This document shows, in pieces, positions 1-64,000 of a DNA stretch of 64,000 bases. The DNA is taken from contig CAMPOT010000001.1 in the NCBI GenBank assembly GCA_946892665.1, positions 1,860,001 through 1,924,000 on the forward strand, written 5' to 3'. Made by a program: the position numbers and the translations under genes. The DNA is from Chryseobacterium sp. Marseille-Q5410. Lineage in GTDB: Bacteria > Bacteroidota > Bacteroidia > Flavobacteriales > Weeksellaceae. The notes under the pieces are model-generated. The model searched no databases. It saw only the letters and a program-made list of their open reading frames with translations, and was not told where the DNA came from. Numbering within the stretch: the stretch's first letter is position 1; each line of letters starts with the position of its first letter.

Positions 1-1566
1 TCCTGTAGCGCCATCAACCACTCTGTGGTCACATGCCAAAGAAAGTTTCATGGTGTTTCCAACAACGATTTGACCATCTTTCACGATAGGTTTTTCTATA
101 ATTGCACCTACGGAAAGAATCGCGGAATTCGGTTGATTGATGATTGACGTAAAAGTTTCGATTCCAAACATTCCAAGATTGGAAATAGAGAAAGTTGAAC
201 CTTCCATTTCATTGGCTTTCAAACCTTTAGACTTCGCTCTTCCTGCCAAATCTTTTACCGCCGCGGAGATTTGGTTGTAGTTCATTTGATCTGCATTTTT
301 CAATACAGGAACCACCAATCCATCTGGAATTGCTACTGCCACACCAACATTGATATTACCGTGGTGAACAATTTTATCAGCATGCCACGTAGAATTCACT
401 TGAGGGTGTTTTCGTAAAGCCATTGCTGTCGCTTTAATCACCATATCGTTGAATGAAATTTTGGTATCTGGTAGGGAATTAATTTCTCTTCTGGCCTCAA
501 TTGCTTTATCCATGGTGATTTCTACAATCAGGTAATAATGTGGCGCGGTAAATTTACTTTCAGAAAGTCTTTTAGCAATCACATTTCTCACTTGAGAGTT
601 TGGCGTTTCGGAATCTTCTCCCTGAACAAAATTCATTACTTGCGGAGCTTGTTTTGTTTCTGCTTGAGCCGGTTTCGCTTGATTTGAAGAAGTTGCAGCC
701 GGGCTGAAACCTTCAACATCTTTTTTAACAATTCTTCCGTTTTCACCCGTTCCTTTCAAAGCATGAACATCGATGCCTTTTTCCTCCGCAATTTTCTTGG
801 CTAAAGGAGAAATTGCAATTCTTTCATTTGATGAACTTGCAACCGAAGGAGTTTGTGACTCCGTTACTTTTTCTACTTTTTCTTCAGCAACTGGTTGAGA
901 TTCGGATTTTTTTCCACCTCCGGAAAGCAATCCGGAAACATCCGTTCCTGCAGGACCAATAATTGCTAAAACTGCATCTACAGGGCTTGCTCCGCCTTCT
1001 TCGGTACCGATATATAAAAGATTTCCGTTGAATTCTGATTCGAAATCTTGCACAGCTTTATCTGTTTCTATTTCTGCTAAAATATCACCTTCTTTTACGG
1101 AATCTCCTACTTTTTTATGCCATTTTGCTACTTTTCCTTCAGTCATTGTATCCGAAAGTCGAGGCATGGTAATAATTTCAACACCTGCGGGAATTTCAGC
1201 AGAAGTTTGCGCTTCTTCTTTTTCTACAGGTTTCGTAGTTTCCACATCGGTAACGTTGTCTTCAGTTTGATTTTCTTCAGGAATTCCTGCGGCATCATTT
1301 CCACCTTTTAAAGCTGAAATATCTTCACCCGCATCACCGATGATAGCCAAGACTGCATCAACAGGAGAAGAGCCACCCTCTTCGGTGCCGATGTACAAAA
1401 GTGTTCCGTTGAACTCCGATTCAAAATCCTGAACGGCTTTATCGGTTTCGATTTCAGCCAAAATATCTCCTTCTTTTACTGAATCACCAACTTTTTTGTG
1501 CCATTTAGCCACTTTGCCATCCGTCATTGTATCGGAAAGACGCGGCATTGTAATTACTTCAGCCAT
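1..1566 (-). CDS. pdhC: Pyruvate dehydrogenase E2, dihydrolipoamide acetyltransferase (3' end outside window)
   Basis: E2 core of the pyruvate dehydrogenase complex, which moves acetyl groups from lipoyl arms to CoA in the cytoplasm. The start is ATG at 1566 (MAEVITMPRLSDTM); 522 codons run to the window edge without a stop. Two lipoyl domains lie in tandem, each with ETDKA (lipoyl lysines about K43 and K170), joined by acidic/Pro-Ala linkers. A peripheral subunit-binding domain follows (about 245-285, with ISPLAKKIAEEKGID). The acetyltransferase domain ends at the edge with DHRVVDG, so catalytic His514 and Asp518 are present. It lies 67 bp downstream of the E1 alpha gene and is probably co-transcribed with it. 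Only the last residues are missing. Confidence 0.95.
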   Translation of the reverse strand, partial: MAEVITMPRLSDTMTDGKVAKWHKKVGDSVKEGDILAEIETDKAVQDFESEFNGTLLYIGTEEGGSSPVDAVLAIIGDAGEDISALKGGNDAAGIPEENQTEDNVTDVETTKPVEKEEAQTSAEIPAGVEIITMPRLSDTMTEGKVAKWHKKVGDSVKEGDILAEIETDKAVQDFESEFNGNLLYIGTEEGGASPVDAVLAIIGPAGTDVSGLLSGGGKKSESQPVAEEKVEKVTESQTPSVASSSNERIAISPLAKKIAEEKGIDVHALKGTGENGRIVKKDVEGFSPAATSSNQAKPAQAETKQAPQVMNFVQGEDSETPNSQVRNVIAKRLSESKFTAPHYYLIVEITMDKAIEARREINSLPDTKISFNDMVIKATAMALRKHPQVNSTWHADKIVHHGNINVGVAVAIPDGLVVPVLKNADQMNYNQISAAVKDLAGRAKSKGLKANEMEGSTFSISNLGMFGIETFTSIINQPNSAILSVGAIIEKPIVKDGQIVVGNTMKLSLACDHRVVDGATG

Positions 1567-1633
1567 ATATTTTTTTTATTTAAAATTTAAAAACGATTGC
1601 TAGAAAATCAGTTTTCGTTTTCAAAATAAATGA

Positions 1634-2638
1634 TTAATTATTTTCTAATTTATCTAGGAATGGATAATCTTCTTGAGCGTAAACATATTCGTACACTTTA
1701 TCTGGAGTTGGATATGGTGATTGTTCCATAAATTCTACACATTCCTCAACGAATTCTCTTGATTTTTCATCAAGAGCATTCAACTCATCTTCTGTCGCCC
1801 AATTATTGTCAAGAATTCTTTTCTTAAGGATTTCGATAGGATCATCTTTTTTATGTTCAGCAACTTCGTCTTTAGTTCTGTAGGGTTCAGCATCTGACAT
1901 GGAGTGACCTCTATATCGGTAAGTTCGTGCCTCGATGAATGTTGGTCCGTCTCCTCTTCTTGCTCTTTCGATGGCTTCATATGCAGCTTCAGCTACTTTT
2001 TCAGGATCCATCGCATCTACAGGAAAAGATGGCATTTCATAACCAAGTCCTAATTTGTAGATATCTTCGTGGTTTGCAGTTCTTTTTACAGAAGTTCCCA
2101 TAGCATATTGATTGTTTTCTACAACGAAAACTACTGGAAGCTTCCAGTTCATCGCCATGTTGAATGTTTCATGAAGCGAACCTTGTCTTGCTGCACCATC
2201 ACCGAAGAAACAGATATTCACGCCACCAGTTTCGAAATACTTATCCGCAAAAGCGATTCCTGCTCCCAAAGGAATTTGACCGCCAACAATACCGTGGCCA
2301 CCATAAAATCTCTTTTCTTTGCTGAAAATGTGCATTGAACCACCCATTCCACCTGAAGTTCCTGTAGCTTTTCCGCAAAGTTCCGCCATGATTCTTTTTG
2401 GATCAACTCCCATCGCCATCGGATGAATGTGGCATCGGTAAGCGGTAATCATGCTGTCTTTTGTAAGATCCATCGCATGGGCAAAACCTGCCGGAATTGC
2501 TTCCTGGCCGTTATATAAATGTAAAAATCCTCTGATTTTTTGTTTGAGGTAAAGGGAACGGCATTTGTCTTCAAACCTTCTCCATATCGTCATTTCTTCA
2601 TACCATTTAAGGTAGACATCTTTTGAAAATTCTTTCAT
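1634..2638 (-). CDS. pdhA: Pyruvate dehydrogenase E1 component, alpha subunit
   Basis: Thiamine-diphosphate-dependent subunit that decarboxylates pyruvate and, with E1 beta, acetylates the E2 lipoyl arm. At 334 aa it has the usual length for a separate alpha chain. The TPP/Mg motif GDGAARQGSLHETFNMA ends in VVENNQ, and the family landmarks GHGIVGGQIPLGAG and RYRGHSMSD are present. The E1 beta gene is not in the window; E2 follows directly. The upstream strand carries a TATTTTTG box, consistent with a Bacteroidetes promoter for an E1 alpha-E2 transcript. Confidence 0.96.
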   Translation of the reverse strand: MKEFSKDVYLKWYEEMTIWRRFEDKCRSLYLKQKIRGFLHLYNGQEAIPAGFAHAMDLTKDSMITAYRCHIHPMAMGVDPKRIMAELCGKATGTSGGMGGSMHIFSKEKRFYGGHGIVGGQIPLGAGIAFADKYFETGGVNICFFGDGAARQGSLHETFNMAMNWKLPVVFVVENNQYAMGTSVKRTANHEDIYKLGLGYEMPSFPVDAMDPEKVAEAAYEAIERARRGDGPTFIEARTYRYRGHSMSDAEPYRTKDEVAEHKKDDPIEILKKRILDNNWATEDELNALDEKSREFVEECVEFMEQSPYPTPDKVYEYVYAQEDYPFLDKLENN

Positions 2639-2756
2639 ATTTAATCGAAATATTCAGCAAAAATAATAAAAATCTTTGTCATTACGGCTAGCTTATCTTT
2701 ATAAATATTATTTATAAACACATAAAAAAAACTTATTTTTGAGTTTCTATTTTTTT

Positions 2757-3359
2757 ATGTTCAAAAATACTACTTTATCGAAAACTAAATTGTGGAAAAT
2801 CATTTCCGATTTCTTCAATCCTCTCACCTCTCTTTTCCTGTATTTTTTGTATTTCAGTTATGAAAATTACTCGGCACAGGAGGCTACGCATCATTTTTTG
2901 CCTTTATTTCTTTTCACAGCACTTCCTATTTCACTATGGATTTTCTGGAATGTTAAGACAGGGAAGTATTCCAACGTGGACGTTTCGAACCGAGTACAAC
3001 GCAAAAGTCTCTATTTTTTTATTATCGCTTGTATCGCCAGTTATCTTCTGTATGATTTTTCGGTTAATAAAAATACGGATCTGATCATGGTTTTTATCAT
3101 GGTTTTGCTAATAGCAATGCAGATCAGCAATTATTTTATTAAAAGTTCCATGCACACCGCTTTCAACCTTTTCGTTGCAGCTTTATTTTTTTCAAGCAAT
3201 CCACTCTTGGGAATGCTATGGTTTATCATAACAATAATAGTAGGAATATCTCGAGTTATTCTTAAAAGACATACCATAAAAGAAGTCGTATCGGGCGCAC
3301 TTATCGCAGCATTCATATCTTTTATTTATCTTTATACTCATATCCAAATTCAACATTAA
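2757..3359 (+). CDS. PAP2-like membrane phosphatase family protein
   Basis: A 200-aa polytopic membrane protein with about five or six hydrophobic helices. Two pieces match the PAP2 (type 2 phosphatidic acid phosphatase) signature: SSMHTAFN near residues 130-137 and SRVILKRHTIKEVVSG near 165-180, which supply the conserved Ser, His, Arg and His. The start is ATG at 2757; a TTG six codons upstream overlaps a TATTTTTG promoter-like box (2734-2741), so it was not chosen. The gene ends 4 bp before a BlaI-type regulator, so the two are probably co-transcribed. The substrate (undecaprenyl-PP, lipid A or a phospholipid) cannot be read from the sequence. Confidence 0.75.
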   Translation: MFKNTTLSKTKLWKIISDFFNPLTSLFLYFLYFSYENYSAQEATHHFLPLFLFTALPISLWIFWNVKTGKYSNVDVSNRVQRKSLYFFIIACIASYLLYDFSVNKNTDLIMVFIMVLLIAMQISNYFIKSSMHTAFNLFVAALFFSSNPLLGMLWFIITIIVGISRVILKRHTIKEVVSGALIAAFISFIYLYTHIQIQH

Positions 3360-3363
3360 AACT

Positions 3364-3822
3364 ATGAAAATAAATCAGCTCACCCATGCCGAAGAACTTT
3401 TAATGAACATCCTTTGGAAACTGAATTCCGCTTACATGAAAGAAGTAATGGAGCAATATCCTGAACCGAAACCTCACCAAAATACAGTCTCTACTTTTAT
3501 AAAAATATTGGTAGAAAAAGAATTTTTAACCACGGAAAGAGAAGGCCGAATCTTTAAATACCATGTTGCAATTCCTTTTGAAGATTATCGTGATTACCGA
3601 ACCAAATCTTTCGTGGAGCAATATTTCGGAAATTCCGGAAGCGAACTGGTAAAAACTCTCGTTGATGTAAAACTGCTTAATCCTTCCGAACTTACCGATC
3701 TTTTCGGGACCAAAATTCCTGAACAGGAAAATCCGATCAGTGATTTTGTAGAAGAATTAACTTCGGGTAAGAAAACCGGCAAAAAGGATAAGAAGAAAAA
3801 GAAAGAAAAAAAGAAAAAATAA
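3364..3822 (+). CDS. BlaI/MecI/CopY-family transcriptional repressor
   Basis: A 152-aa winged-helix regulator. The N-terminus (MKINQLTHAEELLMNILWKL) and the recognition-helix stretch HQNTVSTFIKILVEKEFL are typical of BlaI/MecI. The C-terminus carries a long lysine-rich tail (about 20 residues, mostly Lys) that classical BlaI lacks. Normally BlaI sits beside a BlaR1-type M56 sensor peptidase; here it lies between a PAP2-like protein (4 bp upstream) and a DUF4153 membrane protein (56 bp downstream), and no M56 peptidase is in the window. What it senses is not evident. Confidence 0.88.
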   Translation: MKINQLTHAEELLMNILWKLNSAYMKEVMEQYPEPKPHQNTVSTFIKILVEKEFLTTEREGRIFKYHVAIPFEDYRDYRTKSFVEQYFGNSGSELVKTLVDVKLLNPSELTDLFGTKIPEQENPISDFVEELTSGKKTGKKDKKKKKEKKKK

Positions 3823-3878
3823 AATTTTTCTCCTTAACGCTACTTCAGTCCATTTTTGTAAAATTTAACCCTAACGTA

Positions 3879-5672
3879 ATGCTAAATAAATTTAAGGAAA
3901 TAACAGGAAAAGCTGGTCTTGTGATCCGCCAATATCCAATGGTTCTGTTGATGTCTTTTTTAGGTGCGGTTTCGCTGATGTGCTTTGCTCACGGCAATTT
4001 CAATAGCCACCCGAATTATTTTGTCTTCCTGAAATTTTCACTGGTTTCATGTTTGGGAATTTCACTGATGTTTGGGATTAAGATGATATCGGAACGTTTC
4101 GGGAGAGCTTTTTTAGTGGAAATCATCGGAATTGTTTTTCTCATTTTTTTCTATTTTATACTTCCCGAAAAAGAGCTAGATTTCACAGAAAAATATGCGT
4201 ATCTGCTCATTCCAACCTTTATACTATCTCATTTATTGGTTTCTTTCGGCGGATTTTTTGGCATTAAAAAAGAATTAAATTTTTGGCAATTCAATAAGAA
4301 TTTATTCATCAACCTATTCCTTACTGCCGTTTTCACAGCGGTTTTGACCGCAGGGGTCGAATTGGCAATTCTGGCCGTTGACCAGCTTTTTGATTTTAAA
4401 TTTGATCAAAAATACTACGCAGAAACCTTCTATCTCCTTTCTATTTTCGGGAGTTGCTTCATTTTTTTGCTTTTCAGTGAAAAAGGTCTCACCCATTTAG
4501 AAAAAGAAAGCGAATATCCATTGATCCTGAAATTTTTCACACAATATATCCTCATTCCGCTGCTGATTATTTATTTGATCATTCTCTATTTCTATGCTGC
4601 AAAAATCCTAGTGAAATGGGAGCTTCCGCGCGGATGGGTTTCATATCTGGTGTTAGCATATTCTGTGGTGGGGATTTTGGCGTTGTTGCTGGTTCATCCG
4701 TTAAAGGAAAAATCCACCAAATCCTGGGTGAAAATTTTCTCGAAAATCTTTTATTTCACACTCGTTCCATTAATTGCCTTGCTTTACACATCGATTTTCA
4801 CACGAATTTTAGAGTACGGCTACACCGAACCTCGATATTATGTTTTGTTACTTGCATTGTGGCTTACGGCCGTGGTATTTTATTTTATTTTCATTAAAAA
4901 ATCCACAATTAAATTTGTACCGATTAGTCTTTTTATTTTCGGAATATTCGCATTGATTTTTCCGTATTTTAATACTTTTTCCGTTGCAAAAAGAAGTCAG
5001 AAAACCGAATTGCAAAAAATTTTAACCCAAAATAATCTTTTAGAAAAAGAGAAAATTAATTTTAATAAAAAAATTTCTGCTACTGTTGCAGACGAAATTT
5101 CCGATAAATTTGAATTTTTGGCAAAACGCAGAGAAAGTAAATTTCTATTGAATTATTTAAATATAAAAGAGAAGAAAATTTTTGCTAAAAATCTGAATGA
5201 TGCTCAATTTTATCAACTAAGAACTGATATCAAAAATCAATTTAAAAATATTGAATACAACACTTCAAAGAAAAGTCAGGAAACATCTTTAAAAAACATC
5301 ACCTTAAATGCCAAGAATTTCAATGCCGATATTTCCGGTTACAGGTATCTTTTTAAGGCTTATCATTACAAGGAAAATTATCTAGAATTCGAGAATAACA
5401 TCGTGGAATTTAAAATGCCTGCAGGTATGTTTGACTCTGAGTTAAATTTGGTTTTCAATGGACAAAAAACCAATTTGCTTCCCGATCTAAGAAAATTATT
5501 CGAGAAATATCCCGATCATGGAGAAATAAAAGTTGATGATTTATTCATCATAAAAACCATCGGAAATCACGAATTCAAAATTATGTTCGATTCAGTAATT
5601 TTAAGCGAAACGGTCCACAGGAAAGATCAATTTCTGATTAATTCCGAATCAGTATTGATATTAATTAAATAA
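3879..5672 (+). CDS. DUF4153 domain-containing integral membrane protein
   Basis: A 597-aa protein. About twelve hydrophobic segments fill residues 15-370, followed by a hydrophilic, Lys/Asn-rich C-terminal region of about 220 aa with no motif I recognise. The membrane part matches the DUF4153 family of Bacteroidota, whose function is unknown. It is the last gene of the PAP2-BlaI-DUF4153 group and is followed by a hairpin at 5675-5696. Co-transcription with a BlaI-type repressor suggests an envelope-stress or envelope-lipid role, which is inference. Confidence 0.8.
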   Translation: MLNKFKEITGKAGLVIRQYPMVLLMSFLGAVSLMCFAHGNFNSHPNYFVFLKFSLVSCLGISLMFGIKMISERFGRAFLVEIIGIVFLIFFYFILPEKELDFTEKYAYLLIPTFILSHLLVSFGGFFGIKKELNFWQFNKNLFINLFLTAVFTAVLTAGVELAILAVDQLFDFKFDQKYYAETFYLLSIFGSCFIFLLFSEKGLTHLEKESEYPLILKFFTQYILIPLLIIYLIILYFYAAKILVKWELPRGWVSYLVLAYSVVGILALLLVHPLKEKSTKSWVKIFSKIFYFTLVPLIALLYTSIFTRILEYGYTEPRYYVLLLALWLTAVVFYFIFIKKSTIKFVPISLFIFGIFALIFPYFNTFSVAKRSQKTELQKILTQNNLLEKEKINFNKKISATVADEISDKFEFLAKRRESKFLLNYLNIKEKKIFAKNLNDAQFYQLRTDIKNQFKNIEYNTSKKSQETSLKNITLNAKNFNADISGYRYLFKAYHYKENYLEFENNIVEFKMPAGMFDSELNLVFNGQKTNLLPDLRKLFEKYPDHGEIKVDDLFIIKTIGNHEFKIMFDSVILSETVHRKDQFLINSESVLILIK

Positions 5673-5674
5673 AA

Positions 5675-5696
5675 AAAGCGGCTAAAAAGCCGCTTT
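5675..5696 (-). terminator. Intrinsic terminator, mainly for the RNA-binding protein gene
   Basis: AAAGCGGC and GCCGCTTT form an 8-bp perfect stem around a 6-nt loop. Read on the minus strand it is followed by seven T, so it should end the transcript of the gene at 5715-6062. In the plus direction the T run is weak, but it may also stop the DUF4153 transcript. Confidence 0.85.
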
Positions 5697-5714
5697 ACTA
5701 TTTTTAGAAAAATC

Positions 5715-6062
5715 TTACCAGTTTGAACCGCCACGATTTCCTCCACCGTAACCACCGCCACGATTTCCTCCACCGTAACCGCCACCACGATTATTGTCGA
5801 AACTTCGTCTTGGTTTGTCTTCTCTTGGCTTAGCTTCAGAAACGTTAAGTTCTTTACCGTCCAATTCTTTTCCGTTTAGAGATTCGATCGCGTTTTTACC
5901 GTCTTCGTCGCTCATTTCTACGAAACCGAATCCTCTAGATCTACCGGTTTCTCTGTCTGTGATAATTTTAGCAGAAGATACTTCGCCAAATTCTGAAAAA
6001 AGATCGTGCAATGACTCTTCTCTTGTAGAGTAATTGATGTTTGAAACAAAAATGTTCATCAT
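5715..6062 (-). CDS. RRM-type glycine-rich RNA-binding protein
   Basis: A small 115-aa cytoplasmic RNA-binding protein. One RRM domain spans about residues 2-80, with RNP2 (IFVSNI) and RNP1 (RSRGFGFVEM). A basic linker (KPREDKPRRS) leads to a Gly/Tyr/Asn/Arg tail made of GGGYGGGNR units. This architecture matches cold-inducible RNA chaperones of cyanobacteria and Bacteroidota. Two adjacent Met codons could start translation (6062 or 6059). The 138-bp AT-rich stretch upstream could hold a regulated leader, but no defined structure was seen. Confidence 0.93.
   Translation of the reverse strand: MMNIFVSNINYSTREESLHDLFSEFGEVSSAKIITDRETGRSRGFGFVEMSDEDGKNAIESLNGKELDGKELNVSEAKPREDKPRRSFDNNRGGGYGGGNRGGGYGGGNRGGSNW
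5731..5784 (-). repeat. 27-bp tandem repeat in the Gly-rich tail
   Basis: Two 27-bp units beginning CCACGATTTCCTCCACCGTA on the plus strand lie back to back, and a third partial unit follows at 5785. They encode repeated GGGYGGGNR in the RNA-binding protein. Such in-frame repeats can expand or contract by slippage without breaking the frame. Confidence 0.85.
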
Positions 6063-6200
6063 AAAAAAAATTAAAAAAATTAATACTTGTTGAAATTATA
6101 AATGAAAGTCAACAAAGGATGAACAAATATTGATTTCGGATATAAAAACAGGTGCAAGATACAATTATAAATCAAAAAAACAACTTTTTTATGATTAATA

Positions 6201-7064
6201 TTAATTAACCTCCTTCCCTCGCGCAGCTTCAAGCAATTTAAACCAGTCTTCTCTGTCCAAATTAATGGTAAGGCTTTCTTTGAATTTTTTAATCATTTCC
6301 CATCTTGAAGTGCCGATAACAGGAAGAATTCTGGATGGATGTTTCAGAATAAATGCCAAAAGCAACTGATTTTCATCGGCATTATATTTTTTGCACAATT
6401 TCACTAAAATCAATTTTATTCTGCTATTCTGCTCAGATTCCTTTAAAAAATAGTTGCCCAAAACAGACCAAGCCATCGCTTGCAATCCTTTTCTCATCAA
6501 TTGATCCAAAGTTCCATCATCAAAAGCGTTGGTATGATTAATCGAAATTTCTACCTGATTGGTAACCAACGGAAAAGCATCATTAATCAATTCAAACTGC
6601 GAAGGGGAAAAATTGGAAACTCCGAAATGTCTCACCCATTTTTTTTCTCTTAATTCTTCGAAAGCTTCACCAATTTCTTGAGGATTCATCAGTGGAGACG
6701 GCCGGTGCAGCAACAAAAGATCCAAATATTCAGTTTGCAAATTTACTAAACTGTTTTCCACCGACTTTAAAATATGTTCTTTTGAATAATTATAAGATTT
6801 GATTTGATAATTTCGATTTTCGCAAGGCATTTCGATTCCGCATTTAGAAATCAATTGCACTTCTTCCCGATTGATATTCATTTGAGAAAACGCGTCCCCA
6901 AAAAGTTTTTCGGTAGTATAATCGCCATATAAATCGGCATGATCAAAAGTGGAAAAACCTTCTTCCAGGGATGTTTCAATGAGTTTATGAACTTCTTTTT
7001 GGGAATGATTGGCGCCCCAAATTCCCCAACGCATGGTTCCTATAATAATAGGTGAAAATGTCAT
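6201..7064 (-). CDS. Aldo/keto reductase
   Basis: A 287-aa NAD(P)H-dependent oxidoreductase of the AKR superfamily (YdhF-like). The expected catalytic set is visible: Asp and Tyr in FDHADLYGDY, Lys in LISKCG and His in LLLHRPSP. The NADP-binding C-terminal part includes PVIGTSRWEMIK. The physiological substrate is unknown. It is a single gene transcribed toward the RNA-binding protein gene; a TATTTTTG box lies upstream on the same strand. Confidence 0.93.
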   Translation of the reverse strand: MTFSPIIIGTMRWGIWGANHSQKEVHKLIETSLEEGFSTFDHADLYGDYTTEKLFGDAFSQMNINREEVQLISKCGIEMPCENRNYQIKSYNYSKEHILKSVENSLVNLQTEYLDLLLLHRPSPLMNPQEIGEAFEELREKKWVRHFGVSNFSPSQFELINDAFPLVTNQVEISINHTNAFDDGTLDQLMRKGLQAMAWSVLGNYFLKESEQNSRIKLILVKLCKKYNADENQLLLAFILKHPSRILPVIGTSRWEMIKKFKESLTINLDREDWFKLLEAARGKEVN

Positions 7065-7157
7065 AATGCTATATTTTTATTCAAAAATAAATTATTGATA
7101 ACTAAATTCTACTATTTTCAGCATAATATTTCTAAATTTGAATAAAAATTATTTATA

Positions 7158-8612
7158 ATGAAAAAACTCTCCTTATTATTTTTAACGCTGTCTTCTACTT
7201 TTGCTTTTTGTCAATTTGTGAGTCCCGGAACTGGTGTTACTTATAACCTTGCTTCACTTTCTGCTGCGGCTCCAACGGTGTTGGTGAATAACGGTGCCGA
7301 TTATCAAATGACTGCAGATATCACCATCAGCAACGGGGATATACTATTAATCAATGAAGACACCACACTAAAAATTAATGCGGGGAACCTCCTTACCATA
7401 GCAGGAACCTACAATACCACTGCAAACAATTTTGTTATTACCGCAACTAATCCAGCGAGTGTATGGAAAGGAATGCGTTTGGAATCAACTGCGCAGGTTA
7501 CTTTCAAAAATACAACAATCGAATACGGAGGCGGAATTCAAGCACTTACCGGAAATTTCGTGATGGACAATTGCATCGTGCGATACAATAAATCCGGCCA
7601 ATCAAGCGGCGCTGCAATAAACTTTTCTACCGGAGCACCTGTTGTGAAAAATTCGCAATTTATTGAAAACGATTTACCGGTAGTTGCTTCCGGCGCAAAC
7701 TCTTCCGTGGCGTTGGAATTTTCGAATAATTATCTTTCAAAAAATAACAAATTAAATTCTAACCGTCCTCAAATTAATATGGGTGCAAGTGGCCCCAATG
7801 CGACTACAAAAATCATTAACAATACCATCATCGGAAACAGAACAAGCGATAAAGTAGGTGGTGTTTCGGTTTCATCGTTGCTGGGAATTGCAAATAATGT
7901 TTTGATTGATGGAAACACCATTTCAGATAACCGATATGGCATTACCATTACAGGAAACAACTGTACTGGAACGATTTCTAACAACATTTTAACCAATAAC
8001 AATGTGGAAACCAATGCGCTAAACGGTGGAAGCGGAATCAACCTTTATGGAAATGGCGTTTTTAAAATTGAGAAAAACCAAATTCGCGGAAGTTTGTGGG
8101 GAATCACTTTTCAATTAACTGCTTCTGCTGATTTAGGTGGAGGAAGTTTAGGAAGTGTGGGCGAAAATATTTTCAAAGATAATGGAAACGGCGGACAACT
8201 TTATGCGGTTTACAACAATACCCCAAATGCATTGAGCGCAACCAATAATTGCTGGAGAGAAGGCGAATTATCTAATGATTCGATGGTTGAACAAACAATT
8301 TATCACCAAGCGGATGACGAATCTCTAGGATTGGTAAACTTCAGCCCTTATTTGTGCGGACAACCTTTGGCAACTAATGAAAATTCTGCAATTAAGAATA
8401 ATATTTATCCAAATCCGAGCAACGGAACATTTACATTTAATGCAGAAAAATCAGGAAACATCGCTGTTGCAGATATGTCAGGAAAAATTATTTATTCCGG
8501 AATGGTGCAAAAAGGAAAAAATACGGTTTCAGTTAAATCAAAATCCGGCGTTTACATGCTCATCTACCAATCGGAAGGTAAAAAACAATCGAATAAATTA
8601 ATCATTAAATAA
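7158..8612 (+). CDS. Secreted right-handed beta-helix protein with T9SS C-terminal sorting domain
   Basis: A 484-aa exported protein. Residues 1-19 form a Sec signal peptide (MKKLSLLFLTLSSTFAFC). The middle has repeated short Asn/Gly-rich beta turns (NNTIIGN, ISDNRYGITI, GTISNNIL) typical of parallel beta-helix (pectate-lyase-like) folds. The last 70 residues match the type A type IX secretion sorting domain, starting with YPNPSNGTF and ending with KLIIK. It should cross the outer membrane by T9SS and be released or anchored at the surface. No catalytic residues could be assigned. A TAAATTTG box lies at 7133-7140. Confidence 0.88.
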   Translation: MKKLSLLFLTLSSTFAFCQFVSPGTGVTYNLASLSAAAPTVLVNNGADYQMTADITISNGDILLINEDTTLKINAGNLLTIAGTYNTTANNFVITATNPASVWKGMRLESTAQVTFKNTTIEYGGGIQALTGNFVMDNCIVRYNKSGQSSGAAINFSTGAPVVKNSQFIENDLPVVASGANSSVALEFSNNYLSKNNKLNSNRPQINMGASGPNATTKIINNTIIGNRTSDKVGGVSVSSLLGIANNVLIDGNTISDNRYGITITGNNCTGTISNNILTNNNVETNALNGGSGINLYGNGVFKIEKNQIRGSLWGITFQLTASADLGGGSLGSVGENIFKDNGNGGQLYAVYNNTPNALSATNNCWREGELSNDSMVEQTIYHQADDESLGLVNFSPYLCGQPLATNENSAIKNNIYPNPSNGTFTFNAEKSGNIAVADMSGKIIYSGMVQKGKNTVSVKSKSGVYMLIYQSEGKKQSNKLIIK

Positions 8613-8636
8613 TTGACTCCCAAATTAATTTCTTTA

Positions 8637-8670
8637 AACTCATTCTGAAACACGCAGAATGAGTTTTTTT
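8637..8670 (+). terminator. Intrinsic terminator after the T9SS cargo gene
   Basis: AACTCATTCTG and CAGAATGAGTT form an 11-bp perfect stem with a 7-nt loop, followed by a T run. It ends the 7158-8612 transcript. Confidence 0.92.
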
Positions 8671-8835
8671 ATGAAACATCGTCTAATTCAACATTTCAAG
8701 CGGAAAAATTTTCTTTTTTTATTTAAAAATAAAGTAAAAACACCATTAATTCATTGAAATTTAAATTAAGTGTAACCTTTTTGTCATTCGCATCGTATAA
8801 TCTATTGCAGTCCTAAAGTGGACAGGTTTTAATAC

Positions 8836-9702
8836 ATGAGACAATTAAAAATTACCAAGCAGGTTACCAATAGAGAAACCGCTTCACTAGACAAGTATCT
8901 ACAAGAAATTGGTAAAGTGGACCTTATCACCGCCGATGAAGAAGTAGAATTGGCACAAAAAATTCGCGCTGGCGATAGAGTTGCCCTTGAAAAACTAATT
9001 AAAGCCAACTTACGTTTCGTGGTTTCTGTTTCGAAACAATACCAAAACCAAGGACTTTCCCTACCCGATTTGATCAACGAAGGGAATCTTGGTTTGATGA
9101 AAGCTGCTAAAAGATATGATGAAACCAGAGGTTTTAAATTTATTTCTTATGCCGTTTGGTGGATTCGCCAATCGATTTTGCAGGCTTTGGCAGAACAATC
9201 CAGAATTGTAAGATTGCCTTTAAATAAAATTGGTTCTATCAATAAAATCAACAAAGCTTACGCACACCTGGAGCAAGAAAACGAAAGACCACCTTCTCCG
9301 GAAGAATTGGCGGAAGTTTTGGATATGAGCGAAGACGACATCAAAGAATCAATGAAAAACTCCGGAAGACACTTGTCGATGGATGCGCCATTGGTTGAAG
9401 GTGAAGATTCCAATTTATATGACGTTTTACGTTCGGGAGAATCGCCAAGTCCGGATAAAGATTTGATGCTGGAATCGCTTCAGATCGAAATCGAAAGAGC
9501 GTTGCAAACTTTAACGCCTCGTGAAGCCGATTTGGTTCGTTTGTATTTCGGTTTGAACGGGAAACATCCAATGACTTTGGAAGAAATCGGGGAAACTTTC
9601 GATCTTACAAGAGAAAGAGTTCGTCAGATTAAAGAAAAAGCAATCAAACGCTTGAAACACAATACCAGAAGTAAGATTTTGAAATCTTATTTAGGTAAAT
9701 AA
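8836..9702 (+). CDS. rpoD: RNA polymerase primary sigma factor (RpoD, Bacteroidetes type)
   Basis: A 288-aa sigma-70 factor lacking the long region 1.1 of proteobacterial RpoD, as is usual for the housekeeping sigma of Bacteroidota. Visible regions are 1.2 ([13 protein letters not shown]), 2 ([37 protein letters not shown] and [14 protein letters not shown]), 3 ([12 protein letters not shown]) and 4.2 ([20 protein letters not shown]). It directs RNA polymerase to TTG/TAnnTTTG promoters, which are visible elsewhere in the window. It is monocistronic and followed by a clear terminator. Confidence 0.97.
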
Positions 9703-9722
9703 TTTCAAAAAGAAACAAAGGA

Positions 9723-9751
9723 AAAGGAACTCGATTTGAGTTCCTTTTTTT
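9723..9751. terminator. Bidirectional terminator between rpoD and the Crp/Fnr gene
   Basis: AAAGGAACTC and GAGTTCCTTT form a 10-bp stem with a 5-nt loop, followed by T on the plus strand and by a shorter T run on the minus strand. It overlaps the stop codon of the convergent gene at 9750. Confidence 0.9.
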
Positions 9752-10340
9752 ATGAAGACTGAAAATTCTTCCGCGCCAATTCTTTTCTTACTCTACTCAA
9801 ACTTTCCGGCGTAATTCCCAAATAAGAAGCCACCATCCATTGCGGAACACGCAATAAAATATCAGGATACATTTTGATGAAATTCATATAACGTTCTTCG
9901 GCAGTTTCCGCCAAAAGTGAATTCACCCGATTCTGCAAATTTCGGATATGTTTCTGCAAAAGCAAATCGTTTTTTTCCGCAGTTTTCGGGAAATGCAAAG
10001 CCATATTTTTAAAAAAATCGTTCTTTAATAACAATATTTCTGATTCCTCCACCGCTTCTATATAATATTTCGATTTTTCATTAAAATAAAGCGAGCTTCT
10101 ATCCGAAATCAACCATTTTTCCGGGGCAAACTGAATGATGTGTTCCTTTCCGTGTTTATCAATGGAAAACATTCTCAGCAAGCCTTTTTCCACGAAATAA
10201 GTAGCATTACATACCTCACCGTCCTTCAGTAGAAATTCATTCTTCGCAACGCTTTTTGTTTCATAAAAACTGCTGCATTGGGTAACTTCATTTCTCGGAA
10301 TTTCTAAGATTTCGGATAAATAGGTTTCGATATTTTCCAT
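9750..10340 (-). CDS. Crp/Fnr-family transcriptional regulator
   Basis: A 196-aa regulator. A cyclic-nucleotide-binding-like beta barrel (about residues 20-115) is followed by a dimer helix and a C-terminal helix-turn-helix (VPQWMVASYLGITPESLSRVRKEL). The Cys residues of an Fnr iron-sulfur cluster are absent and the cAMP-contact signature is not clear, so the ligand is unknown. It is the last gene of a minus-strand group with YtxJ, a DUF1569 protein and a bacillithiol-transferase-like protein, 15 bp after ytxJ, and could respond to redox or thiol state (inference). Confidence 0.9.
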   Translation of the reverse strand: MENIETYLSEILEIPRNEVTQCSSFYETKSVAKNEFLLKDGEVCNATYFVEKGLLRMFSIDKHGKEHIIQFAPEKWLISDRSSLYFNEKSKYYIEAVEESEILLLKNDFFKNMALHFPKTAEKNDLLLQKHIRNLQNRVNSLLAETAEERYMNFIKMYPDILLRVPQWMVASYLGITPESLSRVRKELARKNFQSS

Positions 10341-10355
10341 GTAAAAGATGCAAAT

Positions 10356-10730
10356 TTAGATTAAGGATAAAGAAATACTTTGATGAGAAGCATGATTCAC
10401 CACTACTCCATTTTCCAAAACGATCAGTTGCGGACTTTGATGAGTTACTCCCAAATCATCGGCAATTTTATTTGATAAATCCCTGTGCGCAAGCAAATCT
10501 AGAAAATAATAATCCACATTTTTATCGGAATTTTCAACTTCTTTTTCGAAATTTTTCAACACTGTTTTACTGATAAAACATCTCGTGGAATGCTTGAAAA
10601 TAGCTACTTTCTTTTCCGTAGAAACTGCAATTGCTCGGTTCAAATCTTCTTCAGATTCGATATATTTCCAAAATTCCGGCGATGATTTTTCTTCTTCCGA
10701 ACTTCCAAATATTTTATTAAAAAAACTCAT
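10356..10730 (-). CDS. ytxJ: YtxJ-family bacillithiol-system monothiol protein
   Basis: A 124-aa thioredoxin-fold protein of the YtxJ family, found in organisms that make bacillithiol and proposed to act like a monothiol glutaredoxin (bacilliredoxin). The signature is KHSTRCFIS, with one redox Cys, near residue 50; the fold continues with the conserved THQSPQLIVLENG stretch. The start ATG overlaps the end of the upstream DUF1569 gene by 4 bp, showing tight translational coupling. Confidence 0.9.
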   Translation of the reverse strand: MSFFNKIFGSSEEEKSSPEFWKYIESEEDLNRAIAVSTEKKVAIFKHSTRCFISKTVLKNFEKEVENSDKNVDYYFLDLLAHRDLSNKIADDLGVTHQSPQLIVLENGVVVNHASHQSISLSLI

Positions 10731-11191
10731 ACTCCAAATTGTTTTAAATGATGGTGAAGATGTTTATACTCCATAAAACCCCAATCTTGTTGCGTCATTT
10801 TCCCGAAAAGCGGATGCTCGGAAAGCAGATTATTCTTCAATCCTTTTGCAACAAAATCGTCGAGTGTTCCCAGAAGCTGACTTTTTGATTTTTCAAAATT
10901 ACAGTTTTCTGTAGTAATCACCTCTGCAAAAGTCGGCATATTTGGCGGAATTCCATTATTGAAAATTTTCATTTCAAATTTCGTGAACATTCCAATCCAT
11001 TTTATTCCGGGAGAAATTTTGGGCAAAATGATTTTACCAAAGCCGATCTGCAGAATTTTATCGCAATGTCGAAACATTTGCGCAGCATTCATTTTTCCCC
11101 ATTTTCTCTCAGATTGTGGGCTAATTTTGGAAATTCTCAGTTTTATTTCTTCTAAATCTTCCGGATTGAAAATCGATTTCTTGGCTACCAA
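10727..11191 (-). CDS. DUF1569 domain-containing protein (DinB-like fold)
   Basis: A 154-aa protein resembling DUF1569, a family in the DinB/YfiT four-helix superfamily of metal-dependent thiol transferases. Possible metal ligands are His in MFRHCDKI and the YKHLHHHLKQFG cluster at the C-terminus. It overlaps the DinB/YfiT gene upstream by 7 bp and ytxJ downstream by 4 bp. Its placement between two bacillithiol-related proteins suggests a thiol transfer role; the substrate is unknown. Confidence 0.85.
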   Translation of the reverse strand: MVAKKSIFNPEDLEEIKLRISKISPQSERKWGKMNAAQMFRHCDKILQIGFGKIILPKISPGIKWIGMFTKFEMKIFNNGIPPNMPTFAEVITTENCNFEKSKSQLLGTLDDFVAKGLKNNLLSEHPLFGKMTQQDWGFMEYKHLHHHLKQFGV

Positions 11192-11721
11192 CCTTTTTCA
11201 TTTTTTAAATTTTCAATATGTGCAAAATGATGATCGCAATGCCATGCGTAAAATGCAAGCATATTTCTCAAGCTCATGCTTTTTTGATGTTCCGGATGAT
11301 AAAAACTTCTGCTAAAGTCCTTATTAGTCATCGTTTTCAGCAAATGCGTCCATCGGTAATGCAAACCTTCCAAAATAAGAAGTGCCGACTTCACCGGTTC
11401 GCTGCGGCTATCCTGCAACTCCGCCCATTTGGCCTCATCATAGGGTTTTATGGTCGGATTTTCTTCCGTTAAAGCCAATTTGAATCTTGATAAACTCTGC
11501 ATGTGGCTATCCGCGAGATGATTGATGAGTTGCCGAACCGTCCAACCACCCGATCTGTATTGAGTTTCCAGCATATCATCAGTCCAATTTTCTATTAATC
11601 TTTTTAATTTTTGAGGGAAATATTTCAGCGTTTCTATGTGAAGATCAATCTCTGCATCCGAAATATTTTCCGGCCATTGAAAAGTTCCGATCGGATATTT
11701 TTTTTGTTCTAAATTGTCCAT
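11185..11721 (-). CDS. YfiT/DinB-family bacillithiol transferase-like protein
   Basis: A 178-aa protein of the YfiT (BstA-like) branch of the DinB superfamily, metal-dependent S-transferases that conjugate bacillithiol to electrophiles. The N-terminal KKYPIGTFQWPENIS, the metal-binding helices with LINHLADSHMQS, and FYAWHCDHHFAHIENL carry the expected His triad. It is the first gene of the overlapping set BstA-like/DUF1569/YtxJ, followed by a Crp/Fnr regulator. Likely function is detoxification of epoxides, quinones or halogenated compounds. Confidence 0.9.
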   Translation of the reverse strand: MDNLEQKKYPIGTFQWPENISDAEIDLHIETLKYFPQKLKRLIENWTDDMLETQYRSGGWTVRQLINHLADSHMQSLSRFKLALTEENPTIKPYDEAKWAELQDSRSEPVKSALLILEGLHYRWTHLLKTMTNKDFSRSFYHPEHQKSMSLRNMLAFYAWHCDHHFAHIENLKNEKGW

Positions 11722-11842
11722 TTTAATATGCTATTTTGTCGATTTGGCTGATTAATGATTTTGGCTAAAAATTTGACTTTCTATTTTGTAAATTTACCCA
11801 AAATCTCAAACGATTCTATTTTTTTTTAATACAATTTAACTT

Positions 11843-12448
11843 ATGAAAAAAGCACTGATAATAGTAGATGTACAAAACGATTTTTGTGAAGGTGGCGCAC
11901 TTGCGGTTCCGGGAGCCAGCGAAATAATCCCGTACATCAACCTTCTGATGGAAGAAAATGAATACGACCAAATCGTCCTCACGCAAGATTGGCATCCTGC
12001 GAACCACAAAAGTTTTGCTTCAAACAACGGAAAAAAAGTAGGTGAAACCATCATTTTAAACGGAATTCCACAGTTTATGTGGCCAGACCACTGTGTGCAG
12101 GGAACTTTCGGGGCAGAGTTTCATAAAGATCTTAACCGCGACAAGGTAACCCACATCATTCAGAAAGGAAAAAACACCGATGTCGATAGTTACAGCGGCT
12201 TCCAAGATAACAACCATTTTGTGAAAACCGGTCTGGACGATTTCTTGAAATATCACGATATTCAATTACTAGAAATTGTAGGTTTAGCGCTTGATTATTG
12301 TGTAAAATTCACTTGTTTGGACGCCACCCAATTGGGCTATATCACATGTTTGCATTTCAACGGAACACGCGCTGTGAACGTGAAACCCGACAATGGTAAA
12401 GATGCTTTGTACGAAATGTTACAAAATTCCGTAACTGTTTTGGGATAA
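11843..12448 (+). CDS. pncA: Bifunctional nicotinamidase/pyrazinamidase
   Basis: A 201-aa cysteine hydrolase of the isochorismatase-like fold that converts nicotinamide to nicotinate for NAD salvage. The catalytic Asp is in IIVDVQNDF (about D9), the metal ligands in TQDWHPANHKSF (Asp, His, His), and the nucleophilic Cys in GLALDYCVKFTCLDA. Length and motif order match PncA. It is transcribed divergently from the bacillithiol-related operon and followed by a terminator. Confidence 0.96.
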   Translation: MKKALIIVDVQNDFCEGGALAVPGASEIIPYINLLMEENEYDQIVLTQDWHPANHKSFASNNGKKVGETIILNGIPQFMWPDHCVQGTFGAEFHKDLNRDKVTHIIQKGKNTDVDSYSGFQDNNHFVKTGLDDFLKYHDIQLLEIVGLALDYCVKFTCLDATQLGYITCLHFNGTRAVNVKPDNGKDALYEMLQNSVTVLG

Positions 12449-12471
12449 GAACTTTAATTCATTGAGAATAG

Positions 12472-12505
12472 ACTCTGCAAAATCACTTTGCGGAGTTTTT
12501 TTTTT
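12472..12505 (+). terminator. Intrinsic terminator after pncA
   Basis: ACTCTGCAAA and TTTGCGGAGT form a 10-bp stem with one G-T pair, a 5-nt loop, and a tract of nine or more T. Confidence 0.9.
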
Positions 12506-12889
12506 GTTAAAATTTAATAGATATTTTTATTTCAATATTTAGTTGGAGGAATTTGTCATTCCTGCTTTTGCTTACAATGTCTTTTCATTTGTGTCCGGTA
12601 AAAAATATAATCAAAAACTAGAAATACCAATTTACCTGAAAACTTCGTAAAGATTTGCATTTTGCAAAGATTGATGCAGCAACTGACAGACCTACTTTTA
12701 GGTCATCAGAAATATTTAAAACAAGATCAATTTATATTTGTTTTGGTTTTTTATAAGAATTTTTTTTGAGATTAAAATATTTTCAAAGAATAGTTGTGAA
12801 AAAATTTTGTAATTTAACCTTGTGTTGAACACAGTATAATAATGTGTCGTTATATTTGGAATCGATTTAATTTAAAAATTCAAATTGAG
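12506..12889 (+). other. Noncoding stretch with two hairpins
   Basis: About 380 bp of AT-rich DNA without a convincing gene. Two small hairpins stand out: AGGAAT/ATTCCT at 12547-12563, and a longer one at 12683-12709 where CTGA plus GACCTA pair with TAGGTC plus TCAG around a CTTT loop. TGTGTT/ACACA lies close to the following gene. An in-frame ATG at 12842 would add 16 residues before the signal peptide and is not favoured. Whether a small RNA is made here cannot be told from sequence alone. Confidence 0.4.
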
Positions 12890-13834
12890 ATGAAAAAGAT
12901 ATTCCTGTTCCTGAGTTTCATGGTATTCACAAGTAGCAATGCTCAAATTTTCGATGCCCTGAAAGACGTTGCTAAAAAGAAAGTGACGGAAAAAGCTACC
13001 AATCTTGTTGGCGAAAATGTGAAAAATGCGGTGACAAAAGAAGCCATCACCACCAATTTTAAGGATTGCGACACGCAAAATATCAAATCACCGGAATTTG
13101 CATCGGAGAAAAATTTCAAAACGCTTTGCAGTGCTGACTTTACGGAGAAGGGTTATGTTTTAACTCCCGGATATTATGAAATAGAATTAAAAAGTTTTTG
13201 CCTGAAAGCCGGTACTTATGCACCCAGCAAAGGTGACGGCTACCTTTATGCCCCGTTAAAAGGTCCGAAAGAAGAACTCGTAAGCAAACTGGTGAAAAAC
13301 TGGTACAACCACTCTGAAATTGAGCAAACTGATGTGCAGGCTCTGCTGTGAGCGCTCATTGCGAAAGCCAGTTTTAAAAATCTGGATACAAAACTCCAGC
13401 TGGTAGCGGCAAAATTACTTTCATCAAAAGATATTTTGGCATTGAACAAAATGGGGCTCGATTTCGTTCCTTCTGGAGTGATGAGCGACCTGAAAAGCAA
13501 TCTCCCAAAACCTGTACAACTCGCGCTGGAGGCAGAAAACAAAATTCGGCAGCTCTTTTCTTCAAGCAGTTACAGCTATTCTGAACTCGAAAAATATGCG
13601 ATGTTGGCAGGCTTTAATAAAGAAAAGTCAAGCATTGCATACGGAACTTGGGGTTTGCATCCTTCTGGTTTCTGGGTTTCTTATCATCCAAGCGGCTATT
13701 CACATATTAAAGTGAGAATTTATGTACCTGAGACTGCGGGTACGGTTTATTATATACCGTCCAATGATGTTGCGGTTCCGGCAAATACCTCCAGCCAAAG
13801 GTTGATGCTGAGTGATGTTAAAGATTGCAGATAA
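12890..13834 (+). pseudogene. Exported protein of unknown function interrupted by an in-frame TGA
   Basis: From ATG 12890 the reading frame begins with a signal peptide (MKKIFLFLSFMVFTSSNA) and continues to 13834, but codon 154 (13349-13351) is TGA. The frame after the stop goes on without a break for 160 codons, and the joint context (VQALL-stop-ALIAKASF) reads like one protein of 314 residues. A Trp TGG to TGA or Arg CGA to TGA change would explain it. I do not recognise the family. The first half alone would be a 153-aa secreted fragment. The gene's own terminator downstream appears split by the IS element. Confidence 0.75.
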
Positions 13835-13845
13835 ATAATAAACCG

Positions 13846-13854
13846 CCGGAAAAC
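13846..13854 (+). repeat. Target-site duplication, left copy
   Basis: CCGGAAAAC occurs here immediately before the IS left end and again at 15602-15610 immediately after the right end. A 9-bp direct repeat at both borders is the expected footprint of transposition. Confidence 0.8.
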
Positions 13855-13889
13855 GAGGTCACTGAAAAAGTCTTCTGGGCAATCAGAAA

Positions 13890-13927
13890 AAAGGAGTTAA
13901 AACAGTAATGTTTTCGCTCCTTTTTTT
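13890..13927 (+). terminator. Terminator inside the IS left end
   Basis: GGAG plus AAAAC pair with GTTTT plus CTCC (one 2-nt internal mismatch) around a 6-nt loop, followed by seven T, 33 bp before the transposase start. It would stop outside transcripts from reading into the transposase, a common self-limiting device of insertion sequences. Confidence 0.8.
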
Positions 13928-13959
13928 GTATATTTAATCTGTAAATTAATCATTTATAG

Positions 13960-15408
13960 ATGTTAGTACAGCAGCAAAGAGTTCAGTTTAGTGCCTATTC
14001 TGATTTATATAACCTGATCATTCCAAAGGAGAATATTCTTCGTAAAATTAACGAGCTGATTGACTTCTCCTTCATTTATGATGAACTTTTGAACAAATAT
14101 TGTTTAAATAATGGTCGTAATGCCGAAAGTCCAATCCGCATGTTTAAATATCTTTTGCTTAAAAGTATTTATACCCTTTCTGATGTGGACGTTGTGGAGC
14201 GTTCGCGGTTCGATATGTCGTTCAAATATTTTTTGGAAATGGCTCCGGAAGAGGACGTGATCAATCCCAGTTCCCTCACTAAATTTAGAAAACTGCGTTT
14301 GAAGGACACCGATTTATTGAATTTGCTGATAGGAAAAACCGTCGCAATAGCTATTGACAAAGGCATCATAAAAAGCAAATCCATCATTGTGGATGCCACG
14401 CATACCTTGTCCCGATCAAACCCTTTTTCGGCGCTGGAAGTGCTTAGGGAACGTTCCAAGTTACTTCGCAAAACAGTTTATCAGTTTGACGAAGAGTTTA
14501 AGTCTAAAATGCCATCCAAGAATGTTGAAAATGATTTGAACAAAGAATTAGCCTACTGCAAAGAGCTTGAAAAATCTATTGAAAACGAGCCCTCCCTAAG
14601 TTCGATTCCGGCAGTAAAGGAGAAACTGAACCTGTTAAAGGAAACAGCCAATGACACTGGCGAACAGTTGGTTTTTTCAAAAGATACGGATGCCAAAACA
14701 GGACACAAGTCGGCTGACAGTCCATTTTTTGGTTACAAGACACACCTGGCAATGAGTGAGGAACGCATTATTACGGCGGCGGTGGTTACTTCGGGCGAAA
14801 AAGGAGACGGCCCAGAACTGCCCAAACTCTTAAAAATCAGCCAGGAAAACGGAATGGACGTGGAGGCGATCATTGGTGATGCCGCTTATTCCGGGAAAGA
14901 AAATCTGAAAATTGCCCGTGATCAGAGCATTAAAATCGTAGCAAAACTGAATCCTTCTATTACACAGGGATTTAGAAAAGATCAAGACCGGTTTGACTAT
15001 AACAAAGATGCTGACAGATTTGTTTGTCCCGCAGGACATCTGGCGACAAGAAAAGCCCGCCAAAACAAAAAGAATGTTGGCAAAAACCAAGTGGATGTAT
15101 ATTATTTTGATATAGAAAAATGCAGATTATGCCCCATGAGAGAAGGCTGTTACAAAGATGGAGCAAAATCTAAGACCTATTCTGTCTCCATAAAATCAGA
15201 AATGCATCAGGATCAAATGGATTTTCAGGAAAGCGATTATTACAGGGAGAAATCGAAGCAACGGTATAAGATTGAGGCGAAAAACAGCGAACTTAAAAAC
15301 GCCCACGGATACGGCAAAGCAACATCCTATGGCCTAGAAAATATGCAGATGCAGGGAGCGATGGCTATTTTCGCAGTCAATTTGAAGAGAATTCTGAAAT
15401 TAATCTGA
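13960..15408 (+). CDS. IS1182-family transposase
   Basis: A 482-aa DDE transposase. The N-terminal DUF772-like region (IRMFKYLLLKSIYTLSD) is followed by a catalytic core with the first Asp in SIIVDATHT, the second in AIIGDAAYSGKEN and the Glu in the YKIEAKNSELKNAHG helix. The HKSADSPFFGYKTHLA stretch and the Cys cluster CRLCPMREGC are also typical of IS1182/IS5-like enzymes. It starts 91 bp after the left terminal repeat region and is uninterrupted, so it is probably active. Confidence 0.93.
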   Translation: MLVQQQRVQFSAYSDLYNLIIPKENILRKINELIDFSFIYDELLNKYCLNNGRNAESPIRMFKYLLLKSIYTLSDVDVVERSRFDMSFKYFLEMAPEEDVINPSSLTKFRKLRLKDTDLLNLLIGKTVAIAIDKGIIKSKSIIVDATHTLSRSNPFSALEVLRERSKLLRKTVYQFDEEFKSKMPSKNVENDLNKELAYCKELEKSIENEPSLSSIPAVKEKLNLLKETANDTGEQLVFSKDTDAKTGHKSADSPFFGYKTHLAMSEERIITAAVVTSGEKGDGPELPKLLKISQENGMDVEAIIGDAAYSGKENLKIARDQSIKIVAKLNPSITQGFRKDQDRFDYNKDADRFVCPAGHLATRKARQNKKNVGKNQVDVYYFDIEKCRLCPMREGCYKDGAKSKTYSVSIKSEMHQDQMDFQESDYYREKSKQRYKIEAKNSELKNAHGYGKATSYGLENMQMQGAMAIFAVNLKRILKLI

Positions 15409-15506
15409 AAGGGAAGGGCAAAAAACCAATACATCTAAAAACGGGCAATGCTTAAGCCAAAAGCAGCCTCATACCCCCGATAAAATCAAAACTTCAAAAA
15501 AAGGAA

Positions 15507-15547
15507 AAGAGCTCATTACAGAATTTAAACTCCTGTAATAAGCTCTT
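15507..15547 (+). repeat. Long palindrome in the IS right end
   Basis: AAGAGCTCATTACAG and CTGTAATAAGCTCTT form a 15-bp stem with one mismatch around an 11-nt loop. It lies between the transposase stop and the right terminal repeat. It could act as a bidirectional terminator (T run is weak) or a transposase contact site; neither is proven. Confidence 0.75.
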
Positions 15548-15601
15548 AGTTAATGACCGAAAACCATAAATCCTAAAATTGATACGGTTTTTCAGTGGCC
15601 T

Positions 15602-15610
15602 CCGGAAAAC
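15602..15610 (+). repeat. Target-site duplication, right copy
   Basis: Second copy of CCGGAAAAC, directly after the right terminal inverted repeat and followed by the right arm of the split terminator. Confidence 0.8.
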
Positions 15611-15755
15611 AGGCGGTTTTTTTTGTGACTTTTAAATAATACCGTAAACCATCAATACCAAATCGCTGTAATGATCTCTTGACCAGAGTTTACTAAAATA
15701 TTCCGTGCAGCGACCACTACAGAAAATAAAATTGAAAAAAGTCCCAATATTGGCT

Positions 15756-16130
15756 TTATATCTTCCTGCCTGTAAGCAGATTAGTAACATTTAAAACTAA
15801 GAGAAAATAAAGGATTAAATTCTGAATAAAATTAAATTTCAGAAAAACAGTCCTGTCCCACCCTGTTAAATTGGGTTTTTCAATGCTTCTCATCTGCTCT
15901 ATGAACTGCCTCGGAAATCCGTAACTTTTTACTTCAAACATTCCTGAATTTCCGCCTTCAGAATACAGTAAGGAAAGAATGGTCAAAATAATTCCTCCAA
16001 TCAGTGAGATTAAAAGAGTGCGGCTGCTCCACTGTCTTTGTTTTTTAATAATCCTGAAAAGAAAAATTAAGAACAGCAAAAACACTGATATGTAAAAGAA
16101 TTCCGTAAAGGTAAAGTTTCGGTGAATCAT
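15756..16130 (-). CDS. Hypothetical membrane protein
   Basis: A 124-aa protein not recognised. It has three hydrophobic segments (about residues 11-27, 38-57 and 101-119) and a soluble loop with SEGGNSGMFEVKSYGFPR between the second and third. It starts 48 bp downstream of the hutU stop on the same strand and ends about 150 bp from the IS. Codon use looks like that of its neighbours. No function can be proposed. Confidence 0.65.
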   Translation of the reverse strand: MIHRNFTFTEFFYISVFLLFLIFLFRIIKKQRQWSSRTLLISLIGGIILTILSLLYSEGGNSGMFEVKSYGFPRQFIEQMRSIEKPNLTGWDRTVFLKFNFIQNLILYFLLVLNVTNLLTGRKI

Positions 16131-16178
16131 GATTTAAAATTAAAATAAATAACCTTATGGATTTTGTAATTTTTTTTA

Positions 16179-18164
16179 TCACAATAAATTCTCATCCACA
16201 AAATTAGGCAGCGTCACTTTCAAATTCGGCTCTACTTCCATAGCCCGTTTTATCGCGAAAATGGCTCCTTCATTTCTGGCCCAGCTTCTCCGGGAAATTC
16301 CGTTGTTTACGTCCCAGAACAGCATTGATTTTAATCTTCTGTCGGCATCGTCGCTTCCGTCGAGGAGCATTCCGAAACCGCCATTGATGACTTCTCCCCA
16401 ACCAACGCCGCCTCCGTTATGAATTGAAACCCAGGTTGCGCCACGGAAAGAATCACCAATCACGTTGTGAATCGCCATATCTGCTGTAAATCTTGAACCG
16501 TCGTAAATATTAGAAGTTTCGCGGTAAGGAGAATCCGTTCCCGAAACATCGTGATGGTCGCGACCTAAAACAACGGGACCAATTTCTCGGTTTTTAATGG
16601 CTTTATTAAAAGCTTCTGCAATTTTCATTCTTCCTTCTGCATCGGCATATAAAATTCTTGCCTGTGAACCCACAACCAAATTGTTTTCTTGTGCACCTTT
16701 AATCCACTGAATATTATCTTTCATCTGCTGTTGGATTTCCTCGGGAGAATTTTTAATTATTTCCTCTAAAACGTTGCATGCAATTTCGTCCGTTTTCTGT
16801 AGATCTTCCGGTTTTCCGCTCGCACAGACCCAGCGGAACGGCCCAAAACCATAATCGAAACACATCGGCCCCATAATATCCTGAACGTAAGAAGGGTATC
16901 TGAATTCTCTTCCCAACGTAGGATTTTCTGCCATAACATCGGCTCCGGCTCTTGATGCTTCCAGTAAGAAAGCATTTCCGTAATCGAAGAAATAGGTACC
17001 TTTTGCTGTGTGTTTATTGATGGCGGAAGCGTGTCGTCTCAAGGTTTCCTGAACTTTTTCTTTGAATAAATTCGGATTTTCTGCCATCATCGTATTGGAT
17101 TCCTCTAAGGTTTGTCCTACCGGATAATAACCGCCCGCCCAAGGATTGTGAAGCGAAGTCTGGTCTGAACCAATATCGATTCTTAGATTTTCTTCATCAA
17201 ATTTCTCCCAAATGTCAACGATGTTTCCAAGGTATGCCAAAGAAACCGTTTCCTGATTTTCCTGAGCTTTTCTCACTCTTTCTACCAAGTCATCCAGATT
17301 TTCGTGGATTTCGTTCACCCATTTCTGGTCGTGACGGATTTTAGTAATCTTTGGATTCACTTCTGCAATCACCGTAACACAACCAGCAATATTTCCTGCT
17401 TTTGGCTGCGCTCCGGACATTCCGCCCAAACCTGAAGTCACAAATAAGCCGCCTTTTGGTTCTCTATTAATTTTTCTGAAAGCATTCAGAACTGTAATTG
17501 TTGTTCCGTGCACAATTCCTTGTGGACCAATGTACATGTAACTTCCGGCCGTCATTTGTCCGTATTGTGAAACCCCTAAAGCATTGAATTTTTCCCAATC
17601 GTCTGGTTTCGAATAATTTGGAATGACCATTCCGTTCGCCACAACGACTCTCGGTGCGTATTTATGACTTGGAAAAAGTCCCATCGGATGACCGGAATAC
17701 ATTACCAAAGTTTGCTCGTCAGTCATTTCAGACAGATATTTCATCGTCAAAAGATATTGCGCCCAATTGGAAAAAACCGCTCCGTTTCCACCGTAAGTAA
17801 TCAGTTCGTGTGGATGTTGTGCCACAGCATAATCCAGATTATTCTGAATCATCAGCATAATCGCCTTGGCTTGTTCAGATTTTCCCGGATATTCTGCAAT
17901 GTCTCTCGCTTTCATCTCGTAATCCGGACGGAAACGGTACATGTAAATTCTTCCGAATTTCTCCAGTTCTTCCTTAAATTCCGGCAATAATTCAGCATGA
18001 AATTTTGGTTCGAAATAACGTAAGGCGTTTTTCAGAGCGAGTTTCTTCTCTTCATCCGTTAAGATTTCCTTACGATTTGGAGCGTGATTGATGTTTTCTT
18101 CGTATGGTTTGGGCTGTGGCAATTCGTTGGGAATTCCCTGTTTTACTTGTTCTTGGAAAGTCAT
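16179..18164 (-). CDS. hutU: Urocanate hydratase
   Basis: A 661-aa NAD-dependent urocanase that converts urocanate to imidazolone propionate in histidine degradation. It belongs to the long form (the short form is about 555 aa). The NAD/active-site region FDYGFGPFRWVCASG with the conserved Cys is present, as are ELITYGGNGAVFSNWAQY, GGLFVTSGLGGMSGAQPKA and HNGGGVGWGEVINGGFG. No hutH, hutI or hutG/F is in the window, so the pathway genes are dispersed or the gene acts alone here. Confidence 0.96.
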   Translation of the reverse strand: MTFQEQVKQGIPNELPQPKPYEENINHAPNRKEILTDEEKKLALKNALRYFEPKFHAELLPEFKEELEKFGRIYMYRFRPDYEMKARDIAEYPGKSEQAKAIMLMIQNNLDYAVAQHPHELITYGGNGAVFSNWAQYLLTMKYLSEMTDEQTLVMYSGHPMGLFPSHKYAPRVVVANGMVIPNYSKPDDWEKFNALGVSQYGQMTAGSYMYIGPQGIVHGTTITVLNAFRKINREPKGGLFVTSGLGGMSGAQPKAGNIAGCVTVIAEVNPKITKIRHDQKWVNEIHENLDDLVERVRKAQENQETVSLAYLGNIVDIWEKFDEENLRIDIGSDQTSLHNPWAGGYYPVGQTLEESNTMMAENPNLFKEKVQETLRRHASAINKHTAKGTYFFDYGNAFLLEASRAGADVMAENPTLGREFRYPSYVQDIMGPMCFDYGFGPFRWVCASGKPEDLQKTDEIACNVLEEIIKNSPEEIQQQMKDNIQWIKGAQENNLVVGSQARILYADAEGRMKIAEAFNKAIKNREIGPVVLGRDHHDVSGTDSPYRETSNIYDGSRFTADMAIHNVIGDSFRGATWVSIHNGGGVGWGEVINGGFGMLLDGSDDADRRLKSMLFWDVNNGISRRSWARNEGAIFAIKRAMEVEPNLKVTLPNFVDENLL

Positions 18165-18261
18165 GCTTAAATTGAGATTTCTTATTTGAGATTTGAAATT
18201 TTATGGTTTTAAAGATATTCAAATTAGAAAACTCGTGCAAATTTTATATTTTTTTGACTAC

Positions 18262-18288
18262 AAAAAAACCTTACTTAAAAAAGTAAGG
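18262..18288 (-). terminator. Intrinsic terminator for the acidic protein gene
   Basis: CCTTACTT and AAGTAAGG form an 8-bp stem with a 4-nt loop. On the minus strand it is followed by seven T, directly after the stop of the 18296-18595 gene. Confidence 0.85.
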
Positions 18289-18295
18289 CTGTTTA

Positions 18296-18595
18296 TCATT
18301 CGATGAGATCTTCATTTGTTTCCTCGTGGTCATCTTCATTATCACTCAAACTGTAATATTCATTTTCTTCGTCGGGAATTTGGATTGTAATCTGTTCAAA
18401 ATTGTCGTCATCTTCCGAACCCGGAATATCCAAGCCATAAGGCATTTCGTTAGCAACATTATTCGGGTTGGTAATTGGATTCCCATCTCCGTCCATTGGG
18501 ATAGCTTCTTCTTTGTTAAAAATATCTTCTTTTGGATTATAATCCAATTCTTCTAAATTCTTTTCTACTTCTTTGTCTTTATCTTCTGTACTCAT
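18296..18595 (-). CDS. Small acidic hypothetical protein
   Basis: A 99-aa, very Asp/Glu-rich protein without Cys, signal peptide or membrane segment, and probably disordered. Segments such as EEAIPMDGDGNPITNPNN and MPYGLDIPGSEDD look like a conserved lineage-specific protein, but I know no function. It has its own terminator, and no close operon partner is seen. Confidence 0.7.
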   Translation of the reverse strand: MSTEDKDKEVEKNLEELDYNPKEDIFNKEEAIPMDGDGNPITNPNNVANEMPYGLDIPGSEDDDNFEQITIQIPDEENEYYSLSDNEDDHEETNEDLIE

Positions 18596-18648
18596 AATAG
18601 TGGTTTTTAAAATTAATTTGTTAAGTCAAAAATGATTCCAATTCCTAC

Positions 18649-19622
18649 TTATTTTTCATAAACTTTCGGATTTGCGCAAGTTGGCAATTTTTCGCCTTTT
18701 GAAAATGCAACGACATTTTCTGCAGCTAATTTTGCCATTCCACCTCTAGCCTCAATTGTTGCGGAACCAATATGCGGAAGCACACAAACATTCGGAAGTT
18801 GAAGCAAAGGATTTGCTTGCTCCATCGGCTCTGGGTTGGTAACATCTAATCCGGCTCCCCAGATTTGTCCGGAATTTAAAGCATTAAATAAATCTATTTC
18901 ATTTTGAAAACCGCCTCTCGCTGTGTTAATATAAATGGCATTTTTCTTCATTTTTTCAAATACCGATTTGTTGAATAAATCAGCTTGTTCAACTGTGTAA
19001 TTTGCATGAACGGTTATGACATCAGACTTTTCTATCAATTCATCAAACGAAACATATTCTGCAGAAAGCTTTTCCTCGACTTCTCTATTTTGACTTCGAT
19101 TGTGATAAAGGATATTCATATCGAAAGCTTTTTTACATTTTTCTGCCATCTCAAAACCAATTCTGCCTAAACCAAAAACGCCTAAAGTTTTTCCGTATAA
19201 TTCCTGGCCAAGCTCTTCCAAAGCATCAAAATCTTTCCAATTTCCAGATTTCACTTTGTCGATATTATAACTCGCTTTGCGGGAAACCATTTGCATTAAT
19301 AGAAAAGCAACATCAGAAGTTGCTCTGCTCAAAACATCTGGCGTATTTCCAACTGGTATATTTCGGCGGGTAGCTTCTTCAATATCCACATTATCAAAAC
19401 CTACTGAAAATAACGAGATTGCTTTAACATTCGCGCATTGTTCAAAAAAAATTTGTCAAATTTATTATTTCCAACATTTAAGATGATATCGGCTTTTTTA
19501 CAATATTCTAACCATTCTTCGTGTGTTTCAATTTTATTTTCAGGTGAAATAATTTGTAAATTTTGTTGGTTTAAAATTTCTAAACCGATTTGTGGAATTC
19601 TTTTATTGATGAACACTTTCAT
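18649..19622 (-). pseudogene. D-isomer-specific 2-hydroxyacid dehydrogenase, frameshifted
   Basis: NAD-dependent dehydrogenase of the glyoxylate/hydroxypyruvate reductase type. The N-terminal part (MKVFINKRIPQIGLEIL, start 19622) runs to a TAG near 19389. The rest is in another frame and carries the Rossmann motif GVFGLGRIGFEMA, catalytic Arg in NTARGG, Glu in TNPEPM and His in LPHIGSAT. The frames join at an A8 run (plus strand 19444-19451): one base more, or two fewer, gives FDKFF(F)EQCANVKAISLFSVGFDNVD and a protein of about 324 aa, the normal family length. It is either a real slippage mutation or a homopolymer sequencing error. Confidence 0.85.
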
Positions 19623-19712
19623 ATTGAAGATTGTCATTTAAATTTTAATATTTAAAGAAAAAATCTGCGTCAAATACCATTCCGAAATCATTAAAATTAC
19701 CACAAAAACTGC

Positions 19713-19805
19713 TATATTTGCCGATGAAAAGGGTGAATCGTGTGAAAATCACGAGCTGTCGCGCAACCGTAATTTAGAAATAAGAAGTCGGATCCCCAAA
19801 AACTT
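19713..19805 (+). promoter_or_regulatory. Cobalamin (B12) riboswitch
   Basis: The segment matches the conserved core of cobalamin riboswitches in order: TTGCC, AAAAGGGTGAAT, the GTGAAAATCAC hairpin, the B12 box AGCTGTCGCGCAACCGTAA (19750s-19770s) and AAGTCGGAT with following C residues. It is on the plus strand, 60-70 bp before an acyl-CoA thioesterase gene. A hairpin built from ATTTGAA and TTCAAAT follows at about 19813-19848 and may be the expression platform. A TATATTTG promoter-like box (19713-19720) overlaps the 5' border, so the exact transcript start is uncertain. Confidence 0.82.
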
Positions 19806-19867
19806 TCGCGATTTGAAGTAGAAAAAATTTCTATTCATTTCAAATATTAATTTTTAACCCCACAGAA

Positions 19868-20257
19868 ATGAATTACGAATCAAAAATTAAAGATTCCGAA
19901 ACCCATGTTTTCAAAGTAGTATTTCCGAACATTACGAATCATCACAACACCATGTTTGGTGGAACGGTGATGGAAATGATGGACGAAGTTGCGTTTATGA
20001 CCGCTACAAGATTTGCAAGAAAGTCCTTTGTAACGGTAAGTTGCGACCGAATTGATTTTAAAAAACCGATTCCTGCAGATACGCTGGTTGAACTTATCGG
20101 TAAGGTAAAATATGTCGGCAACTCAAGTTTGAAAGTGAATGTAGAAGTTTTCGTTGAAGAAATGTATGAAGAAAAGAGAGAGAAAGCGGTTTCAGGCGAT
20201 TTCACGTTGGTTGCTTTGGATGAGAATAAAAAACCGGTCAGGATTTTTAACAGTTAA
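19868..20257 (+). CDS. Acyl-CoA thioesterase (YciA-type hotdog protein)
   Basis: A 129-aa single hotdog domain protein that hydrolyses acyl-CoA to free acid and CoA. The family motif is MFGGTVMEMMDEVAFMTATR, with the catalytic Asp in MMDEVA; FVTVSCDRIDFKKPI and the GDFTLVALDE strand complete the fold. It is monocistronic between a B12 riboswitch and a terminator, so expression is probably linked to cobalamin level. A role in relieving CoA esters of the methylmalonyl/propionyl branch would fit but is inference. Confidence 0.92.
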   Translation: MNYESKIKDSETHVFKVVFPNITNHHNTMFGGTVMEMMDEVAFMTATRFARKSFVTVSCDRIDFKKPIPADTLVELIGKVKYVGNSSLKVNVEVFVEEMYEEKREKAVSGDFTLVALDENKKPVRIFNS

Positions 20258-20276
20258 ATACTGAATCAACCTGAAA

Positions 20277-20309
20277 AAAAAATTCCACCTCAAAAGTGGA
20301 ATTTTTATT
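20277..20309. terminator. Bidirectional terminator after the thioesterase gene
   Basis: AAAATTCCAC and GTGGAATTTT form a 10-bp stem with a 7-nt loop and T/A runs on both sides. It serves the thioesterase gene and the convergent small gene ending at 20321. Confidence 0.9.
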
Positions 20310-20320
20310 GTCTGTAAAAA

Positions 20321-20548
20321 CTAAAAATCATTATCAAGATTTTGATTTTTATTGTTTTCCCAAGCGTCGTCATACGCTTTGCTTTGATTCACCCAAGCTT
20401 TTGGCGGAACTGCATTTTCGGCATTTTCCGGCAGTCTGGCTCTGTTTTCAGGTGCTGATTTAGATTGGTTGTCTTCAGCTGATTCTAAAATTTCGGGAGC
20501 AACTTTTTTAGAATTTTCTTCGTTGTTATTTTCGTTGTTTGGATTCAT
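20321..20548 (-). CDS. Small hydrophilic hypothetical protein
   Basis: A 75-aa protein rich in Asn, Glu and Pro, with no membrane segment. The start is taken as ATG 20548 (MNPNNENNNEEN); an ATG eight codons earlier would add MSIFKSIA. The C-terminal PPKAWVNQSKAYDDAWENN looks conserved in style, but the family is unknown to me. It is convergent with the thioesterase gene and shares its terminator. Confidence 0.6.
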   Translation of the reverse strand: MNPNNENNNEENSKKVAPEILESAEDNQSKSAPENRARLPENAENAVPPKAWVNQSKAYDDAWENNKNQNLDNDF

Positions 20549-20719
20549 TGCGATTGATTTAAATATTGACAAACGAGTTCAAATATTATTCCACAAAAGA
20601 TCATCCTATCGAAATTTGTCATCAATTTAAAAATCATCATTTATTTATCATTTACTATTAAAAATTTAAAGAAAAATAGAGAAAAGTTCAACATTTTAAC
20701 GCTAAATAAAACTGAAAAC

Positions 20720-20754
20720 TTGGTCACAATTTCTTAAAATTATTATTAAATTTG
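20720..20754 (+). promoter_or_regulatory. Candidate promoter of ftsK
   Basis: TTG at 20720-20722 and TAAATTTG at 20747-20754 fit the Bacteroidetes -33/-7 pattern with a 24-bp spacer. The box ends 14 bp before the ATG, giving a leader of about 10 nt. Confidence 0.55.
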
Positions 20755-20768
20755 CCCTCATTGATATT

Positions 20769-23258
20769 ATGGAAAAAAACGCTAAAACCTCCCCGACATC
20801 TACTTCCGAACAAGGTAAAATCTTATCAAAACCACGTATTTTTTTTGGTGTACTGTTCGTTCTTATTTCTATTGTGCTTACTTTTTCTTTCGTTTCATAT
20901 CTATTGAATTGGAAAGCGGATCAAAGCCAAGCTGGTACGATGCTCGATAAAACTGTGAAATCTTCGAATGTTTTCGGTAAAGTCGGCGATTGGTTAGGCA
21001 ATCTTTTCATTTTCGAAAGCGTTGGTATTGCTGCATTTGCGGTAGCATTTATTTTTTTTGTTTTCGGAACGATGATTATGAAAAAAAATTATTTCAAACC
21101 TTGGAAAACCTTTGGCCATTCTCTGTTTTTCATTTGTTGGTTGCCTATTTTTATGGGCGCAATTACGAAAGGTGAAGGTGTTTTAAGCGGCGTATATGGT
21201 TTCCAAATTATGGATTTTCTAAATTCGGTAATCGGAACTGCAGGACTTTGGCTGGTTCTTTTTGTAAGTATTGCTCTTTATTTTGTTTTAGAATTTAATT
21301 TAAACCCAAAAAATATCAAATCGAAAATTAATGATTTGAATGAAAATACTTTAGGGAAAGTAAAAGCGATGATGCCAAGTTCGGAAAATTTCGAAGCAGA
21401 CGAGGAATTAGAAGAAATTGCTAAAGTTGATACTGAAAAAACAAATATCGTTTCTCCAACTTCTGCGCCGGTGACTCCCGTAGAAATTCCAGTGAAAGGT
21501 TTTCCGGAAGTGGAGATTAGTAATGATTTTGAAACCATCAAAACTCCGAATAAAACGACCTTCGATGAAGGAGAAATTCCACAAAAAATCACGGTAACCG
21601 AAACTTCCGCGGCTGAAATCAATTTAAATCCGACTACTGCACCAACTCCTAAAACAGATAACATCGATTTCAAAGTAGAGGTTGCTAAAACGATGGATGT
21701 TTTGGATGAAACCGATCAGAAATCACAAGAACTTATTGATAAGCATGGGCTGTACGATCACAAATTAGATCTTGCCAAATTCCAAATGCCGACGATCGAT
21801 TTGCTAAGAGATTACGGCAACGAAGAAATTTCCATCAACCGCGACGAATTAGAAGAAAATAAAAATAAAATTGTTGGACTTCTTAAGAATTTTAATGTAG
21901 GAATTGCTGAAATAAAAGCGACGGTAGGACCAACCGTAACTTTATATGAAATCGTTCCGGAAGCCGGAATACGTGTTGCATCCATTAAAAAATTACAAGA
22001 TGATATCGCGCTGAATCTTTCTGCTCTAGGAATAAGAATTATCGCACCGATGCCAGGAAAAGGAACCATTGGAATTGAAGTTCCAAGAAAAAATCCCTCG
22101 ATGGTTTCGATGAGAAGTGTGATTGCTTCCCAAAAATTTCAAAATACGGATATGGATTTGCCGGTGGTTTTCGGAAAAACGATTTCTAATGAGATTTTCA
22201 TGGCAGATTTGTCTAAAATGCCTCATTTATTGATGGCGGGTGCAACCGGACAAGGAAAATCTGTAGGAATTAATGCAATCCTCACTTCCCTACTCTATAA
22301 AAAACATCCGAGCGAATTGAAATTTGTAATGGTGGATCCGAAAAAAGTGGAACTTTCGCTTTATTCCAAAATTGAAAGACATTATTTGGCAAAACTTCCG
22401 GATGGCGATGATGCGATTATTACCGATACTCACAAGGTGATCAATACGCTGAATTCGCTTTGTATAGAGATGGATCAGCGATATGATTTGCTTAAAAATG
22501 CATTTTGTAAAAACTTAAAAGAATACAACAAGAAATTTTCCGAAAGAAAACTCAATCCTGAAAACGGACACCGCTATTTACCTTACATCGTTTTGGTGGT
22601 TGATGAATTTGCAGATTTGATCATGACTGCAGGAAAAGAAGTTGAACTACCAATTGCCCGACTTGCTCAGCTAGCGAGAGCCGTTGGAATTCACCTTATT
22701 GTAGCTACACAAAGACCTTCTGTCAATGTTATCACCGGGATGATTAAAGCAAATTTCCCTGCGAGAGCAGCTTTCCGCGTAATTTCAAGTGTTGATTCCC
22801 GCACGATCTTAGATTCTCCGGGAGCCGATCAATTGATCGGAAAAGGTGATATGCTTTATTTTAATGGAAACGAAATTCTGCGACTTCAATGCGCATTCGT
22901 TGATACCCCAGAAGTTGAAAAAATTGCTGAATTTATCGGTGAACAGAAAGGTTACGCAAGCGCATTTATGCTTCCGGAATATTCTAGCGAAGAATCAACT
23001 TCAACCGCTGCTGCTTTCGATCCAAATGAAAAAGATGCCCTATTCGAAGACGCGGCAAGAATCATTGTTTCTACCCAACAAGGATCGACTTCGATGTTGC
23101 AAAGGCAACTGAAATTGGGCTACAACCGAGCTGGTAGAATTATGGATCAATTGGAAGCCAGCGGAATTGTAGGCGGCTTTAACGGTGCGAAAGCGAGAGA
23201 AGTGTTGATTAGTGATTTAAATTCTTTGGAACAGTTTTTGGAAGAATTGCGCAAATAA
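20769..23258 (+). CDS. ftsK: DNA translocase FtsK
   Basis: An 829-aa cell-division DNA pump that clears chromosome ends from the septum and supports XerCD dimer resolution. Four N-terminal membrane helices (about 25-175) are followed by an acidic/Pro/Thr-rich linker (about 200-310) and the motor domain with Walker A GATGQGKSVGIN, Walker B YIVLVVDEFADL and ATQRPSVNVITG. A C-terminal winged-helix gamma domain (STSMLQRQLKLGYNRAGRI) recognises DNA polarity sequences. A lolA gene follows, an order common in Flavobacteriia. Confidence 0.97.
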   Translation: MEKNAKTSPTSTSEQGKILSKPRIFFGVLFVLISIVLTFSFVSYLLNWKADQSQAGTMLDKTVKSSNVFGKVGDWLGNLFIFESVGIAAFAVAFIFFVFGTMIMKKNYFKPWKTFGHSLFFICWLPIFMGAITKGEGVLSGVYGFQIMDFLNSVIGTAGLWLVLFVSIALYFVLEFNLNPKNIKSKINDLNENTLGKVKAMMPSSENFEADEELEEIAKVDTEKTNIVSPTSAPVTPVEIPVKGFPEVEISNDFETIKTPNKTTFDEGEIPQKITVTETSAAEINLNPTTAPTPKTDNIDFKVEVAKTMDVLDETDQKSQELIDKHGLYDHKLDLAKFQMPTIDLLRDYGNEEISINRDELEENKNKIVGLLKNFNVGIAEIKATVGPTVTLYEIVPEAGIRVASIKKLQDDIALNLSALGIRIIAPMPGKGTIGIEVPRKNPSMVSMRSVIASQKFQNTDMDLPVVFGKTISNEIFMADLSKMPHLLMAGATGQGKSVGINAILTSLLYKKHPSELKFVMVDPKKVELSLYSKIERHYLAKLPDGDDAIITDTHKVINTLNSLCIEMDQRYDLLKNAFCKNLKEYNKKFSERKLNPENGHRYLPYIVLVVDEFADLIMTAGKEVELPIARLAQLARAVGIHLIVATQRPSVNVITGMIKANFPARAAFRVISSVDSRTILDSPGADQLIGKGDMLYFNGNEILRLQCAFVDTPEVEKIAEFIGEQKGYASAFMLPEYSSEESTSTAAAFDPNEKDALFEDAARIIVSTQQGSTSMLQRQLKLGYNRAGRIMDQLEASGIVGGFNGAKAREVLISDLNSLEQFLEELRK

Positions 23259-23320
23259 CTTTTAATTTTAAACAATAGTTTAACTTTAAAGAAAAGCTTT
23301 ACATCCAAAAAATAAAAAAA

Positions 23321-23968
23321 ATGAAGAATATATTAAAAAAAATTACTGTTGGAGTTTTCGTTTTGGGAACAGCAGCAACATTTTCTGCTCAGAAAATAGA
23401 TGCGAAAGCAAAAGCAATCCTTGATGCAGTTTCCAGTAACTATAAAGCAAAAAATAATGTCTACTTTAAGTTCGTTTACGGAACAGGCAATAACAAGAAA
23501 GTAACCAAAACCGAACCCGGCATCTTCTACTCTGCCAAAGATAAATACAAATTGAAAATCATGGGAACAGAACAGATTTTCGATGGGAACAAGGTTTACA
23601 ATATCTCCGCTGAAGATCAGGAAGTTACGGTTGCGAAGCCAACTCCAGATTCTCAAATATTTTCTCCACTAAATTATGTTGAAGAATACAAAAAAGGATA
23701 CAACGTAAAATATCTCGGAAAAATTACCGTAAATGGTGTAAAAACTGACCATATTAAACTGATTCCAACAAAGAACAATGGAATTAAAGAGGTTAACCTT
23801 TTCGTAAATGATTCGAAAAAACAAGTGGTAAAACTAGAACAATTTGCAACCGACAATTCGGTTTCTGTAATAGCAATCAGCGATTACAAAGAAAACCAAG
23901 CATTGAGCAATTCGATGTTTACTTTCGACAAAAATCAATACAAAAACTATCTCATAACCGAGTTATAA
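23321..23968 (+). CDS. lolA: LolA-type outer-membrane lipoprotein carrier
   Basis: A 215-aa periplasmic protein with a signal peptide (MKNILKKITVGVFVLGTAAT, cleavage near SAQ). The rest forms the LolA/LppX half-barrel, with IFYSAKDKYKLKIMGTEQIF and KVYNISAEDQEVTV strands. It shuttles lipoproteins from the LolCDE transporter to the outer membrane. It lies 62 bp after ftsK and is followed by a terminator. Confidence 0.9.
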   Translation: MKNILKKITVGVFVLGTAATFSAQKIDAKAKAILDAVSSNYKAKNNVYFKFVYGTGNNKKVTKTEPGIFYSAKDKYKLKIMGTEQIFDGNKVYNISAEDQEVTVAKPTPDSQIFSPLNYVEEYKKGYNVKYLGKITVNGVKTDHIKLIPTKNNGIKEVNLFVNDSKKQVVKLEQFATDNSVSVIAISDYKENQALSNSMFTFDKNQYKNYLITEL

Positions 23969-23973
23969 TCACA

Positions 23974-24003
23974 AAATCCTCTCTATTTGGGAGGATTTTT
24001 TTC
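23974..24003 (+). terminator. Intrinsic terminator after lolA
   Basis: AAATCCTC and GAGGATTT form the stem, followed by a T run. It separates the ftsK-lolA unit from the LptF/LptG gene. Confidence 0.85.
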
Positions 24004-24029
24004 TGTGAATTTTTTAAAAACTTTTTTGG

Positions 24030-24037
24030 TAAATTTG
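24030..24037 (+). promoter_or_regulatory. Promoter box next to the LptF/G start (leaderless candidate)
   Basis: TAAATTTG matches the TAnnTTTG box and ends only 4 bp before ATG 24042. The same box lies 4 bp before the 5' end of the SRP RNA in this window, which predicts a transcript beginning at or near the start codon. No good -33 TTG was found. Confidence 0.45.
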
Positions 24038-24041
24038 GCAC

Positions 24042-25496
24042 ATGATAAAAAAACTCGACGGCTACGTCATTAAAACTTTTTTCGGCCCGTTTCTTTTTAT
24101 TTTCAGTGTATTGTTTTTCATTTTTGTGGTGAACATCATCTGGATCCGATTGGCACAATTTACCGGAAAAGGTCTTAGTTACTGGGAAATTTTGAAGTTA
24201 CTTTCCTACCTTTCGGCCATTGTTGTGCAGTTGGTTCTTCCGCTTACCATTTTGCTCGCCTCCATCATGACTTTTGGTGATTTTGGGGAAAGGTATGAAC
24301 TTGCCGCGATGAAAGCGGCCGGAATTTCATTAACAAGAATTATGTTGCCTTTGTTTGGCGTTGCTTTTATTTTTTCGCTGTTCCTTTTTATTTTTTCAAA
24401 TAATGTAATTCCCGATTTCCAGCGCAAAGCCAAAAATATGCTATACAATATCGCTGCGACAAAACCGGCTCTTAATTTCACACCCGGGCAATTTATCCAG
24501 CAGATTCCAGGTTATAGTGTAAAATTCGATAAAATTTCCGGCGAGAACGGTGAAAATCTGGAGGGCGTTTTCATTCACAAAATGGCAAATTCTTTCGAAA
24601 ACCAACAGTCAATTGTAGCTGAAAAGGGTAAATTTGTACCCGCCACCAACCGAAATTTCCTGAAATTAGTGCTTTTCAATGGGCATATTTTTGAAGATAA
24701 TATTTCTAATTCGGATTACAGCCAAAGATTGAAACAACCGGATCAAGCGATAAAATTCGATACGCTGGTTTCACATTTTAATATTTCTGATATCATTAAT
24801 AAAGCTTTAGAATCTCAAAAAATTACCGATGATTATTCGTTTCAAAATTTTATAGAACTCAATTCTACCATCGAAAAAGTTAAAAAAGAAAATGATAATG
24901 TGATCGGCAACGTCAGCAATGAACTGATTAACCAAACCAACGGTTTTGTGAGCTATATCGATAAAACAAAATTTAAAGGAAAAATCGTGGCTCCTCCTAA
25001 GATAGAAAGCTTAGAGCAAAAGAAAAAGGAAGAATTGCTGTATTCCGCGTACAACAAAATCGACGGAATCAAGAGTTTGAACACCAGTAAAATTTCGCAA
25101 ATAAAAGAGCTTCACGCTTATTTTTCGCGGGTTATTTTATACCAACAGCGTATTTTCGCTTATTCGGTAACATGTCTTATTTTCTTCTTAATTGGTGCGA
25201 GTTTAGGATCAATTATCCGAAAAGGAGGTTTGGGACTTCCGGTGGTCATAGCAATCGTAGTTTTCATTATTTTTTATGTTATGAATCTCTCGGTAGAAAA
25301 CATGGCTTGGTCCGGGAAATTGGATCCTTATTTGGCGGCCTGGCTCCCGAATATGGTACTTTTCCCCTTCGGTGCATGGCTTACTTACAAAGCGCTTACC
25401 GATTCTCAAGTATTTGATATTGAGAAATATAAAAGTTTACTCAAACCGATTACCGATCGATTCTCGAAGAATAAAGAACACGAAAGATATCGATAA
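24042..25496 (+). CDS. LptF/LptG-family permease (YjgP/YjgQ)
   Basis: A 484-aa inner-membrane subunit of the lipopolysaccharide export ABC transporter. The order is membrane helices at about 12-33, 58-80 and 100-122, then a large periplasmic beta-jellyroll-like region (about 125-355), then three C-terminal helices with FFLIGASLGSIIRKGGLGLP. The N-terminal KLDGYVIKTFFGPFLF is typical of the family. LptF and LptG cannot be separated by eye. Confidence 0.92.
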   Translation: MIKKLDGYVIKTFFGPFLFIFSVLFFIFVVNIIWIRLAQFTGKGLSYWEILKLLSYLSAIVVQLVLPLTILLASIMTFGDFGERYELAAMKAAGISLTRIMLPLFGVAFIFSLFLFIFSNNVIPDFQRKAKNMLYNIAATKPALNFTPGQFIQQIPGYSVKFDKISGENGENLEGVFIHKMANSFENQQSIVAEKGKFVPATNRNFLKLVLFNGHIFEDNISNSDYSQRLKQPDQAIKFDTLVSHFNISDIINKALESQKITDDYSFQNFIELNSTIEKVKKENDNVIGNVSNELINQTNGFVSYIDKTKFKGKIVAPPKIESLEQKKKEELLYSAYNKIDGIKSLNTSKISQIKELHAYFSRVILYQQRIFAYSVTCLIFFLIGASLGSIIRKGGLGLPVVIAIVVFIIFYVMNLSVENMAWSGKLDPYLAAWLPNMVLFPFGAWLTYKALTDSQVFDIEKYKSLLKPITDRFSKNKEHERYR

Positions 25497-25510
25497 AAAT
25501 GAACAAAAGA

Positions 25511-25544
25511 AAAGCCGCAATTTCCAAGAATTGCGGCTTTTTTT
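25511..25544. terminator. Bidirectional terminator between the LptF/G and peroxidase genes
   Basis: AAAGCCGCAATT and AATTGCGGCTTT form a perfect 12-bp stem with a 6-nt loop and T/A runs on both sides. The convergent peroxidase gene ends inside the T run (25543). Confidence 0.93.
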
Positions 25545-26112
25545 ATTTTAAATATTTGGTAATTGCGTCGTCTGTGGGTTTGGTGGTACTTATGAAACTA
25601 TCAATTAATTTTCCGTTTTCATCGACCAAAAATTTCGTGAAATTCCAAAGAATGGTGGTGTTTTTCACGCCGTTTAATTCTTTTTCCGTGAGATATTTAA
25701 AAATCGGTGCAGTATCATCACCTTTTACCGAAACTTTGGCAGCCATGGGAAAACTTACACCATAATTTTTTTGGCAAAAAGCACCAATTTCAGCATTACT
25801 TCCCGGTTCCTGGCCTCCGAAATTATTGGCAGGGAAACCAATGACCACCAATTTATCTTTGTAATCCTTGGAAAGTGTTTCCAGATCAGCGTATTGAGGG
25901 GTAAAGCCACATTCTGAAGCGGTGTTCACAATGAGGATCTTCTTCCCTTTAAAATCGGCAAAATTAATTTCTTTACCGTCCAAACCTTCTACTTTGTAGT
26001 CGTAAATGCTTTTCATAATAACATTTTTATCCTGTGAAACTTCCTTTTTCTGTTGGGTACAATTTTGCAAAAAAGCTGCAGCTGATAAAAAAAGAATGAA
26101 TATTTTTTTCAT
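25543..26112 (-). CDS. Lipoprotein glutathione-peroxidase-family protein
   Basis: A 189-aa thiol peroxidase. The N-terminus is a lipoprotein signal with lipobox LQNC (Cys about 18), so it is probably membrane-anchored. The GPx core has the peroxidatic Cys in NTASECGFTPQY, Gln/Trp partners in IGFPANNFGGQEPGSN and ILWNFTKFLVD. In bacteria that lack glutathione such enzymes normally use thioredoxin as donor. It follows a LolA-like protein gene on the same strand. Confidence 0.94.
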   Translation of the reverse strand: MKKIFILFLSAAAFLQNCTQQKKEVSQDKNVIMKSIYDYKVEGLDGKEINFADFKGKKILIVNTASECGFTPQYADLETLSKDYKDKLVVIGFPANNFGGQEPGSNAEIGAFCQKNYGVSFPMAAKVSVKGDDTAPIFKYLTEKELNGVKNTTILWNFTKFLVDENGKLIDSFISTTKPTDDAITKYLK

Positions 26113-26159
26113 AATTGTAGGTTTATTATTGTGAAAATTTCTCGTAAAAAATTTTTTAA

Positions 26160-26822
26160 TTAAAACTTAAAAGTATTTGCAGGCAAAGCTTTATTGGTTT
26201 CAATCGTGTTGAGAATCATCACATAATCGCTGTCTTTTTTCGGTGAAGCAGCCTCAATTCTAAACGGCATTAGCAAACTTCCTACTTTTCTATAATCACT
26301 GTACGAAAGCGTTTCATCACTTTTTACTTCTTTCAGCAACATATAATTTTTGGTATCGAAGTAGTAAATGGTTTTGTTGACATTCTTGGTCAGTTCAACT
26401 TTGTGACAATACGTTTCGCCTACTTTTTCTTTTCCAAGATATTTGGCTTCAAAACCTTTGTTTTCCCAATCGATGAAATCCGTATCGAAACTTTCCGCAT
26501 TGTAATTAGGATATTCCTGAAGCTTATTGGTCGCGTAATTCATCGCGTAACCTTTTTTCCCGTCGAAACCCTCGATCGCCGTTTCTTTTTTGTTAATGGT
26601 GATAACGGTTTTGGTCAAATTTGGTCTTTGTTGGAAAATTTTTATCGGATAAGAATCATTGATTCCGAGCGTGAGTTTACCATGTAAAATAATGGAATTC
26701 AACAGTTTCCAATTAGTTAAACCACCCGATTTTTCTATATTTTGGTCGATAATTTCTTTTGCGGTTTGTGCAGAAATAATTCCACTCACCAATATCATCA
26801 ACACCAATACAATCTTTTTCAT
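26160..26822 (-). CDS. LolA-like/outer-membrane lipoprotein-sorting-type periplasmic protein
   Basis: A 220-aa exported protein. The signal peptide MKKIVLVLMILVSGIISAQ precedes a beta-rich domain of the LolA/LolB-like superfamily (EGFDGKKGYAMNYATNKLQEY, YYFDTKNYMLLKEVK, YSDYRKVGSLLMPFRIEA). This subfamily is common in Bacteroidota and its cargo is not known. It lies between kdsB and the peroxidase gene in a minus-strand group. Confidence 0.82.
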   Translation of the reverse strand: MKKIVLVLMILVSGIISAQTAKEIIDQNIEKSGGLTNWKLLNSIILHGKLTLGINDSYPIKIFQQRPNLTKTVITINKKETAIEGFDGKKGYAMNYATNKLQEYPNYNAESFDTDFIDWENKGFEAKYLGKEKVGETYCHKVELTKNVNKTIYYFDTKNYMLLKEVKSDETLSYSDYRKVGSLLMPFRIEAASPKKDSDYVMILNTIETNKALPANTFKF

Positions 26823-26879
26823 TCAATCAATCAATTTATTTTTTCAAATATATACTTTTTGAATTTAAGTAAGCCATGA

Positions 26880-27614
26880 TTAAATTCCTGTGTTCAAAAT
26901 TGCTCGTGCTTTTTCCAAATCTTCAGGAACATCAATGCCCACTCCCACAAAATCGGTTTCAATCATTTTAATTTTCATGCCATATTCCAAATACCGGATA
27001 CATTCGATTTTTTCTGAAATTTCCAGAGCTTTCATCGTTAATTGCGCGAAATTGAGCAAAGCATTTTTCCTGAATGCATATACGCCAATATGCTTGAAAT
27101 AAGCAACATCCGGATGAATTTCTCTAGGATAAGGAATTACGGAACGACTGAAATACAATGCAAAACCATCATTATCGGTGATTACCTTCACATTGTTTGG
27201 ATTATCGATTTCCTCCTTATTTTTTAGTTGAATTTTCAATGATGCTAAAGAAATTTTCTCCTCGAAATCATCATGAAAAACAGAAATTAACTGCTTCAGT
27301 GGTTCAGTTTTCAGGAAAGGCTCGTCCCCCTGAACATTGACTACGATATCGCATTCAATATCTCGAATAGCTTCTGCAATTCGGTCGCTTCCCGTTTCAT
27401 GCTCTCCGGTCATCACAGCATTACCCCCGATTTTATTGATTTCTTCAAAAATAATCTCAGAATCTGTAGCTACAAAAACTTCATCGAACAAACCGGTTTC
27501 TACCACGTTTTGATACGTCGTTGCAATCACGGTTTTTTCGCCCAATAGTTGCATGAGTTTTCCAGGAAAACGACTTGCTTGGTATCTCGCAGGAATAACA
27601 GCTATAATTTTCAT
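26880..27614 (-). CDS. kdsB: 3-deoxy-manno-octulosonate cytidylyltransferase
   Basis: A 244-aa enzyme that activates Kdo as CMP-Kdo for lipopolysaccharide inner-core synthesis. The nucleotide-binding loop [15 protein letters not shown] is at the N-terminus; [11 protein letters not shown] and [10 protein letters not shown] are the family's other landmarks. The gene starts 3 bp after the aminotransferase stop, so the two are co-transcribed. Nearby phospho-sugar mutase, LptF/G and LolA genes fit an envelope-building neighbourhood. Confidence 0.96.
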
Positions 27615-27617
27615 GAA

Positions 27618-28871
27618 TTAGCTTAATTTTGAAAGTGCGCTTTCTAATCGTGGCAACATTTTTTTAATTTCGTTTAAAGACAAACCACCAGCAGAAGCTC
27701 TGAACCATGGCATATCCCGTGAATTCCCAAAAGCCGAGAACGGAACCAGCGCAACACCGGCTTCATTAATCAAGTAAAAAACAAGGTCCGAAGAATTCAC
27801 GATTGATGAACCATCGGGCTTAGTTTTCCCTAAATAATTGAGTTCGATGGTTAAATACAAAGCTCCCATCGGCTGAATGCTTTCTACAGCAAATCCGCGG
27901 GATTTCATATCCTGAATTCCTTGATGAAGAACGGATAAACTTTCTGAAATTTTTCCTTTAAAATCGTCCACAAAAATATCTACGCTTTCCGTTTCGTTTA
28001 AAAATGTTGCAACCGCCTCTTGCTCTGGTTTCGGAGCCCATGCTCCAACGTGGGTGAGCAAAGCTTTCATTTTATCGATAATTGTTGAAGGACCAAAACT
28101 CCAACCAACGCGAACACCTGTCGCAGCGAAAGATTTGGAAGTACCGTCGATAAAGATTGTATATTCTTTAAGCTCAGGAAACAAAGAAACCGGATTGAAA
28201 TGCTCCTGTCCGAAAGTGAGCATCGCATAAATTTGATCATACATCAAATAAAGAGGTTTATCATTTTCGCCACGTTTTTTGTTTTCTTCTAAAACCAATT
28301 TACAAATTTCGGTAAGTTGATCTTTGGTAAACATCGTCCCAGTTGGGTTCAACGGAGAACAAAGCGCCAACAAAACCGCACCTTCCAAATGAGGTTTTAA
28401 ATCTTCAGCAGTTGGTAGAAAATTGTTGGAACGCGATGTTTCTACTTCAATTTTTTCAGCGTTGGTTAAATATGCATAATGGTTATTATTCCAAGACGGA
28501 ATCGGATAAATCACCTTATCGCCATCATCTACAATAGTTTTAAATGTCGCATAAATCAATGGTCTAGAACCACCTGCTATTAAAATTTCTTCAGGGGAAT
28601 AATCGAGATTCCAACGGTTTTTTAAGTCTTTGGAAACTGATTTTCTTAAAGATAAAAGTCCGTTTGCTGGCGGATAATTTGTTAAATTATTTTGATACGT
28701 TTTCTGAATTTCTTCTTTCAGTTGCGCCGGAATTGGATAAATATTGGAATCTAAATCTCCAATGGTAAGGTTGGCGATTTCTGCTCCTTGACTTTTCAAT
28801 TCGTTGACTTGATTTCCGATTTTGATGATTTCTGAACCAATGAGGTTTTCTGCGAGTTTGGATACTTTCAC
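27618..28871 (-). CDS. PLP-dependent class I/II aminotransferase
   Basis: A 417-aa fold-type I aminotransferase of the AspC/AAT group. The PLP lysine is in IDGTSKSFAATGVRVGW, the substrate/PLP contacts in LCSPLNPTGTMF and YDQIYAMLTF, and the terminal Arg motif in MPWFRASAGG. The amino donor and keto acid cannot be fixed by eye; aspartate or aromatic amino acids are likely. It lies directly upstream of kdsB. Confidence 0.9.
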   Translation of the reverse strand: MKVSKLAENLIGSEIIKIGNQVNELKSQGAEIANLTIGDLDSNIYPIPAQLKEEIQKTYQNNLTNYPPANGLLSLRKSVSKDLKNRWNLDYSPEEILIAGGSRPLIYATFKTIVDDGDKVIYPIPSWNNNHYAYLTNAEKIEVETSRSNNFLPTAEDLKPHLEGAVLLALCSPLNPTGTMFTKDQLTEICKLVLEENKKRGENDKPLYLMYDQIYAMLTFGQEHFNPVSLFPELKEYTIFIDGTSKSFAATGVRVGWSFGPSTIIDKMKALLTHVGAWAPKPEQEAVATFLNETESVDIFVDDFKGKISESLSVLHQGIQDMKSRGFAVESIQPMGALYLTIELNYLGKTKPDGSSIVNSSDLVFYLINEAGVALVPFSAFGNSRDMPWFRASAGGLSLNEIKKMLPRLESALSKLS

Positions 28872-28890
28872 GTGGACTATTTATTATGTT

Positions 28891-28925
28891 ATTAAAAAAG
28901 CGGCAGTAAGAAAAGTTACCGCTTT
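28891..28925 (-). terminator. Intrinsic terminator after the phospho-sugar mutase gene
   Basis: AAAGCGG and CCGCTTT pair with an inner GTAA/TTAC extension and a small bulge. On the minus strand it is followed by seven T, between the mutase stop and the aminotransferase start. Confidence 0.78.
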
Positions 28926-28954
28926 CTTTGTATTAATTGATATTTAAATTGAGA

Positions 28955-30673
28955 TTACAAGTTTAAATCTGCTTTTACTTGATTTATTTTTTGATCTAAA
29001 AGCACTAATTTTTCTTTGAAATCCTGTTCAGAAGCGATAACATCTTTCACTGAAACGTAGAATTTTATTTTCGGTTCCGTTCCTGAAGGACGAACGCAAA
29101 CTTTGGTTCCATCTTCGGTATAATAGATCAAAACATTGGATTTTGGAATGCCGTCCATCACCGATTTTTCGTTGCTTAAAAGATTTAATGAAGTTTGTTC
29201 TTGATAATCCCGCACTTCAACAATTTTAGAATTTGCGATTTCTTTTGGTGGATTTTCGCGGAAATTGGTCATCATTTGCTTAATTTCATCAGCTCCGGAT
29301 CTTCCCTTTCTTACAACATTGATGAGTCCTTCGTAATACATGCCGATCTCTTTGTAAATTTCGATCATGTACTGATACATGGTTTTGCCATTAGCTTTGC
29401 ACCAAGCTGCAATTTCGCAAGCCAATAATACCGAACCACAGGAATCTTTATCGCGAACGAAATCTCCGGTCATGAACCCGAAACTTTCTTCACCACCACA
29501 AACAAATTTTTCTTGACCTTCAAAATCGCGGATCATTTTTCCAATCCACTTAAATCCAGTTAACCCAATTTTGCAATCAACTCCGAATTTTTTCGCAATA
29601 TCAATGAATATATCGGAAGTCACAATCGTAGAACCAATGAACTCTTTTCCGGTGATTTTTCCAGCTTTTTTCCATTGATCCAAGATATAATATGTAAGAA
29701 TCGTGTTGCATTGATTTCCATTTAGAAGTTGTATTTCTCCATCTAAATTTCTCACCGCAATTCCCAAGCGGTCACCGTCCGGATCTGTTCCTATCACGAT
29801 ATCTCCGTTGGTAATTCTTGCCAAGTCGATCGCCATTTCCAATGCTGCAGGTTCCTCCGGATTCGGGGAAACTACCGTTGGGAAATTTCCACTTGGAATC
29901 ATCTGCTCTTTTACCAAATCAATCTTCTTGAATCCTGCTTTGCGTAAAGCTTTGGGAATGGTAGTGTACGTAGTTCCGTGAATGGAAGTAAATACGATAT
30001 TAAGGTTATCGTATCCCGTTTTATCCTTTTGATATAGGGAATTTTCAATACATGCATCGATATAGACGTCATCTTGCTCCTCTCCGATCCATTCGATTAA
30101 GTCATCGTTTCCGCTGAATTTGATTTCCTCGAATTTCACTGCGTAAACTTCTTTAATAATCGCATCATCATTAGGAGGAACAATTTGTGCTCCGTCGTTC
30201 CAATATACCTTATAACCATTATATTCAGGCGGATTGTGAGAAGCTGTCAGAACAATTCCCGCATTACATTTCTTGTCTCGAACGGTAAAAGAAAGTTCTG
30301 GAGTCGGGCGATGTTCTTTAAATAACAAAACCTTAATTCCGTTTGCTGTAAGCACATCCGCGCACACTTTCCCAAATTCTTTGGAATTATTTCGTACGTC
30401 ATACGCAATTGCGACTTTTATTTCTTCGCCAGGAAACTGCGAATGAAGATAATTTGCCAAACCTTGAGTAGCTTGTCCCAATGTATATTTATTAAGACGA
30501 TTGGTTCCAACTCCCATTACGCCGCGCATTCCGCCGGTTCCGAACTCCAGTTCCCGGTAAAAAGAATCTTCGAGTTCATCAGAATTGGTACCAATCCAAT
30601 TTTGTATGGTATTTTTGGTTTCTTCGTCGAAAACATCTGTGAGCCAGAGTTTTGCTTTTTCTAAAGTTGTCAT
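28955..30673 (-). CDS. Phospho-sugar mutase (phosphoglucomutase/phosphomannomutase)
   Basis: A 572-aa alpha-D-phosphohexomutase that interconverts hexose 1- and 6-phosphates. The phosphoserine loop is TASHNPPEYNGYKVYW, the metal loop GTDPDGDRLGIAVR, the sugar loop CGGEESFGFM and the phosphate loop RPSGTEPKIKFYV. ATG 30673 (MTTLEKAKLWL) was chosen; an upstream ATG at 30724 would add 17 residues without family support. It feeds nucleotide-sugar or glycogen metabolism. Confidence 0.95.
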   Translation of the reverse strand: MTTLEKAKLWLTDVFDEETKNTIQNWIGTNSDELEDSFYRELEFGTGGMRGVMGVGTNRLNKYTLGQATQGLANYLHSQFPGEEIKVAIAYDVRNNSKEFGKVCADVLTANGIKVLLFKEHRPTPELSFTVRDKKCNAGIVLTASHNPPEYNGYKVYWNDGAQIVPPNDDAIIKEVYAVKFEEIKFSGNDDLIEWIGEEQDDVYIDACIENSLYQKDKTGYDNLNIVFTSIHGTTYTTIPKALRKAGFKKIDLVKEQMIPSGNFPTVVSPNPEEPAALEMAIDLARITNGDIVIGTDPDGDRLGIAVRNLDGEIQLLNGNQCNTILTYYILDQWKKAGKITGKEFIGSTIVTSDIFIDIAKKFGVDCKIGLTGFKWIGKMIRDFEGQEKFVCGGEESFGFMTGDFVRDKDSCGSVLLACEIAAWCKANGKTMYQYMIEIYKEIGMYYEGLINVVRKGRSGADEIKQMMTNFRENPPKEIANSKIVEVRDYQEQTSLNLLSNEKSVMDGIPKSNVLIYYTEDGTKVCVRPSGTEPKIKFYVSVKDVIASEQDFKEKLVLLDQKINQVKADLNL

Positions 30674-30858
30674 ATTTCTTAAGTTAGAAGATGGAAATCC
30701 GAAGATGGAAGTTTTTAACTTCACAAATTCATTTCCATTTGTTAAATTTTTATTTTAATTTTTAATAGATTATAAAAGGATAATTAATTCATCGAATTTG
30801 AAATTCAAACTAACATTTAATCTTAATTGGTCTTTCCCTTTTTTCCTAAAAGTTGCAG

Positions 30859-31560
30859 CTATTTCAATTCTTTATTGTTCACGTTCGCTGTTTTCTCAAT
30901 CTTGAAAGCTCGGATTGGATCGTTGTAATACACAAATTTTGCAGTATTTTTAATTTCTCCTTTCAATGAATCTCTCACGTTTACTTCTGCATAATTTCCG
31001 TTTTTGGAATCGATTTTCAAGTTATCAATAAACCAATAAGGAGCGATCAAACTTGCTGTATCAGCGATTTTTATCACTGCATCTTTGGTTTTTCCTAAAA
31101 AATTAGCGCGGCTCTTGTCCGTCATTTCCACTTCTGCTCTTCGAGAATTTAGCGACCCAATAAATTTAGCATTATTTTTTAAATTTAATTTAAAATTATC
31201 GGTTTTTATTTCGCTAGAAATATTGATTTCAACGGAATCGGAAATGGCAACTTTCTCTAAATTATTTTTTGAATAAATGGTAATATTATAAAAGTCCACA
31301 GATTGCGTGTCTCTTTTTTCTTCAATACTCAAGGTTTTATCTTTCACATCGATTTTTAAGTTTCCAATCAAATTCGGATAGGTTTCCACATTGACAAAAT
31401 TCTTATCGGAGTGAATGTAAAACAATCGAAATTTTCCTTTGACATTAAGATTTACAAAATCTGCCACTGGAAAATCTTTGCTTTCGATATTACCTTTTGG
31501 CGAGATTTTTCCACAAGAAATCACGGAAAATACCAACACGAAAAAAAGCAGATTTCTCAT
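30859..31560 (-). CDS. DUF2807 (auto-transporter adhesin head GIN type) lipoprotein
   Basis: A 233-aa exported lipoprotein: the signal ends in VISCG (lipobox Cys about 16). The body is a repetitive beta-solenoid typical of DUF2807 (VADFVNLNVKGKFRLFYIHS, LNLKNNAKFIGSLNS). The function of this common Bacteroidota family is not established; a surface location is likely. It lies between the mutase and glycosyltransferase genes, all on the minus strand. Confidence 0.82.
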   Translation of the reverse strand: MRNLLFFVLVFSVISCGKISPKGNIESKDFPVADFVNLNVKGKFRLFYIHSDKNFVNVETYPNLIGNLKIDVKDKTLSIEEKRDTQSVDFYNITIYSKNNLEKVAISDSVEINISSEIKTDNFKLNLKNNAKFIGSLNSRRAEVEMTDKSRANFLGKTKDAVIKIADTASLIAPYWFIDNLKIDSKNGNYAEVNVRDSLKGEIKNTAKFVYYNDPIRAFKIEKTANVNNKELK

Positions 31561-31599
31561 TGAGTTTTTTTTAAAATAATTCTTTTTACTTAAGAAAGC

Positions 31600-32550
31600 C
31601 TAAAGTACTTCTTCGATATTATAATTTTTGTGTTCGCGGTTCGATCTGATAATCATTTCACCCAAAAATCCTGCGATAAAAAGCAAAGTTCCCATCAACA
31701 TCATCGTTAAAGCAATAAAGAACCAGGCATTATTGGTCAAAAGGTGTCCATAAATTCCTCTTGAAACATCAATTAATTTTGAAACTCCAAGCCAAAGTGC
31801 GGATAGAAATCCGATTATAAACATTAAAGTTCCTACAGCGCCAAAGAAATGCATCGGTCTTCCTCCGAAACGACTTACAAACCAGAGCGTTACTAAATCC
31901 AAAAATCCACGAATAAACCGTTCAGTTCCAAATTTAGATGTACCATAAGGTCTAGCCTGGTGTTTAACTTCTTTTTCGGTAATTCTCCGGAAACCCGCAT
32001 TGGCAGCTAAAACCGGAATATATCGATGCATATCTCCATAAACGTCGATGGATTTTACGACTTGCTTTTTATAAGCTTTCAAACCACAATTGAAATCATG
32101 AAGTTCTACTCCCGAAACCTTTCTGGCAGCTGCATTAAAGAGTTTTGAAGGAATATTTTTGGTCATCACATTATCGAAACGCTTTTTCTTCCAGCCGGAA
32201 ACAATGTCGTAATTTTCGTTTTTAACCATGTTGTACAATTCCGGAATTTCTTCTGGAAAATCCTGTAAATCAGCATCCATGGTAATCACTACATCGCCGT
32301 TTGCCCTTTCAAAAGCTGCATGGAGCGCCTGAGATTTCCCATAATTTCTGGAAAATTTGATCCCATGAATCTGCGGGTTCTGCACCTTCAAATTTTCGAT
32401 AATACTCCATGAAAGATCAGTACTTCCGTCGTCTACAAACCAAATTTCGTAGGACAAATGATTGGTTTGGCAAACCAAATCAATTCTTGAAAATAATTCT
32501 TCAAGAGATTCTTCTTCATTAAGAAGTGGTATGATGATGGATAAATTCAT
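31600..32550 (-). CDS. Family 2 glycosyltransferase (dolichyl/undecaprenyl-phosphate type)
   Basis: A 316-aa GT-A enzyme. The N-terminal catalytic domain has SIIIPLLNEEESLEEL, VDDGSTD and the DxD-type TMDADLQDFPEEIPEL. Two C-terminal membrane helices (about 230-255 and 265-300) follow, as in ArnC/GtrB-like enzymes that load a sugar onto a polyprenyl phosphate at the inner membrane. The sugar cannot be read from sequence. It is co-directional with a DUF4199 gene 72 bp upstream. Confidence 0.93.
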   Translation of the reverse strand: MNLSIIIPLLNEEESLEELFSRIDLVCQTNHLSYEIWFVDDGSTDLSWSIIENLKVQNPQIHGIKFSRNYGKSQALHAAFERANGDVVITMDADLQDFPEEIPELYNMVKNENYDIVSGWKKKRFDNVMTKNIPSKLFNAAARKVSGVELHDFNCGLKAYKKQVVKSIDVYGDMHRYIPVLAANAGFRRITEKEVKHQARPYGTSKFGTERFIRGFLDLVTLWFVSRFGGRPMHFFGAVGTLMFIIGFLSALWLGVSKLIDVSRGIYGHLLTNNAWFFIALTMMLMGTLLFIAGFLGEMIIRSNREHKNYNIEEVL

Positions 32551-32622
32551 TGAATTTTTTATATTTTCACTGTTCGGCTGAACAAAATAAAGTTTTAATT
32601 ATAATTAGTGACGATAAAATCC

Positions 32623-33201
32623 CTACTCTTCGATTCGGCTGCGGAAAAAGCTTCCGAAAAACACGGATAAAATTACGTAAAAAACCATAACTGCTCCGAA
32701 ATAATAGGTAAACTGGCGAAACGAAAACATGTCTTTGTCCTTAATCATTTCGGGAGAAAAACTCTGAAGTCTGGCTTGGTAATTTTTCTCAAGTTCTTGT
32801 CTTTCAGCTTCTTCTTTGAGGCCGATCTTTGCCTTTTCATATTCTTTGTTGAGTTCCGTTTTCTGTCTTTCGATATATTGAAAATTAAGTAAATCTTTTG
32901 CATCTCGATCTGCAAAATTCAGAAAAGCGAAAATGGTGAGCATGGAAAGGAATCCTCCGATAAACATTGGTTTGAAAGCGCTTCCAAAAACTGCCCGAAA
33001 TCCCATTGGAAATCCTAACTTTTTTGCGGAGCTTACGGAATAATATGCTCCGACAACATACACCACAGGGAGCAAAAATGCATTGATAAGCATTGAATTG
33101 TTGAAATAATCAACATTCATCCCAAAAAAATACATTCCAAAAAAGAAGCTCATTGTCGCTATAAACAACATAAAACCAACTGCATAAACGTTTTTTACCA
33201 T
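32623..33201 (-). CDS. DUF4199 domain-containing membrane protein
   Basis: A 192-aa inner-membrane protein with four hydrophobic segments (about 5-28, 36-56, 75-95 and 160-185) and a charged helical loop before the last. It matches DUF4199, which commonly precedes a family 2 glycosyltransferase gene in Flavobacteriia. Function unknown. It is transcribed divergently from the SRP RNA. Confidence 0.82.
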   Translation of the reverse strand: MVKNVYAVGFMLFIATMSFFFGMYFFGMNVDYFNNSMLINAFLLPVVYVVGAYYSVSSAKKLGFPMGFRAVFGSAFKPMFIGGFLSMLTIFAFLNFADRDAKDLLNFQYIERQKTELNKEYEKAKIGLKEEAERQELEKNYQARLQSFSPEMIKDKDMFSFRQFTYYFGAVMVFYVILSVFFGSFFRSRIEE

Positions 33202-33240
33202 ATCCGAGAATTATAATTTTTAATTTTTTTTGAATTAGAT

Positions 33241-33271
33241 TTTTGAATTTTGAATTAAACCCTTATCTTTG
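33241..33271 (+). promoter_or_regulatory. Promoter of the SRP RNA
   Basis: TTTTG at 33241-33245 and TATCTTTG at 33264-33271, with an 18-bp spacer, match the Bacteroidetes -33/-7 consensus. The box ends 4 bp before the predicted RNA 5' end, which calibrates other promoters in the window. Confidence 0.8.
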
Positions 33272-33275
33272 CAAC

Positions 33276-33368
33276 GGCAAGTCCTAAACAACCAGCTCCT
33301 GTGAATCCTCCAGGGTGGGAACGCAGCAAAGGTAAACGGTTGTAGCGGTGTGATTTAGGTAGCTTGCC
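33276..33368 (+). ncRNA. ffs: Signal recognition particle RNA, small bacterial type (4.5S)
   Basis: A 93-nt hairpin RNA. The ends GGCAAGTCCTAAA and TTTAGGTAGCTTGCC pair to form the long stem. The apical domain carries the SRP54/Ffh-binding core CCAGGGTGGGAACGCAGCAA. A run of nine T follows directly and acts with the stem as terminator. With Ffh it targets membrane proteins to FtsY and SecYEG. Confidence 0.93.
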
Positions 33369-33376
33369 ATTTTTTT

Positions 33377-34153
33377 TTATTTCTTTTTTCTTTTTTCTTT
33401 TACTAAGTCTTCTACTAGCTTTATATTTTTCCAGGTTTTTCCGTTTCGGATGCTCATGATTGTGCTTTTTGAAACATTGAATCGCTGTGCCAATTTCGCA
33501 TCAGTATCCCCTTTTTTCAGTCTTTTTTTTATGTACAGCACATCTGCTTCAGAAAGTTTGCTGTGATTGGCCGGACCGGGAATATTGTAAAACTGCATTT
33601 TGAATCGGTGGAGAATAAGTTTTGGCTGCTGCGAATGTCGTGCATTAATTTCTTTCTGGCTCGCCCAGGCCAAATTATCCACATGATTATTGGTTTTGTC
33701 GAAATCTTTATGAATAACAAAAACTTTGTCTTCTTCCAATGGTTTCTCCAAGAAATATTCAGCAACAAGTCGATGAATTACCAAAATAACAGATTTCTCT
33801 CTTTTCTTCTGAATTTTATGGTTCTGCTTTTTCTTTTTCTCTCTTAGCTTGTCACGCTCTTTTTTATACTGCGCCAATTTCAAAGGCTGGTATCTGAATT
33901 TGGCCACGTAATTTCTCGCTTCCTGATATTGTGCATCAATTTCAGCCAAAATACCAAGTTCCTTTTCAGAAGCTGGTTGATATGTTTTGTAAACATAGCT
34001 GGGAACTCCACCTATAATAGTCCCATTCGTAATTCTACCTTCTGGAGAAAGATGGTTATAAATCTTCAGACGCCCGAAATTTGAAACTTCAAACTTAGTA
34101 AAACTTGTACCTTCGGTAGATGATGGATGTTCCACCCAGATTTCCTTCTTCAT
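33377..34153 (-). CDS. NUMOD4-HNH endonuclease-like protein with C-terminal HTH
   Basis: A 258-aa protein with a homing-endonuclease-like layout. A NUMOD4-like start (FTKFEVSNFGRLKIY) is followed by an unusual basic helical insert (about 75-120, rich in Lys). The HNH region follows with VIHRLVAEYFLEKP and FVIHKDFDKTNNHVDNLAWAS, keeping the expected His and Asn residues. Last is a helix-turn-helix (SEADVLYIKKRLKKGDTDAK, FNVSKSTIMSIRNGK). It is tail-to-tail with ffs: the T tract after the SRP RNA is the antisense of its Lys-rich C-terminus. It is not inside an intron or intein, so it may be a domesticated or free-standing nuclease. Confidence 0.82.
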   Translation of the reverse strand: MKKEIWVEHPSSTEGTSFTKFEVSNFGRLKIYNHLSPEGRITNGTIIGGVPSYVYKTYQPASEKELGILAEIDAQYQEARNYVAKFRYQPLKLAQYKKERDKLREKKKKQNHKIQKKREKSVILVIHRLVAEYFLEKPLEEDKVFVIHKDFDKTNNHVDNLAWASQKEINARHSQQPKLILHRFKMQFYNIPGPANHSKLSEADVLYIKKRLKKGDTDAKLAQRFNVSKSTIMSIRNGKTWKNIKLVEDLVKEKRKKK

Positions 34154-34223
34154 TCAATTTAAATTTCAACAAAGGTACATAATTTTTGGTACCCCACATT
34201 TCGTTAAAATAATGTTAACGTTT

Positions 34224-34904
34224 TTAACACTCGAATTCTTCTCCCAATTTTGGTAAAACCAATTCCACTCCTGCTTCTTCGAAAATTTTTAAAGCTTCTT
34301 CATGATTAATGGTAATCGGCGGAAAAGTATCGAAATGGCAACCAATAACCTTAGGTGTTTTCAACAATTGTTTTGCGGCATAACTCGCTTTTGTAGGACA
34401 CATGGTGTAATGTGAACCAATTGGTAATATCGACAAACTGATTTCTCCAAAAAGTTCGGGGAAAATTTTCATGTCTGCCATAACTCCGGTATCACCCGCA
34501 AAATACACGTTTTTGCCATCAAATCTAAAGATATATCCACAAGGTTGACCTCCATAAGTTCCATCTGGAAAACTTGAAGTGTGAGAAGCTGGAACCATTG
34601 AAATTTTCATATCCTCTAATTTTGCAGAACCTCCAAAATTGATGTCAATGGAATTTGGATGATTGTAATAACCACAAATTTCGGGTTGAGCAATAATTTG
34701 AGCGTTTGGATGATGCTCCAACACTTCTTTTACATCCGCAGTATGATCGCCATGTGCGTGAGTAATCAGCACGTAATCAATCTTTTGAGCTGCAATATCG
34801 AATCCGGATTCAGCTTTACCAAAGTTGTAAAAAGGATCTGATAAAATAATTTTCCCGTTGTAAGTGAACAAAAAACAGTTTTGTCCCAGGTACTGTATTT
34901 TCAT
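34224..34904 (-). CDS. UPF0173-type metallo-beta-lactamase-fold hydrolase
   Basis: A 226-aa MBL-fold enzyme. Zinc ligands are visible in THAHGDHTADV, in MVPASHTSSFPDG (His), in FAGDTGVM (Asp) and in the terminal GCHFDTFPP (His). It matches the UPF0173 branch, whose substrates are unknown. Gene order on the minus strand is menA, a small membrane protein, then this gene. Confidence 0.92.
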   Translation of the reverse strand: MKIQYLGQNCFLFTYNGKIILSDPFYNFGKAESGFDIAAQKIDYVLITHAHGDHTADVKEVLEHHPNAQIIAQPEICGYYNHPNSIDINFGGSAKLEDMKISMVPASHTSSFPDGTYGGQPCGYIFRFDGKNVYFAGDTGVMADMKIFPELFGEISLSILPIGSHYTMCPTKASYAAKQLLKTPKVIGCHFDTFPPITINHEEALKIFEEAGVELVLPKLGEEFEC

Positions 34905-34925
34905 ATTTAGGTATTAAAATTGGTT

Positions 34926-35204
34926 TTAAATAGAAGTAAAGAGATAAATTACGAAAAAAATTAAAATCGTCCCGATCGAATTTAAGATTAATAAAGATTT
35001 ACTTGTTTGCCATTTTTCTGAACGGGTAAAAATTGCCGAAATGATAAACAAATTAATACTTAAAAATACGGGTAATGCAATAAGCGCGATTCCCATTGGA
35101 CCTCCATGAGTTTTAATTATTTCATAAGTGCCATATAAAAAATAAATATTCATTAGTAAAATGAAAACAGAAAGCGATTTATTTGCAAATGCTATTTTCA
35201 TCAT
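34926..35204 (-). CDS. Small hypothetical membrane protein
   Basis: A 92-aa protein with three hydrophobic helices (about 8-29, 37-58 and 70-90). Family not recognised. Its start lies directly against the menA stop (35204/35205), so it is probably translated from the menA message. Confidence 0.7.
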   Translation of the reverse strand: MMKIAFANKSLSVFILLMNIYFLYGTYEIIKTHGGPMGIALIALPVFLSINLFIISAIFTRSEKWQTSKSLLILNSIGTILIFFVIYLFTSI

Positions 35205-36134
35205 CTAGAAATAATTTAACCCAAACGCTACTAAAATTGCCATCATCAACGTCATTATTCCAACTTGTTTTAAGAAAGGATCTAGTTCACTTGGTTGTTT
35301 TACCTGCATAATTTTTCTTCGAAGCCCCATCATTGGAAACATCAAAATAAAAAAGATGAAAGCATAGTATTTTCTTTCGGTGTGCAAACCGTTCATCATC
35401 ATAAAAACCAGCATGAGAATCAAAGGAAGCTGCAATAATATTACTTCAAAAATCATTGCATTCCTGAAGCCTATACGCAAAGCCAGCGTTTTTTTACCAC
35501 TCATTGCATCGTTTTCAATGTCGCGCATGTTGTTCAGATTCAAAACTGCAGTACTCAACATTCCGATTGCTGTAGCAGGAAGAAGCATATCCCAGTGAAA
35601 AGTTTTGGTGAACAGGAAATAACTTCCGCAAACGGAAACCAATCCAAAAAACACAAACACAAAAATATCTCCCAGACCTAAGTATCCATAAGGTTTTTTA
35701 CCGACCGTATAGCCAATTGCTGCCAATATACAGGCAATTCCCAATCCTACGAAAATGTAGAATTCTTTCATAAAATTTTCTTTGAAAAATGCGAGATATA
35801 AAAGCGCAATTGTTGCCAAAAAAGAGAGCATTGCAAATAAAATCACGGCATTTCTCATTTGAATTGCGGTAATTTTTCCAGAAGCTACTGCTCTTTGTTC
35901 AGCTTCCCCTATTCTATTTTTATCGGTACCTTTTATCCCGTCGCCGTAATCATTGGCAAAATTTGATAGAATTTGATAAAGCAGCGTCACCAAGATTGCC
36001 ATCGCAAAAATCTTCCAGTCCCAAGTTCCGCCATTTTCCACGATTCTCCATCTTGCGATGAAAGATCCCATTATAATTCCGCTCATTGATAGCGGCAGAG
36101 TTCGGAGCCGAGCGGCTTTTATCCAATCAATCAT
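35205..36134 (-). CDS. menA: 1,4-dihydroxy-2-naphthoate polyprenyltransferase
   Basis: A 309-aa UbiA-superfamily integral membrane enzyme that attaches the polyprenyl tail in menaquinone synthesis. The prenyl-diphosphate/Mg motif is NFANDYGDGIKGTDKNR, and the second Asp-rich region is NNMRDIENDAMSGKKTL. About eight membrane helices are visible. MenB is encoded 74 bp upstream on the same strand, supporting the assignment over other UbiA members. Confidence 0.95.
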   Translation of the reverse strand: MIDWIKAARLRTLPLSMSGIIMGSFIARWRIVENGGTWDWKIFAMAILVTLLYQILSNFANDYGDGIKGTDKNRIGEAEQRAVASGKITAIQMRNAVILFAMLSFLATIALLYLAFFKENFMKEFYIFVGLGIACILAAIGYTVGKKPYGYLGLGDIFVFVFFGLVSVCGSYFLFTKTFHWDMLLPATAIGMLSTAVLNLNNMRDIENDAMSGKKTLALRIGFRNAMIFEVILLQLPLILMLVFMMMNGLHTERKYYAFIFFILMFPMMGLRRKIMQVKQPSELDPFLKQVGIMTLMMAILVAFGLNYF

Positions 36135-36208
36135 AATTTTAGTTGTAAGATTTTAGACCAATTTTAAAGATTTGAGTCTAAGCTCCTATATGAAGTCCAT
36201 TATTTTTT

Positions 36209-37045
36209 TTAAGAAATCCATTTATTCTCGCCGAAATCAGGTTTTCTTTTTTCCAGGAATGCATTTCTGCCTTCTTTGGCTTCCTCCGTCATGTAAGCCA
36301 AACGCGTTGCTTCACCTGCAAAAACCTGCTGACCAACCATTCCATCATCCGTTAAATTCATTGCGAATTTCAACATTCTAATGGATAAAGGTGATTTTTC
36401 TAAAATTTCCTGAGCCCATTGGTATGCGGTATCTTCCAGTTCTGCATGCGGAATCACAGCATTCACCATTCCCATTGCTTCCGCCTCTTTGGCAGAATAA
36501 TTTCTTCCTAAAAAGAAAATTTCCCGAGCTTTCTTCTGACCAACCATTTTCGCCAAATAAGCTGACCCATAACCACCATCGAAACTCGTCACATCAGCAT
36601 CAGTTTGTTTGAAAATCGCATGCTCTTCACTCGCTAAAGTTAAATCGCAAACCACGTGCAAAGAATGTCCGCCACCAACAGCCCAACCGTTTACCACGGC
36701 AATCACCACTTTCGGCATGAAACGTATTAAACGCTGAACTTCCAAAATATTCAAACGGTGTCTTCCATCTTCGCCTACATAGCCTTGTTCGCCACGCGCT
36801 TTTTGGTCGCCACCGCTGCAGAATGCATGTCCGCCGTCTTTTGGACTAGGACCTTCGCCGGTAAGCAAAACTACGCCTACAGAAGAGTCTTCTGAAACGT
36901 GATAAAAAGCATCGTATAATTCTGAGGTTGTTTTTGGGCGAAATGCATTGCGAACTTCAGGTCTGTTGAAAGCAATTCTTGCTACGGCGCCATACTTTTG
37001 GTAAGTAATATCTTCGTATTCTTTTACGGTTTTCCAATCGATCAT
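36209..37045 (-). CDS. menB: 1,4-dihydroxy-2-naphthoyl-CoA synthase
   Basis: A 278-aa crotonase-fold enzyme that closes the naphthoquinone ring from o-succinylbenzoyl-CoA. Oxyanion-hole and family motifs are FCSGGDQKARGEQGY, VNGWAVGGGHSLHVVCDLTL and TSFDGGYGSAYLA (catalytic Asp). The C-terminal GRNAFLEKRKPDF is typical of MenB. It is the first gene of the menB-menA set in this window. Confidence 0.96.
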   Translation of the reverse strand: MIDWKTVKEYEDITYQKYGAVARIAFNRPEVRNAFRPKTTSELYDAFYHVSEDSSVGVVLLTGEGPSPKDGGHAFCSGGDQKARGEQGYVGEDGRHRLNILEVQRLIRFMPKVVIAVVNGWAVGGGHSLHVVCDLTLASEEHAIFKQTDADVTSFDGGYGSAYLAKMVGQKKAREIFFLGRNYSAKEAEAMGMVNAVIPHAELEDTAYQWAQEILEKSPLSIRMLKFAMNLTDDGMVGQQVFAGEATRLAYMTEEAKEGRNAFLEKRKPDFGENKWIS

Positions 37046-37196
37046 TTTCTTGTAAAATTTGAGCCAAAGATACGGAATTTATGAGGCAGTACAAAAGGAA
37101 AACGAAGGGTTTTGGGAATAAAAGAGGATAATTTATTGGGTAAAATTAAACTTAAAAGAGGATTAAAATTTGAAATTACAGTTTGAAAAAAATGGT

Positions 37197-37433
37197 TTAT
37201 TCCGGATTTTCGTCTTCGGTGATTTCGTTGGTTTCTGTTAGAATTTTTTGTGCCATTTCTATATCATGTTGATTGACCAAGAGAAAATAATTCTGCGAAA
37301 TAGGAAATACTGCCACATTATTAACATATTCGTTTTTAATGTAACTTGGTATATCTCGCGAGGCGAGTTTGGTTTTAGCAAGTTCTATTTCGTAAAGATA
37401 TGATGACTGAAAAATAGGAACGAGTTCTGACAT
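37197..37433 (-). CDS. DUF2007 domain-containing protein
   Basis: A 78-aa protein with the DUF2007 (putative signal-transducing) pattern: VPIFQSSYLYEIELAKTKLA, DIPSYIKNEY and the terminal VNQHDIEMAQKIL. It is small, soluble and without catalytic residues. The family is related in shape to PII-like modules, but its function is unknown. Confidence 0.8.
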   Translation of the reverse strand: MSELVPIFQSSYLYEIELAKTKLASRDIPSYIKNEYVNNVAVFPISQNYFLLVNQHDIEMAQKILTETNEITEDENPE

Positions 37434-37502
37434 TTTTTAATTTTTAATAAATGTATGGTAATTTTGGGGGATTTTCAAAATAAAAACGACAGAACTTCTA
37501 GC

Positions 37503-37564
37503 CCTGATGGAAATGGAAATCCTTCCGCCGACAAGGTCGGCGGAAGATTGCAATGGACAGCAGG
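37503..37564. repeat. Long imperfect palindrome with perfect GC-rich core
   Basis: CTTCCGCCGAC and GTCGGCGGAAG (37522-37532 and 37536-37546) form a perfect 11-bp stem with an AAG loop. Imperfect arms extend it outward to CCTG (37503) and CAGG (37564). The GC content stands out against AT-rich surroundings and there is no T tract, so it is not a plain terminator. The layout resembles the short dispersed palindromic repeats I recall from Chryseobacterium-group genomes, but only one copy is in the window. Confidence 0.75.
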
Positions 37565-37610
37565 TGGAGTCTTGGAAAATATAGAAAACCTTGATGCTCC
37601 TAAAAAGAAA

Positions 37611-39020
37611 TTATTCAGTTTTCCGTCTGTTGATGAACCAATATACTGGCAAGCCCAGCAAAATAAGGATGAAACCAGGCCATGTATATTGGGGTTTGAA
37701 CCAAATCAACAGGATACAAAATGCACTGCCGATCAATAAGTATAAGATGGGCGTTATGGGATAAAGCCATGTTTTGTAGGGCCTCTCAATGTTTGGTTTT
37801 TTGATTCTGAGATAAATGACTCCGAAAACCGTAATCATATAGAAAAGGACGATAACGAAGGAAATCATATCGAGTAAATCTCCATATTGACCGCTGAGAG
37901 CAAGGACGGAAGCCCAAATTCCCTGCATCCATAGTGATTTTTCGGGAACTTCATTTTTATTGTTTTCTATGGCTTGTTTGAAGAATAATCCATCTTTCGC
38001 CATCGTTTGGAAGACGCGTGCGCCGGCTAAAACCAGTCCATTGATGCAACCAAATGTAGAAATCATAACCAAAATCGCCATAATTACGGTACCTAAATTT
38101 CCGAAAATAACTTCCGAAGCTGCTACAGCAGGACGATTTTTATCAGCAAATGCGATTTCGTCCCGATCAAGTACGTTCAAATAAACAAAATTCACCAGTA
38201 GATACAAGATCATCACAACGATGGTTCCCAAAACCATTGCTTTTACTACATTTTTCTTTGGATTTTCAATTTCGCCGGACATGAAAGTTACGTTTTCCCA
38301 AGCAACAGAACTGAATACCGAACCGACCATTGCCGCTGCAATTCCACCAAGAAGTGTAATACTTCCGATCGGTTGCCAACCGGTTGGAACCAAATCATTT
38401 CCTACCTCCTTCCCAAAATCCTGAAAGCCTTTCCAGCCAAAACTCATATTTTCCGTCCAATGGGAATCTTTTACCAAAAGAAATCCGAAAACGATAATTC
38501 CAAGAAGCGCTAAAATTTTTGAAGTGGTGAAAATATTTTGCAAAAATTTGCCATTTTTTACTCCTTTGGTATTGATAAAAGTGAGCAAAAGGATAATAAA
38601 AATCGCTAAAATTTGCAGCCAAGTAATTTTGAAACTTCCGCTTTGGAAAATCGGTTGCGAATTATTAAGCGCTGGAATCAAATAAGAGGTAAATTTTCCG
38701 AAAGCCATTGCAACAGCGGCGATCGTACCGGTTTGGATTACCGTAAACAAGCCCCAACCGTAGAGAAAACCAGTCATTTTTCCGAAAATTTCGGTCATGT
38801 AGGTGTATTGCCCGCCCGCTTTTGGAAACATAGCAGAAAGTTCACCGTAAGAAATCGCCGCAGCAACCGTCATAATTCCAGTAATGATCCACACTGCAAT
38901 CAGCCAATATCCGGATCCCAAATTCCGCATCATATCGGAACTTACAATGAATATTCCGCTACCGATCATCGAGCCCATTACGAGCATTGTTGCATCCCAA
39001 AGTTTGAGTTTTTTTTCCAT
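37611..39020 (-). CDS. APC-family amino acid permease
   Basis: A 469-aa transporter of the amino acid/polyamine/organocation superfamily with 12 predicted membrane helices. TM1 carries the broken-helix motif GSMIGSGIFI; TM6-7 have GSVFSSVAWENVTFMSGEI. This suggests a LAT-like exchanger or general amino acid permease; the substrate is not readable. It is monocistronic on the minus strand. Confidence 0.93.
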   Translation of the reverse strand: MEKKLKLWDATMLVMGSMIGSGIFIVSSDMMRNLGSGYWLIAVWIITGIMTVAAAISYGELSAMFPKAGGQYTYMTEIFGKMTGFLYGWGLFTVIQTGTIAAVAMAFGKFTSYLIPALNNSQPIFQSGSFKITWLQILAIFIILLLTFINTKGVKNGKFLQNIFTTSKILALLGIIVFGFLLVKDSHWTENMSFGWKGFQDFGKEVGNDLVPTGWQPIGSITLLGGIAAAMVGSVFSSVAWENVTFMSGEIENPKKNVVKAMVLGTIVVMILYLLVNFVYLNVLDRDEIAFADKNRPAVAASEVIFGNLGTVIMAILVMISTFGCINGLVLAGARVFQTMAKDGLFFKQAIENNKNEVPEKSLWMQGIWASVLALSGQYGDLLDMISFVIVLFYMITVFGVIYLRIKKPNIERPYKTWLYPITPILYLLIGSAFCILLIWFKPQYTWPGFILILLGLPVYWFINRRKTE

Positions 39021-39212
39021 TAATTTTGAATATATTTTAAATAAAAAAGAGTAGTTCCAGATATATTATTTTTTAAAACATAGTTAGTAAATGTATAAAT
39101 TTAATTTAAAGGTTTTAAGTTTTAATTAAGATTAATATACGATTTAAACTTAAAAACACCGTTTCTAAAAATAAAATTGGAAAAATTTATTATTTTTGTA
39201 AAAATTTGGTTT

Positions 39213-39716
39213 ATGAAAAAATTAGTATTTATAGTAAGCATCGCATTATCTACGATGGTTTTCGCCCAGGAAACCGAGAAAAAGATGGGTCCACCTCCAG
39301 GAAACGCTTTAGTAGGAGACGTTTATGGAAGTGTAATTTCTGAAAAAGCTGAAACAAAAGCAATTTCACCGGAAAAATTGGATAAAAAGCTGGCTCAATC
39401 AAAAAAAATAGATAATGTCGCGGTGAAAGGAAAAGTAACCGATGTTTGCGATAAAAAAGGCTGCTGGCTAACTCTAGAAACGGAAAACAACGAAAAGTTT
39501 TTTGTGAAAATGAAAGATTACGGATTCTTCGTTCCAACTGCTTTGATTGGAAAAAATGTAGTATTAGAAGGTAACGCAGAGACTAAAATAATTTCAGTAG
39601 ATGAACAAAAACACTATGCTGAAGATGCGAAAAAATCTCAACAAGAAATTGATGCCATCACCAAACCTCAAGAGGAAATTAGATTTGTAGCTTCCGGGAT
39701 TAAAGTTGTGAATTAA
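39213..39716 (+). CDS. DUF4920 domain-containing exported protein
   Basis: A 167-aa protein with signal peptide MKKLVFIVSIALSTMVFAQ and a domain of the DUF4920 family (an OB-like fold). It has two conserved Cys in VTDVCDKKGCWLTL that could bind metal or form a disulfide. The start at 39213 was chosen because the signal peptide begins there; upstream in-frame codons are noncoding in character. Function unknown. Confidence 0.82.
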   Translation: MKKLVFIVSIALSTMVFAQETEKKMGPPPGNALVGDVYGSVISEKAETKAISPEKLDKKLAQSKKIDNVAVKGKVTDVCDKKGCWLTLETENNEKFFVKMKDYGFFVPTALIGKNVVLEGNAETKIISVDEQKHYAEDAKKSQQEIDAITKPQEEIRFVASGIKVVN

Positions 39717-39736
39717 TAAAACACTCTATATATATG

Positions 39737-39767
39737 AAGCGAGACTTTTTAGGCTCGCCTTTTTTTA
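39737..39767. terminator. Terminator between the DUF4920 and peptidase genes
   Basis: GCGAG and CTCGC form a short stem followed by seven T on the plus strand. It overlaps the stop of the convergent M14 peptidase gene. Confidence 0.65.
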
Positions 39768-40871
39768 TTCTATTTTAAAATCAACTACCGCATCCAGTTT
39801 TGGAAATTTTTTTTCAGAAATAAATTTTTTCCCGGTACAATCAATCTCTTTCCAACCCTTTTTCTTTCCAACGTCACCAACTTCCATCACGATAGGCACA
39901 AAAGAAATCTCATCATCACCTGCGCGAATTTCTTCTTTGTATTGTACCGCAATATCGAGCAAACAATAATGGTCGGTGTTCAATTTCACATTTCTGTAAA
40001 TTATGTCGTAATGCGACGCTTGATTCTCCGGTATTTCCTGATATTTTTCCCAAAAATCAGTTGCACCCTTCAATTCCGCAATCGCCTTTAAACCTTCGTA
40101 CAACGCCAAAGTATAATACTTTCGGGTCCCCTCTCTTTTATAATCATTCGGAAAATGACCACCTTCATAAAGAACTGTCGGGATCCCCATTTTAGTAAAG
40201 TTATCTCCCGTAGAGGTTGGATAAAATTCATCCGAATATCGAGCAATCTGGTTCGGAATTTCGGTTTTCAACGCCTCAAAAATCTTTACAATCACTGCCA
40301 TGGATTTTTTTCGGGTTTCTGTAACCTCTCTTTCTACATTCATAGAAGGCGCTAAAAAAGAAAGCGTTGCAGGATTTTCACCATCTGTTGTAAAAATCGT
40401 ACGTTGCTCATGAAGATTTAGCGCATAATCATAATTACCGTTTTCAGCGATATTTTTCAAAATAGGAAATTCTTTGCTCGAAAGCTTTAGAAAATCCCGG
40501 TTCATATCAATATCTATCGCATTTCTGCGGGACCATTTTTCTGATCCGTCGGGATTCAACATGAATATAAAATCCAGCGTTATCTCCGAAAACAATTTTT
40601 CTTTCAATTCGGGTTGATGTTTAAAAACCTCCAGCAGATCGAGCATAGCGTGTGTAGCATTCGATTCGTTCCCATGCATTTGCGACCAAGCCAAAACCTT
40701 TGTACCACCCGTTCCGATTCGCATTTTATAAATAGGTTGATTCAGAAAAGATGTTCCGATCTCCGAAATACAATCGCTGTAATTCGTCTGTAGAAAAAAA
40801 AATAGTTTTTCCGGGGAAATATAGCGGTTTGGGAAATCAGGGCATTTTCGGTAAATGAGATTATCTCGCAT
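39765..40871 (-). CDS. M14-family zinc carboxypeptidase
   Basis: A 368-aa metallopeptidase. Zinc ligands His and Glu are in SQMHGNESNATHAML, the third His in ALNLHEQRTIF, and the substrate Arg in NPDGSEKWSRRNAIDIDMNRDF. No signal peptide is evident, so it may act in the cytoplasm. It probably trims peptides or amidated/gamma-glutamyl substrates. Confidence 0.9.
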   Translation of the reverse strand: MRDNLIYRKCPDFPNRYISPEKLFFFLQTNYSDCISEIGTSFLNQPIYKMRIGTGGTKVLAWSQMHGNESNATHAMLDLLEVFKHQPELKEKLFSEITLDFIFMLNPDGSEKWSRRNAIDIDMNRDFLKLSSKEFPILKNIAENGNYDYALNLHEQRTIFTTDGENPATLSFLAPSMNVEREVTETRKKSMAVIVKIFEALKTEIPNQIARYSDEFYPTSTGDNFTKMGIPTVLYEGGHFPNDYKREGTRKYYTLALYEGLKAIAELKGATDFWEKYQEIPENQASHYDIIYRNVKLNTDHYCLLDIAVQYKEEIRAGDDEISFVPIVMEVGDVGKKKGWKEIDCTGKKFISEKKFPKLDAVVDFKIE

Positions 40872-40924
40872 AAAAATTTATTTTACAATTTTCAAATTTA
40901 ATTTTTTTAGCTGGATTTAGAAAA

Positions 40925-40938
40925 TTCACTTTTGTAAA
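40925..40938 (+). promoter_or_regulatory. XRE-like site upstream of terC, distal copy
   Basis: TTCACTTTTGTAAA differs from TTTACTTTTGTAAA at 42365-42378 by one base. Confidence 0.4.
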
Positions 40939-41157
40939 TTCACTAAACAAGTCAAAATGTCAGATTGTCTGTTGGTAAAATTGTGGATTGCATTATTTTT
41001 AAAAAAAATTTATAAGTATTTTTATTTCAGTTAATTATAATATTTAAATAAACTTATTTTTTAAATCTCCTTTAAGGTAAAAAGTACACTGAAATGCCTA
41101 TTTGTAGGGAAAAAACATAAACATATTTTCTTGTGGATATCCTTGCAATTAACAATG

Positions 41158-41174
41158 TAATTACAAATGTAAAT
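41158..41174 (-). promoter_or_regulatory. Candidate operator upstream of terC
   Basis: The reverse complement, ATTTACATTTGTAATTA, is identical over 17 bp to 42431-42447 at the start of the XRE regulator gene. It lies 46 bp before the terC ATG, just upstream of the TATCTTTG box. Confidence 0.55.
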
Positions 41175-41197
41175 CAAAGTAAAAATGATTAATTTCT

Positions 41198-41205
41198 TAT
41201 CTTTG
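41198..41205 (+). promoter_or_regulatory. Promoter box of terC
   Basis: TATCTTTG matches the -7 consensus and lies 15 bp before the ATG. Confidence 0.6.
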
Positions 41206-41220
41206 TAATAAATATTTTAT

Positions 41221-42312
41221 ATGAGTAGCGAGTCACTTTTCCTTCTAGGATTTATATTTTTTATCTTTTTGATCCTGGCATTAGACTTGGGATTATTAAA
41301 CAAAAAATCCGACACCATTTCAATGAAACAAGCAGGACTTATGAGTTTCTTTGTGGTTGCATTGTCCATGTGTTTTTATTTTATTTTGATCACGTACGGT
41401 CACCTACTCCACGGCATCGACAGCATGGAAAAACTACAACAGGTGATTTCTTCTCATCATCATCCCGTCAAAGTTATTCCTCAAGATCTGGAACACAGTA
41501 TCCAACTGTATAATCAAAATTTAGGTCTGGAATATCTAACCGGATATGTGGTTGAGTATGCCCTTTCTGTGGATAATATATTTGTAATGGTACTTATTTT
41601 CTCTGCTTTTGGAGTTGCGCAGAAGAACTATCACCGGGTTTTGTTTTGGGGAATTCTGGGAGCGATTGTGATGCGTTTTATCTTTATTTTCGTTGGTGCT
41701 GCACTGATAGAGAAATTCAGTTGGATCATGTATGTATTCGGAGCATTTCTCGTTTTCACAGGAATCAAGATGTTCTTCGATAAAGACAACGATGAGAAAA
41801 TTGATACTCAAAATCACCCGGTGGTAAAGTTTGCGAAACGATTTTTTAAAGTTCATGACCATTTTGTGGGAAACAAATTTTTTGTAACAATAGACGGTGT
41901 GAAGAAAATCACCCCATTATTTCTGGTTCTCCTTATTATAGAAGCTACCGATTTGATCTTCGCAGTCGATAGTATTCCCGCAATTTTTTCGGTGACCAAG
42001 GATCCTTATATTGTATTTTTCTCCAATATTTTTGCGATTATCGGGCTTCGGTCGATGTTCTTTTTATTAGCAGGAATTATCGATAAATTCCGTTTCCTGA
42101 AGTTAGGATTGGCCATGCTTTTAACCTTTATCGGTTTGAAAATGCTTTTCCATTCCTACCTGGATTCATTTGGATTTACCACAACACATTCATTGCTCAT
42201 TATTGTAAGTATTTTAGGACTAAGTATATTATTCTCCTTAATATTTCCTGAACATAAAAAAGAAAGAAAATTACGAATTGATGATGATCATAAAGAAAAT
42301 TTACATAGGTAA
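41221..42312 (+). CDS. TerC-family integral membrane protein
   Basis: A 363-aa membrane protein with about eight or nine helices. The two TerC landmarks are GYVVEYALSVDNIFVMVLIF and LIIEATDLIFAVDSIPAIF, with acidic residues inside the membrane that bind metal ions. TerC/Alx proteins export Mn(II), often to load secreted metalloenzymes or relieve metal stress. It is followed 135 bp later by an XRE regulator and shares a 17-bp site with it. Confidence 0.93.
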   Translation: MSSESLFLLGFIFFIFLILALDLGLLNKKSDTISMKQAGLMSFFVVALSMCFYFILITYGHLLHGIDSMEKLQQVISSHHHPVKVIPQDLEHSIQLYNQNLGLEYLTGYVVEYALSVDNIFVMVLIFSAFGVAQKNYHRVLFWGILGAIVMRFIFIFVGAALIEKFSWIMYVFGAFLVFTGIKMFFDKDNDEKIDTQNHPVVKFAKRFFKVHDHFVGNKFFVTIDGVKKITPLFLVLLIIEATDLIFAVDSIPAIFSVTKDPYIVFFSNIFAIIGLRSMFFLLAGIIDKFRFLKLGLAMLLTFIGLKMLFHSYLDSFGFTTTHSLLIIVSILGLSILFSLIFPEHKKERKLRIDDDHKENLHR

Positions 42313-42364
42313 TTAGCAATAATGGAAACTCAAATATCTAAAAACCAGCAATATTATTGTTGGT

Positions 42365-42447
42365 TTTACTTTTGTAAATAAATGCAATTCGCTGCTGTTT
42401 ACTTTTGTGTATTGCGGTGAAGGATTATTTATTTACATTTGTAATTA
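42365..42447 (+). promoter_or_regulatory. Three regularly spaced repeats at the XRE gene start
   Basis: TTTACTTTTGTAAA (42365), TTTACTTTTGTG (42398) and TTTACATTTGTAA (42432) are spaced 33 and 34 bp apart, about three helical turns. Each has TTTAC and GTAAA-like half-sites. Each also contains TAnnTTTG, so they could be tandem promoter boxes; the last ends 5 bp before the ATG, which would give a leaderless message. Operator and promoter functions may overlap. Confidence 0.55.
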
Positions 42448-42959
42448 TGAATTTGAACGAGAGAATTTCAAAAATTATAGAATATTCAGAACTTTCTTCT
42501 TCTGAATTTGCAGATACGATCGATGTACAGCGTTCGAATATTTCGCACATTACTTCGGGTAGAAATAAACCGTCCTTGGATTTTCTGATTAAAATTAAAG
42601 AACGTTTTCCGGAAATTCAGTGGGATTGGCTAATCAAGGGCGAAGGTGAAATGCTCATCAAACCAGAAACGGAAATTATTGTTGAAAAACAGAAACCTAC
42701 TTCCCTGCCCGATTTGTTTTCATTAATTGATGATGATAATTTCGGGATTACGGAAAGTGAAGATTCAATACAAAAACAAATTCCGCGAGAATCGAAAATT
42801 TCCGCACCAACTCCCGAAAAAGAGAAAATATCCGATTTTCAGCGATTAGGCGTTCAGGAAATTCAACCTTCATTACAAACACCTGAAAATCAAATAAGTA
42901 AAATTATCAGGATTGTAATGTTTTACGATAATGGGAAATTTGAAAGTTTTGAGCCTTAA
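42447..42959 (+). CDS. XRE-family helix-turn-helix regulator
   Basis: A 170-aa protein. The N-terminal Cro/C1-type HTH (MNLNERISKIIEYSELSSSE, then FADTIDVQRSNISHITSGRN and KPSLDFLIKIKERFPEI) is followed by WDWLIKGEGEM, a pattern common in Bacteroidota XRE proteins. The C-terminal 100 residues are charged and probably flexible. The start was placed at ATG 42447 because the HTH begins there; an ATG 14 codons earlier would lie inside the repeats. It probably binds those repeats (inference). Confidence 0.9.
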   Translation: MNLNERISKIIEYSELSSSEFADTIDVQRSNISHITSGRNKPSLDFLIKIKERFPEIQWDWLIKGEGEMLIKPETEIIVEKQKPTSLPDLFSLIDDDNFGITESEDSIQKQIPRESKISAPTPEKEKISDFQRLGVQEIQPSLQTPENQISKIIRIVMFYDNGKFESFEP

Positions 42960-43072
42960 TTTTAGTAATTCTCTTGTCAATTCTTATTTTTTCAAAATAT
43001 TCGCTTTGTGAACGTAAATTTGTGTTCAGCATGATTTTTGCCAATAAGATAGTTGCAAAAAAAACTTATAAA

Positions 43073-44422
43073 ATGAAATTAGCCGAACTTGCAAAAGAAC
43101 TTCAAATATCTACCGAAAGCTTTATCAAATTTATCCAGGATTTCGAACTGGAGATTTCACAATGCATCGCGACAAATTTTGAGGTAAAGAAAGATTTCGT
43201 AAAATTCGCTAAAGAAAATACTAATTTTTTAAAGAAATATGAAGAAGATCTAGGCCAAAATAAGTCCGTTGAAGATATCGCCAAAAACATAAAGCAACCC
43301 AAAGATAAAGTTTCCGAAATTTTAGAAAAAGATAAGGTAAAAATCTATGACAATGGCTTTTATAAATCCTCTGTTTCCAGCTATGGGATCGATCAGAAGT
43401 TGGGTGGTAATTATCAATTCGTTTATGATTATTTCGGAAAAAAAACCAGTCTTGCTGAGCGAGATTTCATCGGTTATCGTGATCTTTTTTTCTTTATTTC
43501 CAAAACATTAGATCCTTTTTTACATCACTCGCTGCTTACGGATTGGGGAATCCATAAATCTGCAGGAATTATTTTATACGGACCTCCGGGAAGTGGAAAA
43601 ATTTTCTGGGCCAATAAAATAGCAGAAATTGTTGATTTTCAGTTTAAACAGATTAAAAAATATTATTTCGGAACTTCATTTGTGGATGGAAGAAAAGCAA
43701 ATTTCAACGATTTTTTGGTCGAAATGATGAAGGAAGACAAAGTTTTGCTCTTCATGGAAGATTTTGATACGATTATGAGTGAAAGAAGCCAGGAAAAATC
43801 GGTTTCGTCTTGTGATGAAGAAACCAAAGAAATTGTTTTACAGTACGTAAGTCAGTTCGAAAAAGAAGGCATATTGATGATTGGATCAGCAAATTCTTTA
43901 GTTGATATCGATACCGAGATTCTGGCGCCGGGAAGATTTGATCTCACTATTCCCATTTTTCCGCCAAATGCCCAGGAACGCGCCGAAATGATCCTGTATT
44001 ATATGAAGGAAAATCTCTCCGAAAATGCTATTTTAATGGAAATTTTAAAAGCAAATGATGCCGATCATTTACCCTTCTGGAAAGATATTTCATTGAAAAT
44101 GAAAGTGTTTTCCAATACGATGATTATCGATTTCACCCAAAGTTTGAAAAAGAAAATCAGAGATATTTATCTGAAAAACAGCTCTCAAAATATAAAAATT
44201 ACTGAGAAACTTTTAGATGCCTCTTTTCGAGAAGCTTCCGCAAAACTTACAGGAGAATACCTAAATCACGTTGCCCAATTTGTACAGGATGTTTCTATCA
44301 ACAATTATGATGACTTTTCCAATAGAATTGAAGCTCTGAAAGCAGAACTTGATAGCTATAAAATGGTTGAAAAACCAATAAAAACCATTGGATTTACTCA
44401 TAATGAAGATCAGGAATCATAA
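43073..44422 (+). CDS. AAA-family ATPase with altered Walker motifs and IF2-N-like start
   Basis: A 449-aa protein. Residues 1-30 (MKLAELAKELQISTESFIKF) resemble the small IF2_N helical domain, followed by a helical spacer. The AAA module has GPPGSGKIFW, where Ile177 replaces the Thr/Ser that binds Mg, and Walker B LLFMEDFD, where Glu229-Asp230 replace the usual Asp-Glu. Sensor 1 Asn (GSANS) and the Arg-finger-like APGRFD are kept. The C-terminal helical lid has FTQSLKKKIRDIYL. It lies 113 bp after the XRE gene on the same strand. It may bind but hydrolyse ATP poorly. ATG 43073 starts the conserved domain; an earlier TTG/ATG start adds only noncoding-like residues. Confidence 0.82.
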   Translation: MKLAELAKELQISTESFIKFIQDFELEISQCIATNFEVKKDFVKFAKENTNFLKKYEEDLGQNKSVEDIAKNIKQPKDKVSEILEKDKVKIYDNGFYKSSVSSYGIDQKLGGNYQFVYDYFGKKTSLAERDFIGYRDLFFFISKTLDPFLHHSLLTDWGIHKSAGIILYGPPGSGKIFWANKIAEIVDFQFKQIKKYYFGTSFVDGRKANFNDFLVEMMKEDKVLLFMEDFDTIMSERSQEKSVSSCDEETKEIVLQYVSQFEKEGILMIGSANSLVDIDTEILAPGRFDLTIPIFPPNAQERAEMILYYMKENLSENAILMEILKANDADHLPFWKDISLKMKVFSNTMIIDFTQSLKKKIRDIYLKNSSQNIKITEKLLDASFREASAKLTGEYLNHVAQFVQDVSINNYDDFSNRIEALKAELDSYKMVEKPIKTIGFTHNEDQES

Positions 44423-44576
44423 TTTTTTTTAATGAAACATAAGCTTTATTCTTAAAGAAAAAACTTCATATTTTGGATTAAAATAATTTTTCTAATCAAA
44501 GGAATCCCTGTCGTTAGAGAATGATGGACGCTATTTTGATAATTTTGTTATCTTTGATCATTATCAAATTTTAACA

Positions 44577-46703
44577 ATGAAAAAAATCTTTTTATCCGTT
44601 TCTATTTTAGTTTCTGCAGCAAGTTTCTCACAGGAAATAACTTTAGATAAAATTTACTCCGGATACTATCGTGGAAAAGGAATCGCAGGGATTGCTTCCT
44701 TAAAAAATGGGGAAAATTATGCCGTAATTGAACGAGGTGGAATTGCAAAATATTCTTATAAAACATCCACAAAAGAAGGAAATATTGTCGATGGAAATTT
44801 CGAATCTTATTTATTTAATGATGATGAGTCGAAAATTCTTTTACTAAAAGAAAGTGAGCCCATTTACCGCCATTCTTTCCTTGGAAAATTCGACGTAAAA
44901 GATTTAAAATCAGGAAAAACATTAAATTTAAACAATGGAAATTACGTTCAAGAACCCACGTTTTCACCAGACGGAACGAAAGTAGCTTTTATTGCTGAAA
45001 ACAATTTATTTTACCAGGATTTAAACTCAGAAAAGATCACCCAAATCACTCAAGATGGGAAGAAAAACTCAATAATAAACGGACTTGCAGATTGGGTTTA
45101 TGAAGAAGAATTCGGGCACGCAAAGCAATACGAATGGACCAAAAATTCGGACGCAATTGTCTTTGTAAAATCCGATGAAACTGAGGTTCCGGAAATCTAC
45201 ATCCCGATCTACGGAAAACAACTTTATCCTTCGGAAATGCGGTTTAAATATCCAAAAGCGGGTGAAAAAAACTCGATGGTTTCAGCGCATTTATATCGTT
45301 TGGATTCACAGAAAACAGTAGCTTTAAACTTGTCGAACTTTAAGAACTATTACATTCCGAATGTTTATAAGACCGCAAAATCTGACGAAATTGTTTTGAT
45401 TACTTCAGACCGATTACAGAATGCGTCGGATGTTTTAAAAGTAAATACAAAAACCGGCAATATTCAGAAATTATTCACCGAAAGTGATGATAAGTGGATC
45501 GAAACCGATAATGTTACGCTGGAATTTCTAGATGACAATTCATTTATCTGGGGCAGCGAAAGAGATGGAAACAGACATTTATATTGGTACGACCAAAACG
45601 GAAAACTGAAAAAACAAATCACCAAAGGAAATTGGGAAGTAACTGATTATTACGGCTTTAATCCAAAAACAAAAGAAGTTCTTGTACAAACCACCGAAAA
45701 AGGAAGCATCAACAGAGTGGTTTCTAAAGTGAATATCGAAACCGGAAAATCCAGTTTGGTTTCGAACAGCAATGGAACCAATAGCGCAAATTTCAGTGGA
45801 AATTATCAATATTTTATCGAAACTTCCTCCACTGCGACGAAACCTTACACTTATGTTTTAAAAGACGGAAACGGAAAAACAGTGAAAGAACTTCAGAATA
45901 ATGATGAGCAGCTGAAAAAACTGCAAGCTGATAATATGGTGAGCAAGGAGTTTATCACGATTCCGAACGAAGCCGGTGATCAGATGAACGCGTGGATTAT
46001 GAAGCCAAAAGACTTTGATCCCAATAAAAAATATCCGCTATTTATGTATCAGTATTCCGGAGCGGGATCTCAAAGTGTTGCAAACTCATGGGACGGAGGT
46101 AATGGATTATGGTTCAATCACTTGGTACAGCAAGGCTATATAGTGGCATGCGTTGATGGACGCGGAACGGGCTACAAAGGAACAAAATTCAAAAAAGTAA
46201 CCTATTTAAATTTAGGAAAATACGAAATCGAAGATCAAATTGCTGCTGCGAAATGGTTTGGTAAGCAAACCTATATCGATAAATCCAGAATTGGTATTTT
46301 CGGATGGAGTTTTGGCGGTTATATGGCGAGTTTGGCTCTTACAAAAGGTGCGGACGTTTTCAAAACAGGAATTGCTGTAGCACCCGTTACAAACTGGAGA
46401 TATTATGATTCGATTTACACCGAAAGATTCATGAGAACACCGCAGGAAAACGCAAAAGGCTATGACGAAAATTCTCCAACCGAATTTGCAAATTTACTGA
46501 AAGGAAAATTCTTGCTAATCCACGGAACCGCTGATGACAACGTGCATTTCCAAAATTCAATGGAGTTTTCAGAAGCTTTAATTCAGAACAAAAAACAGTT
46601 TGAATTTATGGCGTATCCTGATAAAAACCACGGGATTTATGGTGGAAATACAAGACCACAACTCTACCAAAAAATGACCGATTTCCTATTGAAGAATTTA
46701 TAA
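44577..46703 (+). CDS. S9-family dipeptidyl peptidase (DPP IV-like)
   Basis: A 708-aa exported serine peptidase with signal peptide MKKIFLSVSILVSAASFSQ. A beta-propeller (DPPIV N-terminal region, about 30-470, with WVYEEEFGHAKQYEW supplying the Glu pair for the substrate N-terminus) precedes the alpha/beta-hydrolase domain. The catalytic Ser578 is in FGWSFGGYM, the Asp in HGTADDNVHFQ and the His in DKNHGIYG. It removes X-Pro or similar dipeptides in the periplasm, matching the three downstream POT carriers. A TATCTTTG box lies at 44549-44556. Confidence 0.95.
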   Translation: MKKIFLSVSILVSAASFSQEITLDKIYSGYYRGKGIAGIASLKNGENYAVIERGGIAKYSYKTSTKEGNIVDGNFESYLFNDDESKILLLKESEPIYRHSFLGKFDVKDLKSGKTLNLNNGNYVQEPTFSPDGTKVAFIAENNLFYQDLNSEKITQITQDGKKNSIINGLADWVYEEEFGHAKQYEWTKNSDAIVFVKSDETEVPEIYIPIYGKQLYPSEMRFKYPKAGEKNSMVSAHLYRLDSQKTVALNLSNFKNYYIPNVYKTAKSDEIVLITSDRLQNASDVLKVNTKTGNIQKLFTESDDKWIETDNVTLEFLDDNSFIWGSERDGNRHLYWYDQNGKLKKQITKGNWEVTDYYGFNPKTKEVLVQTTEKGSINRVVSKVNIETGKSSLVSNSNGTNSANFSGNYQYFIETSSTATKPYTYVLKDGNGKTVKELQNNDEQLKKLQADNMVSKEFITIPNEAGDQMNAWIMKPKDFDPNKKYPLFMYQYSGAGSQSVANSWDGGNGLWFNHLVQQGYIVACVDGRGTGYKGTKFKKVTYLNLGKYEIEDQIAAAKWFGKQTYIDKSRIGIFGWSFGGYMASLALTKGADVFKTGIAVAPVTNWRYYDSIYTERFMRTPQENAKGYDENSPTEFANLLKGKFLLIHGTADDNVHFQNSMEFSEALIQNKKQFEFMAYPDKNHGIYGGNTRPQLYQKMTDFLLKNL

Positions 46704-46730
46704 AACAGGAAACCCACAAACAATAAATAA

Positions 46731-46757
46731 AACCACTCAGTAGCTGGGTGGTTTTTT
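46731..46757 (+). terminator. Intrinsic terminator after the dipeptidyl peptidase gene
   Basis: AACCACTCAG and CTGGGTGGTT form a 10-bp stem with one mismatch and a 3-nt loop, followed by six T. Confidence 0.88.
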
Positions 46758-46872
46758 CATTGTGTTTTTCCGTCATTTTATTTCAAATTTTCCCCGATTG
46801 ATTTACAAATTGTTTGAATGTGCATCCGCACAAAATACATTTGCCTCATCATTTACCAAAAAACATTTTATA

Positions 46873-47805
46873 ATGAAATTTTTAGCACCCATAATTTTTC
46901 TGCTGATCGCAGTGTCCTTGTCCGCCCAGCAAAATAAGTATGAAGAATGGTATTTTAACACCAAAGACAGTTTAAGAATTTATGTAAAGGAATCTCAATC
47001 TACTTCTAAAGACACGGTTATCGTGCTTCACGGTGGATTTGGAGCCAACCACGATTATATGTTGGATGCGACAAAAGGTTTGGAAGGTCGGTTCCATTTT
47101 GTTTTTTACGATCAGCGCGGTTCATTGATGTCCCAACCTTTGGCTCCTGAAAAAAAACTGACATTCGATAAAAATGTAGGCGATATCGAAACGCTGATGA
47201 CAGCATTAAACATCAAGAGGGCAAAATTTCTTTGTCATTCCATGGGAACCCTTCTGGGAATGGAATTTCTAAAACAGCATCCCGAAATGGTTAAAAATAT
47301 GGTACTGGTCGGTGCAGTGATACCGGTAGCATAGTCGGCGGACGATGTTTTCACCAAGCGCCAGAACGATCAGGTAAAATTTCTAATGGAAAGAAAAGAA
47401 GTAAAAGATTTGCTTCAGCTTTATGAAAAAAAACAAAATCTTTCGCCGAGAGAAGCCACACGTAAATGGAAGATTCAGTTTGCTTTGGTAAATTCTTATC
47501 AGCTAAATAAAAGCCTTCAAAACTTCAAAGGCGGAATGGCTTATTATAATCAAAGAGTGGCTAACGCGATGCCTAAAACAGTCAACTGGAATTACGATTA
47601 CCGGGATGCGATGAACAAAAACGGAAAAATAACAATCATCAATGTCGAATACGATTTTATGGATTTTGGCAGCACAACCTATTCGGGAAATATCAAAAAT
47701 TATCCTTCCATTGATCTCAAAGTCATTCCGACTTCCGGTCATAATGTCTGGAGCGATTAACCTGAACATTTTAAAGAAGAACTCGAAAACGGATTAAGCA
47801 AATAA
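46873..47805 (+). pseudogene. Alpha/beta-fold hydrolase, broken by two in-frame stops
   Basis: The frame from ATG 46873 starts with a signal peptide (MKFLAPIIFLLIAVSLSAQ) and an alpha/beta hydrolase of the proline-iminopeptidase-like S33 group: VIVLHGGFGANHDYM (oxyanion HGG), FYDQRGSLMS, nucleophile region LCHSMGTLLGMEF and late His in PTSGHNVWSD. Codon 154 is TAG (47332-47334) and codon 296 is TAA (47758-47760). The same frame continues past both to a third stop at 47803-47805, where the family would be expected to end. Both stops can arise from CAG or CAA by one C to T change. The first fragment lacks the catalytic His, so the enzyme is lost unless stops are read through. Confidence 0.85.
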
Positions 47806-47832
47806 AAAATAAACAATCAAAAAATTATTAAA

Positions 47833-48564
47833 ATGAAATCAACAGTTAAAATGCCTTTGGGAGTAGTTCTCTTCGGTGCAGCATTTACCCTTTTTAACCT
47901 TCTAAATTCTTTCCGATTAGAAAAAAAAATTGAAAATTTTGATGAAATTAATGTGAAAAGAATTAACATTATTGAAAAAGATGGTACCATCAGAATGGTG
48001 ATCTCCAACAAAGAACTTCAGCACTCCGGGAGAATGGACGGCAAAGATTGGGAAAAGCGGGAAAGACAGGCAGGGATGATTTTTTTCAACGATTTGGGGG
48101 ACGAATGCGGCGGTTTGGTATATGCAGCCAAGAAAACAGCCGACGGCAAAGCCACCAGCGGGATGTCCATCACGATGGACCGTTATCGGGATGATCAAGT
48201 GATTCAAATTTTAAATGATGAATCCATAGACGCAGGTAAAATTTTTTCTCAACGCGGTTTTTTTGTGAATGACTATCCAACCTTAAAAGGAATAAATCAG
48301 AGAAATGAAGCTATTAAAGAAGTCGAGAAAATCACTGATGACAAAGCCAGAAAAACAAAAATCCGTGAAATCTATCAAACGCAAGGAATCAGAAACCTTT
48401 TATTTTTAGGCAAAACCAAAGGAAATTCGCAAGGGCTGTTCATTGCAGACCAAAAAGGACAGCCAAAACTGATGATCTATGTTGATGAAAAAGGGCAACC
48501 CAAAATCCAAACCTTGACCGAAGCTGGTGAAATAAAAGATTTCCTGGTTACGGCAACTAAATAA
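47833..48564 (+). CDS. Hypothetical membrane-anchored protein
   Basis: A 243-aa protein not recognised. One N-terminal hydrophobic helix (about 8-25) would anchor a soluble domain outside the membrane. The soluble part has repeated beta-strand/turn pieces (IIEKDGTIRMVISNK, LFIADQKGQPKLMIYVDEKG) and a charged helix near 160. It precedes a LytS-type sensor kinase by 54 bp, so they may be co-transcribed. Confidence 0.72.
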   Translation: MKSTVKMPLGVVLFGAAFTLFNLLNSFRLEKKIENFDEINVKRINIIEKDGTIRMVISNKELQHSGRMDGKDWEKRERQAGMIFFNDLGDECGGLVYAAKKTADGKATSGMSITMDRYRDDQVIQILNDESIDAGKIFSQRGFFVNDYPTLKGINQRNEAIKEVEKITDDKARKTKIREIYQTQGIRNLLFLGKTKGNSQGLFIADQKGQPKLMIYVDEKGQPKIQTLTEAGEIKDFLVTATK

Positions 48565-48618
48565 TATAAATTTAGGCATTTATTTTTCACGAAAAATGCC
48601 CATTTTTGAATTTTTAAC

Positions 48619-49626
48619 ATGAAGCATCACAAATTTATATCGAACATTATCCTTTTACTGGCATTTATTGTCTTGGTAAATACGGTGCAAACCTATGTGC
48701 TGCACATTACGAGAAAGTATGGGGACATTGATTTTTTCAATTTATCTACGCACATTTTTGGGATTATCACCTGTATAATTTCTCTGGCAAGTACTGTTAT
48801 TGCTTGGAAAATAATTTCAAAAAGCCAAGTCAGGAAACTATCTAAAATGTTGGCGGCCTTTTTTCTGTCCATTGTAATATTTGCCGTCAGTCAGGGCATT
48901 TACTTTTGGTTAGAGCGACTGATTTTTTATGGTCTAGATACAGCCATAGGTATGATGGTGGGGAATTTTGTGTTTACCTTGGTCATTTTTCATCTTTATA
49001 TCAGCGGTTTGACATTGGCTTATTTTTATTTCCGTGAAAGTGCAAAAACAGAGATTGAACTTCTGCAAACCGAAAAAGAAAAAGAAATGTTACAGCACAA
49101 AATCCTTCAAAAGAATCTGGAACCCCATTTTTTGTTTAATAATTTAAGCGTTCTTTCCGGCCTGGTAAGGAAAAAACCTGGCGAAGTGGAAGGTTTTATT
49201 GTTGATTTATCAGATGTTTACCGCTACTACCTCACCCACAGCGAGAAAGAACTGGTTTCACTCAAAGAGGAAATTGTTTTTCTTGAAAGATATATTTCTT
49301 TGATGAAAAAGAGGTTTGGCAACGCTTATTCGTTTGAGATTAAGATTGATGATCAAAACGGGTATATTTTTCCCTGTTCGTTGCAGTTGTGTGTTGAAAA
49401 CGCCATTAAACATAATCGCGGTTCGGAAGAAAATCCTTTGAAAATTAATATTGAAAGGAGGAATGCTTTTGTTCAGATAAAAAACGATTTCAAACCTGTG
49501 GATTACACCAAAGGTTCCGGCTTGGGAAACCAGTTTTTAGAAAAATATTATGACATTAACTTTGGAAAAAAAGTAAATTTTATCCAAAATGAAAGCGAAT
49601 ATATTGTCGAAATACCCGTTATCTAA
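48619..49626 (+). CDS. LytS/YehU-type sensor histidine kinase
   Basis: A 335-aa membrane kinase. Four N-terminal membrane helices (about 8-28, 42-65, 75-98 and 108-132) are followed by a short coiled coil and the His_kinase domain with phospho-acceptor His in LEPHFLFNNLS, then the ATPase part with LQLCVENAIKHN and GSGLGNQFLEK. No separate sensor domain is present, so the signal is probably sensed in or near the membrane. Its partner is the LytTR regulator that follows. Confidence 0.93.
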   Translation: MKHHKFISNIILLLAFIVLVNTVQTYVLHITRKYGDIDFFNLSTHIFGIITCIISLASTVIAWKIISKSQVRKLSKMLAAFFLSIVIFAVSQGIYFWLERLIFYGLDTAIGMMVGNFVFTLVIFHLYISGLTLAYFYFRESAKTEIELLQTEKEKEMLQHKILQKNLEPHFLFNNLSVLSGLVRKKPGEVEGFIVDLSDVYRYYLTHSEKELVSLKEEIVFLERYISLMKKRFGNAYSFEIKIDDQNGYIFPCSLQLCVENAIKHNRGSEENPLKINIERRNAFVQIKNDFKPVDYTKGSGLGNQFLEKYYDINFGKKVNFIQNESEYIVEIPVI

Positions 49627-49695
49627 TCAATAGGAGGGGGCTTTTGCCTGTTTTAATTATCAGAATACAATTTGGCTTTAGCCAAAACTTATAAT

Positions 49696-50445
49696 ATGAA
49701 GGTTTTAATCATAGAAGATGAACAACTGAACGCCGAAATCATTGCCGAACATCTGAAATATTATGATTCGGCAATTGAAATTTTGGCTTATTTAAAAAGT
49801 AAAGAAGAAACTAAAAGCTGGATTCAAAAAAACGGACAGGCAGATTTGGTTTTCAGCGATATTGAATTGTTGGATGGCAATGTTTTTTCGATGCTGAAGG
49901 AAAATTTTATCACCTCTCCTATCATTTTCACCACGGCTTACAACACATTTTATCAAGATGCTTTTGATGTAAATGGTATCGCTTATTTGCTGAAGCCCGT
50001 GAGTTTTGAACGTTTCTCCCAAGCCATGAAAAAATTTGAAAGCCTCAATTTATCCGAAAAAAATCCGGACTGGAAATTGATTTCTGAACTTCTATATCAA
50101 AAAACAAAAGCATACAAAGAAAGAATCATCATTAAAACTGCAAAAGAAATCCATATCCTGAACACCGAAAACACTGCCGCAATACTTTCAAATGCGGGAA
50201 AATTAACAGCCATAGATGAAAAAGGAAAAGAGCACGGGTTCCGATATAAACTCTCAGATTTGGCGCAAGAACTTGATCCCAAAACCTTCTTCCAAATCAA
50301 TCGTGGTGAAATTATCAACATCAATTTTATTGAAAAGATCGAGCCTTACTTTGGTGACCGACTTTCCATAAGACTTAAAAATTACAAAGTCGCTTTAATT
50401 ACCAGCGCTTCTTCCACCGCAGAATTTAAAAAATGGCTGGATTGA
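49696..50445 (+). CDS. LytTR-family response regulator
   Basis: A 249-aa regulator. The receiver domain (1-120) has acidic residues in IIEDEQ, the phospho-acceptor Asp in LVFSDIELLDG and Lys in YLLKPVSF. The C-terminal LytTR DNA-binding domain (about 150-249) includes the IINRGEIININFI-like segment and RLSIRLKNYKVALI. ATG 49696 (MKVLIIEDEQ) was chosen over a TTG eight codons upstream. The downstream peptide transporter genes are possible targets (inference from position). Confidence 0.92.
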   Translation: MKVLIIEDEQLNAEIIAEHLKYYDSAIEILAYLKSKEETKSWIQKNGQADLVFSDIELLDGNVFSMLKENFITSPIIFTTAYNTFYQDAFDVNGIAYLLKPVSFERFSQAMKKFESLNLSEKNPDWKLISELLYQKTKAYKERIIIKTAKEIHILNTENTAAILSNAGKLTAIDEKGKEHGFRYKLSDLAQELDPKTFFQINRGEIININFIEKIEPYFGDRLSIRLKNYKVALITSASSTAEFKKWLD

Positions 50446-50493
50446 CTTTCATATTAAATTAAAAATCCTATTTTTGGGCAAATTCAATTTTTT

Positions 50494-52158
50494 ATGGAAA
50501 AATCTACTGCCAAACATCCAAAGGGGCTTCCCTATCTTTTTTTCACGGAAATGTGGGAAAGATTCGGCTATTATTTAATTCTCGGAATCTTTGTTCTTTA
50601 TCTTATTGAACCACAAGGCGTTGGTGGCGGACTCGGAATTACCGACAAAAATGCCGACGATATTTTCGGGACGTATATTGCCCTAACTTACTTAACTCCT
50701 TTTATTGGTGGATTTTTGGCCGATCGGGTTTTAGGATATATCAAATCTATTTACTTGGGAGGGATTTTAATGGCTGCAGGGTATATTGGAATGGGAATTT
50801 TTAAGGATTTGCCAATGTTTTATACCTCGCTCGCACTGATTATCATCGGCAACGGATTTTTCAAGCCTACTATTTCAACACTTTTAGGAAACCTCTATTC
50901 CGAAGAGCCGTATAAAGCCAACAAGGATTCGGGCTACAACATTTTCTATATGGGAATCAATATTGGTGCATTTATTTGTAATATCATTGCAGCTTTCATG
51001 AGGAATAAATTCGGCTGGGGAGAAGCATTTATAACTGCAGGAGTCGGGATGTTATTGGGATTAGTTATTTTCTCTCTCGGAATGAAACATTATCGACACG
51101 CTGCGATCATGAAACCAAGTGAGGAAGGCGATACCAAGCTTTCGGAAATACTGTTAAAAGTTTTCATTCCTGCAATTATCGCCGGAATCATCGGGTGGTT
51201 TATCCCAGGAAATTTAATTGGAAGTGATTCTACAGATGCTTTTATTTTTGCTACTATTCCTGTAATTTTCTTCTACCTTTCTCTTTATTTTAAAGCAAAA
51301 CCAGAAGAAAAACCTTCAATTGGTGCTTTGCTTTCCATCTTTTTAGTTTCAATGTTTTTTTGGGCGGTCTTCAAGCAAAATGGTACTGCATTAACGAGAT
51401 GGGCAAACTACTATACCGATCGAAGTGTAAGTCCATCTTTGGAAAAACCTTTGGAATCCATTTATATGGTTGAAGGATTATCCTATGACACCAAAGAAGT
51501 TCCTGTGTATGATGACCAATTTCGTGCGCAAAAGGACGAAAATAAAACGACAATAAAAGAGCAAGGAAAAGATGTTTATTTTAAAAATATCGCTCCAGAA
51601 AAAAAAGCAGAATTGGAATCTGCTAAAAACAGTCAGGTTTTCTTGTACAATACAGAGCTTTTTCAATCAATCAATCCATTTTGGGTCATCGTGCTAACTC
51701 CAATAATAGTAGGAGTTTGGATGGTATTAAGAAAGAGAGGAAAAGAACCTTCTACCCCTTCGAAAATTGTGATCGGTCTTTTCATTTCGGCGCTTTCTTG
51801 TTTGGTGATGGTTTTGGCCGTTCAAGCAGGAGAAAACGGAGCTATCAAAGTATCACCATGGTGGCTTGTTGCAAGTTATGGTGTGATCACCATTGGGGAA
51901 TTGTGTCTATCGCCAATGGGACTTTCTTTTGTTTCAAAGCTTTCGCCAGTTAGATTTACTGCTTTGATGATGGGAGGTTTTTTCCTGGCAAATTCCGTTG
52001 GGAACAAACTTTCAGGGATTTTGGCAAGTACGTGGTACGATTATGAAAACAAAACAAATTACTTCTTGGTGAATTTCGGACTTCTAATTTTCGCAACCCT
52101 GTTAGGACTTTCGATGCTGAAAAGACTTAATAAAATTATGAAAGAAAAAGGACATTAA
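50494..52158 (+). CDS. POT/PTR-family peptide transporter (first of three)
   Basis: A 554-aa proton-coupled di-/tripeptide symporter. TM1 has the proton-coupling motif TEMWERFGYY (ExxER), and the family signatures GGFLADRVLGYIKSI and FYMGINIGAF follow. Fourteen helices are likely, including two extra ones. A hydrophilic insert of about 80 aa (about 310-390, with VPVYDDQFRAQKDENKTT) makes it about 50 residues longer than the next two carriers. It follows the LytTR regulator by 48 bp. Confidence 0.95.
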   Translation: MEKSTAKHPKGLPYLFFTEMWERFGYYLILGIFVLYLIEPQGVGGGLGITDKNADDIFGTYIALTYLTPFIGGFLADRVLGYIKSIYLGGILMAAGYIGMGIFKDLPMFYTSLALIIIGNGFFKPTISTLLGNLYSEEPYKANKDSGYNIFYMGINIGAFICNIIAAFMRNKFGWGEAFITAGVGMLLGLVIFSLGMKHYRHAAIMKPSEEGDTKLSEILLKVFIPAIIAGIIGWFIPGNLIGSDSTDAFIFATIPVIFFYLSLYFKAKPEEKPSIGALLSIFLVSMFFWAVFKQNGTALTRWANYYTDRSVSPSLEKPLESIYMVEGLSYDTKEVPVYDDQFRAQKDENKTTIKEQGKDVYFKNIAPEKKAELESAKNSQVFLYNTELFQSINPFWVIVLTPIIVGVWMVLRKRGKEPSTPSKIVIGLFISALSCLVMVLAVQAGENGAIKVSPWWLVASYGVITIGELCLSPMGLSFVSKLSPVRFTALMMGGFFLANSVGNKLSGILASTWYDYENKTNYFLVNFGLLIFATLLGLSMLKRLNKIMKEKGH

Positions 52159-52165
52159 TGAATAC

Positions 52166-52198
52166 AAAAATCGCAGAATACTCTGCGATTTTTTTTTA
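52166..52198 (+). terminator. Terminator between the first and second POT genes
   Basis: AAAAATCGCAGA and TCTGCGATTTTT form a 12-bp stem with a 4-nt loop and a long T tract. Confidence 0.93.
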
Positions 52199-52274
52199 AT
52201 TTGTTTAAATGTGTTTGCAAAAAGCCAAAAAAAACTATATTTGCTAGTCTTAACAAAAAATTAACAATAAAAAT

Positions 52275-53780
52275 ATGGATACAGCACAACAACAAGGACA
52301 TCCTAAAGGATTATACCTTTTATTCATGACTGAAATGTGGGAACGTTTCTCGTACTACGGTATGAGAGCAATTTTTATCTTATACATGACGAAAATGCTT
52401 CTTATGCCAGATTCTGAAGCTTCTAATATCTACGGAAGTTATACAGGTTTGGTATATTTAACACCACTTTTGGGAGGTTATCTTTCTGATAGATTTTTAG
52501 GAAACAGAAGAAGTATAGAAATTGGAGGTTTCTTAATGGCTCTTGGTCAGTTTGCGATGTTTTTTAGTGCGTCTGCTTCAGGAGGTGCTGCTATTTCATT
52601 AATGTGGGTAGGTCTTACTTTGCTCATCATTGGAAACGGTTTCTTCAAACCAAATATTTCTACAATGGTTGGACAGTTGTATCCAAAAGGCGACAGAAGA
52701 GTAGATGCTGCATTTACCATTTTCTATATGGGAATTAACTTAGGAGCATTCTTCTCACCATTAATTTGTGGAACTTTAGCTGAAAAAATAGACTTCAAAT
52801 GGGGCTTCTTAGCAGCTGGAATCGGGATGATTATCGGTTTAATTACTTTCGTAGTTCAAAAAAATAAACTTTTAGTAGATGCAGACAATAATCCTATTGG
52901 TTTGCCTACACAGAAATTTGGCGTAAAACAAGTAGGAATTGTAATCGCTTCTACCGCTTTGATTTTCTTCTTAATGAACTTCAAAACAATGTTCAATAGC
53001 GAATTAGATATTATTGGATATTTAATTTACGGAGCGATGGTTGCAATGCCGCTTATCATTTTAACAGATAAATCCCTTACAATAGACGAAAGAGACAGAA
53101 TTATGGTGATCTTCATTCTTGCGTTTTTTGTGATTTTCTTCTGGGGAGCATTTGAGCAAGCTGGAGCTTCGCTCACTATTTTTGCAGACAGACAAACAGA
53201 TAGAACTTTATTCGGTTGGGAAATGCCAGCTTCTTATTTCCAATCTGTAAATCCATTAGCAATTATCCTTTTAGCACCATTGTTTTCTTCACTTTGGTTA
53301 AGATTAGGGAATAGAGGGTTAGAACCTACTTCTCCTAAAAAAATGGCAATTGGTTTATCTTTAGTTGCTCTTGGATATGTAGTAATTGCATTTGCAGTTT
53401 ATGGTTTAGGAGCAATGGACAAAGTATCGATGTTCTGGTTAATCGGTCTTTATGTGATTCATACCATGGGGGAACTTTGTTTGTCACCGATTGGATTATC
53501 AATGGTTTCAAAACTTTCACCAGCTAGATTTTCATCACTATTGATGGGAACCTGGTTTCTGGCAAACGCAGCAGCGAATAAATTTGCAGGAACACTTTCA
53601 GCGTTAATTCCTGGAGGTGGAGAAGCTGGAAAAGGCCCTGCAAATACTTCTTTCTTAGGTTTCCAAATTGCTAATTTATTTGATTTCTTCTTAGTATTCA
53701 TTGTAATGTGTGGAGTTGCAGCAGCAGTTCTATTCGTGATGAGTAGATGGTTAGAAAAGAAAATGCACGGTGTCAATTAA
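52275..53780 (+). CDS. POT/PTR-family peptide transporter (second of three)
   Basis: A 501-aa proton-coupled oligopeptide symporter with TEMWERFSYYGMRAI in TM1, GGYLSDRFLGNRRSIEI, and FYMGINLGAFFSPLICG. It shares clear homology with the genes on both sides but has its own terminator and an upstream AT-rich promoter region, so it forms a separate transcription unit. Fourteen membrane helices are likely. Confidence 0.95.
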   Translation: MDTAQQQGHPKGLYLLFMTEMWERFSYYGMRAIFILYMTKMLLMPDSEASNIYGSYTGLVYLTPLLGGYLSDRFLGNRRSIEIGGFLMALGQFAMFFSASASGGAAISLMWVGLTLLIIGNGFFKPNISTMVGQLYPKGDRRVDAAFTIFYMGINLGAFFSPLICGTLAEKIDFKWGFLAAGIGMIIGLITFVVQKNKLLVDADNNPIGLPTQKFGVKQVGIVIASTALIFFLMNFKTMFNSELDIIGYLIYGAMVAMPLIILTDKSLTIDERDRIMVIFILAFFVIFFWGAFEQAGASLTIFADRQTDRTLFGWEMPASYFQSVNPLAIILLAPLFSSLWLRLGNRGLEPTSPKKMAIGLSLVALGYVVIAFAVYGLGAMDKVSMFWLIGLYVIHTMGELCLSPIGLSMVSKLSPARFSSLLMGTWFLANAAANKFAGTLSALIPGGGEAGKGPANTSFLGFQIANLFDFFLVFIVMCGVAAAVLFVMSRWLEKKMHGVN

Positions 53781-53800
53781 AATTAGCACAAAAAACTTTA

Positions 53801-53829
53801 AAACCTCTGCAATGTCAGAGGTTTTTTTT
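53801..53829 (+). terminator. Terminator between the second and third POT genes
   Basis: AAACCTCTG and CAGAGGTTT form a 9-bp stem with a 6-nt loop and a T tract. Confidence 0.92.
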
Positions 53830-53853
53830 ATTTTCGTTTAATATTTAAATATA

Positions 53854-55365
53854 ATGGAATTAACTCTCGAACAGATTCAGAACTTTAAAGGAAAATATCC
53901 TCGCCAGATTTGGTCACTCTTCTTCTCGGAAATGTGGGAACGTTTCTGCTTCTACGGAATGCGCGGAATGCTTGTTTTCTTTATGATTTCTCAATTAAAT
54001 TTTGGAGATCAGCAAGCCAATCTTCAGTATGGAGCTACACAAGCGTTTGTTTATGCATTTACATTTGTCGGCGGAATTTTCGCAGATAAAATTTTGGGAT
54101 TCAGAAAATCACTCTTCTGGGGTGGATTGTTGATGATTGTCGGAAGTTTGATTCTGGCATTCGAACCACATCAATATTTCTTTTTGGGAATTGCATTTAC
54201 GGTCGTTGGTACCGGTTTTTTTAAGCCAAATATTTCCACAATGGTGGGAAAACTTTATAAACCAGATGATACCAGGAGAGATGCAGGTTTTTCGCTTTTT
54301 TATGCCGGAATTAATCTCGGCGCACTGCTCGGTGGCTATTTGTGTATCGCTATCGGGAAAGGCGAAATGCTTTCTTCCATGATACCTGAAGATAAAAGGT
54401 GGAATGTGGCTTTCGGTTTGGCCTCAATCGTAATGGTTATTTCACTTATTAATTTCGTATTTACACAGCGAAGATTAGGTCCAATAGGTTTGCCGCCAAT
54501 GAAAATTTTAGCTGATGGTTCTGCCGTGCCATTAGAAAAATGGAAAGAATATGGCGTTTACATTTTATCATTAATCTTCGTTCCTCTCATTATGAAGATG
54601 GTTTCCGTTCCGCAATACACCGATTTATTTATGTATGTCGTAGGTCCGGCAACATTGCTCTATCTTTTTTATGAAATGACAAAGGTGACTTCTTCTGAAA
54701 GAAAAAAACTTTGGGCCGCTTTAGTTTTCATCATTTTTTCCATAATATTTTGGGGAATTTATGAGCAATCGGGAGGTTCGCTAAGTATTTTTGCGGCTAA
54801 TAATCTCAATAAAGATTTGCTTGGCTTAGATCCAAATGGTGTTAATAACTCCGGTGGAGCTTTTTTCATCATCTTCTTAGCGCCATTGGTTGGTTTACTC
54901 TGGATTTGGCTGAGCAAAAGAAAACTGGAACCGAATACCATCATTAAATTCGGTTTAGGATTTATTTTTCTTGGTTTAGGATACTACATATTGTTTGCGA
55001 CCAGATTATTTGCCGATTTACAAGGAATTACCTCTCTTAATATCTTCACGATCGCATTATTGGTCATCACTTTTGGTGAGCTTTGTCTTTCTCCCATCGG
55101 ACTTTCAATTATGACCAAACTTTCCACCGAAAAACTGCAAGGAATGATGATGGGAATGTGGTTTCTGGCTTCTGCGTACGGGCAGTATGTAGCAGGAATC
55201 ATCGGAGCAAATATGGCTGCCGCAGACGAAAATGCTTCCAATTTAGATAAATTATTATCCTACACCGAAGGTTATAAACAATTGGGAATTTATGCACTAA
55301 TCGCCGGAGTTGTACTCATTAGTATTTCACCTTATGTGAAAAAATTAATGCAAGAAGTGAGATAA
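53854..55365 (+). CDS. POT/PTR-family peptide transporter (third of three)
   Basis: A 503-aa member with SEMWERFCFYGMRGM in TM1, GGIFADKILGFRKSLFWGG, and FYAGINLGALLGGYLC. The third copy diverges most in its cytoplasmic loops, suggesting a different peptide preference. It is followed 38 bp later by a thioredoxin-like gene. Confidence 0.95.
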   Translation: MELTLEQIQNFKGKYPRQIWSLFFSEMWERFCFYGMRGMLVFFMISQLNFGDQQANLQYGATQAFVYAFTFVGGIFADKILGFRKSLFWGGLLMIVGSLILAFEPHQYFFLGIAFTVVGTGFFKPNISTMVGKLYKPDDTRRDAGFSLFYAGINLGALLGGYLCIAIGKGEMLSSMIPEDKRWNVAFGLASIVMVISLINFVFTQRRLGPIGLPPMKILADGSAVPLEKWKEYGVYILSLIFVPLIMKMVSVPQYTDLFMYVVGPATLLYLFYEMTKVTSSERKKLWAALVFIIFSIIFWGIYEQSGGSLSIFAANNLNKDLLGLDPNGVNNSGGAFFIIFLAPLVGLLWIWLSKRKLEPNTIIKFGLGFIFLGLGYYILFATRLFADLQGITSLNIFTIALLVITFGELCLSPIGLSIMTKLSTEKLQGMMMGMWFLASAYGQYVAGIIGANMAAADENASNLDKLLSYTEGYKQLGIYALIAGVVLISISPYVKKLMQEVR

Positions 55366-55402
55366 TATTTAACTAAAACCAATTTTTGCTATCCAACTCG
55401 CG

Positions 55403-55936
55403 ATGAAAAAATTCACCTACATATTTTTCCTTTTAATCGTATCTTCCTCTTACTCACAAGTGAGATGGATGAATTTGGAAGAGGCGGTAGAAGCGCAAAA
55501 AAATCAACCCAGGAAAATACTGATTGATTTTTATTTTGATAGTTGCGAACCATGCAAAATAATGGAGAAGAACACCTTCAACCATCCGATTATCGCTAAA
55601 TTTTTAAATGAAAATTACTATCCGGTAAAGTTTAATGCAGAAAGCAAAGAAAATATTACACTTTTCGGAAGAACATTCTCAAACAGTAACCCTGTCGATG
55701 ATAATGGTAAAAATTCGTTGCACGATTTCGCTAAATTCATGAATGTAACTACCATTCCTACCACTGTTTTCTTGGATGAGCAAAGTATGCCAATTACCAT
55801 TTTGCAGGGTGCGCTTACTGCTAAAGAAATGGAACCGTACATCCCATTCATCGCCGGAGATCAATATAAAAAAATCAATACCCGAGAACAATGGGAAAAT
55901 TATCAGAAAAAATTTAAATCTACCATTAAAGACTAA
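55403..55936 (+). CDS. Exported thioredoxin-like protein
   Basis: A 177-aa periplasmic protein with signal peptide MKKFTYIFFLLIVSSSYSQ. The thioredoxin-fold domain has the redox motif FDSCEPCKIMEK (CEPC) and the cis-Pro loop TTIPTTVFLDE. It probably reduces disulfides or supports cytochrome or metallocentre maturation. It may share a message with the third POT gene. Confidence 0.9.
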   Translation: MKKFTYIFFLLIVSSSYSQVRWMNLEEAVEAQKNQPRKILIDFYFDSCEPCKIMEKNTFNHPIIAKFLNENYYPVKFNAESKENITLFGRTFSNSNPVDDNGKNSLHDFAKFMNVTTIPTTVFLDEQSMPITILQGALTAKEMEPYIPFIAGDQYKKINTREQWENYQKKFKSTIKD

Positions 55937-56029
55937 CTGAATAATTATTTTCCTTTAAAAACCTAGACTTTCAAATTAATTTTTGGAAGTCGTTTTTATT
56001 TTACCGAAATTCGCCTTTATCTTAATTCA

Positions 56030-58126
56030 ATAAAAATCGACTTAGAAACTTCCATAGAATTCATCAAAGGAATCGGTCCGGAACGCGCCAAATTCATTCG
56101 GAATGTCTTGGGAATTACGACAGTTGAAGACTTTCTTACTTTTTATCCGCTGCGCTACATCGATAAAAGTAAAATTTACCAAATCGAAGATTTAAAGGAA
56201 GAGCCGGAAACCGAAATTCAATTTAAAGGTAAAATTACTGATGTACAAGAAATTGGCTATGGTAAAGGACAAAAACGGCTTTCTGCAAAATTCAGGGACG
56301 AAACCGGAACCCTAGAATTGGTCTGGTTTCGATATTCCAATTGGATGAAAGAGCAAATTCCACTGAACCGCGAGATCTTTATTTTCGGGAAAGTAAATCT
56401 TTTTAATGGTACCTACTCCATGCCTCATCCGGAGATAGAAGTTGACGAAAAGAAAGCGCTTTACGGGTCGCTTCTACCCATTTATCCAGGAAGTGAAAAA
56501 CTATCGAAAAGAGGGATTAATAATAAGTTCTTTCAAAATATCCTTTCAGAAATTACCCAAAATTTACCATTATTGATGCAAGAAAATTTGCCCGATGCAT
56601 TAATGAAAAATTTAAAATTAATCGGAAGAATTCCTGCATTTTACCACATTCATTTCCCAAAGGATTTCTATCATTTTGAGCATGCCAACCGACGAATTAA
56701 ATTTGAAGAAGCATTTTTCTTTCAATTGGGTTACGGTTTGAAAAAACTGCATCAAAAAACTTCGGTAATTGGGAATCCTTTCCCAAAAATTGGTGAAAAT
56801 TTCAATAATTTTTACGAGAATGCACTTCCTTTCGAGCTTACCAACGCACAAAAACGGGTTTTAAAAGAAATCCGAACGGATATGAAAAAGCCAGTTCAGA
56901 TGAATAGGTTGCTGCAAGGAGATGTAGGTTCCGGGAAAACCATGGTCGCATTACTAACCATGTTGATCGCTATGGACAATGGTTTTCAGGGCTGTATGAT
57001 GGCTCCTACAGAAATTTTGGCTCAGCAACATTTCAATTCAATTCAAGAATTATTAAAGGACACGGAAATCAAAGTTCGCCTCTTAACCGGTTCCACAAAA
57101 ACATCCGAAAGAAAAATAATTCATGAAGATTTACTCAGCGGTGAACTTGCAATTTTGGTAGGGACACATGCTGTTTTGGAAGATATTGTACAGTTCAAAA
57201 ACCTGGGACTTGCAATTATCGATGAGCAACATCGTTTTGGAGTGGCGCAAAGAGCGAAACTTTGGGCAAAAAATAAAATCCCTCCACATATTTTGGTAAT
57301 GACTGCAACACCGATTCCTCGAACCTTGGCAATGAGTTTTTACAGCGATTTGGATGTCTCGGTAATCGATGAAATGCCTGTTGGTAGAAAACCCATCATC
57401 ACTGCTCACAGAAGGGAAAAAGACCGACTTTCGGTGTTCAGATTTGCCAAAGACGAAATCGAAAAAGGCCGGCAAATTTATTTTGTTTATCCATTAATTG
57501 AAGAATCTGAAACTTTGGATTACAAAAACTTAATGGAAAATTTTGATCATATTACCAATTTTTTCGAAGGAAAAAATGTAACCATGCTCCATGGACGAAT
57601 GAAACCGGCTGAAAAAGATGCCGCAATGCAATATTTCGCGTCCGGAAAAGCTGATATCATGGTCGCAACCACCGTAATTGAAGTTGGCGTGAATGTTCCG
57701 AACGCCTCAGTAATGGTAATAGAAAGTGCCGAAAGATTTGGTTTGTCCCAACTTCACCAGTTACGCGGCAGAGTTGGCCGTGGTGCTGAACAAAGCTACT
57801 GCATCCTGATGACTTCTGACAAACTCAGCAAAGAAAGCCGAACACGGATCAAGACCATGACCGAAACCAACGACGGATTCAAAATTTCAGAAGTTGATAT
57901 GCAACTTCGTGGCCCGGGCGACATTTTGGGAACACAGCAAAGCGGCGTAGTAGATTTTAAAAAACTGGATTTGGTAGCTGATGGCAAAATCATTAAAACA
58001 GCAAAAAATGCTGTAGAGCAATTGCTTACAACCGATCCACAACTGACCAAACCGGAAAATTTGGACATGAGAAATTACTACATAAAACTCTATAAAGGAA
58101 AAAATAAATGGAGCCGGATTTCATAA
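56030..58126 (+). CDS. recG: ATP-dependent DNA helicase RecG, start codon non-canonical (ATA?)
   Basis: Branch-migrating helicase that remodels stalled forks and Holliday junctions. The order is an N-terminal HhH-like GIGPERAKFIRNVLGI, wedge/OB domain (KGKITDVQEIGYGKGQ), Walker A LLQGDVGSGKTMVA, DEQH box AIIDEQHRFGV, TATPIPRTLAM and motif VI QLRGRVGRG. The conserved frame opens at 55967, but no ATG, GTG or TTG occurs before TTG 56108, which would delete the GIGP motif. The best fit is ATA at 56030 (read as MKIDLETSIEFIKGIGP), giving 698 aa, the usual family length. A TATCTTAA box ends 4 bp before it. Confidence 0.9.
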   Translation: MKIDLETSIEFIKGIGPERAKFIRNVLGITTVEDFLTFYPLRYIDKSKIYQIEDLKEEPETEIQFKGKITDVQEIGYGKGQKRLSAKFRDETGTLELVWFRYSNWMKEQIPLNREIFIFGKVNLFNGTYSMPHPEIEVDEKKALYGSLLPIYPGSEKLSKRGINNKFFQNILSEITQNLPLLMQENLPDALMKNLKLIGRIPAFYHIHFPKDFYHFEHANRRIKFEEAFFFQLGYGLKKLHQKTSVIGNPFPKIGENFNNFYENALPFELTNAQKRVLKEIRTDMKKPVQMNRLLQGDVGSGKTMVALLTMLIAMDNGFQGCMMAPTEILAQQHFNSIQELLKDTEIKVRLLTGSTKTSERKIIHEDLLSGELAILVGTHAVLEDIVQFKNLGLAIIDEQHRFGVAQRAKLWAKNKIPPHILVMTATPIPRTLAMSFYSDLDVSVIDEMPVGRKPIITAHRREKDRLSVFRFAKDEIEKGRQIYFVYPLIEESETLDYKNLMENFDHITNFFEGKNVTMLHGRMKPAEKDAAMQYFASGKADIMVATTVIEVGVNVPNASVMVIESAERFGLSQLHQLRGRVGRGAEQSYCILMTSDKLSKESRTRIKTMTETNDGFKISEVDMQLRGPGDILGTQQSGVVDFKKLDLVADGKIIKTAKNAVEQLLTTDPQLTKPENLDMRNYYIKLYKGKNKWSRIS

Positions 58127-58206
58127 TCTTAAGAAATAACCTACCCAGCGCTATATAAAAATAAAAAATACGATTTAATTCAGATAATTTAGATAATTTT
58201 GTTTCT

Positions 58207-60636
58207 ATGAATAAACTATCAACATTGCTTTTTTTAATGGTTTTCCTAAACATTTTCGGGCAATCACAAATCTCTGTTTTTCAAGCTGGTGAAGGGAAAC
58301 CCATCCAAAATGCAAGGGTGTTATGCAACAATAAAATCCTCGGAGAAACCAATGCTTTAGGGAAACTGAATTTTCGGAGTAAATGTAAAAAAGTAACCGT
58401 GAAGGCTTCCGGATTTCATGAAGATGATGTAGTGGTTGACAAAGTAATGGAAATTGCGCTCACCAAAGCTGATCCAAAAACACAATCGATTGAAACCGTA
58501 ATTATCAACGATAAAAGCGATCCTTTGGCACTCGAAATTTTACAAAAAGTAAATGATAATTACGAAAAAAATTCGCCAAACAGTTTAGACTCCTACTCTT
58601 TTAAATCTTACGAAAAAATCTCTTTAGATATTGATGAAGACAGTATTAAACATTACAATAATTATCTCCAAAAAAGGTTAGATTCTTTGAGAAAACTTCC
58701 GGAGCAAATTCAGACTCAGGAAAGAAAAAAAGATTCCATCGAAAGTGTGAATGTGATGAAACTAATGGCTTCCAGCAAACTTTTCCTTTGGGAAAAAGCA
58801 TCTGAATATCTATTTTCAAAAAAATATGGCGAAAAAATCAATATCCTCGACAACCGTGTTTCCGGATTGAAACAACCGATCTACGAAATGATGACCTTGC
58901 GCTCCAACAGAAATCGCATTCCGCGCGAAATCCGTGAAGAAAACCGTTCCCTTTACCGCTTTTTCCTCACCGATTCCATTGACATTGAAGGAAGAAAAAA
59001 CTATGTGATCCGTTTTCGCCAGGTTGATTACAAGCAAGCTCCCAATAAAAGAAAATTCAATGGTTATCTTTATGTTGATGCAGAAACATACGGCTTAAAA
59101 AAAATCGAAAGCAACAGCAAGAAAAAAAGCGATGGAAGCATTACAAGCATCTGGAAACCCATTAACAACAAATGGTTTCTGAGCAAGGAAAATTATAAAG
59201 TAAGAATGGGCGCCACGGCTTTTGAGACTCAAAAATCAGATGATAAGGAAAAGGAAAAAAATAAGAAAAAATTCGGTAATTACGTTTTTGTAGTCGCTGA
59301 TTATTTCGATTTCAAAACTCCGATTGACGAAAATAAAAAAGATTTCTCTGGTTACACCATGTCGGTGAAAAATTCCGACGGAAGTATTATCAACCAATTC
59401 CGAACAGATTCTTTAACGGCCAGAGAAAAAATGACCTACGAAAAAATCGACAGCGTTGGAAAAAAATACAAACTCGATCAGAAAATCAATGCATTTACCG
59501 GACTTATCAAAGGAAAAATAAGAGTGGGAAAATTCGATTTTGATGCTTCTCAAATCATTAAATATAACAAATACGAAGGGATTCGGCTGGGAGTTGCTAC
59601 AAAACTCAACGAGCGATTCAACCAATACATTTCGCCGGACGTTTATATCGCTTATGGTTTTAAAGACCGAAACTGGAAGTACGGAGCAGGAATTGATATA
59701 AAAACCACGCTGGAAAAAAACTCATTTTTCCGAGCTGAATATTACAAAGACGTAATGACAGCTGGACGTTTCAATGAAAATTTATGGAATTTCAAAATGA
59801 AGATTATGAATTCCGGAATTGATCTGAAAAATGATAGATTCTATCATTTCGAAGGCTTCAAATTATCGTTTGAAAATGATCTTAGCAATGCGTTAACCAT
59901 GAAAATTGCCGCAAAAAAAGACCAAGAAGAAGCTACTTTCGATTATGATTTCATGAATCTAGGACAACGTTTTGATAATTTTGCCGGACAAATCACTTTC
60001 AAATACGCACCAAATTCTAAAAATATCATGACACCTTCCGGAAAATTTACTTACGAACAAAGTTTTCCAGAATTTTATCTGAATTTTGAACAAGGTTTAA
60101 AAACCCTTGGCGGAGATTTCAAATACAGTAGATTTGATCTTTTGGCTCAACATAATTTCAAAACCAAAGCTGGCGTAACAGGCATTCGCGTGTACGGAGG
60201 TTTAGTTTCCGGCGAAACACCAATTTGGCATCAATTCGCCATGAATGGGCTCGGAAATGGAAAAAACAGTTTCAATTTCAACCTTACTTCTTTTCTCGGA
60301 TTTGCAACGATGGAAAGCGGAAAATACTATAACGACAAGTTTGTTGGTTACTATCTTACCCACCGAATTCCGTGGTATTTTAAAACATTCGGGAAAAATA
60401 CTTCGAGTTTCGATTTGGTTTACCGAGGAATTTCAGGTGATATGAAAAATCCGGAAGCACACCATTTTGAGTTCCAAAAACTCAATCATCTCTACCAGGA
60501 AATTGGTTTAGAAAGCAATCATTTTCTTGGGACGCCATTCAATCTTGGATTTTTCTATAGGGTTGGCTACTACTCCACGCCTTCCTTTAAAGAAAATTTT
60601 GCCATCCAATTAAAACTTAATTTTTTAGGATTTTAG
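58207..60636 (+). CDS. DUF5686 outer-membrane protein with carboxypeptidase-like N-terminal domain
   Basis: An 809-aa exported protein. After a signal peptide (MNKLSTLLFLMVFLNIFGQ) comes a carboxypeptidase-regulatory-like beta domain (about 22-90, with GKPIQNARVLCNNKILGETN). A long DUF5686 region with charged helices follows, and a C-terminal beta-barrel (about 440-809) has alternating aromatic strands and ends in LKLNFLGF. It is a TonB-receptor-like surface protein of unknown role, widespread in Bacteroidota. Confidence 0.85.
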   Translation: MNKLSTLLFLMVFLNIFGQSQISVFQAGEGKPIQNARVLCNNKILGETNALGKLNFRSKCKKVTVKASGFHEDDVVVDKVMEIALTKADPKTQSIETVIINDKSDPLALEILQKVNDNYEKNSPNSLDSYSFKSYEKISLDIDEDSIKHYNNYLQKRLDSLRKLPEQIQTQERKKDSIESVNVMKLMASSKLFLWEKASEYLFSKKYGEKINILDNRVSGLKQPIYEMMTLRSNRNRIPREIREENRSLYRFFLTDSIDIEGRKNYVIRFRQVDYKQAPNKRKFNGYLYVDAETYGLKKIESNSKKKSDGSITSIWKPINNKWFLSKENYKVRMGATAFETQKSDDKEKEKNKKKFGNYVFVVADYFDFKTPIDENKKDFSGYTMSVKNSDGSIINQFRTDSLTAREKMTYEKIDSVGKKYKLDQKINAFTGLIKGKIRVGKFDFDASQIIKYNKYEGIRLGVATKLNERFNQYISPDVYIAYGFKDRNWKYGAGIDIKTTLEKNSFFRAEYYKDVMTAGRFNENLWNFKMKIMNSGIDLKNDRFYHFEGFKLSFENDLSNALTMKIAAKKDQEEATFDYDFMNLGQRFDNFAGQITFKYAPNSKNIMTPSGKFTYEQSFPEFYLNFEQGLKTLGGDFKYSRFDLLAQHNFKTKAGVTGIRVYGGLVSGETPIWHQFAMNGLGNGKNSFNFNLTSFLGFATMESGKYYNDKFVGYYLTHRIPWYFKTFGKNTSSFDLVYRGISGDMKNPEAHHFEFQKLNHLYQEIGLESNHFLGTPFNLGFFYRVGYYSTPSFKENFAIQLKLNFLGF

Positions 60637-60674
60637 GAATTAAGGTTACTTTTGCAAAAAATAAAGATCACCAA

Positions 60675-60911
60675 ATGAAAATCATTCAAATAAAAGCTTC
60701 TCAATTTTTCGAACTTTTGAAATCGAGAGACACTTCCATGTGGGAAATTTTCGCCCAAATGATCGATGGCGAGGAAAAAGAACTTATTTTTTTGGATGAT
60801 GAAGAACAATTGCTTTTCAATTATATTTTGCCGGAAAATTTAGAAAAGCTCAATGAAGATCGCGAAATTTTCGCAAAAGAATACGCTGAAAAACTTTCCG
60901 GGCTGAATTAA
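60675..60911 (+). CDS. Small acidic hypothetical protein
   Basis: A 78-aa soluble protein (MKIIQIKASQFFELLKSRD), predicted mostly helical and rich in Glu. I do not recognise it. It starts 38 bp after the DUF5686 gene and ends 3 bp from the convergent folP stop. Confidence 0.68.
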   Translation: MKIIQIKASQFFELLKSRDTSMWEIFAQMIDGEEKELIFLDDEEQLLFNYILPENLEKLNEDREIFAKEYAEKLSGLN

Positions 60912-60914
60912 TTT

Positions 60915-61757
60915 CTACATACTTAAAGTACTTTTGGTCGCGGCAACATCGTGTACACGAAAAATTCGCGCACCCTTTTTTAGCATTTTAAGATGAAGTT
61001 TTTGCGTTTCTTCCTGTATTTCCAGCGGTCCTTTCCCTAAAGGTTTGTAGATAAATGATTTCCGCGAAATCCCTATTAACAAAGGAAATTTTCCGAATCC
61101 AATATGCTCGATCTCATCAATCATTTGATGTTGCTGCTCAACCGATTTTCCAAATCCGAAGCCTGGATCCAGAATAATATCTTTCACCCCGAAACTTTGT
61201 AATTGCTGGATTTTCTCTGAAAAATAACGATTAATATTCAAGATAATATCTTCATTTATTAATTTTTCATGCATTGATTTATAGGTCGGATTTACATGCA
61301 TCAATATATAAGGAAGTCCTGTTTTTCCGACGGTTTCAAACATTTTTTCATCAAACATACCACCGGAAATATCGTTTACGAGGTCTATCCCTTCATTAAA
61401 ACCGAAATCCACAACTTCGTCATAAAAACTATCCAAAGAAATCAAAGTTTTCGGAAATTCTTTTTTGATCAAAGAAATCTGTTTCCCAATCCGTGAAATT
61501 TCCTCTTTAGCCGATAAAAGCTGAGCATTCGGACGAGTTGATTGCGCTCCTATATCGATAATTTCAGCGCCCTCAATAATCATTTTTTCAGCATGAAGCA
61601 AAGCTGATTTTTCGTCATTAAATTTACCACCATCCGAAAAAGAATCGGGAGTTAAATTGAGAATTCCCATAATTTTCGGAGAAGACAAATCGATCAAATT
61701 GCCACGACAATTGACAGAAAAAAAAGGCGAAAAATTTGGATAAACTTGAGGTTTCAT
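60915..61757 (-). CDS. folP: Dihydropteroate synthase
   Basis: A 280-aa TIM-barrel enzyme that joins p-aminobenzoate and the pterin pyrophosphate in folate synthesis; it is the sulfonamide target. Motifs are GILNLTPDSFSDGG, DIGAQSTRPNAQ, LVNDISGG, LDPGFGFGKS and the terminal RVHDVAATKS. ATG 61757 (MKPQVYPNFSPFF) was chosen because the preceding 21 codons contain the promoter box. It is divergent from the DUF1599 gene. Confidence 0.96.
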   Translation of the reverse strand: MKPQVYPNFSPFFSVNCRGNLIDLSSPKIMGILNLTPDSFSDGGKFNDEKSALLHAEKMIIEGAEIIDIGAQSTRPNAQLLSAKEEISRIGKQISLIKKEFPKTLISLDSFYDEVVDFGFNEGIDLVNDISGGMFDEKMFETVGKTGLPYILMHVNPTYKSMHEKLINEDIILNINRYFSEKIQQLQSFGVKDIILDPGFGFGKSVEQQHQMIDEIEHIGFGKFPLLIGISRKSFIYKPLGKGPLEIQEETQKLHLKMLKKGARIFRVHDVAATKSTLSM

Positions 61758-61762
61758 AGGCG

Positions 61763-61770
61763 CAAATTTA
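61763..61770 (-). promoter_or_regulatory. Promoter box of folP (leaderless candidate)
   Basis: TAAATTTG on the minus strand ends 5 bp before the folP ATG, the same spacing as box to RNA start at ffs, so translation may begin at the message's 5' end. Confidence 0.5.
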
Positions 61771-61826
61771 GCAAATACTTGCCAGAAACTTTCTGCATTG
61801 AACTTCCAACTTCCTATCAAAATTCT

Positions 61827-61834
61827 TATCTTTG
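61827..61834 (+). promoter_or_regulatory. Promoter box of the DUF1599 gene
   Basis: TATCTTTG matches the -7 consensus 17 bp before ATG 61852; TTG at 61798-61800 is a possible -33 element with a rather long 26-bp spacer. Confidence 0.5.
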
Positions 61835-61851
61835 AAAAGTTTAGAAATTTT

Positions 61852-62412
61852 ATGCAGAAAACATCATTACAATACGACGAAATAATCCGCTCCTGTCGAG
61901 ATTTATTCAGTAAAAAACTTAGTGATTACGGTGCTTCCTTTCGCGTGCTCAGAACTCCTTCTTTAACCGATCAGATTTTCATTAAAGTAAAAAGTTTGAG
62001 GAATTTTCAAACTACCGGAATTTCCAAAGTTGGTGAATCTGAGGAAGAAAACTTTATCGCCATTGTGAATTATTCAATTATCGGATTAATTCAGTTGGAA
62101 AAAGGATTTGCAGATGACTTTAAGCAGGACACAAACGAAATTTTGAATTTGTACGATCGTTTTGCAAACGAAGCAAAAGAATTGATGTTGCGTAAAAACC
62201 ATGATTATGGTGAAGCTTGGCGAGAAATGAGAATCTCATCAATTACCGACTTAATTTACCAGAAAGTACTAAGAACCAAACAGATAGAAGACAACGCCGG
62301 AGCCACTTTGGTTTCGGAAGGAATTGATGCCAATTATTTCGATATGCTGAATTATGCGGTTTTTTGTTTGATTAAACTTTCGGAAGAACAATTTGAACAT
62401 AAAATAATCTAA
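61852..62412 (+). CDS. DUF1599 domain-containing protein
   Basis: A 186-aa helical protein built of two similar halves, with KKLSDYGASFRVLRTPSLTD near the N-terminus and RKNHDYGEAWREMRISSITD near the C-terminus, each followed by a helix with IAIVNYSIIGLIQL-like sequence. The internal duplication is typical of DUF1599. It lies in the order folP/DUF1599/DoxX-like/tpiA seen in many Flavobacteriia. ATG 61852 was chosen since the upstream codons overlap the promoter. Function unknown. Confidence 0.88.
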   Translation: MQKTSLQYDEIIRSCRDLFSKKLSDYGASFRVLRTPSLTDQIFIKVKSLRNFQTTGISKVGESEEENFIAIVNYSIIGLIQLEKGFADDFKQDTNEILNLYDRFANEAKELMLRKNHDYGEAWREMRISSITDLIYQKVLRTKQIEDNAGATLVSEGIDANYFDMLNYAVFCLIKLSEEQFEHKII

Positions 62413-62435
62413 GGAAATTTAAACTAATTTTATCC

Positions 62436-63521
62436 ATGAAACACATTTTAAGAATCATCATCGCCCTCATTTTTATTGCATCCGGCTTTGTGAAAGCGGT
62501 TGATGTGGTGGGATTTTCGTTTAAATTGGAAGAATATTTTTCACCATCGGTGTTCAATATGCCATTTCTGGAAAGTCAAGCATTAGCGATTTCCATTTTC
62601 GTGGTGGTACTGGAGTTGGTTTTAGGATTTATGTTATTGCTAAGAATACGTCTTAAATTCACGCTTTCTGCACTAATTGCGGTATGTGTATTTTTCGCAT
62701 TCCTCACGTTTTATTCGGCATATTTCAATAAAGTTACCGATTGTGGATGTTTCGGAGATGCCCTGAAATTCACGCCTTGGCAAAGTTTTTTCAAGGATTT
62801 AGTGCTATTGATTGGTTTAATTTTGTTGTGGCTTTTGTACAGAAATCAGTTTCAGTTGCTTCAGCCAAAAAATCCATCGAAATATGTTGCACTTTCACTG
62901 TTTTCAATTGTGATGGGATTCGTCATCGCTCATGGAATTCTGCACGAACCGCTCATCGATTTCAGAGATTATAAAATAGGAACTGATCTAAACGCTGAAA
63001 AAATAAAATTACAGAGTGATCCTTCTGAATACAAAACTTTTTATTCATTAAAAAACACAAAAACCGGTGAGATTTTAGAAGTCAATCAGGATGATTATGT
63101 GAACGACAAAAAATATTGGGAAGAAGGTTCGCCTTGGAAAATCGAGGATGGAAAAACAACTTCAAAAATTGTGAAAGAAGGTTATTCATCAGAAATTTCA
63201 AAGTTTAAACCTGAAACTCCGGAAGGAATGGAATTGACCGATGAAATTCTGAAATCACCGAATGCTATTCTAATTTTTTCATACAAACCCAACGATGCCG
63301 ACAAACATTTAATGGCAGAAACCGAATTAAAAGTTAAATCTCAAAAAAACGCGTTGGTATTGGGAATTTCAACCCGGCCAAACACTTTTAAAACCATTGA
63401 TAATGCAACAATGGATGCAACTGCTATCAAAACAATTGCAAGAAGCAACCCATTTGTTTTAACTTTACAAAATGGAAAAATCGTTGACAAAATGTCGGCA
63501 AAAGACTACTTGAAAAACTAA
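62436..63521 (+). CDS. BT_3928-family DoxX-like membrane protein
   Basis: A 361-aa protein. The N-terminal half has four helices of the DoxX/MauE type, with FIASGFVKAVDVVGF and a Cys pair in VTDCGCFGDALKFTPW. A fifth helix (about 145-165) and a C-terminal soluble part of about 190 aa follow, with KKYWEEGSPWKIEDG and thioredoxin-like strands. MauE-type proteins move reducing power or help form disulfides; that role here is inference. It lies 23 bp after the DUF1599 gene. Confidence 0.85.
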   Translation: MKHILRIIIALIFIASGFVKAVDVVGFSFKLEEYFSPSVFNMPFLESQALAISIFVVVLELVLGFMLLLRIRLKFTLSALIAVCVFFAFLTFYSAYFNKVTDCGCFGDALKFTPWQSFFKDLVLLIGLILLWLLYRNQFQLLQPKNPSKYVALSLFSIVMGFVIAHGILHEPLIDFRDYKIGTDLNAEKIKLQSDPSEYKTFYSLKNTKTGEILEVNQDDYVNDKKYWEEGSPWKIEDGKTTSKIVKEGYSSEISKFKPETPEGMELTDEILKSPNAILIFSYKPNDADKHLMAETELKVKSQKNALVLGISTRPNTFKTIDNATMDATAIKTIARSNPFVLTLQNGKIVDKMSAKDYLKN

Positions 63522-63548
63522 ATTTCAACAACTATATATCAACATACA

Positions 63549-63899
63549 ATGCAAAAATCTAATAAATCCATCGCAGGTTATCATCTCTTAATGATCCTTT
63601 CTTCTGTTGATGGAGAATTTGCTCCCGCTGAAGGATTAAAAGTGCAAGAATATCTTGCGGAAGAATTTCCTTTTAAAATGAATCTAGATAATGAACTGGA
63701 CGTTATTGCCACATTGCAACCGGAAGATTGGAAAGATCATTTCGAATTTCACGCAAGATGTTTTTACGACGATTCGGTTGAAGAAGAGAGAAGAAGTTTT
63801 ACCGATTTCGCAAAATCATTAATTAAAGCGGATGACAAAGTGAGTGAAGACGAGCACCGTTTTTATAAATTACTAAAAAACATCTGGAATCTGGACTAA
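63549..63899 (+). CDS. TerB-like small acidic protein
   Basis: A 116-aa helical protein. LLMILSSVDGEFAPAE and the C-terminal LIKADDKVSEDEHRFYKLL resemble the paired acidic motifs of the TerB/DjlA fold. Function unknown. It lies between the BT_3928-type gene (27 bp upstream) and tpiA (38 bp downstream). Confidence 0.72.
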   Translation: MQKSNKSIAGYHLLMILSSVDGEFAPAEGLKVQEYLAEEFPFKMNLDNELDVIATLQPEDWKDHFEFHARCFYDDSVEEERRSFTDFAKSLIKADDKVSEDEHRFYKLLKNIWNLD

Positions 63900-63937
63900 A
63901 AATCCAATAATCGAGAAATACAAACAAACTGGAAATT

Positions 63938-64000
63938 ATGAGAAAAAACATCGTTGCAGGAAACTGGAAAATGAATAAAAATGTGATTGAAGCTCAACAA
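63938..64000 (+). CDS. tpiA: Triosephosphate isomerase, first 21 codons
   Basis: The window ends 63 bp into this gene. The translation MRKNIVAGNWKMNKNVIEAQ contains AGNWKMN, the N-terminal signature of triosephosphate isomerase including the catalytic Lys. It interconverts dihydroxyacetone phosphate and glyceraldehyde 3-phosphate. Confidence 0.93.
   Translation, partial: MRKNIVAGNWKMNKNVIEAQQ

Follow-up and report, generated by a model that had tools for sequence, protein, structure and literature searches.

In the window (the whole 64,000-nucleotide stretch of DNA that was analyzed), a compact cobalamin riboswitch almost certainly controls the gene for an acyl-CoA thioesterase, which we will call TE. 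Orthologs of TE are found behind cobalamin riboswitches across the phylum, and TE is very likely a recurrent member of the B12-starvation regulon. When B12-dependent mutases stall, TE probably relieves the accumulation of their blocked substrates, propionyl-CoA and/or methylmalonyl-CoA.

The genome that carries the window comprises 2.69 Mb in five contigs, and its TE is 99% identical to TE from Kaistella haifensis (residues 1-127). The plus-strand unit consists of a promoter-like box, TATATTTG, at 19713-19720; a leader of about 140 nt, of which 19726-19841 resembles a compact cobalamin riboswitch; the 129-residue open reading frame of TE (19868-20257); and a terminator-like hairpin at 20278-20306. 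The box was recognized by its sequence directly 5' of the leader, and it resembles the Bacteroidota promoter box TAnnTTTG. A scan for sigma-70-type promoters gave one candidate, which is not above the shuffled sequences (mean 2.4). The pattern scan for terminators gave two candidates in 801 bases, versus 0.7 in shuffles. TE is the sole plus-strand gene up to this hairpin, as the original prediction stated. The unit is flanked by a divergent gene similar to 2-hydroxyacid dehydrogenases (PF02826) on one side and by a small convergent open reading frame on the other. The dehydrogenase-like gene (18649-19637, minus strand) seems to be split across two frames: a 246-residue frame matches PF02826, and the preceding 78-residue frame has no Pfam match. 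Elsewhere on the plus strand of the window are an IS-type transposase (13960-15408; PF13751, PF05598, and PF01609) and two RNAs that were found with Rfam, which are the Bacteroidales small SRP RNA (33268-33373) and the Flavo-1 RNA of unknown function (37496-37571).

To compare leaders, we read the DNA upstream of TE at 80 loci with related TEs and at loci in 197 genomes from the family to which the window belongs (sample f1; the named relatives are Weeksellaceae). Loci and genomes are labeled L### and G###, respectively. After removing duplicates, we had 35 distinct leaders with the core, and 34 of these could be aligned whole (alignment A1). A covariance model, R1, was built from the 34 leaders and from L097, which is from a distant member of the Bacteroidia. 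The window scores 113 bits with R1, a score obtained with the window itself among the building sequences.

The aptamer (19726-19797) comprises P3 (19731-19733/19795-19797), P4 (19738-19742/19750-19754), P5 (19757-19758/19764-19765), and P6 (19767-19769/19789-19791), along with the loop L5 (CGCG, 19760-19763). It is followed by P13 (19802-19805/19816-19819), whose loop L13 (CGCG, 19807-19810) could kiss L5. The core blocks have the order, strand, and place described originally. Across A1, the pairs of P3, P4, P5, P6, P13, and L5-L13 are formed in 99.4% of cells, and once the partners are slid, pairing falls below 50%. Five pairs changed on both sides; none of 500 shuffles matched this number or the covariation score, but because the rows of A1 are related, the shuffles overstate the significance. 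Two-sided changes are found in P3, P4, and P6, and P5 is invariant. For instance, the outer pair of P3 is GC in 19 leaders, AU in 13, CG in 1, and UA in 1, and the middle pair of P6 is CG in 17 and UA in 17. The number of pair types was not above shuffles: 499 of 500 shuffles were as high for the aptamer with P13, and 298 of 500 for the competing hairpin (described below). The L5-L13 kissing pairs are possible in all 34 leaders and are nearly invariant, so they are compatible with kissing and covariation says nothing about them. Another 33 distinct leaders carry the same core and expression platform 5' of the orthologous gene; given this and the two-sided changes, which no shuffle reached, the core is not due to chance. 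Judging from these sequences, we classify the core of P3, P4, P5, and P6 as a cobalamin riboswitch in the broad sense, with a predicted ligand.

The standard models of Rfam largely miss this form. With gathering thresholds, there were no cobalamin riboswitch matches in the window. A permissive search gave RF01689 (AdoCbl-II) at 19715-19802 on the plus strand, with 31.8 bits (E = 3.8e-5; gathering threshold 36.5), and the leader is the top match to RF01689 genome-wide (E = 1.6e-5). RF00174 (Cobalamin; gathering threshold 31.5 bits) does not match the window, and its one riboswitch in the genome is 5' of a TonB-dependent receptor. The check with Rfam that was originally proposed is therefore negative at gathering thresholds and positive, below the cut-off, in a permissive search; taken as a refuting test at default settings, it is misleading, because Rfam 15 misses the compact form. 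We also scanned 20 loci at gathering thresholds, 19 of which carry either a riboswitch of the window's kind (by R1) or larger forms, and the only cobalamin match was L044 (37.1 bits). Thus, the curated thresholds of Rfam 15 miss this compact variant in most of the loci that we scanned. We did not file the leader under RF01689, as its 31.8 bits are below the gathering threshold, which its relative L044 does reach, although the leader is predicted to behave like a member of that family. R1 has matches in at least 147 of the 197 family genomes, with other cobalamin riboswitches included in this count.

In other genera, larger forms are found at orthologous TE genes: RF00174 matches L153 (113.2 bits), and RF01482 matches L155 and L156. 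As placed by R1, the strands of P6 are 19 nt apart in the window versus 79 nt in L153, where the placement is uncertain. The leader shares its core blocks, P3-P6, the potential for L5-L13 kissing, and its position 5' of a B12-related gene with the cobalamin clan CL00101 (RF01689, RF00174, and RF01482). It differs from the clan in its sub-gathering score for RF01689, in being below detection by RF00174, in its small P6 insert (19 nt), and in its own platform, which is predicted to mask the start codon.

The linkage to TE, which the original prediction suggested looking for in relatives, is widespread in the family. A riboswitch lies directly 5' of TE (under 500 nt, same strand, by R1) in at least 105 of the 130 family genomes that contain TE; this is a lower bound because it considers the best 140 of the R1 matches listed. 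(The TE set has 131 matches, down to E = 5.5e-44, and the next match has E = 6e-24.) The R1 match lies 39-316 nt upstream of TE, with a median of 93 nt. With operons included, linkage rises to at least 111 of 130. The six added cases are G129, with a riboswitch directly upstream by RF00174; G042 and G018, with the order riboswitch-nrdB-TE-nrdA (G042 by R1 alone); G071 and G097, with riboswitch-metE-TE (G097 by RF00174); and G107, in which the riboswitch is 8 kb upstream and the operon is unsure. The other 19 family genomes were classified as unlinked, 6 by scanning about 6 kb upstream of TE and 13 through the genome search with R1 only. The six scans found no riboswitch (G054, G001, G034, G014, G033, and G031; the assembly of G031 is 56% complete). 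Some of the names of neighboring genes were assigned by eye from the ends of open reading frames. In G100, G133, and G157, the matches to TE have an internal in-frame stop and might be broken copies. At L158 (G099 C6), there are two riboswitch matches about 2 kb apart, one 5' of metE and the other 5' of a 523-residue open reading frame.

MetE and NrdAB are B12-independent substitutes for other enzymes. Outside most of the family, TE is found in riboswitch operons together with metE, nrdAB, btuB, or cobT. Among 33 genomes from further loci, RF00174 was sought in all and found in 28, and TE was linked to a riboswitch in 14 (G201 and G206 by R1 alone), with unlinked status judged from RF00174 positions only. 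The arrangements include riboswitch-metE-TE (L164-L167 from Pedobacter and L168 from Spirosoma), the same with a CWC-like open reading frame before TE (L169 and L170), riboswitch-nrdB-nrdA-TE (L171, L172, and L173), and riboswitch-TonB receptor-TE (L174). L175 is a longer riboswitch operon with a DUF6580 gene before TE, and L176 has the order riboswitch-DUF6580-CWC-TE-surface protein-CobT, followed by further genes.

We also sampled 296 genomes from the phylum. TE was found in 29 of these (E <= 1e-30), including 22 from outside the family, and TE was linked in 12 of the 22 (L177, L178, L179, L180, L181, L182, L184, L195-L198, and L193). In L179, metE is about 240 nt from TE, and L193 is linked through L209, with the order riboswitch-metE-nrdB-nrdA-TE. 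No riboswitch was found at TE in the other 10 (eight from the genus g34, plus L183 and L194). The riboswitches of L180, L079/L176, L085, and L087 were identified with R1 alone. Each of these genomes shows few cobalamin riboswitches, which by itself makes linkage at such a rate appear implausible at random. In a tree of 104 TEs, the riboswitch contexts are scattered, and the starred branches force at least four changes for the metE context. However, gains and losses cannot be reliably counted on this tree, as it rests on 128 columns, 44 of its 101 inner branches are open, and long branches meet. The original description of TE as an unusual target holds, but TE is not a one-off: it recurs across the phylum in several types of operon. 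Similarly, TE stands alone behind the riboswitch in most of the family, but elsewhere it is in operons.

Some of these operons contain uncharacterized genes. At L079, a DUF6580 membrane protein (583-1161) and a cysteine-rich CWC/DUF5522 protein (1148-1501) are encoded in the riboswitch operon, and L087 is similar. These two families are candidates for B12-related functions. Open reading frames with PAS domains adjoin TE in L170 (10-534, minus strand) and L182 (905-1525, minus strand).

A survey of cobalamin regulons lists synthesis, B12 transport, cobalt transport, and isozymes as the target classes (PMC3766115), and TE fits none of the classes listed there. The word "thioesterase" does not occur in the main text of that survey, whose set for this phylum is limited to Bacteroidaceae. 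TE resembles the isozymes under riboswitch control in that survey (metE and nrdAB/nrdD) in having the same family of riboswitch and, in several genomes, the same operon. Unlike them, TE does not stand in for a B12 enzyme but would clear a substrate that has backed up. Our literature search, which covered titles and the openings of abstracts of openly accessible papers, found no published linkage of a cobalamin riboswitch to this thioesterase, which does not establish priority.

What does TE do? It matches PF03061 (4HBT) with 61.2 bits (cut-off 20.6; E = 1.2e-16). A structure model built from 26 sequences has a pLDDT of 92.1, and its top matches by Foldseek are 2eis from Thermus thermophilus (47% identity, rmsd 1.2) and the acyl-CoA hydrolase 5egl from Staphylococcus aureus. 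N24, D39, and T56 are invariant in the 26 sequences and align, with an offset to 5egl, with Asn28, Asp43, and Thr60, which are the positions mutated in S. aureus entries. The presumed catalytic Asp is D39 in all 26 sequences, and 102 of 104 TEs have an Asp there. The profile, the predicted fold, and this Asp place TE among the 4HBT (hotdog) thioesterases. Although TE has the same fold as the YciA/ACOT-type hotdog thioesterases (PDB 3bjk, 2eis, and 5egl) and retains the Asn, Asp, and Thr that were mutated in the S. aureus structures, it differs from them in being under riboswitch control and in scoring below the cut-off of the NCBIfam equivalog for YciA (NF007970; 49.9 bits versus 162). We therefore rejected the identification of TE as YciA. 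Against nine 4HBT matches, the genome contains just two cobalamin riboswitches, one 5' of TE and the other 5' of the TonB receptor, and we rejected a chance linkage to any hotdog gene on these numbers.

The original prediction proposed that TE releases CoA when the B12-dependent methylmalonyl-CoA mutase stalls. The genomic context fits this. B12-dependent mutases (PF01642) are found in 135 of 137 genomes with riboswitch-linked TE, including the window's own, versus 38 of 48 genomes with unlinked TE (pooled Fisher p = 2.8e-5, not corrected for kinship). The linked genomes with a mutase are 110 of 111 from the family, 13 of 14 from further loci, and 12 of 12 from the phylum sample; the corresponding numbers for unlinked TE are 14 of 19, 15 of 19, and 9 of 10. 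No PF01642 mutase was found in two linked genomes, G071 and G229. This counts against the proposal, and it shows that a mutase is not a strict requirement, so we rejected a strict dependence of linkage on the mutase. Also counting against the proposal, 9 of the 10 phylum-sample genomes in which no riboswitch was found at TE do have a mutase, and among the loci we examined, TE was never beside mutase genes.

The methylcitrate cycle provides another line of evidence. prpB (TIGR02317, above the cut-off) is found in 20 of the 197 family genomes; in the window's own genome, the best score is 94.7 bits, below the cut-off. Fifteen of the 20 have a same-strand cobalamin riboswitch roughly 300-440 nt upstream of prpB (L222-L225, L227-L232, and L234-L238; 54.9-61.1 bits with R1, and above gathering with RF00174). 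In L230, for example, the riboswitch is at 1478-1661 and prpB begins at 1959. All 15 genomes also carry a mutase and a TE directly behind a riboswitch, hence both prp and TE are present. The five prpB genomes without such a riboswitch are G079 and G069, which have a mutase, and G007, G015, and G023, in which none was found. Both of the operons that we read (L241 and L242) have the order prpB-prpC-prpD-mmsA-acyl-CoA dehydrogenase, where mmsA encodes methylmalonate-semialdehyde dehydrogenase. Since 15 of 20 prpB genes are under cobalamin riboswitches, disposal of propionyl-CoA appears to be a target of B12 starvation. Within the family, these sequences indicate that the B12-independent route for propionyl-CoA is under control of B12 riboswitches where the B12-dependent route exists. 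Propionyl-CoA is thus the most likely point of pressure, and a role for TE as a relief valve becomes more probable.

In this mechanism, TE would hydrolyze the acyl-CoAs that stalled B12-dependent mutases cannot process, most likely propionyl-CoA and/or methylmalonyl-CoA; CoA would be recovered, and the acid would leave the cell. YciA is a related hydrolase. In engineered Pseudomonas putida, it raised propionate about 10-fold by converting propionyl-CoA to propionate (PMC9399607), and in Methylorubrum extorquens, methylmalonate was seen only in traces, equally with the empty vector (PMC9529712). As far as these reports describe, this makes propionyl-CoA the likelier substrate of TE.

Two other roles are each unlikely. 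TE might be a housekeeping thioesterase, for instance in fatty-acid balance, whose control by B12 is unrelated to mutase substrates and reflects, say, a shortage of methionine or S-adenosylmethionine. TE is found in genomes without a mutase, and riboswitch-free TEs lie beside ribBA-like or mutS-like genes (assigned by eye), as this would predict; but the enrichment of the mutase among linked genomes and the prpBCD operons under cobalamin riboswitches in the same family argue against it. Alternatively, TE might act in the acquisition or salvage of corrinoids and be regulated like a B12-uptake gene. Its operons with btuB, DUF6580, surface proteins, and cobT are consistent with this, but linked TEs are mostly alone or with metE or nrdAB, and TE is also found in genomes in which no cobalamin riboswitch was found, such as Sphingobacterium. 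Also, we know of no step in corrinoid salvage that requires a thioesterase.

If relief of stalled mutases is the role of TE, then a missing part of the response of Bacteroidetes to B12 shortage has been named, and a generically annotated thioesterase gains a testable role, linked with the riboswitch-controlled prpBCD operons of the same family. Within Bacteroidetes, 0.6% are cobamide makers and 96% have cobamide-dependent enzymes, according to one survey (PMC6461909). In the broader picture, the B12-starvation program of the phylum would replace MetH with MetE and the class II ribonucleotide reductase with class I NrdAB, and some relatives would turn on the methylcitrate cycle. We propose tentatively, with chances near even, that these are arms of one riboswitch-controlled response, in which TE, where the methylcitrate cycle is absent, dumps the mutase-blocked acyl-CoA as free acid. 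Bacteria would then have a programmed equivalent of the overflow of methylmalonate and propionate in human B12 deficiency.

The expression platform predicts that TE is made when B12 is scarce. A competing hairpin (19817-19824/19828-19835) shares 19817-19819 with P13; because the 3' strand of P13 overlaps the 5' strand of the hairpin, the two are mutually exclusive. P13 covaries: its outer pair is AU in 20 leaders, GC in 10, GU in 2, and other in 2. The hairpin also covaries (UA 16, CG 10, UG 7; GC 29, AU 4); its consensus is AAGYAGAAA with UUUCURUU, and its mean pair probability in the folded free RNA of the window is 0.78. Its 3' strand runs into RUUCAUUUC, which is complementary to the start region GAAAUGAAY. 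In the window, the anti-start strand AUUCAUUUC (19833-19841) is complementary to GAAAUGAAU (19865-19873), which includes the start codon, over 9 perfect base pairs. All 8 leaders whose second codon is AAC have G at the partner base; where that base is A, the codon is AAT (15) or GAT (1). G is also found with AAT (9), and one row is gapped. In seven leaders (L039, L043, L047, L068, L072, L073, and L080), the longest match to the start region is short or at another place, which means that not every leader has the start helix. By computation, the aligned leaders share a conserved two-state platform.

To mimic the bound state, we enforced P13 in folding calculations. In the window, the probability of the start helix rises from 0.22 to 0.93, and the probability that the AUG is unpaired falls from 0.25-0.49 to 0.01-0.02, although the free RNA still pairs part of the AUG. 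Of 33 leaders, 27 showed a drop in AUG accessibility of more than 0.02, five stayed about equal, and one (L039) showed a rise; the mean fell from 0.28 to 0.09. (L068 was excluded as it cannot form P13.) These models predict, with high confidence, that the leader is an OFF switch. Ligand binding would let L5 kiss L13 and hold P13; the competing hairpin would open, AUUCAUUUC would be freed, and the AUG would be masked, so that this compact, cobalamin-repressed riboswitch would allow translation of TE only under B12 scarcity. A repressing corrinoid riboswitch of metE in Priestia megaterium is described as working in a similar way (PMC10653944): P13 is held by the kissing loop, and when unbound, the 3' side of P13 forms an alternative stem. 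The output differs, as it is a terminator there and, by prediction, the start codon here.

Activating corrinoid riboswitches, such as that of cobT in Alkalihalobacillus halodurans, do exist (PMC10653944), but an ON switch is very improbable here: in 27 of 33 leaders, the AUG becomes masked once P13 is enforced, and the neighbors of TE are starvation genes (metE, nrdAB, and btuB). That the riboswitch is a decayed orphan without function is the least credible reading, despite its score below the Rfam cut-off and its loss in some relatives, and we rejected it given the near-invariant core, the covarying platform, and the linkage in the family. Such a loss is seen in Epilithonimonas hungarica and E. 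mollis (L049 and L054), where the aptamer is gone and part of the platform, UUUCUAUUCAUUUC, is retained.
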